Source: Candidatus Purcelliella pentastirinorum (GTDB taxonomy: Bacteria > Pseudomonadota > Gammaproteobacteria > Enterobacterales > Enterobacteriaceae). Taken from it: a stretch of 64,000 nucleotides of DNA. This document shows positions 1 to 64,000 of this stretch, in pieces (position 1 is the first letter of the stretch; each line of letters begins with the position of its first letter). The DNA lies in NCBI RefSeq assembly GCF_003391335.1, contig NZ_CP028374.1, forward strand, positions 62,001-126,000. Reading direction: 5' to 3'. A program made the translations under genes and the position numbers. The notes below the pieces were generated by a model. That model was not told the DNA's origin and ran no database searches. It saw nothing but the letters and a program-made list of their open reading frames with translations.

Positions 1-1170
1 TTTTCTTCATTAGGATGGCCTAAATCAAAAAAAATATTTAAACAATATCATCCAACAAATGTAATTATTTCTGGATTTGATATAATATTTTTTTGGATCG
101 CTAGAATGATAATGATAACAATGTATATTGTAAAAGATAAAAAAAATAAACCACAGATTCCTTTTAAAAATATTTATATTACTGGTTTAATTTGTGATGA
201 AAATGGTGAAAAAATGTCAAAATCTAAAGGAAATATTGTTGATCCTATAGATATAATAAATGGAATATCATTAAATAATATTATTAAAAAACGAACAAAA
301 AATACGATAAAAAATAAATCATTTGTAAAAATTATTAATAACACTAAAAAAAAATTTCCTTATGGAATTAAAGCAACAGGAGCAGATCCTTTAAGATTCA
401 CAATTGCTTCTTTATCATCAACTAACAGATTAATAAAATGGGATATGAATAGATTAGAAGGATATAAAAAATTTTGCAATAAATTATGGAATGCTAGTAA
501 ATTTGTTATAGATAAAAGTAAAAATGTTAAATATTTATCACATAAAAATGATATTTCAATAATAGATAAATGGATTATAAGTGAATTAAATATTATCATT
601 AAAGAATTCGAAAAATCTATAAATAATTATAGATTTGATATTGCAGCTAATAAATTATATAGTTTTATATGGAATCAATATTGTGATTGGTACATAGAAT
701 TTATTAAACCTATAATTAATTTATTTGATGAAAATAATTCCATAGGTACTATAAATACATTATTATATGTATTAAAAATAATACTAAAATTAGCACATCC
801 AATTATTCCATTTATTACAGAATATATATGGCAAAAATTAATTAAATATGATTTTAACAATGAATTTAATAGTATTACAATGGAAAAATTTCCAAAATAC
901 AATAATAAATTTATAAACAAAAAATTAAATATTGATGTAATATGGTTAAAAAATACTATTATACAAATTAGAAACTTTAGAGTAAAAAGAAAAATTAAAT
1001 TCAACAAGAAAATAAAAATTATTTTTAAAAAAGATGATCTTATCAAAAAAAGAATTAAAAATTTAGGTTTTTTTATAAAAAAAATGGTAAATATAAAAAA
1101 AATATTGATAACAACAAAAGATATTAAATCTACATTTAATAATAACATTACAAATAATATTTTTTTATAA
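1..1170 (+). CDS. valS: Valine--tRNA ligase, 3' part (5' end outside window)
   Basis: Class I aminoacyl-tRNA synthetase that charges tRNA-Val in the cytoplasm. The reading frame is open from base 1, so the gene enters from outside the window; about 389 codons are seen. The start of the visible part reads GFDIIFFWIARMIMMT-like sequence of the catalytic domain, followed by the KMSKSKGN signature at bases 211-234 and an anticodon-binding domain (WNASKFV, FRFDIAA-like and HPIIPFITEYIW blocks). In E. coli ValS (951 aa) roughly 395 residues follow KMSKS; here only about 318 do. The protein stops just where the C-terminal tRNA-binding coiled coil should begin, 6 bases before the end of the convergent cysC. 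The family assignment is secure; loss of the coiled coil is read directly from the missing sequence. Confidence 0.97.
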   Translation, partial: FSSLGWPKSKKIFKQYHPTNVIISGFDIIFFWIARMIMITMYIVKDKKNKPQIPFKNIYITGLICDENGEKMSKSKGNIVDPIDIINGISLNNIIKKRTKNTIKNKSFVKIINNTKKKFPYGIKATGADPLRFTIASLSSTNRLIKWDMNRLEGYKKFCNKLWNASKFVIDKSKNVKYLSHKNDISIIDKWIISELNIIIKEFEKSINNYRFDIAANKLYSFIWNQYCDWYIEFIKPIINLFDENNSIGTINTLLYVLKIILKLAHPIIPFITEYIWQKLIKYDFNNEFNSITMEKFPKYNNKFINKKLNIDVIWLKNTIIQIRNFRVKRKIKFNKKIKIIFKKDDLIKKRIKNLGFFIKKMVNIKKILITTKDIKSTFNNNITNNIFL

Positions 1171-1176
1171 ATAAAA

Positions 1177-1791
1177 TTAAATAATTTTCATAGATTTTAA
1201 TAATAGAATTATTTTATTTACAGATACTGATATTTTTTGTTCTCCATTTAAAATAATTTCAGGGTTGACTGGTAATTCATATACAGAATCAACACCAGTA
1301 AAATTTTTTATTTTTTTATTAGAAACTTTTTTATATAAACCTTTAGAATCTCTTTCTTTACATAAATTAAATGATGTATCAATAAATATTTCTATAAATT
1401 GATTTTTACCTAATATATATCTAATTTTTTTACGCTCAAATCTATGAGGAGATATAAAAGTAGATAAAACTATTAAACCTGCATCCACCATTAATTTTGA
1501 TACTTCTCCAACTCTTCTAATATTTTCTTTACGATCCTTATCAATAAAACTTAAATCAGAACATAACCCAGATCTAATATTATCACCATCTAAAATATAA
1601 GTATGTATATTCATAAAATAAAGTTTTTTTTCTAAGGCATTAGCAATAGTAGATTTACCAGATCCTGATAACCCAGTAAACCATAATAACGCTGATTTAT
1701 GATTATTTAATTTTTCACGTTTTATTTTATTTATATAAAAATATTGCCATATAACATTATTTTTATTTTTTTTATTTATATTATCTATCAT
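1177..1791 (-). CDS. cysC: Adenylylsulfate kinase (APS kinase)
   Basis: Phosphorylates APS to PAPS using ATP, the second activation step of assimilatory sulfate reduction. It has 204 aa against 201 in E. coli. The Walker A motif GLSGSGKST lies near residues 40-48, and the LDGDNIRSGL block, which binds APS, follows. The later FIDTSF and KERDSKGLYKK segments are family-typical. It is the last gene of the minus-strand cys run, 14 bases after cysN. Convergent with valS, with no obvious terminator between them. No odd residues noted. Confidence 0.97.
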   Translation of the reverse strand: MIDNINKKNKNNVIWQYFYINKIKREKLNNHKSALLWFTGLSGSGKSTIANALEKKLYFMNIHTYILDGDNIRSGLCSDLSFIDKDRKENIRRVGEVSKLMVDAGLIVLSTFISPHRFERKKIRYILGKNQFIEIFIDTSFNLCKERDSKGLYKKVSNKKIKNFTGVDSVYELPVNPEIILNGEQKISVSVNKIILLLKSMKII

Positions 1792-1805
1792 AAAAAATTA
1801 TATTC

Positions 1806-3209
1806 TTAATTTAAAAAATAACGTTTTATTAATTGATTTAATTCTTTTTTAAATAATTTATATTTATTTATTTTATTATCTTTTATCGACAATATTTTAT
1901 AAATTAATCCTGCTCCAACTGTCATATTAGTTAACTTATCGATAAAAATAATACCACCCATAACCTTGTTATTTTTATAAAGATCTACCACTATAGGTTC
2001 ATCAAAAACTATGGAAATTCTACCAATATTATTTATTAATATTTTATTTGTTTTTATTTTTTTTAAATCATTCATATCAAAACAATATAAAATATCTTTT
2101 ATAATAATTTGAGTTTTTTTACATGCAATTTTAACATCATATTTATTACCTACTTCTAATTTTTGTTCATTCATCCATACAATATCTACTAAAGCTGACT
2201 GTGTTAATTTTAATTTAGTATTGAAATCAATTATAATATCTCCTCTACTAATATCTATTTGATCTTTTAATATCAAAGTAATAGGTTCTGAAGGATAAGC
2301 TATATTAATTTTTTTATTATAAAATATAATTTGATCAATGTAAGATACCATACCAGATGGTAATATTTTAATCTTTTGATTAATTTTTATTTTACCAGAA
2401 GATAGACTACCTGAATATCCTCTAAAATTTGAATTAGATCTATTAACATATTGAACTGGAAAATAAGAAATTTTATCATTAATATTATTTAAATTTTTCA
2501 TATTTTCTAATATATAAAGCAATGTTGGACCTTTATACCACAACATTATTTTATTTGAATAAACAACGTTTTCACCATTTAATGCTGAAATAGGTAAGAA
2601 ATGTAATTTAATATCTTTATTAGGTAAAAGTTTTATAATTTCTAAAATATTTTTTTTTATTTTAATAAAAATATCTTCTTTATATAAAACTAAATCCATT
2701 TTATTTATAGCAATAATAATGTTTTTAATTCCTAAAATATTAACTATAAAAATATGGCGTTTAGTTTGATTCAATACTCCTTTACAAGCATCCATTAACA
2801 ATATAGCTACATCACATGTAGATGCTCCTGTAGCCATGTTACGTGTGTATTGTTCATGTCCCGGGGTATCTGCTACTATAAATTTACATTTATTTGTATA
2901 AAAATATAAATAAGCAACATCAATAGTAATACCTTGTTCTCTTTCAGCTTGAAGACCATCAACCAATAAAGATAAATCTAAATTATTACCTTGTGTTCCA
3001 TGTTTTTTACTATCCTTTTTTAAGGATATAAATTGATCAGAATAAATATTATTCGTATCATAAAACAAACGTCCGATTAATGTACTTTTACCATCATCTA
3101 CACTTCCACATGTAAGAAATCTTAAAGATGTTTTTTTTTTTTGCATCTTTAACCATTTAATAATATTATCTGATTTATTAATATTATTCTTAATAGTATT
3201 ATTTGTCAT
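1806..3209 (-). CDS. cysN: Sulfate adenylyltransferase subunit 1 (GTPase subunit)
   Basis: GTP-binding regulatory subunit of ATP sulfurylase; GTP hydrolysis drives APS formation by CysD. It has 467 aa against 475 in E. coli. Translation-factor-like G motifs are visible: GSVDDGKSTLIGR (G1, about residues 35-47), DTPGHEQYTRNMATGAS (G3) and NKMD (G4), followed by EF-Tu-like beta-barrel domains. It starts 12 bases after cysD ends, consistent with co-transcription and with the obligatory CysD-CysN heterodimer. The E. coli-type separate CysN and CysC are kept, not fused. Confidence 0.97.
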   Translation of the reverse strand: MTNNTIKNNINKSDNIIKWLKMQKKKTSLRFLTCGSVDDGKSTLIGRLFYDTNNIYSDQFISLKKDSKKHGTQGNNLDLSLLVDGLQAEREQGITIDVAYLYFYTNKCKFIVADTPGHEQYTRNMATGASTCDVAILLMDACKGVLNQTKRHIFIVNILGIKNIIIAINKMDLVLYKEDIFIKIKKNILEIIKLLPNKDIKLHFLPISALNGENVVYSNKIMLWYKGPTLLYILENMKNLNNINDKISYFPVQYVNRSNSNFRGYSGSLSSGKIKINQKIKILPSGMVSYIDQIIFYNKKINIAYPSEPITLILKDQIDISRGDIIIDFNTKLKLTQSALVDIVWMNEQKLEVGNKYDVKIACKKTQIIIKDILYCFDMNDLKKIKTNKILINNIGRISIVFDEPIVVDLYKNNKVMGGIIFIDKLTNMTVGAGLIYKILSIKDNKINKYKLFKKELNQLIKRYFLN

Positions 3210-3221
3210 TATTTTGTTTCC

Positions 3222-4127
3222 TTAAAAGTATCCTTGACGTTTTTTCATTTCCATAGAACACACTTGATCATTATCTATTATTCTTCCCTGACGTTCACTT
3301 ATTTTTGAATATAACATTTCATTTATAATTTCTGGTACATTTTTAGCATTTGATTCTATAGCACCAGATAATGGCCAACAACCTAAAGTACGAAATCGTA
3401 CCATAAGTTTATTTATTTCTTCGTTTTTATAATCAATTCTATTATCATTCAACATAATTAGTAAATTATTACGTTTCAAAACTGGTCTAATAGAAGAAAA
3501 ATATAATGGTACTATTTCTATATTCTCAAAATAAATATATGTCCAAATATCTAATTCGGTCCAATTAGATAATGGAAATACTCTAATATTTTCCCCTTTA
3601 TTTATTTGCCCATTATAATTTTGCCATAATTCAGGTCTTTGTTTTTTTGGATCCCATCTATGTAATTTATCACGAAAAGAATATATACGTTCTTTAGCAC
3701 GAGATTTTTCTTCATCACGTCTAGCACCTCCAAAAGCTGCATCGAAATTGTATTTATTTAAAGCTTGTTTTAAACCTTCAGTTTTCATAATATCAGTGTA
3801 TTTATTACTACCATGAACAAAAGGATCAATACCCATTTCCACACCATCTTTATTAATGTGTATTAAAAAATCAATATTCATATCTTTGACAATATTATCT
3901 CTAAATTTATACATTTCATTAAATTTCCAACCCGTATCTATATGTAATAATGGAAATGGTAATTTACTAGGATAAAATGCTTTACGAGCAAGATGCAACA
4001 TAACAGAAGAATCTTTACCTATTGAATATAACATAACAGGGTTTTCAAATTCAGCTGCAACTTCACGTATAATATAAATACTTTCAGCTTCTAATTGATA
4101 TAAATAAGTAAATTTATTTTCCTCCAT
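3222..4127 (-). CDS. cysD: Sulfate adenylyltransferase subunit 2
   Basis: Catalytic subunit of ATP sulfurylase, which makes APS and pyrophosphate from ATP and sulfate. It has 301 aa against 302 in E. coli. The PP-loop motif [19 protein letters not shown] is at about residues 36-54. The [15 protein letters not shown] block and the [11 protein letters not shown] segment are intact. The C-terminus keeps the RQGRIIDND and MKKRQGYF ending of the family. It lies between cysG (8 bases upstream) and cysN (12 bases downstream) in the cys run. Confidence 0.97.
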
Positions 4128-4135
4128 ATTTTTCC

Positions 4136-5545
4136 CTATAATAAATTTAAAATATAATTTTTATTATTAAAATGATTTTTAGAAATTTTAAACCAAGACA
4201 ATTTTTTTCTTAATTCAACAACTTTGCCTATAATTAATATTCTAGGACTAAAAGAATCTTTAATTAAAATATTTAATTCTGATAAAATGCCAGTTTTTAC
4301 ATACTGTTCATCATGTGTTCCTAAACTTATAATAGCTACTTTTATATTTTTTGAACATCCATTTAATATCAATTGTTTATATATATATTTGATATTAATT
4401 GAAAACATATAAATTACTAAAGTAAAAGAAGAATAATTAAATTTTAAACTATTAATACAATTTTTATAATTATATCCATTTATAAATATTACTCCATGTG
4501 AATAATCTCTATGTGTTAATGGAATACCTGCATAAGTAGGAGCTGCAATACCTGAAGTTATACCAGGAATAACCTGAAAGGGTATTCCATATTTATATGC
4601 ATATAATAATTCTTCACCACCTCTACCAAAAATAAATGGATCACCACCCTTTAATCTAATAACACATTTACCTTTTTTAGCATATAATATTAATAAATTG
4701 TTTATTTTTTTTTGAGAATAAAAATGATATCCATATCTTTTTCCTACGCATATTAATTTTGCATCCTTACGTATTAAATTTAAAACCTGTTTACTTACTA
4801 AATAATCATATAATACAATATCTGCCCTTTGTATTGCTTGTAAAGCACGAAGTGTCAATAAACCAGAATCTCCAGGCCCAGCACCAACTAATATTATCTC
4901 TCCTGATAATTTATTTTTATATTTTAAATGATTATTTAATACTTTATATGCTAGTTTAAAATTATTACAAGAAACATAACTAGAAAAAATACTATTAAAA
5001 AAATTTTCCCAAAATCGTTTTCTATCATCAGATTTAATTAAATATTTCTTAACTTTATCACGAAATTTACCAGCAATATTAACTATATTAGATAAACTTT
5101 TAGGTAATATTGTTTCTAATTTTTCCTTCAATAATCTAACTAACATAGGTGCCATACCACTAGATGATATAGATATTAATAAAGGAGATCTATTTATTAT
5201 TGATGGAAAAATAAAAGAACATTTTTTTAAATTATCAACTACATTAACAAATATAAATTTATTATTAGCTTCTTTATAAATTTTTTCATTAAGATTATTA
5301 TTATTAGTAGCAACTATTACTAAAAATATATTATTTAATTGATTTATATTAAATTTTTTTGATAACCACTTAATTTTATTTTCATTATATATTTTTTTTA
5401 AATCATCACATAATTTATTAGCGACAACATATACTATAGCTCCAACGGAACAAAATAATTTTATTTTTCTAACAGCTACACTACCACCTCCAATTACTAG
5501 AATTGGTTTAAGTTTTAAATCAACAAATAAAGGTAAATATTTCAT
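4136..5545 (-). CDS. cysG: Siroheme synthase (multifunctional CysG)
   Basis: Converts uroporphyrinogen III to siroheme, the cofactor of CysI. The N-terminal half is the precorrin-2 dehydrogenase/ferrochelatase, with an NAD-binding [11 protein letters not shown] motif at residues 17-27, the NVVD motif (catalytic Asp104 in E. coli numbering) and the ISSSG segment with the conserved Ser pair. The C-terminal half is the SAM uroporphyrinogen methyltransferase ([43 protein letters not shown]). I start it at the ATG at 5545, giving 469 aa (E. coli 457), because MKYLPLF matches the E. coli start; an in-frame ATG at 5590 would add 15 unconserved residues. The E. coli ATDDD segment reads ATNNN here. 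Its position inside the cys run makes functional sense. Confidence 0.95.
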
Positions 5546-5659
5546 TTTATAATATTTATAATAAGTATAAAATAAATTAAAAAATATCAAATTATATTTA
5601 TAAATTAAATTAAAATAAATAAATTATTTTTAATAAATATAATTAATTAAATAATAAGT

Positions 5660-6391
5660 TTATTCATGTAATCCACATTCTCTTTTTATTCCCAAAAATC
5701 TTGTTTCTTCTTCTGAAATTTTGCTATTTATTTTAGATGTCGTATGTATATCTCCTAAAGATACATAACCATCTTTCCATAATGGATGATATTCCAAATC
5801 ATATTTTTTTATATAGTAAAATATTTTTTTATCACCCCAATCTAAAATTGGTAAAAATTTAAAAATTTTACGTTGAATAGATAATATTGATAAATATTTG
5901 CGACTTTTAGATTGTGATCTTCTTAACCCGGCAAACCATGTTTTAACTAATAATTTTTTTAAAGCGAATTTCATAGGTTTAACTTTATTAATTTTATTAT
6001 ATAAATTTATTCCATCTATTCCTTTTTCCCATAATTTACCATAACGTGCTTCCTGCCATGCAGAGGATATAACAGCACGAAATACTTTTAAATTTAGATT
6101 CATTTTTTTAACTAATTTATCAATAAATAGATAAGTTTCTGGAAATAAATAACCTGTATCAATAAATATAATAGGAATACTAGGTATTTTAGAAGTAATC
6201 ATATGTAATAAAACCATTGATTGTATGCCAAAACTAGATGATAAAATGAAATTTTTTTCAAGATTATTTAATGCCCATATTATACGATTAAATGAAGATA
6301 ACTTATTTAATTTAAAATTAATTTCTTCTAAAAATTTTATTTGTTCTCCAGAAGAAAAATTATTTATTTTTTCCAAATTTAATGATTGCAT
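5660..6391 (-). CDS. cysH: Phosphoadenylylsulfate (PAPS) reductase
   Basis: Reduces PAPS to sulfite and PAP, using thioredoxin or glutaredoxin as electron donor. It has 243 aa against 244 in E. coli. The PP-loop-like [14 protein letters not shown] block, the [10 protein letters not shown] segment, [13 protein letters not shown] and the C-terminal ECGLHE containing the single catalytic Cys are all present. There is no extra Cys pair of the iron-sulfur APS-reductase type, so it should act on PAPS, consistent with the presence of cysC. It begins 16 bases after cysI ends. Confidence 0.97.
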
Positions 6392-6407
6392 ATATTTTAT
6401 CCTAAAA

Positions 6408-8117
6408 TTACCAAAAATCTTTGGGAGAATTTAACACTGGTTTTATTATATTTACTCTAATCACAAAATCACCAAAATTTTCCTTATATAATCGTTCGTT
6501 AGCCCATCTATTTATTAAATCATCTATATGAAAAATTATTTGTTTTTTATAAATATTTTTTAAATATATACGAGGTATACGTGTACCTATACGATTTCCA
6601 CCAATATACATATTATAATAATCAATAGATTTACCTAAAAGACCTATTTCAGCAAGTAAAGATCTAGCACAACCATTTGAACAACCAGAAATACGAAATA
6701 TTATATATTCATTTTCTAATCCATATTTAGATAAAATTTTTTCTATTCTATTAATAAAATAAGATAATTCACGCTCGCCTTCAGACATAGCCAAAGGACA
6801 TGTGGGATAAGAAACACATGCCATAGAATTTTTACGTTGTTTTGTTACAAAATTTAATAATCCATATTTTAAGGCTATATTTTCAATAATTAATTTGTTA
6901 TTCTCTTGAACAGAAGATATAATTAAATTTTGATTTGCAGTCAATCTAAAATATCCATTATGTATTTTTGCAATTTCTGCAACACCTCTTTTTATAGGAC
7001 TATTTAATTTATCAATTAATCTTCCTTGCTCAATAAATAATGTCAAATTCCATTTGTTATCTATACCCTTTAACCAACCAAAACGATCTCCTCTTTTAAT
7101 AAATTTATAAGGATATATAGGATCAAATTTAATACCAGATCTATATTCAATTTCTTTTTTAAAATTATTTAAACCCACACGTTCTAATGTATACTTTGTC
7201 TTAGCATTTTGTCTATTAGTCCTATTACCCCAATCTCTTTGAATTGTAATAACAGCTTCTGCAACACGTAAAATATCATTAGTTTTTAAAAATCCAACTT
7301 CTTTAGCTATGCTAGGCCATGTAGAATAATTATCGTATACAATAGATAATCCTCCTCCAATAAGTAAATTAAAACCTATTAATCTTTCTTTATAAATAAT
7401 AGCAATAAAATTCATATCATTTGCATGAATATCAACATCATTATAAGGTGGTATTACAATTGTTGTTTTAAATTTACGAGGTAAATAAGTATTTCCTAAA
7501 ATTGGTTCTACTTCAGTAGTACCAATTTTTTCTTTATCTAACCAAATTTCAGAATAAGCATTTGTTTTAGGAAGTAAATGTTCAGAAATTCTTTTTGTTA
7601 TTTGATAAACTTCCATATGAATATTTGACTCCATAGGATTTGAAGTGCAAAGAACATTACGATTAACATCATTAGCTGTAGCTAATGAATCCAATCCTAA
7701 TTTATTTAATATTTTATGAATAGATTTTAATTTATATTTTAAAATACCATGAAATTGAAAAGTTTGGCGATTTGTCAATCGTATACTTCCATATAAAGTA
7801 TTTCTATTTGCAAAATCGTCTATAGATAACCATTGTTTTGTACTAATAATTCCTCCTGGTAATCTACATCTTAACATCATAGAATATTTAGGTTCTAATT
7901 TTTGTTTCAATCGTTCTAATCTTATATCTCTATTATCTTGTTGATACATACCATGAAATCTAATTAACGAATAATTATAATTACTAAAACCTCCTGTTAT
8001 TTCATTGTTTATATCTTTAGCAATGGTTCCTCTTAAAAAATTACTTTTTTTTTTAATTTTTTCTTCATTAGTTAATTTACCTTTAACAATAAATTTTTTA
8101 TTTATTTTATATAACAT
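6408..8117 (-). CDS. cysI: Sulfite reductase hemoprotein beta subunit
   Basis: Siroheme/4Fe-4S subunit of NADPH sulfite reductase; carries out the six-electron reduction of sulfite to sulfide. It has 569 aa against 570 in E. coli. The four iron-sulfur/siroheme ligand cysteines are visible as C-X5-C (CVSYPTC) and C-X3-C (CSNGC). The basic substrate-binding region around [12 protein letters not shown] and NDVNRNVLC is intact. Its ATG overlaps the cysJ stop by one base (TAATG), which implies translational coupling of the two subunits. Confidence 0.98.
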
Positions 8118-9913
8118 TAGTAAACATCCTTTTGATAACGATGATTAATTTTTAGTTCATTTAAAAAAATTACAGAATCACTTTTATTCATTTTACCATT
8201 TTCTTGAATTATTTTTAAAATAGATATTTCAACTGATTTTGACATTGTAATACTTCCACAAATATAAATATATGCACCACTATTTATCCATTTCCAAAAA
8301 ATATTTTTATTTTCTAAAATTTTATCTTGTATATATATTTTATATTTTTGATCACGTGACCATGCTAAATTAATATTATTTAATAAACCATTTTTAAAAT
8401 AATTTACCCATTCAATTTGATATAAAAAATCTTCAGTAAATTTTTGATCTCCAAAAAACAACCAATTTTTACCTTTAGCTTTCATATTTTCTCTTTCTTG
8501 AATAAAAGAACGAAATGGAGAAATACCAGTACCCACTGCAATCATAATTATCGAAATATTAGAATCCTTGGGTAACTTAAAATTATTATTTTTCTGTAAA
8601 AAAATTTTTATTTTATCATTTTCATTAATTCTACGACCTAAATAACTTGATGCTCCACCAAAATGAACAAAATTTTTAGATCTATATTTTAAAATCTTTA
8701 CTGTTATATGTATCTCATTTTTATATTCTTTTTGAGAAGAAGAAATGGAATAAAAACGAGGACTTAAAGGTCTACATAAAGATACTAATTGTTGAGCTAA
8801 TAATTTACTTTTATAAATTATAAACATATCTATTAATGGTGTATTTTTAACAAAATTTTTTAATTCTAATAAATCATTATTAATAGATAAAAGATATTTA
8901 TTATTTGATAAATAAGAGTATTTTTTTACAATATTTATTGTATTTACCGTGATTTCACAATATTTCAACAAAGCTTCATATAAAGATATATTCTTATTAC
9001 CAATTTTAACAAAATCATTATTAGATAATTTAAAACATAAAATAAATTTTTTTATTAACGAAGGATCATTTTCATACCATATACCTAAAATATCACCGGG
9101 TTCATAAAATATATTAACATTGGGTAAATTAATTTCTATATGTCTAATATCTTTATTTGAATATCTTCCAGTAATCTTCTGATTGCATAATATATTTGTA
9201 ATAAGAGGATTTTTCTTACTGTATTTTTTTTCATAATTATCTACTTTAATAGATTTATTTTTTATACTCAAATTACTTTTATTAAAAGTTACATTTTTAA
9301 AAAAATTTAATACTTCTTTAATCCAATTATTTGCTACTTTAGAATAATTTATATCAGAATCAAATCTCTTAATTAACCTTTTAGCACCTAATTCTTTCAA
9401 TCTATAATCAAAATCTTTTGCTGATTTATTAAAAAATTTATAAGAACTATCACCTAAACCAAAAATAGCAAAAGACAAATTATTTAATTTCGGAACTCGT
9501 TTAGACATTAAAAAATTATAAAATACATAAGTTTCTTCTGGAGGTTCTCCTTCACCATATGTAGATGTTACAATTATTAATATTTTTTCTTTATTAATTT
9601 TTTTAAATTTGTATTCTGATGCTTTTAATAAAACAACATTAAAATTATTCAAAACCATACGATCATATAATTTTTTAGCTACTAACCGAGCATTTCCAGT
9701 TTGTGAAGAAGATAAAATTGTAATTTTGTTATCTATTAAAATTGAAGATTTTTTCAATTCATTGTTTAATTTATTATTTTCTATTATATTAAATAAATAT
9801 CCTGATAACCAAATCATTTGATTATTGGATAAATTATTTATTATTTTATTTATTTTTTTAAATGTATATTCGTCAATAAGTGAATTATTAAATAAATTAT
9901 TATTGTCTTTCAT
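8117..9913 (-). CDS. cysJ: Sulfite reductase flavoprotein alpha subunit
   Basis: FMN/FAD diflavin reductase passing electrons from NADPH to CysI. It has 598 aa against 599 in E. coli. Domain order: flavodoxin-like FMN domain with SSSQTGNA near residues 69-76 and [15 protein letters not shown] domain with [14 protein letters not shown] domain with [26 protein letters not shown] and the terminal HRYQKDVY. One oddity: the NADPH-domain motif that reads CGDANRM in E. coli is CGSITM here (residues 552-557), one residue shorter and without the Asp. First gene of the cys run; a candidate promoter lies 41-69 bases upstream. Confidence 0.96.
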
Positions 9914-9953
9914 TCACTAATGTTCCAAATTAATTTCTTTTTTATAAAGAACA

Positions 9954-9982
9954 ATTATACAATTCTTTATTAATAATCAAAT
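9954..9982 (-). promoter_or_regulatory. Candidate sigma-70 promoter for the cys run
   Basis: On the minus strand a perfect TATAAT (9954-9959) is preceded after 17 bases by a weak ATTTGA (9977-9982); a TTGATT at 9975-9980 would give a 15-base spacer. It sits 41 bases ahead of the cysJ start in a 200-base gap where the minus strand has no other upstream gene until accA. A+T richness makes chance matches common, so this is only a candidate. No CysB site could be recognised. Confidence 0.35.
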
Positions 9983-10113
9983 ACAGTTTTGAAATAACAA
10001 ATAACAAATGATCATTAATATAAATTTAATATTAATTATCTCTAAAATAAAATAAATATTTTAAAATTAAATTTTATAATTTAATTATTTAAAAATATAT
10101 ATTATATCTTTTA

Positions 10114-11073
10114 TTAAATATATCCATAACTGATAAGTTTTTTATATCTTTTTTTTAATAAAATATCTATGCGCATTAATCTTAATTCTGAAATATCTAT
10201 TAATAATTGATTTTTCAATAAATCAGCCATTAATAAAACATTTCTATGAGCACCACCTAATGGTTCATTTATAATATTATCTATTAATTTTAATTTTTTT
10301 AAACGATATGCATTTATTCCCATTATTTCAGCAGCTAATGAAGCTTTATTAACATTTTTCCAAAGGATAGAAGCACATCCTTCAGGTGAAATAACAGAAT
10401 AAGTGCTATATTCTAACATATTTAATTTATCACCTATTCCTATAGCTAATGCTCCCCCAGAACCTCCTTCACCAATTACATTACATATAATTGGAACTTT
10501 TAAAAAAGACATGTTAAGTAAATTATTAGCTATAGCTGCAGATTGACCCCGTTCTTCAGCTCCAACTCCTGGATAAGCACCAGGGGTGTCAATAAAAGTA
10601 ATGATAGGAATATTAAATTTTTCAGCTAACTTCATTAAACGTAATGCCTTACGATATCCTTCAGGAGTAGGCATACCAAAATTACGATAAATTTTTTCTT
10701 TAGTTTCTCTACCTTTTTGATGACCAATAATCATGACAGAATAAGAATTTAATCTAGCTATTCCCGCAACAATTGCTTTATCATCTGCAAATTTTCTATC
10801 TCCTGACAACTCATCAAAATCTTCAAAAATATAATTAATATAATCTAACGTATGAGGTCTTAATGGATGTCTAGATAATTTAACTATTTGCCATGCAGAT
10901 AAATTTGAAAAAATTTTTTTAATTAATTCATTTTTTTTTTTACTAAGTCCATATATTTCATTATCTAAATTAAAATTATGTCTTTTATTTTTATCATTTA
11001 CTAATTTCAATGAATCTATTTTAGCTTCTAATTCTACTATTGGATATTCAAAATCTAAATAATTAAAATTCAT
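10114..11073 (-). CDS. accA: Acetyl-CoA carboxylase carboxyltransferase subunit alpha
   Basis: With AccD, transfers the carboxyl group from carboxybiotin to acetyl-CoA, giving malonyl-CoA for fatty acid synthesis. From the ATG at 11073 it has 319 aa, the E. coli length; an ATG two codons upstream (11079) is possible, but an AAGGA ribosome-binding sequence fits the inner start and [11 protein letters not shown] aligns with E. coli. Crotonase-fold motifs [30 protein letters not shown] and [12 protein letters not shown] are intact. It follows dnaE closely, as in E. coli. The partner genes accB, accC and accD are not in the window. Confidence 0.97.
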
Positions 11074-11085
11074 ATTCATCCTTAT

Positions 11086-14000
11086 TTATTTGAATTTTAA
11101 TTCAATATATTCTTTTCCCAATAATGATTCTACTTTGTTAATAAAATCATTACTAGGAACAATATGTTTCATTTTTCTTATTAATTTTTTTTCATTTTTA
11201 TAAATATTATTTTTTAATTTATATAAATATAAAGTTAAATTACCCTGTAATAAAGTTTTTAAGTAATAACATAACAATTTTAATATACTATTTTTAATTT
11301 TTTTTTTTGGTATATAAATAATAACCTTAGATAAATATTTATTACGTGCTTCTATAATATCTATTATATTATTAGCTAAAACATTTAAATATCTACTAAA
11401 AAAATTAAATTTTACTCTTATATTTACAATTAGAATATTATTACATAATATTAAATGTTTATACTTATTAATATATTTTTCTAATAAAACAATTTCAATA
11501 TTTCCAAAAGAATCATCTAATGTAAAAATTATAACTTTATTATTATATTTAGTTTTAGAAAATTTTACAGAAGTTACTAAACCAAAAACAACAAAATTAT
11601 TTGTTTTATTATTTATATCTATAGATAATAGATCTTTTAATGTATTATTATTATTAGTATATTTACGAATCTCTTTAAAATATTTTGTAATAGGGTGTTT
11701 TATTAAATAAAAACCTAAAGACTCTTTTTCTTTATTTGATTCATATTCTTCTGACCAATTTAATAAATATTTTGTATTAAAAACATTAGTATATGAAAAT
11801 TTTTCTTTTAAAAGATTAAACATATCAATTTGACCAACAGATTGAGAACCTAAATATTGTTCAGTTACTTTAAAAGAATTTTCTAAATTTTTTAATAAAT
11901 TATATCTAGATGAATCTATTGTATCCAAAGCACCTGAAAAAATTAATTTTTTTAACATACTAATATTTAATTTTTTACTTTTTATTCGTATACAAAAATC
12001 TAATAAACTGTTATATTTACCATTTTTTATTCTATTATTTACAATTAAATATATGAGATCTTTATTTAAACCTTTAATTGCTCCTAATCCATAAACAATA
12101 TTCCCGAATTTATCAATAAAAAAATTATACATACTAAGATTTATATTAGGACTACAAATATTTATTTGCAAATATTTACATTCATTAATTAAAAATGATA
12201 ATTTATCAGTATTATTAATTTCAGCATTCAATACAGATACTAAAAATTCAACAGGATAATTAGCTTTAAGCCATAATGTTCTATAAGATATCAATGCATA
12301 TGCAGCAGAATGTGATTTATTAAATCCATATGCAGCGAATTTTTCCATCAAATCAAATATTTTCATTGCTAAATTGATATTTATACCTTTCTTTATTGCA
12401 CCCTTTTTAAACAAAATTCTTTGTTTTAACATAACACTTTTTTTTTTTTTAGTCATAGCTCTTCTTAATATATCAGCTTGACCTAAACTATAATCGGATA
12501 AAATTTGTGATATTTGCATAACTTGTTCTTGATAAAGAATAATACCATACGTAGATTCTAATATAGGTTTTAATGATTTATGTTGCCAATATTTATCAGG
12601 ATATGCTATTAATTCCTTACCATGTTTTCTGTTTATAAAATTATCAACCATTCCAGATTGAAGAGGACCAGGTCTATACAATGCAATTAATGCAATCAAT
12701 TCTTCAAATGTATCCGGTTGTAATCGTCTAATTAAATTCTTAATACCATAAGATTCAAGTTGGAATACAGCAGTTGTTTTAGCTGTTTTTAAAATAAGAA
12801 AACTTTTTTTATCGTTTAAAGTTATTTTATTGATATCAATTATTTTCTTTCCTAATTTTTTTCTTTTAATATTAATTATTTTTAAAGTATTATCAATAAT
12901 TGTAAGTGTACGTAATCCTAAAAAATCAAATTTTATTAAACCAATACGTTCAATATCATTTTTATCAAATTGTGTCAAAGAATTTTTAGAATCTTTATCG
13001 TAATACAAGGGTAAGAAATTAGTTATTTTTTTAGGTGATATAACAACTCCACCAGCATGTTTACCTACATTACGTATAATACCTTCTAATTTAATTGAAA
13101 GATCTATTAATTCTTTGATAGAATTATCAGTTTTATAATATATTAATAACTGAGGAGACAGAAAAAGAGCATTATTTATAGTAATACCTGGATCAAATGG
13201 AATTAATTTAGAAATTTTATTTACAAATCCATATGGATAACCAAGTACACGTCCTACATCACGTATCACAACCTTAGCTGTCATTGTTCCAAAAGTAATA
13301 ATTTGTGATACATTATTATAACCATATTTTTTAATAACATGTTCAATAATCAAATCTCTTTTTTCCATACAAAAATCAATATCAAAATCGGGTAAAGAAA
13401 TTTTTTCACAATTCAAAAAACGTTCAAAAATCAAATTAAAATCTAACGGATCAATATCCGTAATTCCTAATGCATAAGCAACTAAAGAACCAGCACCTGA
13501 ACCTCTACCAGGACCAACAGGAATAAAATTAGATTTTGCCCATTTAACAAATTCCATAACTATCAAAAAATAACCAGAAAAACCTACTTGTTTTATTATA
13601 TTTAATTCATGATTTAATCTTTCATAATAATTTTCATATTTAATATTTTTTTTGTTTTTTTCAGAGTATAAAAATAATAACCGTTTCTTCATTCCTTTGT
13701 TAGCTTGTAAAAATAAATAATCTTCCTCACTAATATTTTTTAACTTAAATTTAGGTAAATGATATTTGTTCCAATCTAAAAAAACATTACACCTTTTAGA
13801 TATTTCAACAGTATTTATTAATGCTTCAGGGATATCAATAAATAATTTACACATTTCTTGTTCACTACGAAGATATTGTAAATTACTATATTTAGAAGAA
13901 TATTTTAAATCATTTAATTTATTTCCATTATTAATAGCCACTCTAATTTCATGTATATAAAAATCATCTTTTTTTAAAAAACGAACTTTATTAGTTGCAA

Positions 14001-14583
14001 CTACTGGTATATTTTCTTTATATGATAAATCTATTGCTAAATTAATATAATTTTCTTCATTTATTTTCCCAATTCTTGATAATTCCAAATAATAATTATT
14101 ATTAAAATATTTCTTATAAAAGTTAATATTTTTTTTAATTAACATATCATTATTATCTAATAATGATTTACCTATGTCACCATGTATCCCTCCAGACAAT
14201 ATGATTAATCCATCTTTATATTTAATTAATAATTCATAAGTAATTGCAGGTATTGAATTATTAATTTTATTTTTATATGCCAGGGATATTAAAAATATTA
14301 AATTTTTATAACCTATATTATTTTTTGCTAAAATAGTTAGTTTATTAATTCCATTCGTTAAAGATTTAATTATAAAATCAGCACCTATAATTGGTTTAAT
14401 ACCAATTTTATGAGATAAATTGTAAAATTTTACTAAACCAAAAATATTATTAAAATCAGTAACTGCAACAGCTGACATACATAAAGTAAAAATTTTATTT
14501 ACAAGACTATTTATTTTTATTAATCCATCTATTATAGAATAATCAGTATGAACACTTAGATGTATAAATTTAGAATTAAACAT
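11086..14583 (-). CDS. dnaE: DNA polymerase III subunit alpha
   Basis: Replicative DNA polymerase catalytic subunit. The start at 14583 (MFNSKFIHLSVHTDYS) aligns with the E. coli start and gives 1165 aa (E. coli 1160); the frame stays open upstream to 14709 but that extension is unconserved and runs into fabZ. N-terminal PHP domain (VHTDYSIIDGL), the palm with catalytic aspartates in PDFDIDFCMEKR and in KFDFLGLRTLTI, GPGRGSGAGSLVAY, and a C-terminal OB-fold region are in order. In E. coli rnhB precedes dnaE; here fabZ ends 85 bases upstream, so lpxA, lpxB and rnhB have been lost from the interval. Confidence 0.97.
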   Translation of the reverse strand: MFNSKFIHLSVHTDYSIIDGLIKINSLVNKIFTLCMSAVAVTDFNNIFGLVKFYNLSHKIGIKPIIGADFIIKSLTNGINKLTILAKNNIGYKNLIFLISLAYKNKINNSIPAITYELLIKYKDGLIILSGGIHGDIGKSLLDNNDMLIKKNINFYKKYFNNNYYLELSRIGKINEENYINLAIDLSYKENIPVVATNKVRFLKKDDFYIHEIRVAINNGNKLNDLKYSSKYSNLQYLRSEQEMCKLFIDIPEALINTVEISKRCNVFLDWNKYHLPKFKLKNISEEDYLFLQANKGMKKRLLFLYSEKNKKNIKYENYYERLNHELNIIKQVGFSGYFLIVMEFVKWAKSNFIPVGPGRGSGAGSLVAYALGITDIDPLDFNLIFERFLNCEKISLPDFDIDFCMEKRDLIIEHVIKKYGYNNVSQIITFGTMTAKVVIRDVGRVLGYPYGFVNKISKLIPFDPGITINNALFLSPQLLIYYKTDNSIKELIDLSIKLEGIIRNVGKHAGGVVISPKKITNFLPLYYDKDSKNSLTQFDKNDIERIGLIKFDFLGLRTLTIIDNTLKIINIKRKKLGKKIIDINKITLNDKKSFLILKTAKTTAVFQLESYGIKNLIRRLQPDTFEELIALIALYRPGPLQSGMVDNFINRKHGKELIAYPDKYWQHKSLKPILESTYGIILYQEQVMQISQILSDYSLGQADILRRAMTKKKKSVMLKQRILFKKGAIKKGININLAMKIFDLMEKFAAYGFNKSHSAAYALISYRTLWLKANYPVEFLVSVLNAEINNTDKLSFLINECKYLQINICSPNINLSMYNFFIDKFGNIVYGLGAIKGLNKDLIYLIVNNRIKNGKYNSLLDFCIRIKSKKLNISMLKKLIFSGALDTIDSSRYNLLKNLENSFKVTEQYLGSQSVGQIDMFNLLKEKFSYTNVFNTKYLLNWSEEYESNKEKESLGFYLIKHPITKYFKEIRKYTNNNNTLKDLLSIDINNKTNNFVVFGLVTSVKFSKTKYNNKVIIFTLDDSFGNIEIVLLEKYINKYKHLILCNNILIVNIRVKFNFFSRYLNVLANNIIDIIEARNKYLSKVIIYIPKKKIKNSILKLLCYYLKTLLQGNLTLYLYKLKNNIYKNEKKLIRKMKHIVPSNDFINKVESLLGKEYIELKFK

Positions 14584-14668
14584 ATATTTTAATTGATAAA
14601 ATAAATTATTAGTGATATTAAAAAAATTAATAATGAATAAAAACAATACAATTAATTTAGTAAATAAA

Positions 14669-15118
14669 TTATTTACCTCGTGAACACATAATATCTGCTT
14701 CACAAACAATTTTATTTTTTACATAAGCAATACCCTTAAATTTAGTTAAACCACAACGAGTTTTATCAAAATATACTTTAATTATCAATTGATCTCCAGG
14801 TACAACAGGATATTTAAATCTAGCATTATCAACACCAGCAAAATAATATAATTCTCCAATTTTTAATTCACCTAAACTTTTAAATGCTAAAATACCTGTT
14901 GCTTGAGCCATAGCCTCTAAAATCAATACCCCAGGAAATATCTTTTTATTAGGAAAATGTCCTTGAAAAAATGGTTCATTAAAGGAAATATTTTTAATTC
15001 CTTTTAAAGATATATGGGGAATTATGTAAATAATACGATCTATTAACAAAAACGGATAACGATGAGGTAATAATTTTAAAATTTCTTCAATACTCAAATT
15101 ATGAATTTTAGTACTCAA
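14669..15118 (-). CDS. fabZ: 3-hydroxyacyl-ACP dehydratase FabZ
   Basis: Dehydrates 3-hydroxyacyl-ACP in fatty acid elongation. It has 149 aa against 151 in E. coli. The hot-dog-fold active site is clear: [11 protein letters not shown], then [20 protein letters not shown] with the catalytic His and Glu. In E. coli it sits between lpxD and lpxA; both are absent here, so FabZ now serves phospholipid synthesis without neighbouring lipid A genes. A possible minus-strand promoter (TTGTAA at 15208-15213 with TTATAC 17 bases downstream) lies in the following gap. Confidence 0.97.
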
Positions 15119-15535
15119 AATATTTTCCTATTATTAGAAAGTTTAATTTTAAATAATATTTTATTTTAAGATACGTATACCTCTGTATAATATAAAAACA
15201 CAAATTATTACAATCTATAATAAAAAATTTTTTTAAAACAAATTTAACTAATAAAATCAAATTTACATTTGAATAACATATAATAAAAAATTAAAAAATA
15301 AATACTATTAAAATATAAATTCTAAATAATTTTAAATTAATTTATTTATTTAATAATTAATTAAACATATATTTTATATAAAAAATATAAATATTATTAA
15401 ATTATTATATATTATATAAAAATATTATTGGATAAAATTAAAATTCACAACTAAAAAAAGCAATAATTCTAAAAAAACTATAAAATTATTATAACATAAT
15501 TATTTTTTATATAATAATTAAATTAATATATAAAA
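15119..15535 (-). other. Gene-free interval at the former lpxD position
   Basis: 417 bases of A+T-rich DNA between skp and fabZ, where E. coli carries lpxD. Read on both strands in all frames I see no stretch resembling LpxD or its hexapeptide repeats. The only notable patch is a less A+T-rich segment around 15170-15190, just downstream of a weak candidate minus-strand promoter that could serve fabZ-dnaE-accA. Confidence 0.6.
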
Positions 15536-16033
15536 CTATTTTATTTGTTTTAAAACTTCATTAGTTATATTCTTAATTTTATTAGAATATATAACTATAC
15601 TAGAATCAATTATTAAATTATAACCCTGAATAGTTGCTATTTCACTAACAATATCTTTTATTTTTATTAAAATTTTATTGCGCTCTTCTAATTGTCTATT
15701 TTTATTATCTTTTTCAAAATTCTTTGCTTTCAATAAAAAGTTATTATGCTCATCATTAATTTCTTTTTCAATCTTTTTTATCATATTAGGTCGCATTGTT
15801 AGTTTATTACGTTGAAAAGTATTAATTTTATATTGTAATTTTAATTCCTGTTCTTGCAAGCTTATAGCTCTTTGATTAAATTCTTTATTTAAAATTTTTT
15901 CTATTCCATAAAATTTTGATAAATTATTAAAAACATTATTAATATTTACTATAGCAATTTTATCAAATGAAAATACATTCTCATAAAAAAACAAAAAAAA
16001 CAAGAAAAACAATACACGGATAAAATATTTCAT
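15536..16033 (-). CDS. skp: Periplasmic chaperone Skp (OmpH)
   Basis: Trimeric periplasmic chaperone that holds unfolded outer-membrane proteins for BamA. It has 165 aa against 161 in E. coli. The N-terminus is a signal peptide (Lys-Tyr then a Phe/Leu-rich core, ending near residue 22) followed by FDKIAIVNI, the conserved Skp beginning. The middle is a charged helical arm rich in Lys/Glu/Asn, and the end returns to a beta strand (LIIDSSIVIYS). It lies 58 bases after bamA, as in E. coli. The sequence is divergent, but context plus signal peptide and start motif make the call firm. Confidence 0.92.
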   Translation of the reverse strand: MKYFIRVLFFLFFLFFYENVFSFDKIAIVNINNVFNNLSKFYGIEKILNKEFNQRAISLQEQELKLQYKINTFQRNKLTMRPNMIKKIEKEINDEHNNFLLKAKNFEKDNKNRQLEERNKILIKIKDIVSEIATIQGYNLIIDSSIVIYSNKIKNITNEVLKQIK

Positions 16034-16091
16034 TTATTTTCCTAAATAAAAACATTAGAATATATAATTAATCTAAATTTAATAAAATATT

Positions 16092-18503
16092 TTACCATAT
16101 TTTCCCCATACTAAATTGAAACTTTTCTAATTTATCCATTAAACTAGTTTTAATAGGTATGGCATACGAAAATGTTAAGGGACCAATTGGTGATATCCAT
16201 TTAAATGAAATACCACTAGATACTCTAATATTATACAAATTACTATAATCAGGTATACCTAGTAAATTAAAATTATTTGTATTATTCCAATTTGTATCTA
16301 ATACTATTCCAGAATCTAAAAATAATGAATAACGAATATTTTTGGTATAATTATTATTAATAAAAAAATTAGGTAGAATTAATTCTGTATTTGTAATTAT
16401 TATAGAATTACCTCCTATAATATCATTAGATCTACAAAAAGAATATTCATTTAAGTTATTGTTTTTTAATAATGGATTATAATAAACTGCTTTAGGACCA
16501 ACATCATTAAAAACAAAACCTCTTATTGTATCAATACCTCCAGCATAAAAATTTTGATAAAACGGAATTTCTTTTTTACCTATACCATGTCCATATCCTA
16601 AAAAAATATGATTGGATAATATCCATTCAAAATATTTATCCATGGGTAAATATTTATAACTATCAAAAACTATTTGAAAATAATTATTTTTTGATCCAGG
16701 TATAGTTATTTTAGTATCTAATTTATTATAACTACCAAATACAGGATAAACTTGTTTATTTAAGCTATCAAAAATAAAATTATAATTAAAAATAAAATCA
16801 TTAGATACTAAATTTTCTTTATGTAAATAATTAAATTTTTTACCCATAGATTTTAAATATCTCCATACAACAACTTGTGGTTTAATATTTAATAAATTAT
16901 CATAGGTATATCCTAAACCCAATCCAAAACTATTTTGATTATTTAAATTAAAATTTAATATATTATTAAACAAATAACTTTTTTTAACATAATTTGAAAA
17001 ATTTAAGTTTTCTTCTGGTATAGAGTTATTATAAATAATATTACTTGATAAATTAATTCTATCAATTATGAAATGCAAACTGGTAAATTCCAATTTACCA
17101 TAATTTTGAAGATTGTTTTTAACAATACTTAAGCTTATATTATCACCAACACCTAACCAATTATTTTTATTTAATGAAAATTTAAAACTAACTCCTCCAT
17201 CATGACTGTAACCTGCTCCAATATTAAACAATCCAGTATTTAATTCTTGTATTTTATATACAATATTTACTCTATTTGTTGATGAAGATAAATTTTTAAT
17301 ACATACATTAATATCTTTAAAATATCCAGTACGTTTTAAATTAGATATTCCAACATTAATTAAATCTATATTAAATAAGGAATTTTCCATTTGTTTTATT
17401 TCAGACCTTAACATAGAATCTCTAGAAACAAAATTACCTGAAAAAGATATTTTTTCAACATAAAAACGTTTACCATTATCTATATTAAAATATAATTTTA
17501 CAGTATTATTTTTATGATTAATTTTTGTTTTTATATCTATAAAAGGATTAATATAACCAAAACGAGATAATAATTTTTTTATATTAACTATTATTGACAT
17601 GATCTTAGAAAAATTATAAACCTCATTAATTTTAATTGATATTAAATTATTTAAATTATAAGGATTTTCAAAATCATTATTTATAAATATATTTGAAATT
17701 TTATATTTTTTACCTTCATGTATATTTATTGTTATGTAAATATTTTTTTTATTTCTAGATAAATTTAATTGAGTAGAATTTATTTTAAAACAAATATATC
17801 CATGATTTAAATAAAAATCATGTAATTTTTGAAGTGCAATCATAAAATTTTCTTTTCTATAATTATTTTTATAAAATAAATCAAATCCCAAAAAATATTT
17901 TTTTATTCCACATATATAAGTAAGATATTTTAATGAAAAATTATTATTTCCTAATATATTTACTCGTTTAATATTGATTAGATCAGATTCAATTATCATT
18001 AATTTTAAATCAATTTTATTATTATCCAATGGAGTAATAAAAAATTTTATTTTTGTTTTATATCTACCAATTTTATTATAAAAATCATTTAATGTTTTTT
18101 CAAAAGTTAAAAGCGAAAAACAATCTAAGGGTTTTCCTATAATTATTTTATGTAAATACATACTATCTTTTAATAATTTATAATCAATAAATTTATTACC
18201 TATAATACAAATATTTGAAATTATAGGTTTCTCTTTAACTTTTATAATTAGATCATATTTATCACGAAATATTTTTATTTCATCAAAATTACCTGTATGA
18301 TATAATAATTTAATAAAATTACTGATATCTTCATTAGAAAATTTTTTTTTCTTTATAAAAAATGTTTCTGATATAATATTATGAAAAGTTAAATTTCTTA
18401 ATCCATGTACATATATATTTTTTATTAAAAAAGTATTCATACTATGAACATTAAAACAAAAAAATAAAATTATTATAAATATTCTATTAACTAATATTTT
18501 CAT
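16092..18503 (-). CDS. bamA: Outer membrane protein assembly factor BamA
   Basis: Essential outer-membrane insertase for beta-barrel proteins. It has 803 aa against 810 in E. coli. Signal peptide at residues 1 to about 21, then five POTRA repeats (first: IKNIYVHGLRNL; last near VEKISFSGN) and a C-terminal 16-strand barrel. The loop-6 motif appears as IRGFVFNDVGP and the final strand ends FQFSMGKIW, with the terminal aromatic residue that BAM substrates need. It is flanked by rseP (38 bases) and skp as in E. coli. Its retention together with skp and surA shows a protein-bearing outer membrane is still built. Confidence 0.97.
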   Translation of the reverse strand: MKILVNRIFIIILFFCFNVHSMNTFLIKNIYVHGLRNLTFHNIISETFFIKKKKFSNEDISNFIKLLYHTGNFDEIKIFRDKYDLIIKVKEKPIISNICIIGNKFIDYKLLKDSMYLHKIIIGKPLDCFSLLTFEKTLNDFYNKIGRYKTKIKFFITPLDNNKIDLKLMIIESDLINIKRVNILGNNNFSLKYLTYICGIKKYFLGFDLFYKNNYRKENFMIALQKLHDFYLNHGYICFKINSTQLNLSRNKKNIYITINIHEGKKYKISNIFINNDFENPYNLNNLISIKINEVYNFSKIMSIIVNIKKLLSRFGYINPFIDIKTKINHKNNTVKLYFNIDNGKRFYVEKISFSGNFVSRDSMLRSEIKQMENSLFNIDLINVGISNLKRTGYFKDINVCIKNLSSSTNRVNIVYKIQELNTGLFNIGAGYSHDGGVSFKFSLNKNNWLGVGDNISLSIVKNNLQNYGKLEFTSLHFIIDRINLSSNIIYNNSIPEENLNFSNYVKKSYLFNNILNFNLNNQNSFGLGLGYTYDNLLNIKPQVVVWRYLKSMGKKFNYLHKENLVSNDFIFNYNFIFDSLNKQVYPVFGSYNKLDTKITIPGSKNNYFQIVFDSYKYLPMDKYFEWILSNHIFLGYGHGIGKKEIPFYQNFYAGGIDTIRGFVFNDVGPKAVYYNPLLKNNNLNEYSFCRSNDIIGGNSIIITNTELILPNFFINNNYTKNIRYSLFLDSGIVLDTNWNNTNNFNLLGIPDYSNLYNIRVSSGISFKWISPIGPLTFSYAIPIKTSLMDKLEKFQFSMGKIW

Positions 18504-18541
18504 TTAAATTTAAAAAATAAATACTAAATTAAAAAAAAAAA

Positions 18542-19888
18542 CTAAAAATGAGATAAATCATTAAATAATGCAATAATCATTAAAATAATTAGTAAAATCG
18601 AACCTATGCGATAACTGTAAAAATGAAATTTTTCAGATAGAGGTTTTCCTTTTAATTTTTCAATTAAAAGAAATAATAAATATCCTCCATCTAATATTGG
18701 TATCGGAAATAAATTAATAACTCCTATATTAATACTAATCAAAGCAAGAAATCTCAAATAATAAATAATTCCATATCTAGCTGATACTCCAGAACTTTTG
18801 GCAATAAAAATTGGACCACTTAAGTTACTTACCTTGAATTCACCAAATATAGTTTTTAATAATAAATTGATAGTTAAACGTATAATATAAATTGTGTTTA
18901 AAATAGATTTTTTAATAGAAAAAAATATATTATATTTGTCAACTATTTTATAATCATTAGACAATACATTTTTTTCGGTATAAATACCTAAAAAATTTTT
19001 AAATTTATTATTTTTTATTAATTTAAATGGTAATCTAAATATATGTTTTATATTATTACGTATTATAACCAATTTAATTGAACTATTTTTATTACAAATT
19101 ATTTGATTAATAAAATCAATTAATCCAGTAATCCTTACATTATTTACTTCATATAATATATCCCCTATTCGTAATTTAAATAATTCAGCTATAGAACCAG
19201 ATTCTATATATGAAATTATATTACTAAAATTAAAATTAGGTTCAACAATACCTAAATATAAAAATGGATCATAATGATAATCAAAATTAAGTTTATTTAA
19301 ACTAATATGTTTAATTATACAATTAGTATCATAAGATTTAGAAACACATAAATCTAATGATTTATTATTTATATTATGTAAAAAAATCATACGAACTGAA
19401 TTCCAATCAGGTGTATTAACACCATCAACAGATTTGATAATCATACCAGGAATTATATTTAATTGGTCAGCTACAGAATTAGTTATAACGTTACTTACTA
19501 TGGGACGAACATTATCTAAACCATGTACATATATTACACAATATAAAAATATTGCTAACAAAAAATTTGCAAAAGAACCAGAAAATATAATTAAACTTCT
19601 TTTGAATATACTTTGTTCACTAAAAATTTTTTTTTTTATAATTATTTTTGAACTTTTATCATCTTTTTCTAATATTTTTACATACCCACCTAAAGGAATA
19701 ATACCTATAGAAAATTTGGTACCATATCTATCCTTTCTACTCCATAAAATCTTACCAAAACCAATAGAAAATTTTAATATTCCAATATTATAAAATCTTG
19801 CTACTAAAAAATGACCTAATTCATGAATGGTAACCAAAATTCCCAAGGTGATAATAAAAAAAGAAAAATTCCATATTAAATTTAACAT
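18542..19888 (-). CDS. rseP: Site-2 protease RseP
   Basis: Inner-membrane zinc metalloprotease that cleaves transmembrane segments, in E. coli the anti-sigma factor RseA and remnant signal peptides. It has 448 aa against 450 in E. coli. The zinc motif HELGH is in the first membrane segment (about residues 22-26), with PDZ domains in the middle and the third zinc ligand in the LDGG motif near the C-terminus (PIPILDGGYLLF). The start overlaps the cdsA end by 7 bases. Whether rseA or sigma-E exist cannot be seen here; signal-peptide removal could be the retained job. Confidence 0.96.
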   Translation of the reverse strand: MLNLIWNFSFFIITLGILVTIHELGHFLVARFYNIGILKFSIGFGKILWSRKDRYGTKFSIGIIPLGGYVKILEKDDKSSKIIIKKKIFSEQSIFKRSLIIFSGSFANFLLAIFLYCVIYVHGLDNVRPIVSNVITNSVADQLNIIPGMIIKSVDGVNTPDWNSVRMIFLHNINNKSLDLCVSKSYDTNCIIKHISLNKLNFDYHYDPFLYLGIVEPNFNFSNIISYIESGSIAELFKLRIGDILYEVNNVRITGLIDFINQIICNKNSSIKLVIIRNNIKHIFRLPFKLIKNNKFKNFLGIYTEKNVLSNDYKIVDKYNIFFSIKKSILNTIYIIRLTINLLLKTIFGEFKVSNLSGPIFIAKSSGVSARYGIIYYLRFLALISINIGVINLFPIPILDGGYLLFLLIEKLKGKPLSEKFHFYSYRIGSILLIILMIIALFNDLSHF

Positions 19889-20757
19889 CTATATTCCTGT
19901 AAAAATAATAAGTAATTAGAAATAAACGATAATACTATCGTTAAACTATCAATACGATCTAATATACCACCATGAGAAAAAAATAATTTACTACTATTTT
20001 TAACTTTACCTATTCTTTTAAACATACTTTCTTGCAAATCACCAAATAAAGATAAAATAGACATTAAAAAAGATATAATTATCACATTTAAATTACTAAT
20101 ATTTAATATTCCTACAAATTTATATATAAAAAAAATTAAAATTAAAAATAATACACCAAATAAATAACCCTCAAAAGTTTTACCAGGAGATAATTTCATA
20201 AATAATTTATTTACACCAAATAATACTCCAAAAATATAAGATGAAGAATCAAAAAACCATATTGGTATTAAAATATATAGTAATAAATAAGAACCATAAT
20301 AATGATTTTTTGTGTAACACAATTGTCTAATAAAAATTATATCATAAAAAAAGGAAACTAAGATTAAAAGACCAAATAAAATTTTTAAAAAATATGAATC
20401 TTTCCAAAATAAAGATGATTTAGGATAATAAATTACTAAAAGAAATGATAATAAACACCATGTCAATGATAATAAATTTATAATTTTACTAAAAAAATTA
20501 ATAAAAGCCAATGAAGATAATAGAAAAATTTTATAAAAACAAATAAAAATAATAAAACAAAAAATAAATATAAATTTATTAAATAATTCAATTTTATTAA
20601 TTTTTATCCATTCAATAATTGATAAAACAAATAATAAAAAAATAAAAAATATAAATTTATATAAAGTTAAAAAAAATAAAACATAATATATTAAAGATAT
20701 TAATATTAAAGTTATAATAATACGATTTAACAATATTTTTATTTCATATTTAAACAT
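19882..20757 (-). CDS. cdsA: Phosphatidate cytidylyltransferase
   Basis: Makes CDP-diacylglycerol from CTP and phosphatidic acid, the branch point of phospholipid synthesis. It has 291 aa (E. coli 285) with about eight hydrophobic segments. The C-terminal signature is recognisable: FGDLQESMFKR then HGGILDRIDSL; the two metal-binding aspartates of the family (GDL and LDR) are present. However the middle of the signature, KDSGHLIPG in E. coli, reads KNSSKLFFS, so the Lys-Asp pair and the Pro-Gly are lost. It starts directly after the uppS stop and overlaps rseP by 7 bases, implying coupled translation. Confidence 0.93.
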   Translation of the reverse strand: MFKYEIKILLNRIIITLILISLIYYVLFFLTLYKFIFFIFLLFVLSIIEWIKINKIELFNKFIFIFCFIIFICFYKIFLLSSLAFINFFSKIINLLSLTWCLLSFLLVIYYPKSSLFWKDSYFLKILFGLLILVSFFYDIIFIRQLCYTKNHYYGSYLLLYILIPIWFFDSSSYIFGVLFGVNKLFMKLSPGKTFEGYLFGVLFLILIFFIYKFVGILNISNLNVIIISFLMSILSLFGDLQESMFKRIGKVKNSSKLFFSHGGILDRIDSLTIVLSFISNYLLFLQEYRC

Positions 20758-21471
20758 TTATAAACCACCAAAATTACGTTTTCTACAAAAATATGCATCT
20801 ATTGCTATTTTAAATATTTTACTATCAAAATCAGGCCATAAAACATTAGTAAAATAAAATTCAGTATATGCAATTTGCCAAAGTAAAAAATTACTTAAAC
20901 GATATTCACCACCTGTTCTAATTAATAAATCAACAGGAGGCAAATGATTTAAAGAAATTAATGTAGAAACAGTATTTTCATTTATTTTATTTAAATCAAG
21001 TAGTCCTCTTTGAATTAAACGAACAATTTTCTTAATTACTTTTACTATATCCCAACGACCGCCATAATTTATAGCAATATTCAATTGTAAACCAGTATTA
21101 TATTTCGTTAAATTCTCCGAGTATAAAATAAGACTTATCAACTTTGAATCGAATTGATTTAAATTACCAATAACTTTTAAACAAATATTATTATTATGTA
21201 TAAATTTAATTTTTGAACTTAATGTACATACAAATAATTTTATTAAAGCTAAAATTTCTTGTATGGGTCTACGCCAATTTTCACTACTAAAAGCATATAA
21301 AGTTAAAACATTTAATTTATTACACAAAGAAAAATCAATCGCTTTTAAAACAGCTTTAACACCCTTTTTATGCCCATATATGCGTGGTTTATTCCTTTTT
21401 TGAGCCCATCTACCATTACCATCCATAATAATAGCGATATGATTCAATGTATTTTTATTTTTTTTAATCAT
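20758..21471 (-). CDS. uppS: Undecaprenyl diphosphate synthase
   Basis: Condenses isopentenyl diphosphate onto farnesyl diphosphate to give the C55 lipid carrier for peptidoglycan. I use the ATG at 21471 (237 aa; E. coli 253); a TTG at 21486 is an alternative start that adds five residues. Cis-prenyltransferase motifs are intact: IIMDGNGRWAQKR near the N-terminus, LTLYAFSSENWRRP, and the C-terminal DLLIRTGGEYRLSNFLLWQ. In E. coli dxr lies between frr and uppS; here 275 bases without a gene replace it, so isopentenyl diphosphate must come from a pathway not encoded at this locus. Confidence 0.96.
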   Translation of the reverse strand: MIKKNKNTLNHIAIIMDGNGRWAQKRNKPRIYGHKKGVKAVLKAIDFSLCNKLNVLTLYAFSSENWRRPIQEILALIKLFVCTLSSKIKFIHNNNICLKVIGNLNQFDSKLISLILYSENLTKYNTGLQLNIAINYGGRWDIVKVIKKIVRLIQRGLLDLNKINENTVSTLISLNHLPPVDLLIRTGGEYRLSNFLLWQIAYTEFYFTNVLWPDFDSKIFKIAIDAYFCRKRNFGGL

Positions 21472-21746
21472 ATATAAATTAACCAAAATTACATTATTAT
21501 TTTATAATATTTCAAGTAAAAAACAGAATTAAAAAATATTTTTATTAAAATATTTATTTTTAATTTATTTTAATAATCAATATTATTAATTTATATAAAT
21601 TAAAATATAAAAAAATTAAAAAATATCTATTAATATAAAATAAATATAAATTTAACTATTATTTTTATAAATTATTAAATTAAAATAAATTATTAATAAA
21701 ATTAAAATAAATATATTTACATTCATATATAAATTTATTAAAAATT

Positions 21747-22295
21747 TTAAATTTCTCTTTTTTTTTCTATATAAATATCTTGAATTTTTTTCATATACTT
21801 ATTTGTTAATTTTTGTATATCATTTTTTTTATTTCTTTCATTACTTATATTTATTTCTTTATTTTTTAATAATTTTTTTAATTTATTATTATAAATTCTT
21901 CTAATATTTCTGATAATTATTTTATTTTTTTCAGTTTCATCATGTAAAATTTTTTTTAAAAATAATTTTCTTTCTTTAGTTAGATAAGGAAATATTATTT
22001 TTATATTGTTTCCAATAACATTAGGATTTACTCCTAAATTAGACTTTAATATAGCTTTACAAATAATCGGTATAATACTAAAATCAAAAACAGATACCTT
22101 TAAAGTATTATTATTATCTACTGTAATATTAGAAATATATTTTAATAGACTAACATTACCATAATATTCTACAGATATATTTTCTAACAATGAAGTAGAA
22201 ACTCTACCTGTTCTTATTTTACTAATATTAGTAATAAATTTATAAAAACATTTTTTCATATCATTATCTGTTTTATTTAAAATATCATTTAACAT
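21747..22295 (-). CDS. frr: Ribosome recycling factor
   Basis: With EF-G splits post-termination ribosomes. It has 182 aa against 185 in E. coli. The N-terminal helix, the KIRTGRVSTSLLENISVEYYG segment and the PYLTKERKLFLKK region are typical. A strong ribosome-binding sequence GAGGAG sits 9 bases ahead of the ATG (22305-22310 on the plus strand as CTCCTC). In E. coli pyrH, tsf and rpsB lie upstream; here the block ends and divergent recC begins. Confidence 0.96.
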   Translation of the reverse strand: MLNDILNKTDNDMKKCFYKFITNISKIRTGRVSTSLLENISVEYYGNVSLLKYISNITVDNNNTLKVSVFDFSIIPIICKAILKSNLGVNPNVIGNNIKIIFPYLTKERKLFLKKILHDETEKNKIIIRNIRRIYNNKLKKLLKNKEINISNERNKKNDIQKLTNKYMKKIQDIYIEKKREI

Positions 22296-22590
22296 AAAGA
22301 TAATCTCCTCAAAATATATGAAAATATATTATGATTTATTATAACTAAATTTTAATAAAAAAACTTATATTATTAAATAATAACAATTAGTTAAAATTTA
22401 AAAAAAATATAAAGAAATTAAAAATAAAAAATAATGAAAAATAGAATATAATACCTATTAATTAAATAGTTTATTATAAAATTATGTTTAAAATAATAAA
22501 ATATATATTTTATAAATCTGATAAAAATAAAATTTAAAAATAAATATAAATAAATTATTAATAATAAAAATTATTTTTATAAATAAAAAA

Positions 22591-25500
22591 ATGATATTTA
22601 CATATTGTTCTAATGATATTATTTACTTAAAAAATATTATAAAAAAAATAATCATTAAAAATGAATCAAGTAATATATTTTCAAGTGAATATATTTTAAT
22701 ACAAAATAAATATATGGCTCAATGGCTACAAATATCTTTAACTAAAGATATTGGATTTATTTGTAATTTAAATTTTATATTTATGAATAATTTTTTAATA
22801 AAAATATTTCAATTAATATCTCATAATAAATTGACATGTCATAAATTAAATAAAAATATTTTAACTTGGACTATTATGTCAATTTTTAAAAAATATATAT
22901 TTTGTAAAGAAATTAATATAATCAAAAAATACTTAAAATCAGATATTAATGATAATAAATTAATACAATTATCATATAAATTAGCTATTATTTTTGAAAA
23001 ATATACAATATATAAAACAAAAATTATAGATGATTGGGAAAAAATAAATAATGTAAATGAAATTGAAGATAATAATAAATGGCAAGCATTTATATGGAAA
23101 AAAATAATAAAATACAAAAAAGAAAATTATCCGAAATTATATAATGAATATGAAATTTTTAAAAAAATAAAAAAATTTTTAAAAAATAAAAAAAACGAAA
23201 AAAAAAATAAAATAGAAAAAATTCGTTTATTTATATTCGATGTATTCACATTGTCTAAAATACATTTTAAGATAATAAAAAAATTAGGTAAGTATTTTAA
23301 CATATATATATTATTTAATAACCCATTAAAATACATAAAAAAAAAATATAACAAACCTAAAAAAATAAATAACATATTATTAGAATATTGGGATCATATA
23401 AGTAAAAATTATATGTTTTATTTAAAAAAGATAAACAAAAATATAAAATATAAATTCAAAAATATTCAAGCAAATAATATGTTACAAAAAATACAAAAAA
23501 ATATATCACATACAAAAAAAAACGAAAAAAAAAATAATTTTTTATTTGATAAACATGATAATTCAATTTCCATACATATTTGTAATAATAAAAAACACGA
23601 AATAGAAATACTACATAATTATCTATTAAAAACTATAAATAAAAATAAAAAAATAAAATTAAATGAAATAATAATTATAGCCAGTGATATAAATAAATAT
23701 ATACCATTCATTGATGGTATATTCAATAATTATTATAAAAATAGAAGACTAGAATATAACATTCTAGAAAAAAAAAATAAAAATGAAATATTAAAAATAA
23801 TTATAGAAATACTTAATATTAATAATATGAATTTTGATTTAAATGAAATATTTAATTTACTAGAAAAAGATGATATTTCCGATAAATTTAATATGAATAA
23901 AAAAAAAATATTTTTTTTAAAAATATTAGCACAAAAATCTAATATACGGAATGGATTAGAAAAAATAAATAGATATTATAAAACTAAAAAATATACATGG
24001 ATATTTGGATTAGAACGATTAATATTAGGAAATTTTTTAAAAGAAAAAAATGGTCCCTGGAATAAAATATTACCATATGATTATCAAATAAATATATCAA
24101 ATAATGCTATAAATGATTTACAAAAATTTATAAAAACACTAATAAAATGGAAAAAAAAATTATTTTATAAACATAAAATAAAAACATGGGAAAAAATAAT
24201 AAATAATTTAATAAAAGATTTTTTTAAAAGAAATAAATATAACATAAAAAAAATAATATTTATAAAAAAAATCTGGAACCAAATAATAAATGAAATTAAA
24301 ATATCAAAATATACATCAACTATTCATGTAAAATCATTATTACATATACTAGAAAATAAAATAAATAAAAAAAAAATAAAATACAATTTATTAAATAATA
24401 AAATAAACTTTACCTCATTTCCATTTATACCATTAAACCCTTATAAAATAATTTGTTTAATTGGAATGAATCATAATCTATTTCCTAAAAAAGAAAAAAT
24501 AATGAATTTTGATTTAACAAAATATAAAAAAAATAAATGTGACCCAGATAAAGAAAATTACGATAGATATCTATTTCTTAAATTAATTTCAAATACAAAA
24601 AAAGAACTATATATTAGCTATACAAAAGATTTTAACACTCAAAATGATAACACATTAAATCAATCAATTATTATTACCGAACTAATAGATTATATATCTA
24701 ATAATTTTTGTTATAAAACAAATGAAAAAAATAATTTCATAAAAAATCAAAAATTAATTAAAAAACATCTTTATAATTTACATGATAATATCATATATAA
24801 TAATTTAATTAATAATATCAAAACAAAAAAAGCAAATATACATAATATTATTTCATATAATAAAAAAAACAAAAATATAAATTTTAAAAATTTATTAAAA
24901 TTTTGGAATAATCCTATAAAAGTATTTATAAATGATAATTTAAAAATGAATTTCGAAGAAATAGCTATTAATAATTTAAATAAATATGAGTCCTTTAATT
25001 TAAATTATATAGAAAAATATAAAATATCTAAAGAAATATTTAATAATTTAATTAATAAAAAAAAAATAGATGATTCATATTTAAAATATTCTCTATCAGG
25101 AAGTTTACCATATAATAATTTCGGAAAATTATATTGGGAAAATACATATATAGAAGTAAAAAATATTACTAGAAATATATTGATTTCAAAAAAAAAAATA
25201 GCAAATATTGATTTTAAAATTAAAGTAAATAAATATAATTTAAAAGGATCTTTAGATAATATTATAAACTCTGAAATAATAAAATGGACACTATCTAAAC
25301 TAAATATTAATATTATAATGAATTTATGGTTAAAACATTTAGTTTATTCTACACTAGGATATCAAAATAATAGTTATATATTAACTAAAAATGATTATAA
25401 ATTATATTTTCCAATATTAAATAAAAAAATAGCTAAAAAATATTTAAAAAGATATGTTTCAGGATATTTATACGGAATAAATAAACCCTTGCTTTTACCA

Positions 25501-25770
25501 ATAAGATCTTGTTGGGCATGGATAAATACTTATTTTACAAATAAAAACAATAAAATTTTGATTAATAAAAACTTAAAAAATAAAGCTATTAAAGATTTTT
25601 ATAAAGAATGGTACGGAAATGAATATTATATTGGAGAAAAAAATAATATATACATAAAAAATTTAATAAAAAATATTGATCTCTATAAAATAAAAGAAAT
25701 ATGTAAAAATTCTAAAAAATGGTTATTACCAATAATAAAATTTAAAAAAATTGAAAAAATTAAAAAATAA
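22591..25770 (+). CDS. recC: Exodeoxyribonuclease V subunit gamma (RecC)
   Basis: Chi-recognition and scaffold subunit of the RecBCD helicase-nuclease, which processes double-strand breaks. It has 1059 aa against 1122 in E. coli. The N-terminal KYMAQWLQISLTKDIGF block matches the E. coli GMAQWLQMTL region, and the catalytically dead helicase-like domain keeps LIGMNHNLFPKKE and DPDKENYDRYLFLK. The protein is strikingly Lys/Asn/Ile-rich, which reflects the strand composition. Its stop codon abuts the recB ATG with no gap. The Chi-recognition residues cannot be judged by eye. Confidence 0.95.
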   Translation: MIFTYCSNDIIYLKNIIKKIIIKNESSNIFSSEYILIQNKYMAQWLQISLTKDIGFICNLNFIFMNNFLIKIFQLISHNKLTCHKLNKNILTWTIMSIFKKYIFCKEINIIKKYLKSDINDNKLIQLSYKLAIIFEKYTIYKTKIIDDWEKINNVNEIEDNNKWQAFIWKKIIKYKKENYPKLYNEYEIFKKIKKFLKNKKNEKKNKIEKIRLFIFDVFTLSKIHFKIIKKLGKYFNIYILFNNPLKYIKKKYNKPKKINNILLEYWDHISKNYMFYLKKINKNIKYKFKNIQANNMLQKIQKNISHTKKNEKKNNFLFDKHDNSISIHICNNKKHEIEILHNYLLKTINKNKKIKLNEIIIIASDINKYIPFIDGIFNNYYKNRRLEYNILEKKNKNEILKIIIEILNINNMNFDLNEIFNLLEKDDISDKFNMNKKKIFFLKILAQKSNIRNGLEKINRYYKTKKYTWIFGLERLILGNFLKEKNGPWNKILPYDYQINISNNAINDLQKFIKTLIKWKKKLFYKHKIKTWEKIINNLIKDFFKRNKYNIKKIIFIKKIWNQIINEIKISKYTSTIHVKSLLHILENKINKKKIKYNLLNNKINFTSFPFIPLNPYKIICLIGMNHNLFPKKEKIMNFDLTKYKKNKCDPDKENYDRYLFLKLISNTKKELYISYTKDFNTQNDNTLNQSIIITELIDYISNNFCYKTNEKNNFIKNQKLIKKHLYNLHDNIIYNNLINNIKTKKANIHNIISYNKKNKNINFKNLLKFWNNPIKVFINDNLKMNFEEIAINNLNKYESFNLNYIEKYKISKEIFNNLINKKKIDDSYLKYSLSGSLPYNNFGKLYWENTYIEVKNITRNILISKKKIANIDFKIKVNKYNLKGSLDNIINSEIIKWTLSKLNINIIMNLWLKHLVYSTLGYQNNSYILTKNDYKLYFPILNKKIAKKYLKRYVSGYLYGINKPLLLPIRSCWAWINTYFTNKNNKILINKNLKNKAIKDFYKEWYGNEYYIGEKNNIYIKNLIKNIDLYKIKEICKNSKKWLLPIIKFKKIEKIKK

Positions 25771-28700
25771 ATGCACAAATTAAATATATTTAATATTCCA
25801 TTAAAAGGAAAAATTTTAATAGAATCATCTGCTGGTACGGGAAAAACTTTTACAATTATTATAATATATATTAGATTAATTTTAGGAATAAATACAAAAT
25901 ATTTGTATAAAAAACCACTATCAGTAAAAAAAATTTTAATTTTAACTTATACAAATTATGGAAGTTTAGAGATTAAAAAAAAAATATACGAAAATATAAA
26001 TATTTTATTAAGATCTTGTATTGAAAAAAAATGTTCAAATAATATATTATTAAAAATTTTTAAAAAAATAAAAGATTTTAAAACTAGTATAAAAATACTA
26101 CTAAAAGCTAAAAAACAAATAAATAATGCATCAATTTTCACTATACATGTTTTTTGCAAAAAAATACTAGAAACATACGCATTAGAGTTAAATATACCCT
26201 TTAAATATAAATTATTAAAAAATAAATCTATTCTATACGAACAATCAGTAATAAATTTTTGGAGAAAATATTTTTATAAATTGGAATTTAATATAGTTAA
26301 ATATATTGTATACAAAATTAAGACACCTAAGAATTTATTAAAAATAATTTCACCCTGGCTAAATGGAAAACTTCCAAATTTTGAAAATATACCAATAAAA
26401 AAAGAATCAATATTATTAAAAAAATTTAAAGAAATAATAGAAATTATTAAAAAAATAAAAAAAAAATGGAATAAAAATAAAAATAAAATAATTTCAATAA
26501 TATTATCTTTAAAAGTAAATAAAAAAATATATAATAAAAAAAATCTATTAATCTGGTTTAATAAAATAACAAATTGGGTTTATGATAAAAACACTATCGA
26601 ATTTATACCTAAAATATTAAAATATTTTAGGATAAGTATAATAAATAAAAATAAAAAAATAACAGATATAAAAAAATACAAAATATTTTATTTTATTGAA
26701 GAATTATTTAATAAAAAATCTTCATTATACTATCATATAATATCATTTGCAATTATAAAAACCCGCGAAATAATAAAAAAAGAAAAAGTAAATAAAAATT
26801 TAATCTCATTTGATGATCTAATAAATGTTATTAACACATCAATAAAAAATAAAAATTTTAAAAAAATATCAAAAAAAATTAATAAAAAATACCCAGTAAC
26901 CATAATTGATGAATTTCAAGATACTGATTATAATCAATATAAAATATTTGATAATATATATAATAAAAAAAAAAAATTTACTTTATTATTAGTAGGTGAT
27001 CCAAAACAAGCAATTTATGATTTTAGAAATGCAGATATATTTTCTTATATAAAAATAACATCTAAAATATCTAAAAAATTTAATTTAATAACAAATTGGA
27101 GATCTTCTCCAAGAATAGTTAAAAGTATTAATAAAATATTTTCAATAAAGGATAAACCTTTTGTATTAGATAAAATACCTTTTACAAAATCTAAATATAA
27201 TAAAATAAATTCAAATTTGTCATTTATATTAAATAAAAAGAAACAACCAGCAATAAAAATTTGGTATATAGAAAATAATGAATTAAATTATTCTAATAAC
27301 AAATTATCAATAGCACAAAAATGTGCATATGAAATATGCTCGTGGCTAAAATATAGTAAAAAAAATAAATCCTATATAGTAAATAAAATAAAAATGTCCA
27401 AACCACTATGTCCATCTGATATAACAATTTTAGTAAAAAACAATAAAGAAGCAAAAATAATATGTAAAACATTTAAAAAAAATAATTTACAAACATTTTA
27501 TTTATCTAATAATAATAATATATACTCAACAAATGAAGCTAAAGAAATATTATTAATATTAAAAGCAACAATAAATCCAGAAAACATTAATATATTAAAA
27601 AACAGTCTTATAACAAACATAATAAATTTTAATATATTTGAAATAAGTAAAATAGAAAAAAATAAAAATTTATATTATACGTTTATTAAAAAATTTAAAT
27701 CTTATTATCAAATTTGGAAAAAATTCGGAATAATATCATTATTTAACATAATATTGTCGGATTTTAATATAATTAAAAATTATAACATCATTGATAATAA
27801 TGAACAAAAAATAATAAATATTTTACATATTGGAGAATTATTACATAAAATTTATTATGAAACTAATAATAAAAATAATATAATTAATTATCTTGAAAAA
27901 AAAATAAATAATACCGAAAAAACAAAAAAAAATGAACAGATTAGATATAATAACATACATAATAAAATCAAAGTAATGACTATTCATAAATCTAAAGGAT
28001 TAGAATTTCCAATTGTATGGATTCCATTTATTACAAATTATAATAAAATTAATAGAAATATTTATCACAACAGAAATAACTTTAATAAAGTCTTAAATTT
28101 ACAAAAAAATAACAAAAAATTAATTGAAGAAGAAATATTATCAGAAAATATTAGAAAATTTTATGTAGCATTAACAAGAGCTATATATAATTGTAATATA
28201 GTAGTAATATTAACAAATAAAAAAAAAGAAACAAATATTAATAATCAAAATGAATTAAACTATTTAATAAATAATAAAAATGAATTAAATTTTAAAAAAT
28301 ATTTAATTAATTTTCAAAAAATATTTTCAAAAAATGAAATTAATATTTCTTATTTCAAAAATAAAAAAAATATAAATTACAATGAAATAAACTTTATAAA
28401 AGAAAAAGAAAAAATATATTATTTAAAACACACATTAAAAAATAATTCACAAATAAATAGTTTTTCTAGTATAAAAAAAGAAGAATTAAAAAATAAAAAA
28501 TTATACATAAAAAAAAATATTAAAAAAAATAATATTTTAACTCCCCATAATTTTCCTAGAGGTAAATATTATGGAAATTTTTTACATAAATTATTAGAAA
28601 ATATAGATTTTAATAAACCATTAAATTATAATTTCATTAATAAAAAAATTAAAAACATAGAATTAAATAAAAATTGGACACCAATTATTATTGATTGGTT

Positions 28701-29238
28701 AAAAAATATATTAAATAAACAATTGAATAAAAAAAATATATGTCTATCAAAAATAAAAAAAAATAAATACAAAAAAGAATTAAAATTTTATATAAAAATT
28801 AAAAAAATTATTACAAAAAATATATTTAATAAAATGATGTGCTATTACGATAACATATCTCTACAATCCCCAAAATTAAAATTTAATAAATTATCAGGAA
28901 TATTAACTGGTTCTATTGACATGATATTTAATTGGCAAAATAAATATTACTTGATTGATTATAAATCAAATTGGTTAGGATACAGCGATAAATCATATTC
29001 TTACATGAAATTAAAAAATACTATTATACAATATAGATATGATTTACAATACAATATATATGCATTAGCATTACATAAATATTTAAAACAAAAAATGAAA
29101 AACTATAAATTTGAAAAAAATTTTGGAGGAATATTTTATTTATTTATCAGAGGTATAAACAATAATAATAAACATGGTATATTTTTTAAAAAAATAAAAT
29201 TTAATTTTGTAAATGAATTTAATAAATTTTTTAAATAA
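25771..29238 (+). CDS. recB: Exodeoxyribonuclease V subunit beta (RecB helicase-nuclease)
   Basis: Superfamily 1 3'-5' helicase plus the single nuclease site of RecBCD. It has 1155 aa against 1180 in E. coli. Walker A SSAGTGKTFT is at about residues 19-28; Walker B is in IDEFQDTDYNQY; GDPKQAIYDFR and VMTIHKSKGLEFPIVW are the further helicase motifs. The C-terminal nuclease keeps all metal ligands and the lysine: FPRGKYYGNFLH with its His, GSIDMIF, and YLIDYKSNWLG. Nothing suggests loss of function. It starts immediately after recC and recD follows 14 bases later. Confidence 0.97.
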   Translation: MHKLNIFNIPLKGKILIESSAGTGKTFTIIIIYIRLILGINTKYLYKKPLSVKKILILTYTNYGSLEIKKKIYENINILLRSCIEKKCSNNILLKIFKKIKDFKTSIKILLKAKKQINNASIFTIHVFCKKILETYALELNIPFKYKLLKNKSILYEQSVINFWRKYFYKLEFNIVKYIVYKIKTPKNLLKIISPWLNGKLPNFENIPIKKESILLKKFKEIIEIIKKIKKKWNKNKNKIISIILSLKVNKKIYNKKNLLIWFNKITNWVYDKNTIEFIPKILKYFRISIINKNKKITDIKKYKIFYFIEELFNKKSSLYYHIISFAIIKTREIIKKEKVNKNLISFDDLINVINTSIKNKNFKKISKKINKKYPVTIIDEFQDTDYNQYKIFDNIYNKKKKFTLLLVGDPKQAIYDFRNADIFSYIKITSKISKKFNLITNWRSSPRIVKSINKIFSIKDKPFVLDKIPFTKSKYNKINSNLSFILNKKKQPAIKIWYIENNELNYSNNKLSIAQKCAYEICSWLKYSKKNKSYIVNKIKMSKPLCPSDITILVKNNKEAKIICKTFKKNNLQTFYLSNNNNIYSTNEAKEILLILKATINPENINILKNSLITNIINFNIFEISKIEKNKNLYYTFIKKFKSYYQIWKKFGIISLFNIILSDFNIIKNYNIIDNNEQKIINILHIGELLHKIYYETNNKNNIINYLEKKINNTEKTKKNEQIRYNNIHNKIKVMTIHKSKGLEFPIVWIPFITNYNKINRNIYHNRNNFNKVLNLQKNNKKLIEEEILSENIRKFYVALTRAIYNCNIVVILTNKKKETNINNQNELNYLINNKNELNFKKYLINFQKIFSKNEINISYFKNKKNINYNEINFIKEKEKIYYLKHTLKNNSQINSFSSIKKEELKNKKLYIKKNIKKNNILTPHNFPRGKYYGNFLHKLLENIDFNKPLNYNFINKKIKNIELNKNWTPIIIDWLKNILNKQLNKKNICLSKIKKNKYKKELKFYIKIKKIITKNIFNKMMCYYDNISLQSPKLKFNKLSGILTGSIDMIFNWQNKYYLIDYKSNWLGYSDKSYSYMKLKNTIIQYRYDLQYNIYALALHKYLKQKMKNYKFEKNFGGIFYLFIRGINNNNKHGIFFKKIKFNFVNEFNKFFK

Positions 29239-29252
29239 AATTTAAAATATAT

Positions 29253-31082
29253 ATGCTAAAAAATATTTCAAATATAATAAAATTATTTTTAAAAAACAAA
29301 ATAATTACAGAAAATAATCTAGATTTTGCAAAAATTCTCTTAAAAAAAAAAGAAAAATTACTTATTCTTATTATTGCAACATTACATGCTGAAATGAAAC
29401 AAGGTAGTTCATGTTTGCCAATAGAAAACATATTAAAAAAAATAAAAAAACAAGTACCCAAAAATAAAAAAAAAAAAATAACAAAAATAAATATCTTAAA
29501 ATCATTACTAAAATTTAATATGGTAAGTATCTATAGTGAAAATAACATAACTCCAATAATTATATTTAATAATAAAATATATTTATATAAAATATGGAAA
29601 ATGGAAAATAAAATAGCTAAATTTTTAAATGTAAATAAAAAAAATAATTATATAAATTACAAAAAACTAAAAATTAATATAAATAATTTATTCAATAAAA
29701 TAGATAAAAATCTAAAAATAGCTGCAAAACTTGCAATAACCAAAAAAATAACTTTTATAATGGGAGGACCAGGAACAGGAAAGACAACATTAATAAAAAA
29801 AATAATAATATTATTAATATACAATGCCAAAAAAAAAATTAATATAAAATTAGCCACTCCTACTGGAAAATCAGCTGCTAAATTAACTGAAGAAATAAAC
29901 AAAAAAATAATAAACAAAAAAATAACAATAAAAAATAAAAAATATATTCCAAAACAGGCATATACGATACATACATTAATAGGTTTAGATTATTATAAAA
30001 ATAATATTTATTATAAAAAAGAAAATAAATTAAATATAGATGTTTTAATAATTGATGAATCATCCATGCTAGATATGCAAATCATATCAAATATAATTTC
30101 AGCAATACCAATTAATACACAAATAATTTTTATAGGAGATAAAGATCAATTAGATCCTATAGGGATAGGTAATATATTGTCAGACATATATACATTAAAA
30201 AAAAATAAACAAAATAAATCATATATTAATAATAAAAAAAATTTTAAAAAAAATTATAAATTTAATACATTATGTAATAATATACATATTTTAAAAAAAA
30301 ATTATCGTTTTAAAAAAAATTCTGACATAGCAAAAATGGCTAAAGCAATAAATTCAAATAATATAATTAAAGTAAAAAATTTATTAAATTCAAACACTAA
30401 AAATATAAAATTAATAAATGTCAATAAAAAAAATAATTACTTAATTTTAATAAATAAATTTATTAAAATTTACAAAAAAATTCTAAATATGTTACAAAAT
30501 AAAAAACCTGTAATTAATATAATAAACTATTTAAATAAATATCAATTACTATGCGCACTAAAAAAAGGAAATTTCGGAACAAAAAAAATAAATAATGATA
30601 TTAAATCAATTTTAATAGAAAAAAAATTAATAAATTATAAAAGTAAAATGAATAAATGGTACATAGGTCAACCTATAATAATAACAAAAAACAATTATAA
30701 TTTAAAAATATACAATGGAAATATAGGAATAATTTTATTAGATAAAAATAAAAAACCTAATATATTTTTAAAAAAAAAACAAAAAAATATAAAAAAAATA
30801 CCCATAGAATTTATAAAACATTACAAATCAGCATGGTCTATTACAGTACATAAAGCACAGGGATCAGAATTTGAAAAAGTAAGCTTAATATTACCAAATG
30901 AACATATACCAATATTAAATAAAAAACTAATATATACAGCAATTACAAGAGCAAAAAAAAAAATAATAATATATACGAATAAAAAAACTTTATATAAATC
31001 AATAAAATATTATATAAAAAGAAATACTGGTTTAACTGAACAAATAAATCGTTCATATAAAAAAGAAAAAATTATTTTTTAG
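29253..31082 (+). CDS. recD: Exodeoxyribonuclease V subunit alpha (RecD helicase)
   Basis: 5'-3' helicase subunit of RecBCD. It has 609 aa against 608 in E. coli. Walker A is MGGPGTGKTTL (about residues 170-180); LIIDESSMLDMQII is Walker B; the C-terminal VHKAQGSEFEKV and YTAITRAKKK motifs are present. An uninterrupted run of 11 A residues at 29467-29477 sits in the open frame and is a possible slippage point. The trio order recC-recB-recD matches Buchnera-type genomes, while the E. coli ptr gene between recC and recB is absent. Confidence 0.96.
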   Translation: MLKNISNIIKLFLKNKIITENNLDFAKILLKKKEKLLILIIATLHAEMKQGSSCLPIENILKKIKKQVPKNKKKKITKINILKSLLKFNMVSIYSENNITPIIIFNNKIYLYKIWKMENKIAKFLNVNKKNNYINYKKLKININNLFNKIDKNLKIAAKLAITKKITFIMGGPGTGKTTLIKKIIILLIYNAKKKINIKLATPTGKSAAKLTEEINKKIINKKITIKNKKYIPKQAYTIHTLIGLDYYKNNIYYKKENKLNIDVLIIDESSMLDMQIISNIISAIPINTQIIFIGDKDQLDPIGIGNILSDIYTLKKNKQNKSYINNKKNFKKNYKFNTLCNNIHILKKNYRFKKNSDIAKMAKAINSNNIIKVKNLLNSNTKNIKLINVNKKNNYLILINKFIKIYKKILNMLQNKKPVINIINYLNKYQLLCALKKGNFGTKKINNDIKSILIEKKLINYKSKMNKWYIGQPIIITKNNYNLKIYNGNIGIILLDKNKKPNIFLKKKQKNIKKIPIEFIKHYKSAWSITVHKAQGSEFEKVSLILPNEHIPILNKKLIYTAITRAKKKIIIYTNKKTLYKSIKYYIKRNTGLTEQINRSYKKEKIIF

Positions 31083-31161
31083 CATATATATTAAATATAT
31101 GTAATCACCAATTTAGTATATAATAATAGATTAATTAAAAAACGTATTAAAGGGTTATAAA

Positions 31162-33159
31162 ATGATATCACGTAAAGAATTAGCGAATGCCATCAGAATA
31201 CTAACCATAGATGCAATCTATAATGCTCAATCAGGTCATCCAGGAGCACCTATGGGAATGGCAGATATTGCAGAAGTATTATGGAGAGATTATTTAAATC
31301 ACAATCCTAACAATCCTAAATGGATAAACAGAGATAGATTCGTTTTATCTAACGGCCATGCATCAATGTTAATTTATAGTATCTTACATTTAACAGGATA
31401 CAATTTATCCATAAAAGATTTAAAATTATTTAGAACTATTAATTCTAAAACTCCTGGACATCCTGAAATTGAAAAAAATATAGGTATAGAAACTACTACA
31501 GGACCATTAGGACAAGGACTAGCAAATGGTATCGGTTTTGCAATTTCTGAAAAAATATTAAGTAATAAATTTAACAAAAAAAATTTTAATATAATAGATC
31601 ACTATACATATATATTTGTTGGAGATGGGTGCATGATGGAAGGAATTTCACATGAAGTATGTTCCTTAGCAGGTAAATTAAAATTAAATAAATTAATAGT
31701 TTTTTATGATGATAATGGTATATCAATTGATGGACAAACAAAAAATTATTTTATTGAAGATATAACTCAAAGATTTAAAGCATATAAATGGAATGTTATT
31801 TCTAATATAGATGGACATGATGCAAAAAAAATAAAAAAATCTATTAAAGAAGCAAAAAAAGAATCTGAAAAACCATCACTTATTATATGCAAAACAATAA
31901 TAGGTTATGGTTCACCAAACAAATCCGGAACAAATAAAATACACGGCTCACCTTTAAATAAAGAAGAAATATTATTGACAAGAAAAAAACTAAAATGGAA
32001 ATATGAACCATTTTTTATCCCACAAATAATATACAAATTATGGAATGCAAAAAAAGAAGGAAAAAATAAGGAAAATAAATGGAATAAAAAATTTAAATCT
32101 TATAAAAAAATATATCCAAATTTATATCAAGAATTAAAAAGAAGAATAAAAGGAAATTTACCTGTAAATTGGAAAAAAAATATGAAAAATATTTTTATTG
32201 ATTTACAAAAAAATAAAAAAAATATTTCTACTAGAAAAGCATCACAAAATATAATCAAAAATATTAATAAAATATTACCTGAATATTTAGGGGGATCAGC
32301 TGACTTATCAGAAAGTAACTTGACAACAAGTTCAAATACAAAAGATATAAATACTAATAATAATGGAAATTATATTTATTATGGTGTAAGAGAGTTTGGT
32401 ATGACAGCGATAGCGAATGGAATATCAATTTATGGTGGATTTATACCATCAACAGCTACTTTTTTAACATTTTTTGATTATGCAAAAAATGCTGTTAGAA
32501 TGGCAGCTTTAATGAATATCAGACAAATATTAATTTATACACATGATTCTATAGGTGTTGGAGAAGATGGACCAACACATCAACCAGTAGAACAAATAGC
32601 AAATATTAGAAGTATACCCAATATAAATCTTTGGAGACCATGTGATCAAATAGAAACATTTTTTGCATGGAAATATGCAATTGAAAATAAAAATTCTCCA
32701 ACAGCTTTAATTCTATCAAGACAAAATACAATATATCAAAAAAGAAATAAAAATACATTAAATAAAATAAAAAGAGGTGGATATATAATAAAAGATAATT
32801 CAACTGAAAACAAACCACAATTAATTATAATTGCAACAGGTTCAGAAGTGCAATTAGCTATAAAAGCATATGATAAATTAATATCCTATGGATATAAAAT
32901 TAGAATTATATCTATGCCATCTACAAATATATTCGATAAACAAAACAAAGAATATAAAGAATCAATACTACCTTCAAAAATTAAAAAAAGAATAGCAATA
33001 GAAGCAAGTTATTCGGATTATTGGTTTAAATATATTGGACTTGATGGTATAATTATAGGAATGAAAACATTTGGTAAATCTGGGAAAAATGAAGATCTAT
33101 TCAAAAATTTTGGTTTTACTATAAATAATATTATAAAAAAAGCAAAATTAATATTATAA
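31162..33159 (+). CDS. tktA: Transketolase
   Basis: Thiamine-diphosphate enzyme moving two-carbon units in the pentose phosphate pathway; here it is also the source of erythrose 4-phosphate for aromatic amino acids. It has 665 aa against 663 in E. coli. The ThDP/metal motif GDGCMMEGISHE, active-site histidines in SGHPGAP, LSNGHASM and IHGSPL, and SIGVGEDGPTHQPVEQ are all intact. A good ribosome-binding sequence AAAGGG precedes the ATG. Next downstream is the dead epd gene and then pgk-fbaA, as in the E. coli tktA-epd-pgk-fbaA neighbourhood. Confidence 0.97.
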   Translation: MISRKELANAIRILTIDAIYNAQSGHPGAPMGMADIAEVLWRDYLNHNPNNPKWINRDRFVLSNGHASMLIYSILHLTGYNLSIKDLKLFRTINSKTPGHPEIEKNIGIETTTGPLGQGLANGIGFAISEKILSNKFNKKNFNIIDHYTYIFVGDGCMMEGISHEVCSLAGKLKLNKLIVFYDDNGISIDGQTKNYFIEDITQRFKAYKWNVISNIDGHDAKKIKKSIKEAKKESEKPSLIICKTIIGYGSPNKSGTNKIHGSPLNKEEILLTRKKLKWKYEPFFIPQIIYKLWNAKKEGKNKENKWNKKFKSYKKIYPNLYQELKRRIKGNLPVNWKKNMKNIFIDLQKNKKNISTRKASQNIIKNINKILPEYLGGSADLSESNLTTSSNTKDINTNNNGNYIYYGVREFGMTAIANGISIYGGFIPSTATFLTFFDYAKNAVRMAALMNIRQILIYTHDSIGVGEDGPTHQPVEQIANIRSIPNINLWRPCDQIETFFAWKYAIENKNSPTALILSRQNTIYQKRNKNTLNKIKRGGYIIKDNSTENKPQLIIIATGSEVQLAIKAYDKLISYGYKIRIISMPSTNIFDKQNKEYKESILPSKIKKRIAIEASYSDYWFKYIGLDGIIIGMKTFGKSGKNEDLFKNFGFTINNIIKKAKLIL

Positions 33160-33245
33160 TTTAATTAAAAATAAAGAATAATATTATTTTATAAAACAAT
33201 TTAAATATTATTAATATTAAAATAAAAAAATTATATAGGATTATA

Positions 33246-34153
33246 ATGAATATTCGTATATCAATTAATGATTTTAATAAAATTAAATATAACATTATAA
33301 GATTATCATATAAAAGAAAAAATAAAAACAAAAATAAAAAAAAAAATAATGTAGTTGTTATTAATTAATAAAAAAAAATTGATATAACTCATATTTGATA
33401 AAATATGATATAAACTAAAGTAAATTACCATATAAAATAAATAAGGATAATGATATTTTAAAAATTAATAAAAATAAAATACAAATTTTAAAATATAAAA
33501 AAATTAACCAATTATCATTAAAAAAATAAAAAATAGATATAGCTCTTGATTACACATAAACTTATAAAAAAATTAAAAATATAAAAAAATATTTACTTTC
33601 AAAAATAAAAAAGTTTTATTTTTACGTCCTGAAAATAAAGATATAAATAAAAAAATAATATTTGGAATAAATTATAAAATTTAAAAAAAATAAATAATAT
33701 GACATATAATATATCATATACTTACAATTATACTATTACTATTATTAAAATATTAAATAATAAATTTGGTATCAAACATGATTATATAAACATAATTTAT
33801 CCATCAATGAAAGAAAAAAATATTATTAATAATTATAATAATTATATAAATCTAATTAGATTTTCTGTATATTTAATAACACAAATAAATACTAATTTTA
33901 AAAAAAAAACTGTAATAATTTTACAAAAATTTAAAAATAAATTTATAACAAATATAATTGTAATATCCATTACAAATGTGACAATATTAATTTTAAATAT
34001 TTTTCTTAAAGATAAAATAAATTTTTAATTTAAAAAATGATTATAAAAGAAATAGAATAAAAATAAAAATAAAATTTAGTACAAATATTAGCCTGATATA
34101 ATAAACGGAGATTTGCTAATAAAATGATTGATACTACATCAGTAATATCATAA
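33246..34153 (+). pseudogene. epd: Decayed erythrose-4-phosphate dehydrogenase
   Basis: Remnant of Epd, a GAPDH-family enzyme that oxidises erythrose 4-phosphate for pyridoxal phosphate synthesis. The ATG frame at 33246 reads MNIRISINDFNKIKYNIIRL, matching the Epd start (VRVAINGFGRIGRNVVRAL), and stops at 33366. Further pieces in shifted frames match in order: YLIKYDIN, KKVLFLRPEN, then an open 33699-34028 stretch where the catalytic SCTTNC reads SYTYNY, and finally RFANKMIDTT ending at 34153 (Epd GFANRMLDTT). There are several stops and frameshifts and the active-site Cys is gone. Position between tktA and pgk is the E. coli epd position. Epd fits better than GapA, since KKVLF followed by the proline and INKKIIFGIN match Epd. 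Confidence 0.93.
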
Positions 34154-34200
34154 AAATATTTATAATTAATAAAAAACATATATTTATTTAAAATGAATTT

Positions 34201-34206
34201 AGGAGG
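34201..34206 (+). promoter_or_regulatory. Consensus ribosome-binding site of pgk
   Basis: A perfect AGGAGG, 7 bases ahead of the ATG at 34214. It decides the start of pgk against an in-frame ATG at 34193 and is one of the strongest Shine-Dalgarno sequences in this A+T-rich window. Confidence 0.8.
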
Positions 34207-34213
34207 TTTTATT

Positions 34214-35401
34214 ATGTCTATAATAAAAATGACCGATTTAAACCTTAAAGATAAAAAAATATTAATACGTGCCGATTTAAATATTCCAATGAAAGAAAAA
34301 AATATTATTTCAGATGAAAAAATTAAAGCATTTATCCCTACAATTAATATAGCTCTTAAAAAAGAAGCAAAAATAATAATTACATCACATTTAGGAAGAC
34401 CAATAGAGGGTAAATACAATAATGAATTATCATTAAAACCAATAGTGTATTATTTACAAAAAATATTTAAAAATAAAAAAATAATTCTAATAAAGAATTA
34501 TTTAGAAAAAATAAAAATAAAAATAAAAGAAAATGAATTAATAATATTAGAAAATGTAAGATTTAATATAGGTGAGAAAAAAGATGACGAAAAATTAGCA
34601 AAAAAATATGCATCATTATGTGATATATTTGTTATGGATGCATTTGCAAGCATACATCGTTGTCATGCATCCACTTATGGTATCAGTAAATTTGCTAAAA
34701 TATCATGTGCAGGACCATTATTATTAAAAGAATTAAATTCTTTAAACAAAGCACTTAAAAAACCTAAAAGACCTATGATAGCTATTGTAGGAGGATCAAA
34801 AGTATCAACCAAATTTAATGTACTAAATTCACTTGCAAAAATAGCAGATAGTGTAATCGTAGGTGGAGGAATAGCTAATACCTTTATAGCAATAGATAAC
34901 AAAATAGGAAAATCTTTATATGAACCTGAATTTATAGAAACAGCAAAACATTTAAAAGAAAAATATTCATTTATAATACCTACAGATTGTTATGTAGGTA
35001 CTGAATTTTCAGAAACTGCAATATCAACATATAAAAAAATTAATGAAATTTTAGATGAAGAAGAAATAATGGATATAGGTGACAAAACTATAAATAAAAT
35101 AAAAAGATTAATAAATAAAGCTAATACAATATTATGGAATGGTCCAGTTGGAGTCTTTGAATTTAAAAACTTCAGAAAAGGAACAAAAGAAATAGCTTAT
35201 AGTATAGCAAAAAACAAAGCATTTTCTATAGCAGGAGGAGGAGATACCTTATCAGCAATAAATATATTTAATATAAAAGAAAAAATTTCTTATATCTCTA
35301 CAGGAGGAGGAGCATTTTTAGAACTAATAGAAGGAAAAGAATTACCTGTAATTTCAATTTTAAAAAATAAACAAAATAATTTAAAAAAAATACTATTATA
35401 A
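34214..35401 (+). CDS. pgk: Phosphoglycerate kinase
   Basis: Glycolytic kinase interconverting 1,3-bisphosphoglycerate and 3-phosphoglycerate with ATP formation. From the ATG at 34214 it has 395 aa (E. coli 387) and begins MSIIKMTDLNLKDKK like E. coli. Substrate motifs IRADLNIPM and SHLGRP, hinge GGSKVSTK, GGGIANTF and the nucleotide site GGGDTLSA are intact. The AGGAGG sequence at 34201-34206 selects this start. It stands 60 bases after the epd remnant and 88 bases before fbaA, so the old epd-pgk-fbaA operon persists without its first gene. Confidence 0.98.
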   Translation: MSIIKMTDLNLKDKKILIRADLNIPMKEKNIISDEKIKAFIPTINIALKKEAKIIITSHLGRPIEGKYNNELSLKPIVYYLQKIFKNKKIILIKNYLEKIKIKIKENELIILENVRFNIGEKKDDEKLAKKYASLCDIFVMDAFASIHRCHASTYGISKFAKISCAGPLLLKELNSLNKALKKPKRPMIAIVGGSKVSTKFNVLNSLAKIADSVIVGGGIANTFIAIDNKIGKSLYEPEFIETAKHLKEKYSFIIPTDCYVGTEFSETAISTYKKINEILDEEEIMDIGDKTINKIKRLINKANTILWNGPVGVFEFKNFRKGTKEIAYSIAKNKAFSIAGGGDTLSAINIFNIKEKISYISTGGGAFLELIEGKELPVISILKNKQNNLKKILL

Positions 35402-35489
35402 ATTAAATTTAATGTTTCATATAATTGAATCTCATAAATAAAATATCAAATATAAAATATTACTTTAAATTTATTTTTAAAGGTTTATT

Positions 35490-36569
35490 ATGACTAAAAT
35501 TTTAGATATATTAAATCCTGGTGTTTTAAATAGCCATGATATGAAAAAAATATTTAGTATAGCAAAAGAAAAAAAATTTGCTATACCAGCTATAAATTGT
35601 ATAGGAATAGATTCAATAAATGCAGTACTTGAAACAGCAAATAATATTAAATCCCCTGTAATTATTCAATTATCTTATAGAGGAGCAAAATTTATTGCTG
35701 GAAATTGCAAAAAATCAAAAAAAAAACATCACTTAGCCGTTATAGGAGCAATTTCTGCAGCTAAACATGTACATTTAATGGCAAAAGAATATGGAATACC
35801 AGTTATATTACACACTGATCATTGTAACAAAGAACTTTTACCATGGATCGATAAATTATTAATAGCAGGACAAATATACTATAAAAAGAAAGGAATACCA
35901 TTATTTTCTGCACATATGATTGATTTATCTAATGAAAGATTAAAAAAAAATATTAAAATTTCTAAAAAATATTTAACAATTATGAAAAAAATAGATATGA
36001 TACTAGAAATAGAATTGGGATGTACAGGTGGTGAAGAAGATGGTATAGATAATAGACAAATAAAAAAAACCAATTTATATACAAAACCTGAAAATGTAAA
36101 TTATGCATATAAAAATTTAATATCTATAAGTCCGAATTTTATAATTGCAGCTTCATTTGGTAATGTACATGGAGTATATAAACCAGGTAATGTAAAATTG
36201 TTACCTAAAATCTTAAAAAAATCACAAGAATATATAAGTAAAAAACATAATTTATCATATAACTATTTAGATTTTGTTTTCCATGGAGGCTCAGGATCGA
36301 CTTTAGAAGAAATAAAAGAATCTATAAATTATGGAATAGTAAAAATTAACATAGATACTGATATACAATGGGCTACTTGGCTAGGTGTTTTAAAATATTA
36401 TAAAAAATATAAAAAATATCTACAAACACAAATTGGTAATCCGATTGATATAAATAAACCTAATAAAATATATTATGATCCAAGATCTTGGATACGAGCA
36501 TCACAACTATCTATTTTGAAAAATTTAAAAAAATTTTTCAAAAAATGTAATGCAATTAATATATTATAA
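35490..36569 (+). CDS. fbaA: Class II fructose-bisphosphate aldolase
   Basis: Zinc-dependent aldolase splitting fructose 1,6-bisphosphate into DHAP and glyceraldehyde 3-phosphate. It has 359 aa, the same as E. coli. Zinc and catalytic residues are seen in LHTDHCNKELLPW, ELGCTGGEEDG, NVHGVYKPGNV and FHGGSGS, and the phosphate loop in KINIDTDIQW. It is transcribed towards eno; only 49 bases separate the two convergent genes, and a strong hairpin spans the junction. Confidence 0.98.
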   Translation: MTKILDILNPGVLNSHDMKKIFSIAKEKKFAIPAINCIGIDSINAVLETANNIKSPVIIQLSYRGAKFIAGNCKKSKKKHHLAVIGAISAAKHVHLMAKEYGIPVILHTDHCNKELLPWIDKLLIAGQIYYKKKGIPLFSAHMIDLSNERLKKNIKISKKYLTIMKKIDMILEIELGCTGGEEDGIDNRQIKKTNLYTKPENVNYAYKNLISISPNFIIAASFGNVHGVYKPGNVKLLPKILKKSQEYISKKHNLSYNYLDFVFHGGSGSTLEEIKESINYGIVKINIDTDIQWATWLGVLKYYKKYKKYLQTQIGNPIDINKPNKIYYDPRSWIRASQLSILKNLKKFFKKCNAINIL

Positions 36570-36600
36570 AAAATATGTAAATAAAAAAATAAATCAAAAA

Positions 36601-36635
36601 AAATAAAGACATTTTATATTAAAATGTCTTTATTT
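36601..36635. terminator. Perfect 16-bp hairpin between fbaA and eno
   Basis: Inverted repeat with left arm 36601-36616, loop 36617-36619 and right arm 36620-36635; all 16 base pairs match and it includes G-C pairs (GAC/GTC), unusual here. On the minus strand it is followed by a T-rich tract, so it should terminate eno. The hairpin overlaps the last codons and stop of eno (stop at 36619-36621), so the terminator is coded inside the reading frame. Confidence 0.75.
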
Positions 36636-37917
36636 CACTAATACCATTAAATATTGCTTTATCTCCAAGATGTTCCTCTATACGAATTAATTGATTATAT
36701 TTTGCAACACGATCAGATCTAGTTATAGAACCAGTTTTTATTTGTCCTGCCGAAGTACCAACAGCCAAGTCTGAAATAAAAGCATCTTCAGTTTCTCCAG
36801 AACGATGTGAGATAATTGTGGTATAACCCTTAATTTTTGCTATTTTAATAACAGATAAAGTTTCAGTCAAAGTACCAATTTGATTCAATTTAATTAAAAT
36901 TGAATTAGCGATACCCTTATTTATTCCAATTTTTAAATATTTCTTATTTGTGGCAAATAAATCATCACCAACTAATTGAACACGTCTACCTAGAATATGA
37001 GTTTGATACAAATATCCATCTAAATCTAATTCAGACTGACCATCTTCAATTGAAGATATAGAATATTCTTGTATCAATTTATCTAAATAAGATGTGAATT
37101 CCTTAGATGAAAAAATTTTATTCTCACCTTTTAATTTATAAATTTTATTTTTTTCATCATATAACTCAGAAGCCGCACAATCTAAAGCTAAAACAATATC
37201 TTTACCAAATTCATATCCAGCATTTATTATCGCTTGTTTTATTATAAATAAACATTCTTCATTAGAAGATAAATTAGGAGCATATCCTCCTTCATCACCA
37301 ACATTTGTATTTATACCTCTAGATTTTAAAATATCTCCTAAAAAATAAAAAATTCTATGACAAATTTGTAAAGATTCTTTAATATTTTTAGCAAGAATAG
37401 GTTGAATCATAAATTCTTGAATATCAATATTATTATCAGAATGCATACCACCATTAATAATATTCATCATAGGTAACGGTATAGAAAACTTATTTTTTGT
37501 ATCATTAATTTCAGCAATATATTCATATAATGGAATATTTTTAGATAAAGAAGCAGCCTTAGCTACAGCTAAAGATACAGATAAAATAGCATTGGCTCCT
37601 AAATTAGATTTATTTTCTGTCCCATCTAAATCAATCATTATTTTATCAATATTACCCTGATCTCTAGCATCTTCTCCAATAATTTTATTAGATATAATAT
37701 TATTAACGTTATCAACCGCTTTCATAACACCTTTACCTAAAAATCTTTCATAATCAAGATCACGTAATTCTAATGCTTCTTTGATACCAGTAGAAGATCC
37801 AGAAGGTACAGATGATAATCCAACAAAACCACCTGATAAATGAACTTCTGATTCTACTGTAGGATTACCTCTTGAGTCTAATATTTCTCTACTAAAAACT
37901 TTGATAATTTTAAACAT
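36619..37917 (-). CDS. eno: Enolase
   Basis: Interconverts 2-phosphoglycerate and phosphoenolpyruvate. It has 432 aa, the same as E. coli. [14 protein letters not shown] at the N-terminus, [19 protein letters not shown] with catalytic Glu, [19 protein letters not shown] with the catalytic Lys and SHRSGETED are intact. It follows pyrG by 26 bases as in E. coli (pyrG-eno) and ends in a hairpin terminator that overlaps its stop codon. In enterobacteria enolase is also a degradosome component; that cannot be judged here. Confidence 0.98.
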
Positions 37918-37943
37918 TTAATTCTCCAAAAATATTTAAAAAA

Positions 37944-40121
<2,178 letters not shown>

Positions 40122-42494
40122 GTGAGAAAAATATTAAAAATATTATTAATAATTACAACAATATCAACTTTAGCAATAACATATGTAATAATCAATATTA
40201 ATTTAATTTTAATAAATTTAAAAAATTATTCAGAAATAATATTTTATTTAATATCAAAACATAAAAATATCTCAATACATGTTGAATCAATTCAAGGAAA
40301 ATTTAATTTATTCAATCCTTTAATAAAAATGAAGAAAATATTTATAATATATCCAAATAATGATAAAATACTAATAGATAAATTAAATTTTACAATAGAT
40401 ATAAAAAAAACAATTTGTAATTTGAATTTATATATAAACTATTTTAGAATAGAAAAATTAAATATAAATACTAATTCAATAAACTTAAAAGAAAATAAAA
40501 AATTGTTTTTACCTAATCTTAAAAATATTAAAAAAATTGTTAACAAATTTAATTATTTAAACATATCTAAAAGTAAATTAAATATCTTTGATACAATCAA
40601 AAAAGAATATAAAATAATATCTTTTAATTTAAATATTAATAATAAAAAATACTTTTTAAAAAATAAATCAATAAACAATGTATTTAATAATAAAAAAAAT
40701 AAAATAAAAATAAAAATAGATTTTAAAACAAAAATAGTTAAACTTTTATTTAATATAAAAAATAAAATTTATGTTAATAAAACATATAATATTAAAAATA
40801 ATGAAAAAAAAAATTATACAGAAGGTAAAATTAACCTATATATATTAAATATAATAAAAAATAAACAAAAAAAATCAAGTAATATACAAATTAAATATTT
40901 TTATTATAAAAATACTAATAAAAAAAATACATATTTTATTAATATAAAAGATTCGCAAATAAAAATAAATAAGATTAATAAAAAAATAAAATTTAATATA
41001 AAATATATAAATATAAATAAAAAAATTTGGTTAAAAAAATATTTTTATTTTAATTTTTATACACAAAAAAAAGATAAAATTAAAAATAAAAATATTTTTT
41101 TTGAATTATTTTTATATAATAAAGAATTAAAAATAAAAATTAAAAATAATAAAAATATTTATTGTAACATTCACATAAATTTTAATAAATTTAAAAAAAA
41201 TATAAAAAACAAAATAGAATTATCAAAATTAACAAGTAAAATAAATATAGATTTAATAAATTATAATAATATTAATTATTTAATAAAACTTTTAATTAAA
41301 ATAAAAAATAAAAAAAAATTCAATATAATTCCTTTATCAATTAATACAAAAAAAAAAATCATTCATATAAATAATATAATTAGTGGGAATATAAAAAAAA
41401 TAAATATTAAAACCATAATAGAAAAAAAAAAAATATTAGATAGCACAATATTCATTAAAAATAAACTAAAAATATTTTTTTATTTACTAAATTCAAAAAA
41501 TCAATACATATCAAAAAATAATATTAACAATAATAAAAAATGGATAAAAAATATAATAAACTATATTACATCAAAAAAAAATAATATAATTTCAATTGAA
41601 TATATAAAAATAAATATAAAATATATAAATATAATGGGACTAATATATAAAAATGTAATTTTTACTATATACACAAATGAAAATATAATTAAACTAAAAA
41701 TAATAAAAAATGAAAATATTACAGAAATAGCATTTAAAAAAAATAATTTTAGAAAAATTTATATTCATTGCATAAATAAAAAAATTAATATTGATAAAAT
41801 ACCAATAAAGAAAATAAATACTAATAAATGCTGGTTAAAAAATATAATCTTATACATAAAAAATATAGATTTTTCAAATAAAAAAATATCATTTGACATA
41901 AACAAAATAAATAATTCAACTTTTCAATCTAAAACACATGTAATAATAAAAAAATATAAAATAATTTTAATAGGTAATATATATGGATATAATATTCAAA
42001 ATTTATTTAAATATTTAAATATAAAAGTACCAATAAATAATTCAAATTTTTTTATAAAATATTATTTAACATGGAATAAAATATCATTAAATAATATAAA
42101 CAATCACTTAAATGGAATAATCAAAATTAATTTAAACGAAGGTTTAATAAAAAATATTAATGTAAAAAAAATTAAAAAAATAATAAAAAAAATAAACATT
42201 AAACTTATCTTTATAAATATAAATATCATGATAAATAATTTATTACCTAAAAAAATATTTTTTAAAAAAATATTAGGAACAAGTAAAATATCAAATGGAA
42301 TAATATACTTGAATAATATTTTATTAATAACTAATAATGAAAATATAAAAATAAATGGAAAAATTGATTTAAATAATAATAAAACAAATATTAAAACGAC
42401 AATAGAACCCAAAATATATAAATCTATAAAAATTACATTAAAACTATTAATAGAACAAATCTTGAAATTAAAAAATAAAATATTAAATTTTTAA
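40122..42494 (+). CDS. yhdP: AsmA-like protein YhdP, shortened
   Basis: Inner-membrane-anchored periplasmic AsmA-family protein, in E. coli involved in moving phospholipids to the outer membrane. It starts with GTG at 40122; an N-terminal membrane anchor occupies about residues 5-27. It has 790 aa against 1266 in E. coli. Similarity is visible at the ends: the first 120 residues (anchor, HVESIQGKFNLFNPLIKM) and the C-terminal 200 (NTNKCWLKNI for the E. coli RCTECWFWG block, HLNGIIKINLNEGLIKNIN for LNGIIHTQLGKGEITEIN). The middle is very Lys/Asn/Ile-rich and hard to align. Position before tldD is the E. coli yhdP position. It may be functional in short form or on the way to loss. Confidence 0.8.
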   Translation: MRKILKILLIITTISTLAITYVIININLILINLKNYSEIIFYLISKHKNISIHVESIQGKFNLFNPLIKMKKIFIIYPNNDKILIDKLNFTIDIKKTICNLNLYINYFRIEKLNINTNSINLKENKKLFLPNLKNIKKIVNKFNYLNISKSKLNIFDTIKKEYKIISFNLNINNKKYFLKNKSINNVFNNKKNKIKIKIDFKTKIVKLLFNIKNKIYVNKTYNIKNNEKKNYTEGKINLYILNIIKNKQKKSSNIQIKYFYYKNTNKKNTYFINIKDSQIKINKINKKIKFNIKYININKKIWLKKYFYFNFYTQKKDKIKNKNIFFELFLYNKELKIKIKNNKNIYCNIHINFNKFKKNIKNKIELSKLTSKINIDLINYNNINYLIKLLIKIKNKKKFNIIPLSINTKKKIIHINNIISGNIKKINIKTIIEKKKILDSTIFIKNKLKIFFYLLNSKNQYISKNNINNNKKWIKNIINYITSKKNNIISIEYIKINIKYINIMGLIYKNVIFTIYTNENIIKLKIIKNENITEIAFKKNNFRKIYIHCINKKINIDKIPIKKINTNKCWLKNIILYIKNIDFSNKKISFDINKINNSTFQSKTHVIIKKYKIILIGNIYGYNIQNLFKYLNIKVPINNSNFFIKYYLTWNKISLNNINNHLNGIIKINLNEGLIKNINVKKIKKIIKKINIKLIFININIMINNLLPKKIFFKKILGTSKISNGIIYLNNILLITNNENIKINGKIDLNNNKTNIKTTIEPKIYKSIKITLKLLIEQILKLKNKILNF

Positions 42495-42583
42495 TAAAAT
42501 ACATATTTTAAATAAAAAAATACTTATGTATAATAATAAAATATTAAAAATAATATAAAATCAATAAAGAATTAAATAAAATC

Positions 42584-44059
42584 ATGTACGAATTATCTAA
42601 AATGAATAAAAAATCAGTAATAAATGATATTTTAACAAAAAATAAAATAAATAAAGAAGATATATTTTTAATACTTGATAAATTCAAAAAAAAAAAAATA
42701 GATTATGCAGAATTTTACTTTCAAAAAAAACAAGATGAATCATTAATATTAGAAGATAAAATAATTAAAGAAAATTACTACAATATAAATCAAGGAGTTG
42801 GAATTAGAATTATTAATAATGAACAAGTTGGATTTTCTTATTCTAATGAAATAAATAAAAAAATATTAGAAAAAAGTATAAATATAATAAATAATTTTAT
42901 TATTAACAAAAAAATTATTAAAAAAATAAAATATAAAAATATTCCAACATATACAAGATATAGTAATATTAATCCATTAAATCAAATAAAAAATAAACAA
43001 AAAATTGATTTATTACACAATATAAATAAATTAGCGAAATCAATTGATAAGAGAGTTAAAAAAGTAACAGTACAATTAACAGGTTCTTATGAAAAAATAT
43101 TAATAGCTAATACAGATGATTATAAATTACATACAGATATAAGACCATTAATAAAATTATCCATAAATGTATTAGTAGAAGAAAATAATAAAATAGAATA
43201 TGGAACAAGTGGAGGAGGAGGTAGATTAGATTATAAATATTTTATAAAAAAAAAATATAATGGTGATACATATGCGAATAATTGGACATATGAAGCAGTA
43301 AGAATTGCATTAATTAGATTACATGCAAATGAATCACCTGGTGGTAAGTTACCTGTTGTATTAGGAAACGGGTGGCCTGGAATATTATTACATGAAGCAG
43401 TCGGGCATGGGTTAGAAGCAGATTTTAATTATAAAAATACTTCAGTATTTAATAAAAAAATAGGAAATAAAATAGCATCAAAATTATGTACAGTAATAGA
43501 TGATGGGACTATTCAACAAACAAGAGGATCAATAACAATTGACGATGAAGGTACTCCAGGACAAAAAAATATACTAATTAAAAATGGAATTTTACAAAAA
43601 TATCTTAATGACAAATTACATGCACGTTTAACTAATACATTACCTACAGGTAATGCAAGAAGAGAATCTTATGCTCATATACCATTACCTAGAATGACAA
43701 ACACATATATGTTATCTGGTAAATCTACTCCAGAAGAAATAATAAATAGTATAGATTTTGGAATATATGCTGTAAATTTTAATGGAGGACAAGTAGATAT
43801 AACATCTGGACAATTTGTTTTTTCAGCTTCAGAAGCATATTTAATAAAAAAAGGAAAAATATTTAAACCTATAAAAGGAACAACTTTAATAGGTTCAGGA
43901 ATGGAAGTTATGAAAGAAATCTCTATGATAGCAAATGATTTAAAATTAGATAGTGGAATAGGAACATGTTCAAAAGATGGACAAGACATCCCTGTAGGGG
44001 TAGGATTACCAACATTAAAGATAAATAAATTAACCATAGGAGGTACAAAACTTAAATAA
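42584..44059 (+). CDS. tldD: Metalloprotease TldD
   Basis: Subunit of the TldD-TldE zinc protease that degrades unfolded peptides and matures some modified peptides. It has 491 aa from the first ATG; an internal ATG at 42602 (485 aa) fits the E. coli length (481) about as well. The zinc-binding HEAVGHGLEAD motif (HExxxH) is intact, with SGGGGRLDY before it and the DDEGTPGQ, NARRESYAHIPLPRMTNTYM and VDITSGQFVFSASEAYL blocks after it. It follows yhdP by 89 bases. The partner gene tldE (pmbA) is not in the window. Confidence 0.95.
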   Translation: MYELSKMNKKSVINDILTKNKINKEDIFLILDKFKKKKIDYAEFYFQKKQDESLILEDKIIKENYYNINQGVGIRIINNEQVGFSYSNEINKKILEKSINIINNFIINKKIIKKIKYKNIPTYTRYSNINPLNQIKNKQKIDLLHNINKLAKSIDKRVKKVTVQLTGSYEKILIANTDDYKLHTDIRPLIKLSINVLVEENNKIEYGTSGGGGRLDYKYFIKKKYNGDTYANNWTYEAVRIALIRLHANESPGGKLPVVLGNGWPGILLHEAVGHGLEADFNYKNTSVFNKKIGNKIASKLCTVIDDGTIQQTRGSITIDDEGTPGQKNILIKNGILQKYLNDKLHARLTNTLPTGNARRESYAHIPLPRMTNTYMLSGKSTPEEIINSIDFGIYAVNFNGGQVDITSGQFVFSASEAYLIKKGKIFKPIKGTTLIGSGMEVMKEISMIANDLKLDSGIGTCSKDGQDIPVGVGLPTLKINKLTIGGTKLK

Positions 44060-44277
44060 ATACATATATTTCTATCAAAAAAATACTATTTTAATAATAT
44101 ATTTATCTTATTCTATCATTAATTTAAGATAATTAAAAAAATATATGTTTTTTATTAATTATAAATATTAAATAAATAATAATTTATTTACAAAATAACC
44201 TATTATATAAATAAATTTATTTTTATATTAAATAAAACATAAATTAATAATAAAATATAAAAAATAATAATTTATAA

Positions 44278-44769
44278 TTAAAATTTATCATTTAAAAATA
44301 ATAAAAATACACCAAAAAAAATAAAAAAATCTGCAAAATTAAAAGTAGCAAAATGATAATTTTTAATATGTAAATCAATAAAATCAATAACATAACCATT
44401 AATAATTCTATTAACTAAATTACCAATCGCTCCACCTAAAATAAATAACATAGAAATTATTAATTTAATATCATATATATCTGAAATATATAATTTAATG
44501 AAAATAATAAATATTATTAAAACAGATAATGTAATTATTAACCAATATTCAAATATACTATTACTAGATAATAAACTAAATGCTATACCATAGTTTTTAA
44601 CATACAATAAATTTAAAAAAGAAAATAATTTTTTTTTATTTAATAAAATAAAATTATCCATTACTATTTTTTTAGAATAAAAATCAATAAATGTTAAAAT
44701 ATTTATAATAAAAAAATATAATATTTTAAAATATACTTTATATAAAGAAACGTTTTTCACCTTCACCAT
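44278..44769 (-). CDS. lspA: Lipoprotein signal peptidase (signal peptidase II)
   Basis: Integral membrane aspartyl protease removing signal peptides from prolipoproteins. The ATG at 44769 gives 163 aa (E. coli 164) and overlaps the ileS end by 32 bases; a TTG at 44802 is less likely. There are four hydrophobic segments. YVKNYGIAFSLL, the first conserved Asp (residue 29) and the two catalytic aspartates (Asp129 in VID, Asp147 in FNFAD) are present. The highly conserved Asp of the NLxDR motif is Asn (residue 120, GNLVNR). Pal, encoded at 58131, is a candidate substrate. Gene order ribF-ileS-lspA is as in E. coli. Confidence 0.94.
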   Translation of the reverse strand: MVKVKNVSLYKVYFKILYFFIINILTFIDFYSKKIVMDNFILLNKKKLFSFLNLLYVKNYGIAFSLLSSNSIFEYWLIITLSVLIIFIIFIKLYISDIYDIKLIISMLFILGGAIGNLVNRIINGYVIDFIDLHIKNYHFATFNFADFFIFFGVFLLFLNDKF

Positions 44770-47551
44770 ATAAATTAATAATACATCGTTTACATAAATC
44801 AATATAATCTAAACTTTTACCTACACTAATATCATAATGCCAACATCTAGCACATTTATTACCATATGCTTTTCTAACAATTATTTTTAAACCATCAATA
44901 ATATTACTTTTATAAGAATCTACAGGAGATAAAGAATAATCCATAATTGAAACATAAGAAACAAGAAAAAAAAACTTTAATTCCTTAATCAAATAATATA
45001 ATAAATCATTAATTTTATTAGTAATATATAATATAACTAAACAATCTAAAGAATTAAATATAATTTTATTAAAACGTAATTTTTCTATTATTTTATTAAT
45101 TTCATTTTTAATTACCAATAAAGTATACCAAATATTATTATCAACTATATAATTATCATCAATATTAATCCAAGTTTCAGTAAATATATATTCTGTACGT
45201 TTACCAGGTAAAAATCTCCAAATTTCATCAGCAGTAAAAGATAATATAGGAGAAATACAACGAACAAGAACCTCAAGAATATAATAAATAGTAGTCTGAC
45301 AACTTAAATTAGCAATATTATTATTTTTTAATGTATATCTTCTATCTTTAATAATATCTAAATAAAATGATCCCATATCTATAGAACAAAAATGTACTAA
45401 TTTTTTAACCACATCATGAAAATTATAATTATTATAAAGATCTATAATATCATTTTGTAATTTTTTAATACAATAAATCATCCATTTATCTAATAACAAC
45501 ATATCACATTTATCAACTATATTAATTTTAGGATCAAAATCATTTAAATTAGCTAATAAAAAACGAATGGTGTTACGTATACGTCTATAAATACTTATTG
45601 AAGTACTTAAGATATCATTAGAAATAGAAATTTCATTAAAATAATCAGAATATGCAATACATAAACGTAAAATATCAGCTCCAAATTTATTAATAATATA
45701 AGAAGGTTCTATAATATTACCTAAAGATTTAGACATTTTATGACCTAAAGAATCAACAACAAATCCATGTGTTAAAACCTGACGATAAGGAGATTTATTA
45801 TTAATAATCATAGAAATAATCAAAGAGGACATAAACCATCCTCTATGTTGATCAGAACCTTCAAAATAAATATCAGCAAAAAAATTATTCAATTCTTTTC
45901 TTTTAGATAATACAGAATAAAATGTTGCTCCAGAATCAAACCATACATCTAATACATCAACAATTTTAATATATTCTTTTTCATTAATATTAAAAAATTT
46001 TACATGATCTATTTCCCACCATATATCAACACCATTTAATTCTACAAGATCAGCAACTTTTTTCATTAAATAAATAGTATTTGGATGCAAATCACCTGTA
46101 TTTTTATTAATAAATAATGGGATAGGAACACCCCAATTTCTTTGTCTAGAAATACACCAATTCGGTCTTTTACTAACCATAGATAACATGTTATTTTTAG
46201 ACCATGTTGGTAACCATATAACATTTTCTATTTCTTTTAATATTTTTTTACGTAAATTATTTTTCTCTAAATTAATAAACCATTGATATGTTGAAAAAAA
46301 TATAACAGGATATTTATGTCTCCAACAATATGGATAACTATGTTCTATTTCTTTACTATGTAACAATATATTTTTTTTATAAAATATTTCCAAAAGATTA
46401 TTATTTGCATCAAAAATATTTAATTTACTTAATAAAGAATGTACATTACATAAATAATTACCATAAGAATCAATAATATCATTTGATCTTAATTTATATC
46501 TTTTACCAACCAAATAATCATCTAAACCATGATTAGGTGCTATATGAATTATAGCATTACCTTCATATAAATTAACATGATCACTAAGAACTAAAGGTAC
46601 TTTATCATCTAAAAATGGATGGAAAAAATATAAAAATTCTAATTTTTTACCTTTACAAATATTACCCACAATAGAATAATTTTTTATATTAACTCTGAAA
46701 ATAAATTCTGAAAATTTATTTTCAGAAATTATATAACCATAGTTATTATGAAATAATAGAATATAACTTAAATTAGGATGAACACATAAAGCACTATTAG
46801 CAGGTACAGTCCACAAAGTGGTACTCCAAGCTACACAATATATAGATTTAAAATTTTTATTTTCACAAATACCAAATCTAGAAAGAACATCTTTAATATC
46901 AATTGATTTAAATAAAATATCCGCTGATAAAGAAGTTTTATTACAATATTCAACCTCAGCCTCTGCTAAAGAAGATTGACATTTAACACACCAGTAAACA
47001 GGAAAACATTCTCTATATAAATAACCCTTTTTTATAATTTTTATTAAAGCTCTAATAATATTAGCTTCATTTGAATAATCCATAGTTAAATAAGGATTAT
47101 CCCAATCAGCAACTACACCTAATCTAATAAATTCCTCTTTTTGTTTATTAACCTGTGTATTAGCATATTGACGACATAATTTTCTGAAATCATTTAATAA
47201 TAATTTTTTTTTAAATACATCAATATTTTTCTCTATAACATGTTCAATAGGCAAACCATGACAATCCCATCCAGGTATATAAGGAGCATTATAATTTCCT
47301 AAACTTTTTGATTTAATTATTATATCTTTAATAATTTTATTCATAGCATGACCAATATGAATATTACCATTAGCATAAGGAGGACCATCATGTAAAATAA
47401 ATAATTTTCTGTTTTTTTTAGATGAACGAATTTTTAAATAAAGATTACCCTTATTCCAATTATTTAAAATATCTATTTCTTTTTTTACCAAATTAGCTTT
47501 CATAGAAAATTTAGTATTTGGTAAATTTAAAGTATTTTTATATTTATTCAT
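44738..47551 (-). CDS. ileS: Isoleucine--tRNA ligase
   Basis: Class I synthetase charging tRNA-Ile, with an editing domain that clears Val-tRNA-Ile. It has 937 aa against 938 in E. coli. HGPPYANGNIHIGHAMN holds the HIGH motif; the inserted editing domain contains HIAPNHGLDDYLVG; HKMSKSLGN is the KMSKS loop; WFDSGATFYS is intact. The C-terminal zinc site is seen as CARCWHYD with a second CKRC pair. It starts 24 bases after ribF and overlaps lspA by 32 bases. Confidence 0.98.
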   Translation of the reverse strand: MNKYKNTLNLPNTKFSMKANLVKKEIDILNNWNKGNLYLKIRSSKKNRKLFILHDGPPYANGNIHIGHAMNKIIKDIIIKSKSLGNYNAPYIPGWDCHGLPIEHVIEKNIDVFKKKLLLNDFRKLCRQYANTQVNKQKEEFIRLGVVADWDNPYLTMDYSNEANIIRALIKIIKKGYLYRECFPVYWCVKCQSSLAEAEVEYCNKTSLSADILFKSIDIKDVLSRFGICENKNFKSIYCVAWSTTLWTVPANSALCVHPNLSYILLFHNNYGYIISENKFSEFIFRVNIKNYSIVGNICKGKKLEFLYFFHPFLDDKVPLVLSDHVNLYEGNAIIHIAPNHGLDDYLVGKRYKLRSNDIIDSYGNYLCNVHSLLSKLNIFDANNNLLEIFYKKNILLHSKEIEHSYPYCWRHKYPVIFFSTYQWFINLEKNNLRKKILKEIENVIWLPTWSKNNMLSMVSKRPNWCISRQRNWGVPIPLFINKNTGDLHPNTIYLMKKVADLVELNGVDIWWEIDHVKFFNINEKEYIKIVDVLDVWFDSGATFYSVLSKRKELNNFFADIYFEGSDQHRGWFMSSLIISMIINNKSPYRQVLTHGFVVDSLGHKMSKSLGNIIEPSYIINKFGADILRLCIAYSDYFNEISISNDILSTSISIYRRIRNTIRFLLANLNDFDPKINIVDKCDMLLLDKWMIYCIKKLQNDIIDLYNNYNFHDVVKKLVHFCSIDMGSFYLDIIKDRRYTLKNNNIANLSCQTTIYYILEVLVRCISPILSFTADEIWRFLPGKRTEYIFTETWINIDDNYIVDNNIWYTLLVIKNEINKIIEKLRFNKIIFNSLDCLVILYITNKINDLLYYLIKELKFFFLVSYVSIMDYSLSPVDSYKSNIIDGLKIIVRKAYGNKCARCWHYDISVGKSLDYIDLCKRCIINLYGEGEKRFFI

Positions 47552-47575
47552 AATATTAATTTTATAAAATATATA

Positions 47576-48511
47576 TCATATTTTTAACTTAAAATATTTT
47601 TTAACAACCATAATATCATTACTAATTTGTTTTTTTAATTTATCTATTGAATAAAAAAATTTCTCATCTCTTATTTTACAACAAAATAATACATCAATAC
47701 GATAATAATATAAATTAATAAAAATATCCAATAAGTGCACCTCCATTTTTAATTTAGTACCATAAAAGGTAGGACAAGTACCAATATTAGCAATACCATA
47801 TATAGGTTCTAAAAATAATCCATAAATTTTAACAGCATAAACCCCTCTAAGAGGAAAAGTAGTATGACGAATAGATATATTTGCTGTAGGATATCCAATA
47901 ACATTACATCCAATAGCATTTCCTTTTACAACACGACCAGAGATCATAAACGATCTACCCAATAATAACTTAACAAAATCAAAATTATTAACATACAAAT
48001 ACTTACGTATTAAAGAACTACTAATTCGTATTTTATTATATAAATAAGTATTAATATTAATAACATTAAATCCATATTTTAAACCTAATTTTTTTAAATG
48101 TTTTACATCACAATGACGTTTTACACCCAAACAAAAATCATCTCCAACAATCAATAATTTAATAGATAAATTATTGATTAAAAAATTTTTAATGAAAAAC
48201 TCGCCATTCAAAGAAGCAAAATCTAATTTAAAACGAATGCATAAAACCAAATCAATACCTAATGTAGATAAATATTTAATTTTTTCACGAAAAGATGTTA
48301 TACGGATAAAAGGAGTAAATGGTTTTAACACTTCCAATGGATGAGGTTCAAACAATATTACCATTGTTTTTACATTATAATTAGAACCTTCTATACATAA
48401 ACGCTTTAATAACATTTGATGCCCTAAATGTACACCATCAAAATTACCAATAGTTAATACACATTTACGATATTCATTTTTTAAATTATATATACCACGT
48501 ATCAAACGCAT
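47576..48511 (-). CDS. ribF: Bifunctional riboflavin kinase/FAD synthetase
   Basis: Makes FMN and then FAD from riboflavin. It has 311 aa against 313 in E. coli. The N-terminal nucleotidyltransferase domain has IGNFDGVHLGHQ, VGDDFCLGVKR and RISSSLIRKY; the C-terminal kinase domain has GYPTANI and ANIGTCPTF. In the last motif the usual Arg (GTRPT) is Cys. It is the first gene of ribF-ileS-lspA, divergent from rpsT as in E. coli. FAD and FMN are the CysJ cofactors. Confidence 0.96.
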   Translation of the reverse strand: MRLIRGIYNLKNEYRKCVLTIGNFDGVHLGHQMLLKRLCIEGSNYNVKTMVILFEPHPLEVLKPFTPFIRITSFREKIKYLSTLGIDLVLCIRFKLDFASLNGEFFIKNFLINNLSIKLLIVGDDFCLGVKRHCDVKHLKKLGLKYGFNVININTYLYNKIRISSSLIRKYLYVNNFDFVKLLLGRSFMISGRVVKGNAIGCNVIGYPTANISIRHTTFPLRGVYAVKIYGLFLEPIYGIANIGTCPTFYGTKLKMEVHLLDIFINLYYYRIDVLFCCKIRDEKFFYSIDKLKKQISNDIMVVKKYFKLKI

Positions 48512-48711
48512 AATCTACTAAATAAAAATATTATAAAATAATCAATAAATTTAGATTATACTAATATAAAAAAATAAATATATAATTATTTCAAATTATA
48601 ATGTTATCTAAAATAATTGAAACAAATATTTTTTTAAATAAAATTATTTGCTAAAAAAACTAAATAATTATATAAATATATAATTTACTATATTTTAATG
48701 GAGATAATATT

Positions 48712-48972
48712 ATGACAAATACTCAATCAGCTAATAAAAGAATAAAAACAAATGAAAATAAAAGAAAACATAATGTTAGTAAAAAATCCATGATGAAGAC
48801 ATTTATTAAAAGAACACAAAAAGCAATAAATGAAAAAAATAAAGAAAAAGCTAATATTGAATTTAAACAATTACAAAAAATTTTAGATAAATTAGTTTTT
48901 AAAAAAATTATACATAAAAATAAAGCTGCTAGACATAAATCAAATTTTACTATTAAAATAAAAAAAATTTAA
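48712..48972 (+). CDS. rpsT: 30S ribosomal protein S20
   Basis: Small-subunit protein binding 16S rRNA near its 5' domain. It has 86 aa (E. coli 87), very basic, with the typical NTQSANKRIKTNEN start and the KNKAARHKSNFT end. A GGAG ribosome-binding sequence at 48700-48703 precedes the ATG. Transcribed opposite to its neighbours nhaA and ribF, which is the E. coli arrangement. It ends only 4 bases before the end of convergent nhaA. Confidence 0.98.
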   Translation: MTNTQSANKRIKTNENKRKHNVSKKSMMKTFIKRTQKAINEKNKEKANIEFKQLQKILDKLVFKKIIHKNKAARHKSNFTIKIKKI

Positions 48973-48976
48973 AAAA

Positions 48977-50146
48977 TCAATTTTTTTTAAATTGTCTCTT
49001 TATCATTAAGTATCCTAATATACCAGATATTAAAGACGATAAAAAAACTCCTAATTTAGCTATTTCTATTAATAAAAGATCATGACTATTATTATATGAT
49101 AGCAAAATAATAAAAATAGACATTGTAAAACCAATTCCAGAAATAATACCTGCAGACAAAATATTATAAATATTTAAATCAATTAATATATTTTTATTTT
49201 TAAATTTAGTAAAAATCCAACTGAAAAATGTTATACCTATAGGTTTACCTAAAAATAAACCAAAAAATATACCTAGAAATAAAAAAGAAAAAAAATCTTT
49301 AAAATGAACATGTAAAAAACAAATACCAGAATTTACAAAAATAAAAATAGGTAAAATTATTTTATCTACAAAAGTTCTCAAATTAGAATATAACATTCTA
49401 TCTAAACTAACATTATCAATTATATATCTCTCAGATGAAAATAAACCCATAAATAAACCAGTCATAGTTGGATGTATACCAGATTTTAATAACATAAACC
49501 ATAAAAATAAACCACAAAATAAATAAATAATAAGACTTTTATTTTTAAAAAAATACAAAAATAATAAAAACAAAATATTTAAAAAAGATAAGAATAAAAA
49601 AAATATAGAAATATTATTATTATAAAATATAGCAATAATTAAAATTGCAATTATATCATCAAAAACAGATAATATTAACAAAAAAGTCCTAAATGAAACA
49701 GGAATATAAGAATTTAATATTGATAAAATACATATAACAAAAGGTATATCAGTAACAGTTGGAATAGCCCAACCATGTCTGATAATTAAATTATTAAAAT
49801 TAAATAAATAAAAAATTAATCCAGGTAATAACATTCCTCCTAAAGCAGCAAAAGCAGGTAAAAAAATAACATAATTATTAGACAAAAATCCCATAAATCT
49901 TTCATATTTTAATTCTAAAATTACTTTAAAGAAAAAAAATGTCATTAAAAAATTATTAACGAAAAAATATGTAATATAACTAAAATTAAAACCTAAAACA
50001 TTAAAATTATATGGTAAATATATTAAAGAAAAATATATTTTTTTAGTATAATTATTATTAGCAACTAATAATGTAATAAAAAAAACTATTAATAAAAAAT
50101 AATTATCATTTATTTTATTAAAATAAAACCTGCAACATTTTATCAT
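48977..50146 (-). CDS. nhaA: Na+/H+ antiporter NhaA
   Basis: Inner-membrane antiporter exporting sodium for protons. It has 389 aa against 388 in E. coli, with about twelve hydrophobic segments. The transport residues are kept: the Asp of PTVTDIPF (E. coli Asp133) and the adjacent Asp pair in SVFDDIIAI (Asp163/164). The GKPIGI segment carrying the helix-10 Lys and the SGIHPTMTG His (E. coli His225) are also intact. The E. coli regulator gene nhaR and the hok locus are absent. Keeping a full-length antiporter suggests that sodium or pH control still matters in the host cell. Confidence 0.96.
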   Translation of the reverse strand: MIKCCRFYFNKINDNYFLLIVFFITLLVANNNYTKKIYFSLIYLPYNFNVLGFNFSYITYFFVNNFLMTFFFFKVILELKYERFMGFLSNNYVIFLPAFAALGGMLLPGLIFYLFNFNNLIIRHGWAIPTVTDIPFVICILSILNSYIPVSFRTFLLILSVFDDIIAILIIAIFYNNNISIFFLFLSFLNILFLLFLYFFKNKSLIIYLFCGLFLWFMLLKSGIHPTMTGLFMGLFSSERYIIDNVSLDRMLYSNLRTFVDKIILPIFIFVNSGICFLHVHFKDFFSFLFLGIFFGLFLGKPIGITFFSWIFTKFKNKNILIDLNIYNILSAGIISGIGFTMSIFIILLSYNNSHDLLLIEIAKLGVFLSSLISGILGYLMIKRQFKKN

Positions 50147-50208
50147 GATATAAAAAAATAAAAATATAAAAAAATTTCAAAAATTTTAAATAATAAAAAA
50201 TTATAATA

Positions 50209-51339
50209 TCAGCTTGTTAAATCATCAAAAAATTTTTTAACACCATTAAAAAAATTTTTTGATTTAGGATTATTTACTTTAGAAGATGAACAATCAAGAC
50301 TTTTACCTAACTTATATAACATTTTTTTTTGTTCATAATTTAAGTTAACAGGTGTTTCTACAATAACTTTGCACAATAAATCACCTAAATAATTACTTCT
50401 AATAGATCTTACTCCTTTACCCCTCATACGAAATAATTTACCTGTTTGTGTCTCAGCCGGTATTCTTAATTTTATTTTACCATTTAATGTTGGCACCTCT
50501 ATTTTACCACCTAAAGCTGCCATTATAAAACTAATAGGAACTTCACAATATAAATTATTATTTTTTCTTGAAAAAATAGAATGATCTTTAACTTTTATTT
50601 CAACATATAAATCACCTGAAGATCCACCTCTTATACCATATTCTCCTTCACCTGTTAAACGAATTTTATCACCAGTATCTACTCCGGATGGTATTTTAAC
50701 AGATAGTGTTTTATTACGTTCAATACGCCCATTACCATCACATAAATTACATGGATTATTTATAACTGATCCATCTCCATTACAAGCTGGACAAGTTTGT
50801 TGTACAGTAAAAAAACCTTGTCTCATTTGAACTTGACCAGCACCATTACATGTTTTACATAATTTTGACTTTGTACCTATCTTAGCACCACTACCTCTAC
50901 AAACATTACATCTCTGTAATACTGATACTTGTATTTTTTTAGTAATACCAATTACTGCTTCTTCCAAAGTAAGATCTAAACTATAACATAAATCTGAACC
51001 AGAAGATTTATGTTGACGACGACTAGAACTACCAAAAATATCTCCAAAAACATCACCAAAAATATCTCCAAAATCAGCATTAGTATGATAAGAAGTATGA
51101 GAAGAACTATTATTATTAAATGCTTCATGACCATACTGATCATAAGATGAACGTTTTTGTTTATCACTTAAAATTTCATATGCTTCTTTTACTTCCTTAA
51201 ATTTATCCTCCGCTGATTTATTACCCTGATTACGATCAGGATGAAACTTAATAGCTAATCGTTTATAAGCTTTTTTAATATCACGATTACTAGCAGATTT
51301 AGAAACACGTAAAACATCATAATAATCTTTTTTAATCAT
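50209..51339 (-). CDS. dnaJ: Co-chaperone DnaJ
   Basis: J-domain partner that delivers clients to DnaK and stimulates its ATPase. It has 376 aa, the same as E. coli. The J domain carries HPD in [10 protein letters not shown]; a short Gly/Phe-like linker here is Ser/His/Asp/Phe-rich with repeated GDIFGDVF units; four zinc-binding CxxCxGxG-type motifs follow ([32 protein letters not shown]), then the client-binding C-terminal domains. It is downstream of dnaK by 80 bases and probably shares its heat-shock promoter. Confidence 0.98.
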
Positions 51340-51419
51340 TGTATAATTTACTCTTAATAATTATATAACTATAAAATATAAATAATATAATTATATATAC
51401 TAAAAAATATAAAACAAAA

Positions 51420-53336
51420 TTATTTTTTGTTATCTTTAATTTCTTCAAAATCAGCATCTACAACATCTGAATTCTGTTTATTATTTTCCGTTTTAAACGA
51501 TGTTGATGAAGACATTTTATCTTGATTCTTCATAGCTTCTATAAGTTTATTAGAAACTTGAATCAAAGATTGTATTTTACTTTGAATATCTTCTTTATTT
51601 TCAGATTTTAAAGATGACTCTAAATCATTTAAAGCATTTTCTATAATATTTTTATCTTCTAAAATTAATTTATCACCACTATCTTTTAATTGTTTCCTAG
51701 TACTATGCAATATCTGATCTCCTTGATTTTTTACTTGAACTAATTCTTCAAATTTACGATCTGATTCAGCATTATTTTCTGCATCACGTATCATTTTATC
51801 TATTTCACCTTCATTCAAACCAGATGATGCTTTTATAGTAATTCTTTGTTCTTTACCTGTATTATTATTTTTAGCAGATACATGTAAAATACCATCAGCA
51901 TCAATATCAAAAGTAACTTCAATTTGCGGTATACCCCTAAGAGCAGGTTGTATACCATCTAAATTAAATTGGCCTAAAGATTTATTATCTAAAGCACGTT
52001 TACGCTCGCCTTGTAATACATGTATAGTAACAGCTGATTGATTATCTTCAGCTGTAGAAAATACCTGACTATGTTTAGTAGGTATTGTGGTATTTTTACT
52101 TATTAAAGAAGTCATTACTCCACCCATAGTTTCTATTCCTAATGATAAAGGAGTAACATCTAATAATAAAACATCTTTAACATCTCCAGATAAAACTCCT
52201 GCTTGTACAGCCGCTCCTACAGCTACTGCTTCATCAGGATTAACATCCTTACGAGGTTCCTTCTTAAAATATTCTGCTACTTTTGTTTGAACCATAGGCA
52301 TACGAGTTTGCCCACCAACTAAAATTACATCATTTATATTTGTTATAGATAAATTTGCATCTTTTAAAGCAACTTTCATAGGTTCTATAGACTTATAAAT
52401 TAAATCTTCAACTAAAGATTCTAATTTTGCACGAGTAACTTTAATATTTAAATGTTTAGGACCACTAGAATCCGCTGTTATATATGGTAAATTAACATCA
52501 GTTTGATGTGTAGAAGATAATTCAATTTTAGCTTTTTCTGAAGACTCTTTTAAACGTTGCATAGCTAATGGATCATTATGAAGATCAATACCAGTATCTT
52601 TTTTAAACTCATTTACTAAATAATTTATCAAACGACTGTCAAAATCTTCTCCTCCTAAATGAGTATCTCCATTAGTAGCTAAAACTTCAAAAGTTTTTTC
52701 ACCATCAACTTCATCTATTTCTATAATGGAAATGTCAAATGTACCTCCACCTAAATCATATACAGCAATAACACGATTACCTTTACCCTTATCTAAACCA
52801 TAAGCTAAAGCTGCTGCAGTAGGTTCATTAATTATACGTTTAACCTCCAAACCAGCTATACGACCAGCATCTTTAGTAGCTTGTCTTTGAGCATCATTAA
52901 AATATGCAGGTACAGTTATAACAGCTTTATTAATAATTTCTCCTAAATAATCTTCTGCTGTTTTTTTCATTTTCTTTAAAATTTCAGCTGAAATTTGAGG
53001 AGGTGCCATTCTTTTATTTTTTACATTTAACCAAGCATCACCATTTCTAGATTCAACTATTTTATAAGGCATTATTTTAATATCACGTTGTACTTCTTCA
53101 TCTTTAAAACGTCTTCCTATTAAACGCTTTATTGCAAATAAAGTATTTTCTGGATTTGTCACTGCTTGACGTTTTGCAGGTTGACCAACTAATATTTCAT
53201 TATCTTTAGTATATGCTATAATAGAAGGTGTGGTACGATCACCTTCAGAATTTTCTAAAACTCTAGCTTTATTACCATCCATAATAGCAACACAAGAATT
53301 AGTCGTACCTAAATCAATACCCATAATTTTACTCAT
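51420..53336 (-). CDS. dnaK: Chaperone DnaK (Hsp70)
   Basis: ATP-driven protein-folding chaperone. It has 638 aa, the same as E. coli. The ATPase domain begins [17 protein letters not shown] and includes [13 protein letters not shown] and [10 protein letters not shown]; the peptide-binding domain with [17 protein letters not shown] and the helical lid follow, ending in the EEIKDNKK tail. It is among the most conserved and least A+T-biased genes in the window, as expected for a highly expressed endosymbiont chaperone. A TAGAGG ribosome-binding sequence precedes the ATG, and a sigma-32 promoter lies about 85 bases upstream. Confidence 0.99.
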
Positions 53337-53419
53337 ATAAAAACCTCTAAAATAAATTTAATTACTATATAAAAATTTTGTAAATTTTATTCAATTATAA
53401 ACTCTATATGTCAATTTAG

Positions 53420-53445
53420 ATGGGGCCGCTTAATTAAGCATCAAG
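53420..53445 (-). promoter_or_regulatory. Sigma-32 (heat-shock) promoter of dnaK-dnaJ
   Basis: On the minus strand CTTGAT (53440-53445) and CCCCAT (53420-53425) are separated by 14 bases. The RpoH consensus is CTTGAA, a 13-15 base spacer and CCCCAT-T. It is a G+C-rich island in otherwise A+T DNA and lies about 85 bases ahead of the dnaK start. The spacer holds a perfect 12-base palindrome, GCTTAATTAAGC (53428-53439). Implies that rpoH is still present elsewhere. Confidence 0.83.
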
Positions 53446-53939
53446 AGCAAAAACAAAAAATATTTTAAATAAATAAAAATTAATTAAACTAAAATACAAT
53501 TAATTTTATTAAATAAAATATAATAAAAAAATTTTTAAAAAATAATTTACTCAATATACAAGATAAATATATTTAAACTATTTTAAAAAATATACAGTAT
53601 ACTAATTTAAATAATAGTATTTATTTTCCAAATTAAAAAATAAAATAAAAAAACTATTAAAAAAAAATTTATTAAATGAAATATATTTTAAAATTTTAAT
53701 AAATAAAACAAAAATTTTTATATAAAACATCAACTATAATTAAATTTATACATTTTTATTCAAATAAATATATTTATATAAATATATTCAAAATTAAAAA
53801 TAAAACAAAAATAAATAATTTTTAGTATACAATATATTTTTATAGAAAAGATATTTTTAATACAAAACAACAATTATAAAATTAATATTTACAAAAATAT
53901 TAATTTTATTAAATTCAAAATAAAAAATATATAAAAAAT
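53446..53939. other. Gene-free interval between the dnaK promoter and tRNA-Arg
   Basis: 494 bases of nearly pure A+T DNA between divergent transcripts. I see no gene or gene remnant. A perfect 13-bp inverted repeat with a 4-base loop lies at 53878-53907, just ahead of the tRNA; it contains only A-T pairs in its stem and may be chance. Confidence 0.6.
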
Positions 53940-54014
53940 GCGCCCTTAGCTCAATATGGATAGAGCAACAGCCTTCTAAGCTGTAGGTTACAGGTTCAAT
54001 TCCTGTAGGGCGTA
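53940..54014 (+). tRNA. tRNA-Arg, anticodon UCU
   Basis: A complete cloverleaf: acceptor stem GCGCCCT with AGGGCGT (first pair G-U), D arm GCTC/GAGC, anticodon stem ACAGC/GCTGT with loop CTTCTAA giving anticodon TCT, and T arm ACAGG/CCTGT with loop TTCAATT. The discriminator is A at 54014 and CCA is not encoded. It reads AGA, which is a heavily used Arg codon in this A+T-rich genome. Corresponds to the E. coli argU type. Confidence 0.95.
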
Positions 54015-54138
54015 ATCAATAAAATTACTAATTAATAATATATTTATAAAAAAAAAAATATACTTAAATAAAAATCAAAAAATTCTTAAAAATAATTAAT
54101 AATAATAAAACCTATTTAATTATATAGATTAAATAAAA

Positions 54139-54960
54139 TTATTTATTTTGTAAAAATGATCTTATTTTAAAAAACTTATTATCTTCCCATCTAAACATTG
54201 TTAAATACCCCCCCCAACAACACCCATAATCTAAAAAAATTATATTAGAAGGTAAACTAACATTAACTAAAGAAGACCAATGTCCAAAGATTATTTTATA
54301 ATCATTTGGTATAACATTTGTTTTTAAATACCATGGTATTAAATGAGAAGGGGCATAAAACGGATTTAACTTGCACAACAACTCTAATCTACCATCTGGT
54401 AAGAAATACCTCATATTAGTAAACACATTCAATATAAAATTCATTTTTTCAAAATTTATTGATTTAAATAAAAAATCAATAATTTTACCATTAAATATAT
54501 AATCTAGAAAAACATCATAAATACTACTAGATAATATTTCATTTATTGATTTAGAATAGTCAATTAAAGTATTAATATCCCATTTTGGATGAATACCAGC
54601 ATGTGATAAAATTATTTTCTTATTTTTATCAATTTGAATAAATGGTTGATATCGTAACCAATTAACCAAATCAACTATATCATCAGATAAAAATATAGAA
54701 GACAAATTTTCTTTGATTTTAAATTGAATAATATTTAAATAAATTGCGATAAATAATAAATCATTATTACCTAAAACCACACGTGCTTTTTTACCTAAAG
54801 AACGAATATATCTTAAAACATCTAAAGACTTATTCCCTTTAAAAACTAAATCTCCGGCAATCCATAATATATCTTTATCGGGATTAAAAAATACTTTTTT
54901 TAGTAAAAGTTGTAATTCATCATAACAACCATGTATATCACCTACAAAATAATTACTCAT
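54139..54960 (-). CDS. apaH: Diadenosine tetraphosphatase ApaH, with altered active site
   Basis: Symmetrical Ap4A hydrolase of the PPP metallophosphatase family. It has 273 aa against 280 in E. coli. Most motifs remain: GDIHGCYDEL at residues 7-16, LSHAGIHPKWD, FGHWSSLVN and CCWGGYLTM near the end. Two core positions differ from E. coli: GDLVARG is GDLVFKG (residues 36-42, Arg to Lys) and GNHD is GNND (residues 64-67, His to Asn). The His is the proposed general acid of PPP enzymes, so activity may be reduced or lost although the frame is open. It lies 82 bases downstream of rsmA; apaG, between them in E. coli, is absent. Confidence 0.93.
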   Translation of the reverse strand: MSNYFVGDIHGCYDELQLLLKKVFFNPDKDILWIAGDLVFKGNKSLDVLRYIRSLGKKARVVLGNNDLLFIAIYLNIIQFKIKENLSSIFLSDDIVDLVNWLRYQPFIQIDKNKKIILSHAGIHPKWDINTLIDYSKSINEILSSSIYDVFLDYIFNGKIIDFLFKSINFEKMNFILNVFTNMRYFLPDGRLELLCKLNPFYAPSHLIPWYLKTNVIPNDYKIIFGHWSSLVNVSLPSNIIFLDYGCCWGGYLTMFRWEDNKFFKIRSFLQNK

Positions 54961-55042
54961 AAATTAATATTCTTTAATAATAAATTATTTTACAATATAT
55001 TATGTGTAATAAATTATAACAAATTTAAAAATAAAAAATATT

Positions 55043-55837
55043 TTATAAATTATTAGATAATTTGCAAAAATCATAAACAGAAATATTTTCAGCACGTAAA
55101 TCAGGATTAATATTTAATTTTATTAAATCATTAACAGTAAAAAAATTACTTAAACTATTACGTAACATTTTTCTACGAAACATAAAAGCAGATTTGACAA
55201 TTAAATTAAATAATTTAATATTATTAACTTTATATATATTTTTACTCCGAGGTATAATTTTTACAAAAGAAGAATCAATTCTAGGACTAGGAATAAAAGA
55301 TTTAGAATAAACATTAAATAAAAAAAATATTTCATAATAATATTGCATAATAACAGTCAATCTACAATAATTTTTATTTCCTGGTAAAGAAATCAACTTA
55401 TCTACAACTTCCTTTTGCATCATAAAATACATATCTTTTATATGATTTATATATCTAATAAAATAAATAATTAAAGAAACTGATATATTATAAGGTAAAT
55501 TACCAAATATTCTAATATTTTTATTATAAATTAAAGAAAAATAACAAAAATTAAAACTCATAACATTTTGTTTAAAAATAACTACATTAGAGGAAATTAA
55601 TTTATTATTACATAAATATAAAACTAAATCTTTATCTAATTCAATAACAAATAATTTTCTTACAAAATTACTTACAGGTATTGTTAAAGCCCCAAAACCT
55701 GGACCTATTTCAATTAATACATCATCATATAAAGGATTAATAATATCAATAATATTTTTTATAACTTTATTATCTATAAGAAAACATTGACCTAAATATT
55801 TTTTAACAATATGTCCTTTATATATAAAATTATTCAT
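55043..55837 (-). CDS. rsmA: 16S rRNA dimethyladenosine transferase
   Basis: Methylates the two adjacent adenines of the 3' hairpin of 16S rRNA (also called KsgA). It has 264 aa against 273 in E. coli. The SAM-binding IEIGPGFGALT motif and the catalytic NLPYN motif (FGNLPYNIS) are intact, as are KKYLGQCFLID at the N-terminus and FMFRRKMLRNSL towards the C-terminus. It lies between the pdxA remnant and apaH, matching the E. coli surA-pdxA-rsmA-apaG-apaH order. Confidence 0.97.
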   Translation of the reverse strand: MNNFIYKGHIVKKYLGQCFLIDNKVIKNIIDIINPLYDDVLIEIGPGFGALTIPVSNFVRKLFVIELDKDLVLYLCNNKLISSNVVIFKQNVMSFNFCYFSLIYNKNIRIFGNLPYNISVSLIIYFIRYINHIKDMYFMMQKEVVDKLISLPGNKNYCRLTVIMQYYYEIFFLFNVYSKSFIPSPRIDSSFVKIIPRSKNIYKVNNIKLFNLIVKSAFMFRRKMLRNSLSNFFTVNDLIKLNINPDLRAENISVYDFCKLSNNL

Positions 55838-55857
55838 AAATATTTCTAATCATATAT

Positions 55858-56435
55858 TTAATAAACAAAACTAATAAGATCAATTTTATCAATTACTAAT
55901 AAATCTAAAAGAATTAAATATAAAACAAATGTACAAATAAAAAGTAAAATAAAATAAATATTTATAGTTTTATTAAAAATACAAAATTTTAATACAATAA
56001 ATTTCTGACCATGATACATAATTAATATTATATTTACATAAATTATATATTTAGAAAAAGATATAATACCAAGAGATAATAAATCAATTAACTTTATTCT
56101 TTCATTAATACATAATTTATTTAAAACTAATATAATAATTTTATTTTCTTAATCACCAATAAAAATATTTATACAAACATGATAATTTAAACTAGAAATT
56201 AAAATTTTAGAATTTATTATATTAAATAAATATTTTAAATTTTTATTAATAATTCTAATAACAGTTTTCAAATTATATTTTATAATAAAAAAAAATACAT
56301 TTATTATAGGTACATAATTAATAAATAAAAAAAAATAAAATATATAATTCATTAAAATTATAAAAATTTTTTTAATATTAAAATAAGAAGAAAAAAAACA
56401 TTATCCTTAAAAAATTAATATTATATTTATTCATC
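55858..56435 (-). pseudogene. pdxA: Decayed 4-hydroxythreonine-4-phosphate dehydrogenase
   Basis: Remnant of PdxA, which acts in de novo pyridoxal phosphate synthesis. One minus-strand frame runs through the interval between surA and rsmA and aligns with the C-terminal part of E. coli PdxA despite stops. Examples: KKIFIILMNYIF for KKVVMMLATEEL, SKILISSLNYHVC for PRILVCGLNPHAG, KIIILVLNKL for DTIIPVLNEL, IMYHGQKFIVLK for AMYHDQGLPVLK, and a final KIDLISF for KADVGSF. In-frame stops occur at 56149-56151 and twice near 56410. Roughly the first 140 residues are missing. A 67-codon open stretch at 56149-56352 within it is not a separate gene. The position is exactly that of pdxA in E. coli. Confidence 0.9.
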
Positions 56436-57734
56436 TTAATTAAATATTTTTATATAAGAAAATTTATTTAATTTTTCTAAAAATAACTCTTTTGTTTCAA
56501 GATATTTATTTTTATACAAGTAATCATAAAATTTTATTTGTTCTAATACATGTAAACGATTAACTATACGAGTTCCTAATAATTGGATCAAATGCCAACC
56601 CATAGAAGATTTTAATGGTTTACTAATTTGCATAATATTTAAATTAGATAAAACTACTTTAAATTTATTATTTAAATGATTAGAATCAAACCATCCAAAA
56701 TATCCATTTCGATCATTAAGAAACTTATTATCCATAGAAAAAATATTTACAGCATTATCAAAACTAATATTACCAGATTCAATTCTTTTTTTAATCAAAG
56801 ACAGTTTTAAAGAAATATCATAATCATTTTTAATAAAAAAATTAGGTATAAATATATGACGAATACAAAACTCTTTAAATATAATTTTTTTTACCTTATT
56901 AAATAAATCTTTGATATTTACAATATAAAAACCTGCGGCAGACTTTATAGGATAAGATATATCCCCTGTTTTACCATGAATTAAAAATTTTTCAAATATA
57001 ACAGGTAAACTTCCAATTGTTCGATATTCAAACAAAATAATCTTTACTAATTTTAAATGATCTACATATAATTTTTTAATATCTCTAAACTTAATTCCTT
57101 TTTTTAATTTAAAAAAAATTTTATTAGATAATGTCTGTTTTAATATAAATTCTTTACAATTATAATTTTCTGATAAGGGTATAAAAAAACACCTTAAAAA
57201 ATAAACATTATTTTTTATATATCTATAAAAAATATTTTTTGTAAATAAATTCAATTCTTCATAAGTAATATAAACATTTTTACTTATTTCATAATCCAAT
57301 ATTTTAGAAATTAAAATTTCTCTTTTAAGATATTTAAAATAAACAGAATAATCAATACCATAATAAAAAAGATAAAATTTAAATTTTTTAAAAGTAATAT
57401 TAAACTTATTAATTATATTTGATATAACACCTAAAACTTCTTCATTAGTAATATTAAATTTATATTTTTTACCCAAAGGAAATATTAATTGATTATTAAT
57501 TAAATATTTTATAGATTGCTTACGCAAAACATCTCTACTTACTATCAAATTACTTAACAATTTTGTTTGCATTTTTATGATATTCATTATATTTTGAATA
57601 TCACTTTCTAAAATAATTTGATTATTTACTATTAAGGATATTTTATCTATAAAACATTCAAATGAATATGAATATTCACAATTAAATATCATTATAATAA
57701 TTAAAAAATAAATATTTTTTCTTAATATAGACAT
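56436..57734 (-). CDS. surA: Periplasmic chaperone/peptidyl-prolyl isomerase SurA
   Basis: Escorts outer-membrane proteins to the BAM complex. It has 432 aa against 428 in E. coli. A signal peptide covers residues 1 to about 25; the mature protein starts near FIDKISLIVNNQIILESDI, matching the E. coli VDKVAAVVNNGVVLESDV. An N-terminal chaperone domain is followed by two parvulin domains, the second readable as IRHIFIPN, NGYFGWFDSNHL and SSMGWHLIQLLG. The sequence is divergent but collinear. The lptD gene that lies upstream in E. coli is not recognisable. Confidence 0.93.
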   Translation of the reverse strand: MSILRKNIYFLIIIMIFNCEYSYSFECFIDKISLIVNNQIILESDIQNIMNIIKMQTKLLSNLIVSRDVLRKQSIKYLINNQLIFPLGKKYKFNITNEEVLGVISNIINKFNITFKKFKFYLFYYGIDYSVYFKYLKREILISKILDYEISKNVYITYEELNLFTKNIFYRYIKNNVYFLRCFFIPLSENYNCKEFILKQTLSNKIFFKLKKGIKFRDIKKLYVDHLKLVKIILFEYRTIGSLPVIFEKFLIHGKTGDISYPIKSAAGFYIVNIKDLFNKVKKIIFKEFCIRHIFIPNFFIKNDYDISLKLSLIKKRIESGNISFDNAVNIFSMDNKFLNDRNGYFGWFDSNHLNNKFKVVLSNLNIMQISKPLKSSMGWHLIQLLGTRIVNRLHVLEQIKFYDYLYKNKYLETKELFLEKLNKFSYIKIFN

Positions 57735-58130
57735 AAAAAATAATTTTAAAAATTTTAAAACAATGTTAATAAAAATTCTTGTAAATTAATAATAAAATTC
57801 TCAAAAATTTTAATTTATAGATCTAAATAAATAAAAATATCAAATTAATAAATTAAATAAAATAAAATTAAATTAAAAATACAAAAAATAAATATTAACA
57901 AAAATTATGTTAAATAAAATACTCAACTTAATAAAATACCATAGCGGTAAAATTATTATTAATACTGAAAATTAATTTATAAATATTTATTTAATAAATT
58001 TATCAAAAAATATAAGAAAATGATTAAAATATATAAAATAACACCAACCGAAACAAATTCCTAAAACTCCTTAAATATAAAAATTATTTAGTACTAAAAT
58101 ATCATTTTAAATTTATCAAAAAATATTTTT
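57735..58130 (-). other. Interval between pal and surA with unassigned less A+T-rich patches
   Basis: 396 bases without an intact gene. Two patches are less A+T-rich than ordinary spacer: around 57935-57955 and around 58040-58072, the latter containing CCAACCGAAACAAATTCC. On the minus strand short hydrophobic open stretches run through both, broken by stops. They may be traces of a lost gene (lptD stands upstream of surA in E. coli), but I could not match them to any family. Confidence 0.4.
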
Positions 58131-58634
58131 TTATTTTTTGTAAATTATAACCGCTCTCCTATTTTTTGCATAAACTAACTCAGTATTACCTTGTAATAAA
58201 GGCCTATCCTTTCCATATGAAATTACAGATATCTGTTCAACATATGCTCCTTTACTTTCTAAATATTTCTTTAAAGCATTAGCACGTTGCTTTCCTAAAA
58301 TAAAATTATATTTAATTGTACCTCTATTATCTGTATGACCTTCAATAATTATTTTACAATGAGGATGACTATGCAAATAAATTGCATGCATATTTAACAT
58401 ACTAAAGAATTTATCATCAATATTATATTTATTCAAAGGGAACAAAACTATATTTTTATCCATTATATCTGAAAGTAAAATATTCTTTTTATTATGAATA
58501 TTATTATCTACATAATTTAAAGATAATGATCCCTTATCAGATATTTTGTGATTTTTAGAAACATCACAAGAAACAATAAATATAAAACATAAAATAAATA
58601 ATAAAAATTTATTTAAAAAAAACCTATACAACAT
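58131..58634 (-). CDS. pal: Peptidoglycan-associated lipoprotein Pal
   Basis: Outer-membrane lipoprotein tethering the membrane to peptidoglycan. It has 167 aa against 173 in E. coli. The N-terminal signal ends in a lipobox, IVSC, with the lipidated Cys near residue 23. The OmpA-like domain contains IIIEGHTDNRGTIKYN, LGKQRANALKKYLESKG and SYGKDRPL, with the diaminopimelate-binding Asp and Arg positions in place. The tolQRAB genes next to pal in E. coli are not adjacent. Needs LspA (44278) for processing. Confidence 0.96.
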   Translation of the reverse strand: MLYRFFLNKFLLFILCFIFIVSCDVSKNHKISDKGSLSLNYVDNNIHNKKNILLSDIMDKNIVLFPLNKYNIDDKFFSMLNMHAIYLHSHPHCKIIIEGHTDNRGTIKYNFILGKQRANALKKYLESKGAYVEQISVISYGKDRPLLQGNTELVYAKNRRAVIIYKK

Positions 58635-59178
58635 TTTTCACACCTCTATATTAAAATTTTAAAATAAAAATATAATTATTAAACTAATAAATTATTTTAT
58701 ACTAAACAAATTAAATATTTATTATAAAACAATAATTCAATTAAATTGAAATCTTTAATTGAAAATAAATTTTATTCTATAATAATATTATGAAATAAAA
58801 TAATAAAATTTTAATTAATTAAACTATAAACACCATTTATTTATAATATCATTATTAATATTTATTTAATATACTAAAGTATAAATTTTTATATAAAAAC
58901 AAAAAAATATTCTATATAAGAATATACTAATTTATCTTTAAATAAATAAAAAAAAATAAATATCATCTTAAAAAAAAAATAAAATAATCAATATTAAATA
59001 TATAAAATTTACTTTTTTCTAAAAATACAAACTTAATATTTAATAATTAAAGAATTTTAAAATAAATTAAATATGTAAATAAATACTCATAAAAAAATAT
59101 TAATTATTAAAATACATGATAAATTTATTAAATAAATATAAACATGTTAATATAAAATAAAAAATATATTAATTAAAT
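58635..59178. other. Gene-free interval between the NIF3-family gene and pal
   Basis: 544 bases of nearly pure A+T DNA. Neither strand holds an open frame of note and I find no trace of tolB, which precedes pal in E. coli. A 7-bp inverted repeat TTCAATT/AATTGAA lies near 58740. Otherwise I see nothing in it. Confidence 0.6.
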
Positions 59179-59928
59179 TTAAATAGGATTATCAACATCA
59201 AAAAAAGTAATCTTCAAATTATATTTGTCCTTAAGCCACATACCCAAAGAAATAATACCATATCTTTCAGAAACATAATGACCTATAGAAAAAAAATGGA
59301 TATTATTTTCACGTATAATATGAAAAGTTTGTTCAGATATTTCACCAGTTATAAATGCATCAACACCAAAATTAATGGCATAATCAATATAATTTTGTCC
59401 TGCTCCACTACACCAAGCAATTTTTTTAATTAAATTTGATAAATTACTTTTACTAGAACAATGATATGGTTTTCTAAGAAAAATTTTATTAATATTAAAA
59501 ATTAATTCATTATAAGAAATAAAATGTTTAAACTCTCCCCAAAAAACAAATGGATGTATTTTGCCACATATTTCAATAGATAACAATTTAGCTAATTGAA
59601 CATTATTACCAAATTCATAATGAATATCTAAGGGTAAATGCCAACAATACAAATTAATACTATTATTTAAAATTGTTTTTATTCGATTATATTTAATCCC
59701 TTTAATAACAGGATTTTCATTCTTCCAAAATAATCCATGATGAACTATAACTGCATCTGCATTTAACATTACAGCTTTGTCTAATAATTCTTGACACAAA
59801 CTAACACCAATAACAACTATCTTAATTTCTTTACATCCTTCAATTTGCAATCCATTAGGTAAATAATCATTAATTTTATTAACATTTAATTCTTTATTTA
59901 TAATATTTTCTAATTTAATATTATCCAT
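59179..59928 (-). CDS. ybgI: NIF3-family metal-binding protein YbgI
   Basis: Conserved dinuclear-metal protein of the NIF3 (GTP cyclohydrolase I type 2-like) family; its exact role is not settled. It has 249 aa against 247 in E. coli. The start, LENIINKELNVNKINDYLPNG, and the metal-binding blocks DAVIVHHGLFWK, YCWHLPLDIHYEFGNN and the C-terminal FFSIGHYVSERYG supply the conserved His and Asp/Glu ligands. It stands alone between two gene-free gaps. A perfect 24-base tandem duplication lies 61-109 bases upstream of its start. Confidence 0.93.
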   Translation of the reverse strand: MDNIKLENIINKELNVNKINDYLPNGLQIEGCKEIKIVVIGVSLCQELLDKAVMLNADAVIVHHGLFWKNENPVIKGIKYNRIKTILNNSINLYCWHLPLDIHYEFGNNVQLAKLLSIEICGKIHPFVFWGEFKHFISYNELIFNINKIFLRKPYHCSSKSNLSNLIKKIAWCSGAGQNYIDYAINFGVDAFITGEISEQTFHIIRENNIHFFSIGHYVSERYGIISLGMWLKDKYNLKITFFDVDNPI

Positions 59929-60281
59929 ATTATTTATTAGTTCATTTTACAAAATTTATAATAAAATTACCTTAACATTATAACATAATTTTAAATATTT
60001 TTAAGAATAAAAATTTAAATATTTTTAAGAATAAAAATAATTGCGAAAAATTTTAACAATTAAATATTAAATACAAAAAATATAAATATAATTAATGTAA
60101 AATTATAAAAATAAATTTAAAAAATAAATCTATATAATAATATTAAAATTTAAAATTAAAGTATAAAAAATATTTTTAATAATTATTAAAAATATAAATA
60201 TTAAAATATTAATAAAATAAAACATTTTATAATAAACAATTAAAATAAACAATATTAAAAAATTAAATTTATAATAAAAAA
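59929..60281. other. Gene-free interval between ybgI and the coaE remnant
   Basis: 353 bases between divergent features. It contains the perfect 24-base tandem repeat at 59990-60037. The remainder is A+T-rich with no open frame of note and no trace of the mutT, yacG or zapD genes. Confidence 0.6.
59990..60037. repeat. Perfect 24-base direct tandem duplication
   Basis: The 24-base unit starting TTTAAATATTTTTAAG occupies 59990-60013 and again 60014-60037 with no mismatch and no spacer. It lies upstream of ybgI. Perfect identity suggests a recent duplication by replication slippage. Confidence 0.9.
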
Positions 60282-60813
60282 ATGAATTATATAATAACTT
60301 TAACTGGTGGAATTGGATATAGAAAAACTACAGCTGCCAATATATTAAGAAAACTTAAAATAAACATAATAGATTCTGATAAAATTCGTAAAAAAATAAC
60401 AAAATCAGGTAAACCAACTTTAAAAACTATAATAAATAAATTTGATATAAACTAGTTAACCAAAAAAGGTTTATTAAATAAAAAAAAATATTTAAAAAAA
60501 CTAAAATATAGAATTCGATTAAATAATTTTTTACATCTATAATACATGAAGAAACAAAAAAACAAATATTAAAAAATAAATCTATATGATATTTGTGAAT
60601 TATACCTCTCTTATTAAATACAAATATAAAAAAAATACAAATCGTATACTTGTAATAAATGTATCAAAAAACACACAAATAAAAAAAATAATGTTAAGAG
60701 ATAATTATAATTATTATCAAACTAAAAACATTATATCAACACAAGATAAGAATAATAAACGTTCAAATTTAGCCGATGATATAATAAAAAACGAAAAATC
60801 AATAGAAAATTAA
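60282..60813 (+). pseudogene. coaE: Decayed dephospho-CoA kinase
   Basis: Remnant of CoaE, which phosphorylates dephospho-CoA to coenzyme A. The ATG frame reads MNYIITLTGGIGYRKTTAANIL, matching the E. coli start RYIVALTGGIGSGKSTVANA; the P-loop Gly-Ser-Gly-Lys-Ser is damaged to Gly-Tyr-Arg-Lys-Thr. It hits a stop at 60453-60455. Later pieces align in order in shifting frames: LLNKKKYLKKLKYRI, IIHEETKKQIL, IIPLLLNTN, then NRILVINVSKNTQIKKIMLRDN to the end at 60813 (CoaE RVLVVDVSPETQLKRTMQRDD). At least three stops and two frameshifts, one at an A-run. Orientation opposite to secA is as in E. coli. Confidence 0.93.
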
Positions 60814-60946
60814 AAAAAAAGATAATAAAACTAAATAATTTTTATAACAAATTAGCAATAAAAAAAAATTAATATTAAATTTTATTTAATTTAAAAAAAT
60901 TACTTATTAAGTATAATATAGATATTATAAAAAATAAAATATAAAT

Positions 60947-63538
60947 CTACAATTTGTCATTTCCATTTATTTTATTAAACAACAAACTATAATTTATTGT
61001 ACTAATATTATTCATATCAATAAAAAATAAACCTTTGTAAAAATTAACATATATTTTAGTTATAATACTAATTACCTCATATTTTAAAGATTCTAACATA
61101 TTTATAAACATAATAAAAGATTCACGTTTATATTCTTGCTTTGGGTCCTTTTGCGCATAACCCCTCAAATGAATACCTTGACGCAAATAATCCATGGAAG
61201 CTAAATGCTCCTTCCAAAATAAATCTAAGATTTGCAACATAACATTTTTTTCTATATTTTGTAATAATAAACGATCAATCAATTTCTCTTGATTATCATG
61301 GAAATTAATTATATCTCGTAATATATATGCATATATATCAAATTCTTTATTATTTATTATATCTGTATTTAATTTATATAATGATAATTCTAAATTAAAA
61401 TCCTGTTTAATAATATTTTTAAATTTAATTAAACTACAGAGCAATTCAGATAAATTTGTAGAAACATAAGTATTAATAATTTTATTAAACACATCATTAC
61501 GAACAACCTTAATTGTTCCACTAATATTAATAGATTCTAAAAGAAAATTACGTTGCATATAAATTACTTTGCGTTGATCATTAGCAACATCATCATATTC
61601 TAATAACTGTTTTCTAATATCAAAATTACGATTTTCTACTTTACGTTGAGCATTGGCTATAGCCTTTGTAACCCATGGATGTTCAATAGCTTCTCCAAAA
61701 TTAATACCTAATTTACGCATCATATGAATAATTTTAGAAGGAGTAAAAATACGCATCAAAGTATCATCCATAGATAAATAAAAACGAGAAGAACCAGGAT
61801 CACCTTGACGACCAGACCTACCTCTTAATTGATTATCTATCCTTCTAGATTCATGACGTTCAGTACCAATAATATATAAACCACCTACGGATACAACAAA
61901 ATCATGTTTTTTTTTCCAAATTAACTTATTTTTATATAGTTCATTAGAATCAATAACATTAAATAATTTATTGATATTAATTTTACTACCTCCTAAAACA
62001 ATATCAGTACCTCTACCTGCCATATTAGTAGCAATTGTTACTGCACCTGGTTCACCAGCTTTTGCAATAATTTCAGCTTCCTGAACATTAAATTTAGCAT
62101 TTAAAACACTATGTTTTATACCTAATTTCTTTAATTCATTAGAAATAAGTTCAGATTTTTCTATAGAAATAGTTCCAACTAAAACAGGTTGTTTTTTTTT
62201 AATACAATTAATAATATCTAAAATAATAGCATTTATCTTTTCATTTTCAGTAATATATATTAAATCAGAAAAATCTTTTCTAATCATAGGTTTATTAGTA
62301 GGAATAATTACTGTATCAAGATTATAAATAGTATTTAACTCAAAAGACTCAGTATGTGCAGTACCTGTCATACCAGATATTTTTTTATACATTCTAAAAT
62401 AATTCTGAAAAGTTATAGATGCTAAAGTTTGATTCTCATTTTGAATATTAACATTTTCTTTAGCTTCTATAGCTTGATGTAAACCATCAGACCACCTTCT
62501 ACCAGGCATAATTCTACCGGTATGTTCATCAACAATAATAACTTTATTATTTTTAACAATATAATCAACATTACGAATAAATAAAGTATGAGCTCGTAAT
62601 GCTGCTAATATATGATGCATTAATATTATATTAGCAGAAGAATATAAAGATTCTTCACTACTCATAATACCTCTTTCAACCAATAAATTTTCTAATAAAT
62701 CCATACCTCTTTCAGTTAAATAAACCTGTTTAGATTTTTCATCAATTGAAAAATGACCAAAACCATCATATACATCAGAATCTTCTTTATCTTGACATAT
62801 CAAATTAGGAACGATTTTATTTATTTCAAAATATAAATTAGAATTATTTTCTGTAGGACCTGAAATAATCAACGGAGTACGTGCTTCATCAATAAGAATA
62901 GAATCAACTTCATCTACAATAGCATAATATAATTTTCGTTGTACACGATCATTCTTATTAAAAACCATATTATCTCTAAGATAATCAAATACATATTCAT
63001 TATTGGTACCATAAGTTATATCAGCATTATATGCTATTCTTTTTTCTAAAGTAGAAGTGCTGGAAACATTAACACCCACAGTTAATCCAAGAAATGTAAA
63101 TAATTCACGATTATTTTCTGCATCTCTTTTTGCTAAATAATCATTTACTGTAACTATATGTACACCATATCCATTTAAAGAATTCAAATAAGCTGGTAAA
63201 GTTGCAGTTAATGTTTTACCTTCCCCTGTTCTCATCTCTGCAACACAACGTTTGTTTAATACAATTCCTCCAATAAGTTGAACATCAAAATGACGCATAC
63301 CAAATATTCTTTTACTAGCTTCCCTAACAACAGCAAATGCTTCAGGAAGTAATGAATTTAATGATTCACCACTTTTCAATCTATTACGAAATTCAATAGT
63401 TTTATTCTTTAACAAATCATCAGATAATTTAGAAATATCATTCTCAAAAGAATTAATTATATTAACAATCCTATACATACGTTTTAAAATACGATCATTA
63501 CGACTACCAAATAATTTAGTTAAAAACTTTATAAACAT
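60947..63538 (-). CDS. secA: Preprotein translocase ATPase SecA
   Basis: Motor that pushes preproteins through SecYEG. It has 863 aa against 901 in E. coli. The helicase-like core is intact: [18 protein letters not shown] (Walker A), [16 protein letters not shown], the preprotein-binding domain, [14 protein letters not shown] and [13 protein letters not shown], then [20 protein letters not shown]. The protein ends NKINGNDKL without the C-terminal zinc-binding CxCxSGxxxxxCH segment that binds SecB in E. coli. Upstream (minus strand) lies murC with only about 300 bases between. Confidence 0.98.
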
Positions 63539-63838
63539 AATATAATTCTCATAAATAATAAATTAAAATTAACTTTAAACATATTTAAGATCTTTAAAAA
63601 CTTATAATTTTAATTAACCATTTGAAATATAAAAAAATAAGTATTTTATTAAAATTATAATCTTTAGTTTAATATTAAATAATTTAAAAATATATATCCT
63701 ATTAATATCTATACCATAATAAAATAGAATATATGAACTAACTAAAAAATAAAAATATTTTCTTAAATAAACTTGCTAATAATAATTTAATTAATGAATA
63801 CTATATTATTAAAATTTTTATATAATAATTTAATATTA
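63539..63838. other. Gene-free interval between murC and secA
   Basis: 300 bases of A+T-rich DNA standing where E. coli carries ddlB, ftsQ, ftsA, ftsZ, lpxC and secM. I see no trace of any of these in either strand. It presumably holds the secA promoter. Confidence 0.6.
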
Positions 63839-64000
63839 TTATATTATTTTTAATAATTTTTTAATAACATTAGTTATGTCACCAGCTCCTTGTATTATTA
63901 ATACATCATTACAAGTAAGAATAACTTTCAATTTATCTATCAAAAAATCAAAATCTTTTACAAAAATAGGACTTAATTTGCCAAGTATAAAAATATCACT
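63839..64000 (-). CDS. murC: UDP-N-acetylmuramate--L-alanine ligase, C-terminal end only
   Basis: First amino-acid-adding ligase of peptidoglycan synthesis. Only the last 53 codons lie in the window; the gene continues beyond base 64000. The visible stretch reads LTCNDVLIIQGAGDITNVIKKL, which aligns with the MurC end of E. coli ([22 protein letters not shown]), and then stops early, lacking the charged E. coli tail. The stop is at 63839-63841. The position near secA agrees with the E. coli division and cell wall cluster. Identification rests on this short match plus context. Confidence 0.82.
   Translation of the reverse strand, partial: SDIFILGKLSPIFVKDFDFLIDKLKVILTCNDVLIIQGAGDITNVIKKLLKII

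Follow-up and report, generated by a model that had tools for sequence, protein, structure and literature searches.

The window, by which we mean the whole stretch of 64,000 bases analysed here, belongs to the genome of Candidatus Purcelliella pentastirinorum (G000), a single contig of 479,855 bases. Its minus strand carries dnaK and, as the next gene, dnaJ, which is presumably co-transcribed with it. The closest DnaK among the 80 reference loci kept is that of Pantoea latae (84%). Upstream, dnaK is separated from a tRNA-Arg gene by a spacer of 602 bases (53337-53938) with 9.6% G+C, inside a small genome, and genes for ApaH, KsgA and a SurA-like protein lie beyond the tRNA. The spacer may be what is left of a lost gene; long pieces of it are missing from the congener (G001). 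The features of the locus are the following:

50209-51339, minus strand: dnaJ, 376 amino acids (566.4 bits, cut-off 338)
51420-53336, minus strand: dnaK, 638 amino acids (NCBIfam PRK00290, 1016.8 bits, cut-off 648)
53337-53419, minus strand: leader of 83 bases from the -10 element to the start codon, without a recognisable P2 promoter (scoring and alignment)
53344-53348, minus strand: Shine-Dalgarno-like AGAGG upstream of dnaK (read by eye)
53420-53425, minus strand: -10 element CCCCAT, continued by CT to give CCCCATCT, which fits CCCCATnT (motif scan; identical in the congener)
53426-53439, minus strand: 14-base spacer between the two elements (motif scan)
53428-53439, minus strand: perfect 12-base palindrome GCTTAATTAAGC, the first 12 bases of that spacer (sequence reading)
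53440-53445, minus strand: CTTGAT, the -35 element of the dnaK promoter, which is of the sigma-32 type and probably P1 (motif scan; same hexamer in relatives)
53393-53469, minus strand: run of 77 bases identical in the congener, the longest of the dnaK/tRNA-Arg spacer, the next being 24 (congener alignment)

A preliminary description of this DNA had proposed a near-consensus sigma-32 promoter ahead of dnaK, and the analysis bears this out. The sequence CTTGATGCTTAATTAAGCGGCCCCAT at 53420-53445 is an exact match to CTTGAT-14-CCCCAT on the minus strand, the coding strand of dnaK, with 83 bases between its -10 element and the start codon. It combines the two hexamers, a spacing of 14 bases (about 13-15 being required) and a heat-shock gene downstream in the same direction. 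Candidate sites were scored against CTTGA(A/T)-13..15-CCCCAT, with A or T accepted at the sixth base. Relative to the full -35 consensus CTTGAAA, the dnaK site deviates at base 6 (T) and base 7 (G); the dnaK P1 of relatives usually has T at base 6 as well. Within 250 bases upstream of dnaK, the best score is 12/12, a value that 1000 shuffles never approached more closely than 10, and the next-best score among the 38 window ORFs scored is 9. With spacers of 13-15 bases allowed, the window contains one match, whereas 100 shuffles average 0.01, a single shuffle having a match.

The site also stands out from its surroundings in base composition, as had been claimed. Its 26 bases have 46% G+C, compared with 8.0% in the remainder of the 602-base spacer and 9.7% across the 7,781 window bases outside the listed ORFs and tRNA. 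Just 9 of 6,980 non-coding 26-mers reach at least 46% G+C, and every one of them overlaps the dnaK site, which tops the non-coding 26-mers of the window. Retention was assessed in one congener, G001, whose DnaK is 97% identical. All 26 bases of the site are identical there; outside it, identity holds at 400 of 453 aligned positions, or at 400 of 578 when gaps are counted, and by identity alone the site does not differ significantly from the aligned rest of the spacer (Fisher P = 0.10). The G/C positions of the window are kept at 12 of 12 places within the site versus 26 of 41 aligned places outside. The length of the identical run and the kept G/C positions point to constraint on the dnaK site, in keeping with the purifying selection against A+T drift that had been suggested, on a basis of one congener only.

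The ancestry of the site can be read from related upstream regions, in which we sought CTTGAT-13..15-CCCCAT within 300 bases of dnaK. The pattern occurs at 59 of 79 usable reference loci (80 were taken, one being too short) and at 27 of 36 loci of a second set of relatives that includes the congener; with the two regions common to both sets counted once, this amounts to 84 of 113 distinct regions. In an alignment of 13 upstream regions, the window site coincides with P1 of Pantoea, Serratia and E. coli-like genomes; a T-rich stretch precedes the -35 element, and the initial transcribed region is similar. The window thus resembles the Enterobacterales dnaK P1 (E. coli, Pantoea, Serratia) in its hexamers, 14-base spacing, place, T-rich flank and start of the leader, and differs from it in its A+T-rich surroundings and lack of P2; compared with Pantoea, its leader is ~40 bases shorter (83 versus about 125). 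Judged by sequence comparison, the dnaK site is very probably the inherited enterobacterial dnaK P1 promoter.

The window dnaK has no P2, a further sigma-32 promoter that in relatives lies closer to the start codon: the best score in the 83-base leader is 7/12, and a loose P2 pattern is unmatched in both the window and the congener. The same loose pattern fits 72 of the 86 relatives' loci having P1. The 14 loci without it comprise six from genomes that are not reduced and eight from reduced ones, the latter judged by size except for the Westeberhardia locus, which is presumably also that of a reduced genome. Loss of P2 as a general rule of reduction was rejected, the reduced genomes G006, G008 and G341 having kept it. 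A shortening of the leader by fusion of the P1 and P2 -10 elements was rejected as well; the alignment pairs the sequence after the -10 element with the early transcribed region of relatives.

The preliminary description had made its reading depend on the presence of rpoH, and the gene is present in G000, uninterrupted and without stops, at 399.5 bits against a cut-off of 323.1. Its product, 285 amino acids from the start codon, contains QRKLFFNLRKTK, which we take to be the RpoH box. Other genes were scored up to 250 bases upstream of the start codons assigned in this analysis. Ahead of grpE lies ATTGAA-14-CCCCAT, scoring 11/12 (P = 0.008 in G000 and 0.003 in the congener), and ahead of groES lies CTTGAA-13-GTCCAT, scoring 10/12 (P = 0.003 and 0.002, respectively). 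No site above shuffles was found within 250 bases of htpG, lon or rpoH in either genome, or of clpX in G000; rpoD reaches at best 7-8/12 within 300 bases upstream. ClpB was not found in G000, the best match (25.1 bits) falling in HslU. Of the heat-shock genes that the preliminary description had named for a check, grpE and groES have a site, htpG shows none above shuffles, and for clpB no gene was found. Similarly, the picture of the dnaK promoter as a survivor amid blurred promoters is right as to its retention; it is not the sole survivor, since the grpE and groES sites are present in both congeners. Upstream of hslV (L166 and L168, in both congeners), a perfect -35 element CTTGAA, a spacer of 15 and a -10 element decayed to TCTTAT score 9/12; this match, scored without a shuffle test, is possibly a remnant sigma-32 promoter.

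Genome-wide scans yielded few further candidates. The second match of CTTGA-11..17-CCCCAT, at G000:C1:366750, lies inside the rpoC coding sequence and was rejected; a third match, of a looser pattern, at G000:C1:264423 has no counterpart among the hits in the congener. The loosest pattern gives 30 hits in G000 and 31 in the congener; its reversed control gives 25 in each, which leaves only a slight excess across the genome. Of these 61 hits, 30 were classified, 15 per genome: six correspond to the sites at dnaK, groES and grpE in both genomes, one is antisense to the first part of grpE in the congener, and the remaining 23 fall within open frames of at least 80 amino acids.

The relation between rpoH and the dnaK site was followed across the order, where rpoH exceeds the cut-off in 381 of 394 genomes; the 13 genomes without it were picked, among the matches listed, by their best E-values. 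The P values for the dnaK site in this comparison were obtained from 200 shuffles each of the 300 bases upstream. Among small genomes with rpoH, 12 of 13, G000 and the congener included, have a dnaK site of at least 10/12 with P of at most 0.01; in three of the 12 (G006, G008 and G341), the best site is P2-like and not P1. G030, which is small and has rpoH, has nothing within 300 bases that exceeds shuffles (9/12, P = 0.30) but carries a 10/12 site, CTTGAG-14-CCCCAA, 353 bases before dnaK. In one family of tiny, rpoH-less genomes (f24), none of the six has a dnaK site above shuffles. Their G+C upstream of dnaK is 2-6%, and six genomes of a single family may represent one event. Strict co-loss was rejected: sites of 9-11/12, at P values from 0.005 to 0.114, occur in six incomplete genomes (82-95% complete) in which no rpoH match reaches the cut-off. 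The thirteenth rpoH-less genome, G331 (51% complete), was left out of the site counts. Joint loss of rpoH and the dnaK site is a tendency seen in one family, not a strict rule. A single genus supplies four incomplete genomes of 2.2-2.5 Mb, G053, G076, G112 and G095 (loci L224, L225, L226 and L227, respectively), that have no RpoH over the cut-off but CTTGAA-14-CGCTAT or CGTTAT ahead of dnaK; either contigs are missing or the heat-shock sigma factor has diverged.

These observations can be assembled into a model of dnaK expression. CTTGAT and CCCCAT would be recognised by RNA polymerase loaded with sigma-32, the RpoH protein whose gene lies elsewhere in the genome, and transcription of dnaK and dnaJ would begin within the first few bases of the 83-base leader. 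With P2 lost, no other sigma-32-type site can be recognised close to dnaK, so that selection probably holds the hexamers of P1 while the remaining spacer has drifted to about 8% G+C. Together with the grpE site and the weaker groESL site, it probably forms a small chaperone regulon that would be raised by protein-unfolding stress. The identity and retention of the promoter are supported; from them we infer its use by RpoH, its start site and its heat induction. The live RpoH response put forward in the preliminary description would follow by analogy with Buchnera.

Two alternatives concern the identity of the site. The motif might be a chance match within a long A+T-rich spacer, and pattern matches do turn up by chance elsewhere, for example inside rpoC. 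The 0.01 matches expected in the window argue against this, as do the place and sequence that the site shares with the dnaK P1 of relatives, a homology that makes chance very unlikely; we give this alternative practically no weight. The motif might otherwise be a relic, with sigma-70 driving dnaK from A+T-rich -10-like sequences of the spacer, while the GC-rich site would persist through chance or recent ancestry. A+T-rich spacers do supply sigma-70-like sites, 10 of them in 52800-54200, but these are no more numerous than in shuffles (mean 14.6). Moreover, a neutral site of 46% G+C would not be expected to form the G+C peak of the non-coding DNA of the window, nor to be identical in the congener, which renders a relic very improbable.

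A third alternative, the main rival, overlaps the preferred explanation, which concerns promoter identity. Here sigma-32 would use the promoter constitutively, and RpoH would act as a second housekeeping sigma factor without a heat switch, maintaining abundant chaperones where many of the cell's proteins are slightly damaged. Among the genes tested, good sites occur only at chaperone operons and are missing from htpG, lon, clpX and rpoH, as constant use would allow. Against constant use, feedback between RpoH and DnaK is the usual arrangement, and both proteins are kept here, so it could still work. In the literature, sigma-32 is mentioned as an alternative vegetative factor in endosymbionts (PMC3571970), whereas dnaK, groEL, groES, ibpA and dnaJ of Buchnera are heat-responsive (PMC1440324) and the Portiera genes respond modestly to heat (PMC6699477). 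On balance, constant expression is a genuine possibility that we consider unlikely.

Retention of a sigma-32-type promoter ahead of dnaK has precedents. In Buchnera, conserved sigma-32 sites precede dnaKJ, grpE and groESL (PMC3164680). A point against the model is that predicted sigma-32 regulons vary widely between Buchnera strains and are held not to be tractable without experiments; in one strain, 19 of 45 conserved regulon genes keep a recognisable site (PMC3571970). In Portiera, such sites precede grpE-dnaK-dnaJ and groES-groEL, and induction is modest (PMC6699477). The genome studied here resembles Buchnera in being a reduced endosymbiont genome with sites at dnaKJ, grpE and groESL that are near-perfectly conserved among relatives (PMC3164680); it differs in lineage and in that the putative rpoD site of Buchnera was not seen (best 7-8/12 within 300 bases). 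As in Portiera, this is the genome of a tiny symbiont with rpoH and sites before the DnaK and GroE chaperone operons; it differs from Portiera in that grpE, dnaK and dnaJ form a single operon there, behind one common site (PMC6699477). The grpE site of Portiera varies between whitefly species (PMC6699477).

The dnaK site is thus a further instance, in another lineage, of a pattern known in aphid symbionts, and a retained dnaK heat-shock promoter is in itself ordinary and unsurprising to a specialist. It adds a lineage in which reduced symbionts lose much regulation yet keep sigma-32-type promoters at DnaK, GrpE and GroES-GroEL. It also suggests a tendency, testable across tiny genomes, for rpoH and the dnaK site to stay or go together, to which exceptions exist.

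The palindrome in the promoter spacer was considered separately. Several Pantoea, though not all, have a different palindrome, CGCTTCGAAGCG, at nearly the same place, and the spacer of Ca. Pantoea edessiphila has the near-palindrome GGTTATGTAACC. Perfect 12-base palindromes are frequent in this A+T-rich DNA, numbering 124 in the window, 34 of them non-coding. In spacer shuffles (300 each), for a palindrome chosen after the fact, the value is 0.007 for the window genus and 0.023 for the commonest Pantoea form. Most other Pantoea-group spacers give 0.05-0.37, with P. coffeiphila at 0.93 and G021 at 0.68; outside the Pantoea group most values exceed 0.2, some being lower (G018, 0.087). Inherited GC...AAGC ends enclosing A/T bases account for most of the palindrome. 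A lineage-specific second layer of control, in which the inverted repeat was kept while its letters changed, for example as the operator of a dimeric protein or as a DNA shape tuning sigma-32 recognition, is a long shot, and titles and abstract openings in the literature gave nothing on a spacer repeat of this kind.

Elsewhere in the window, 40122-42494 encodes a YhdP/AsmA2-like protein of 790 amino acids, the best stretch of which corresponds to positions 759-1209 of a 1266-position profile. It scores far under the cut-off of that profile, and the gene has perhaps been shortened.
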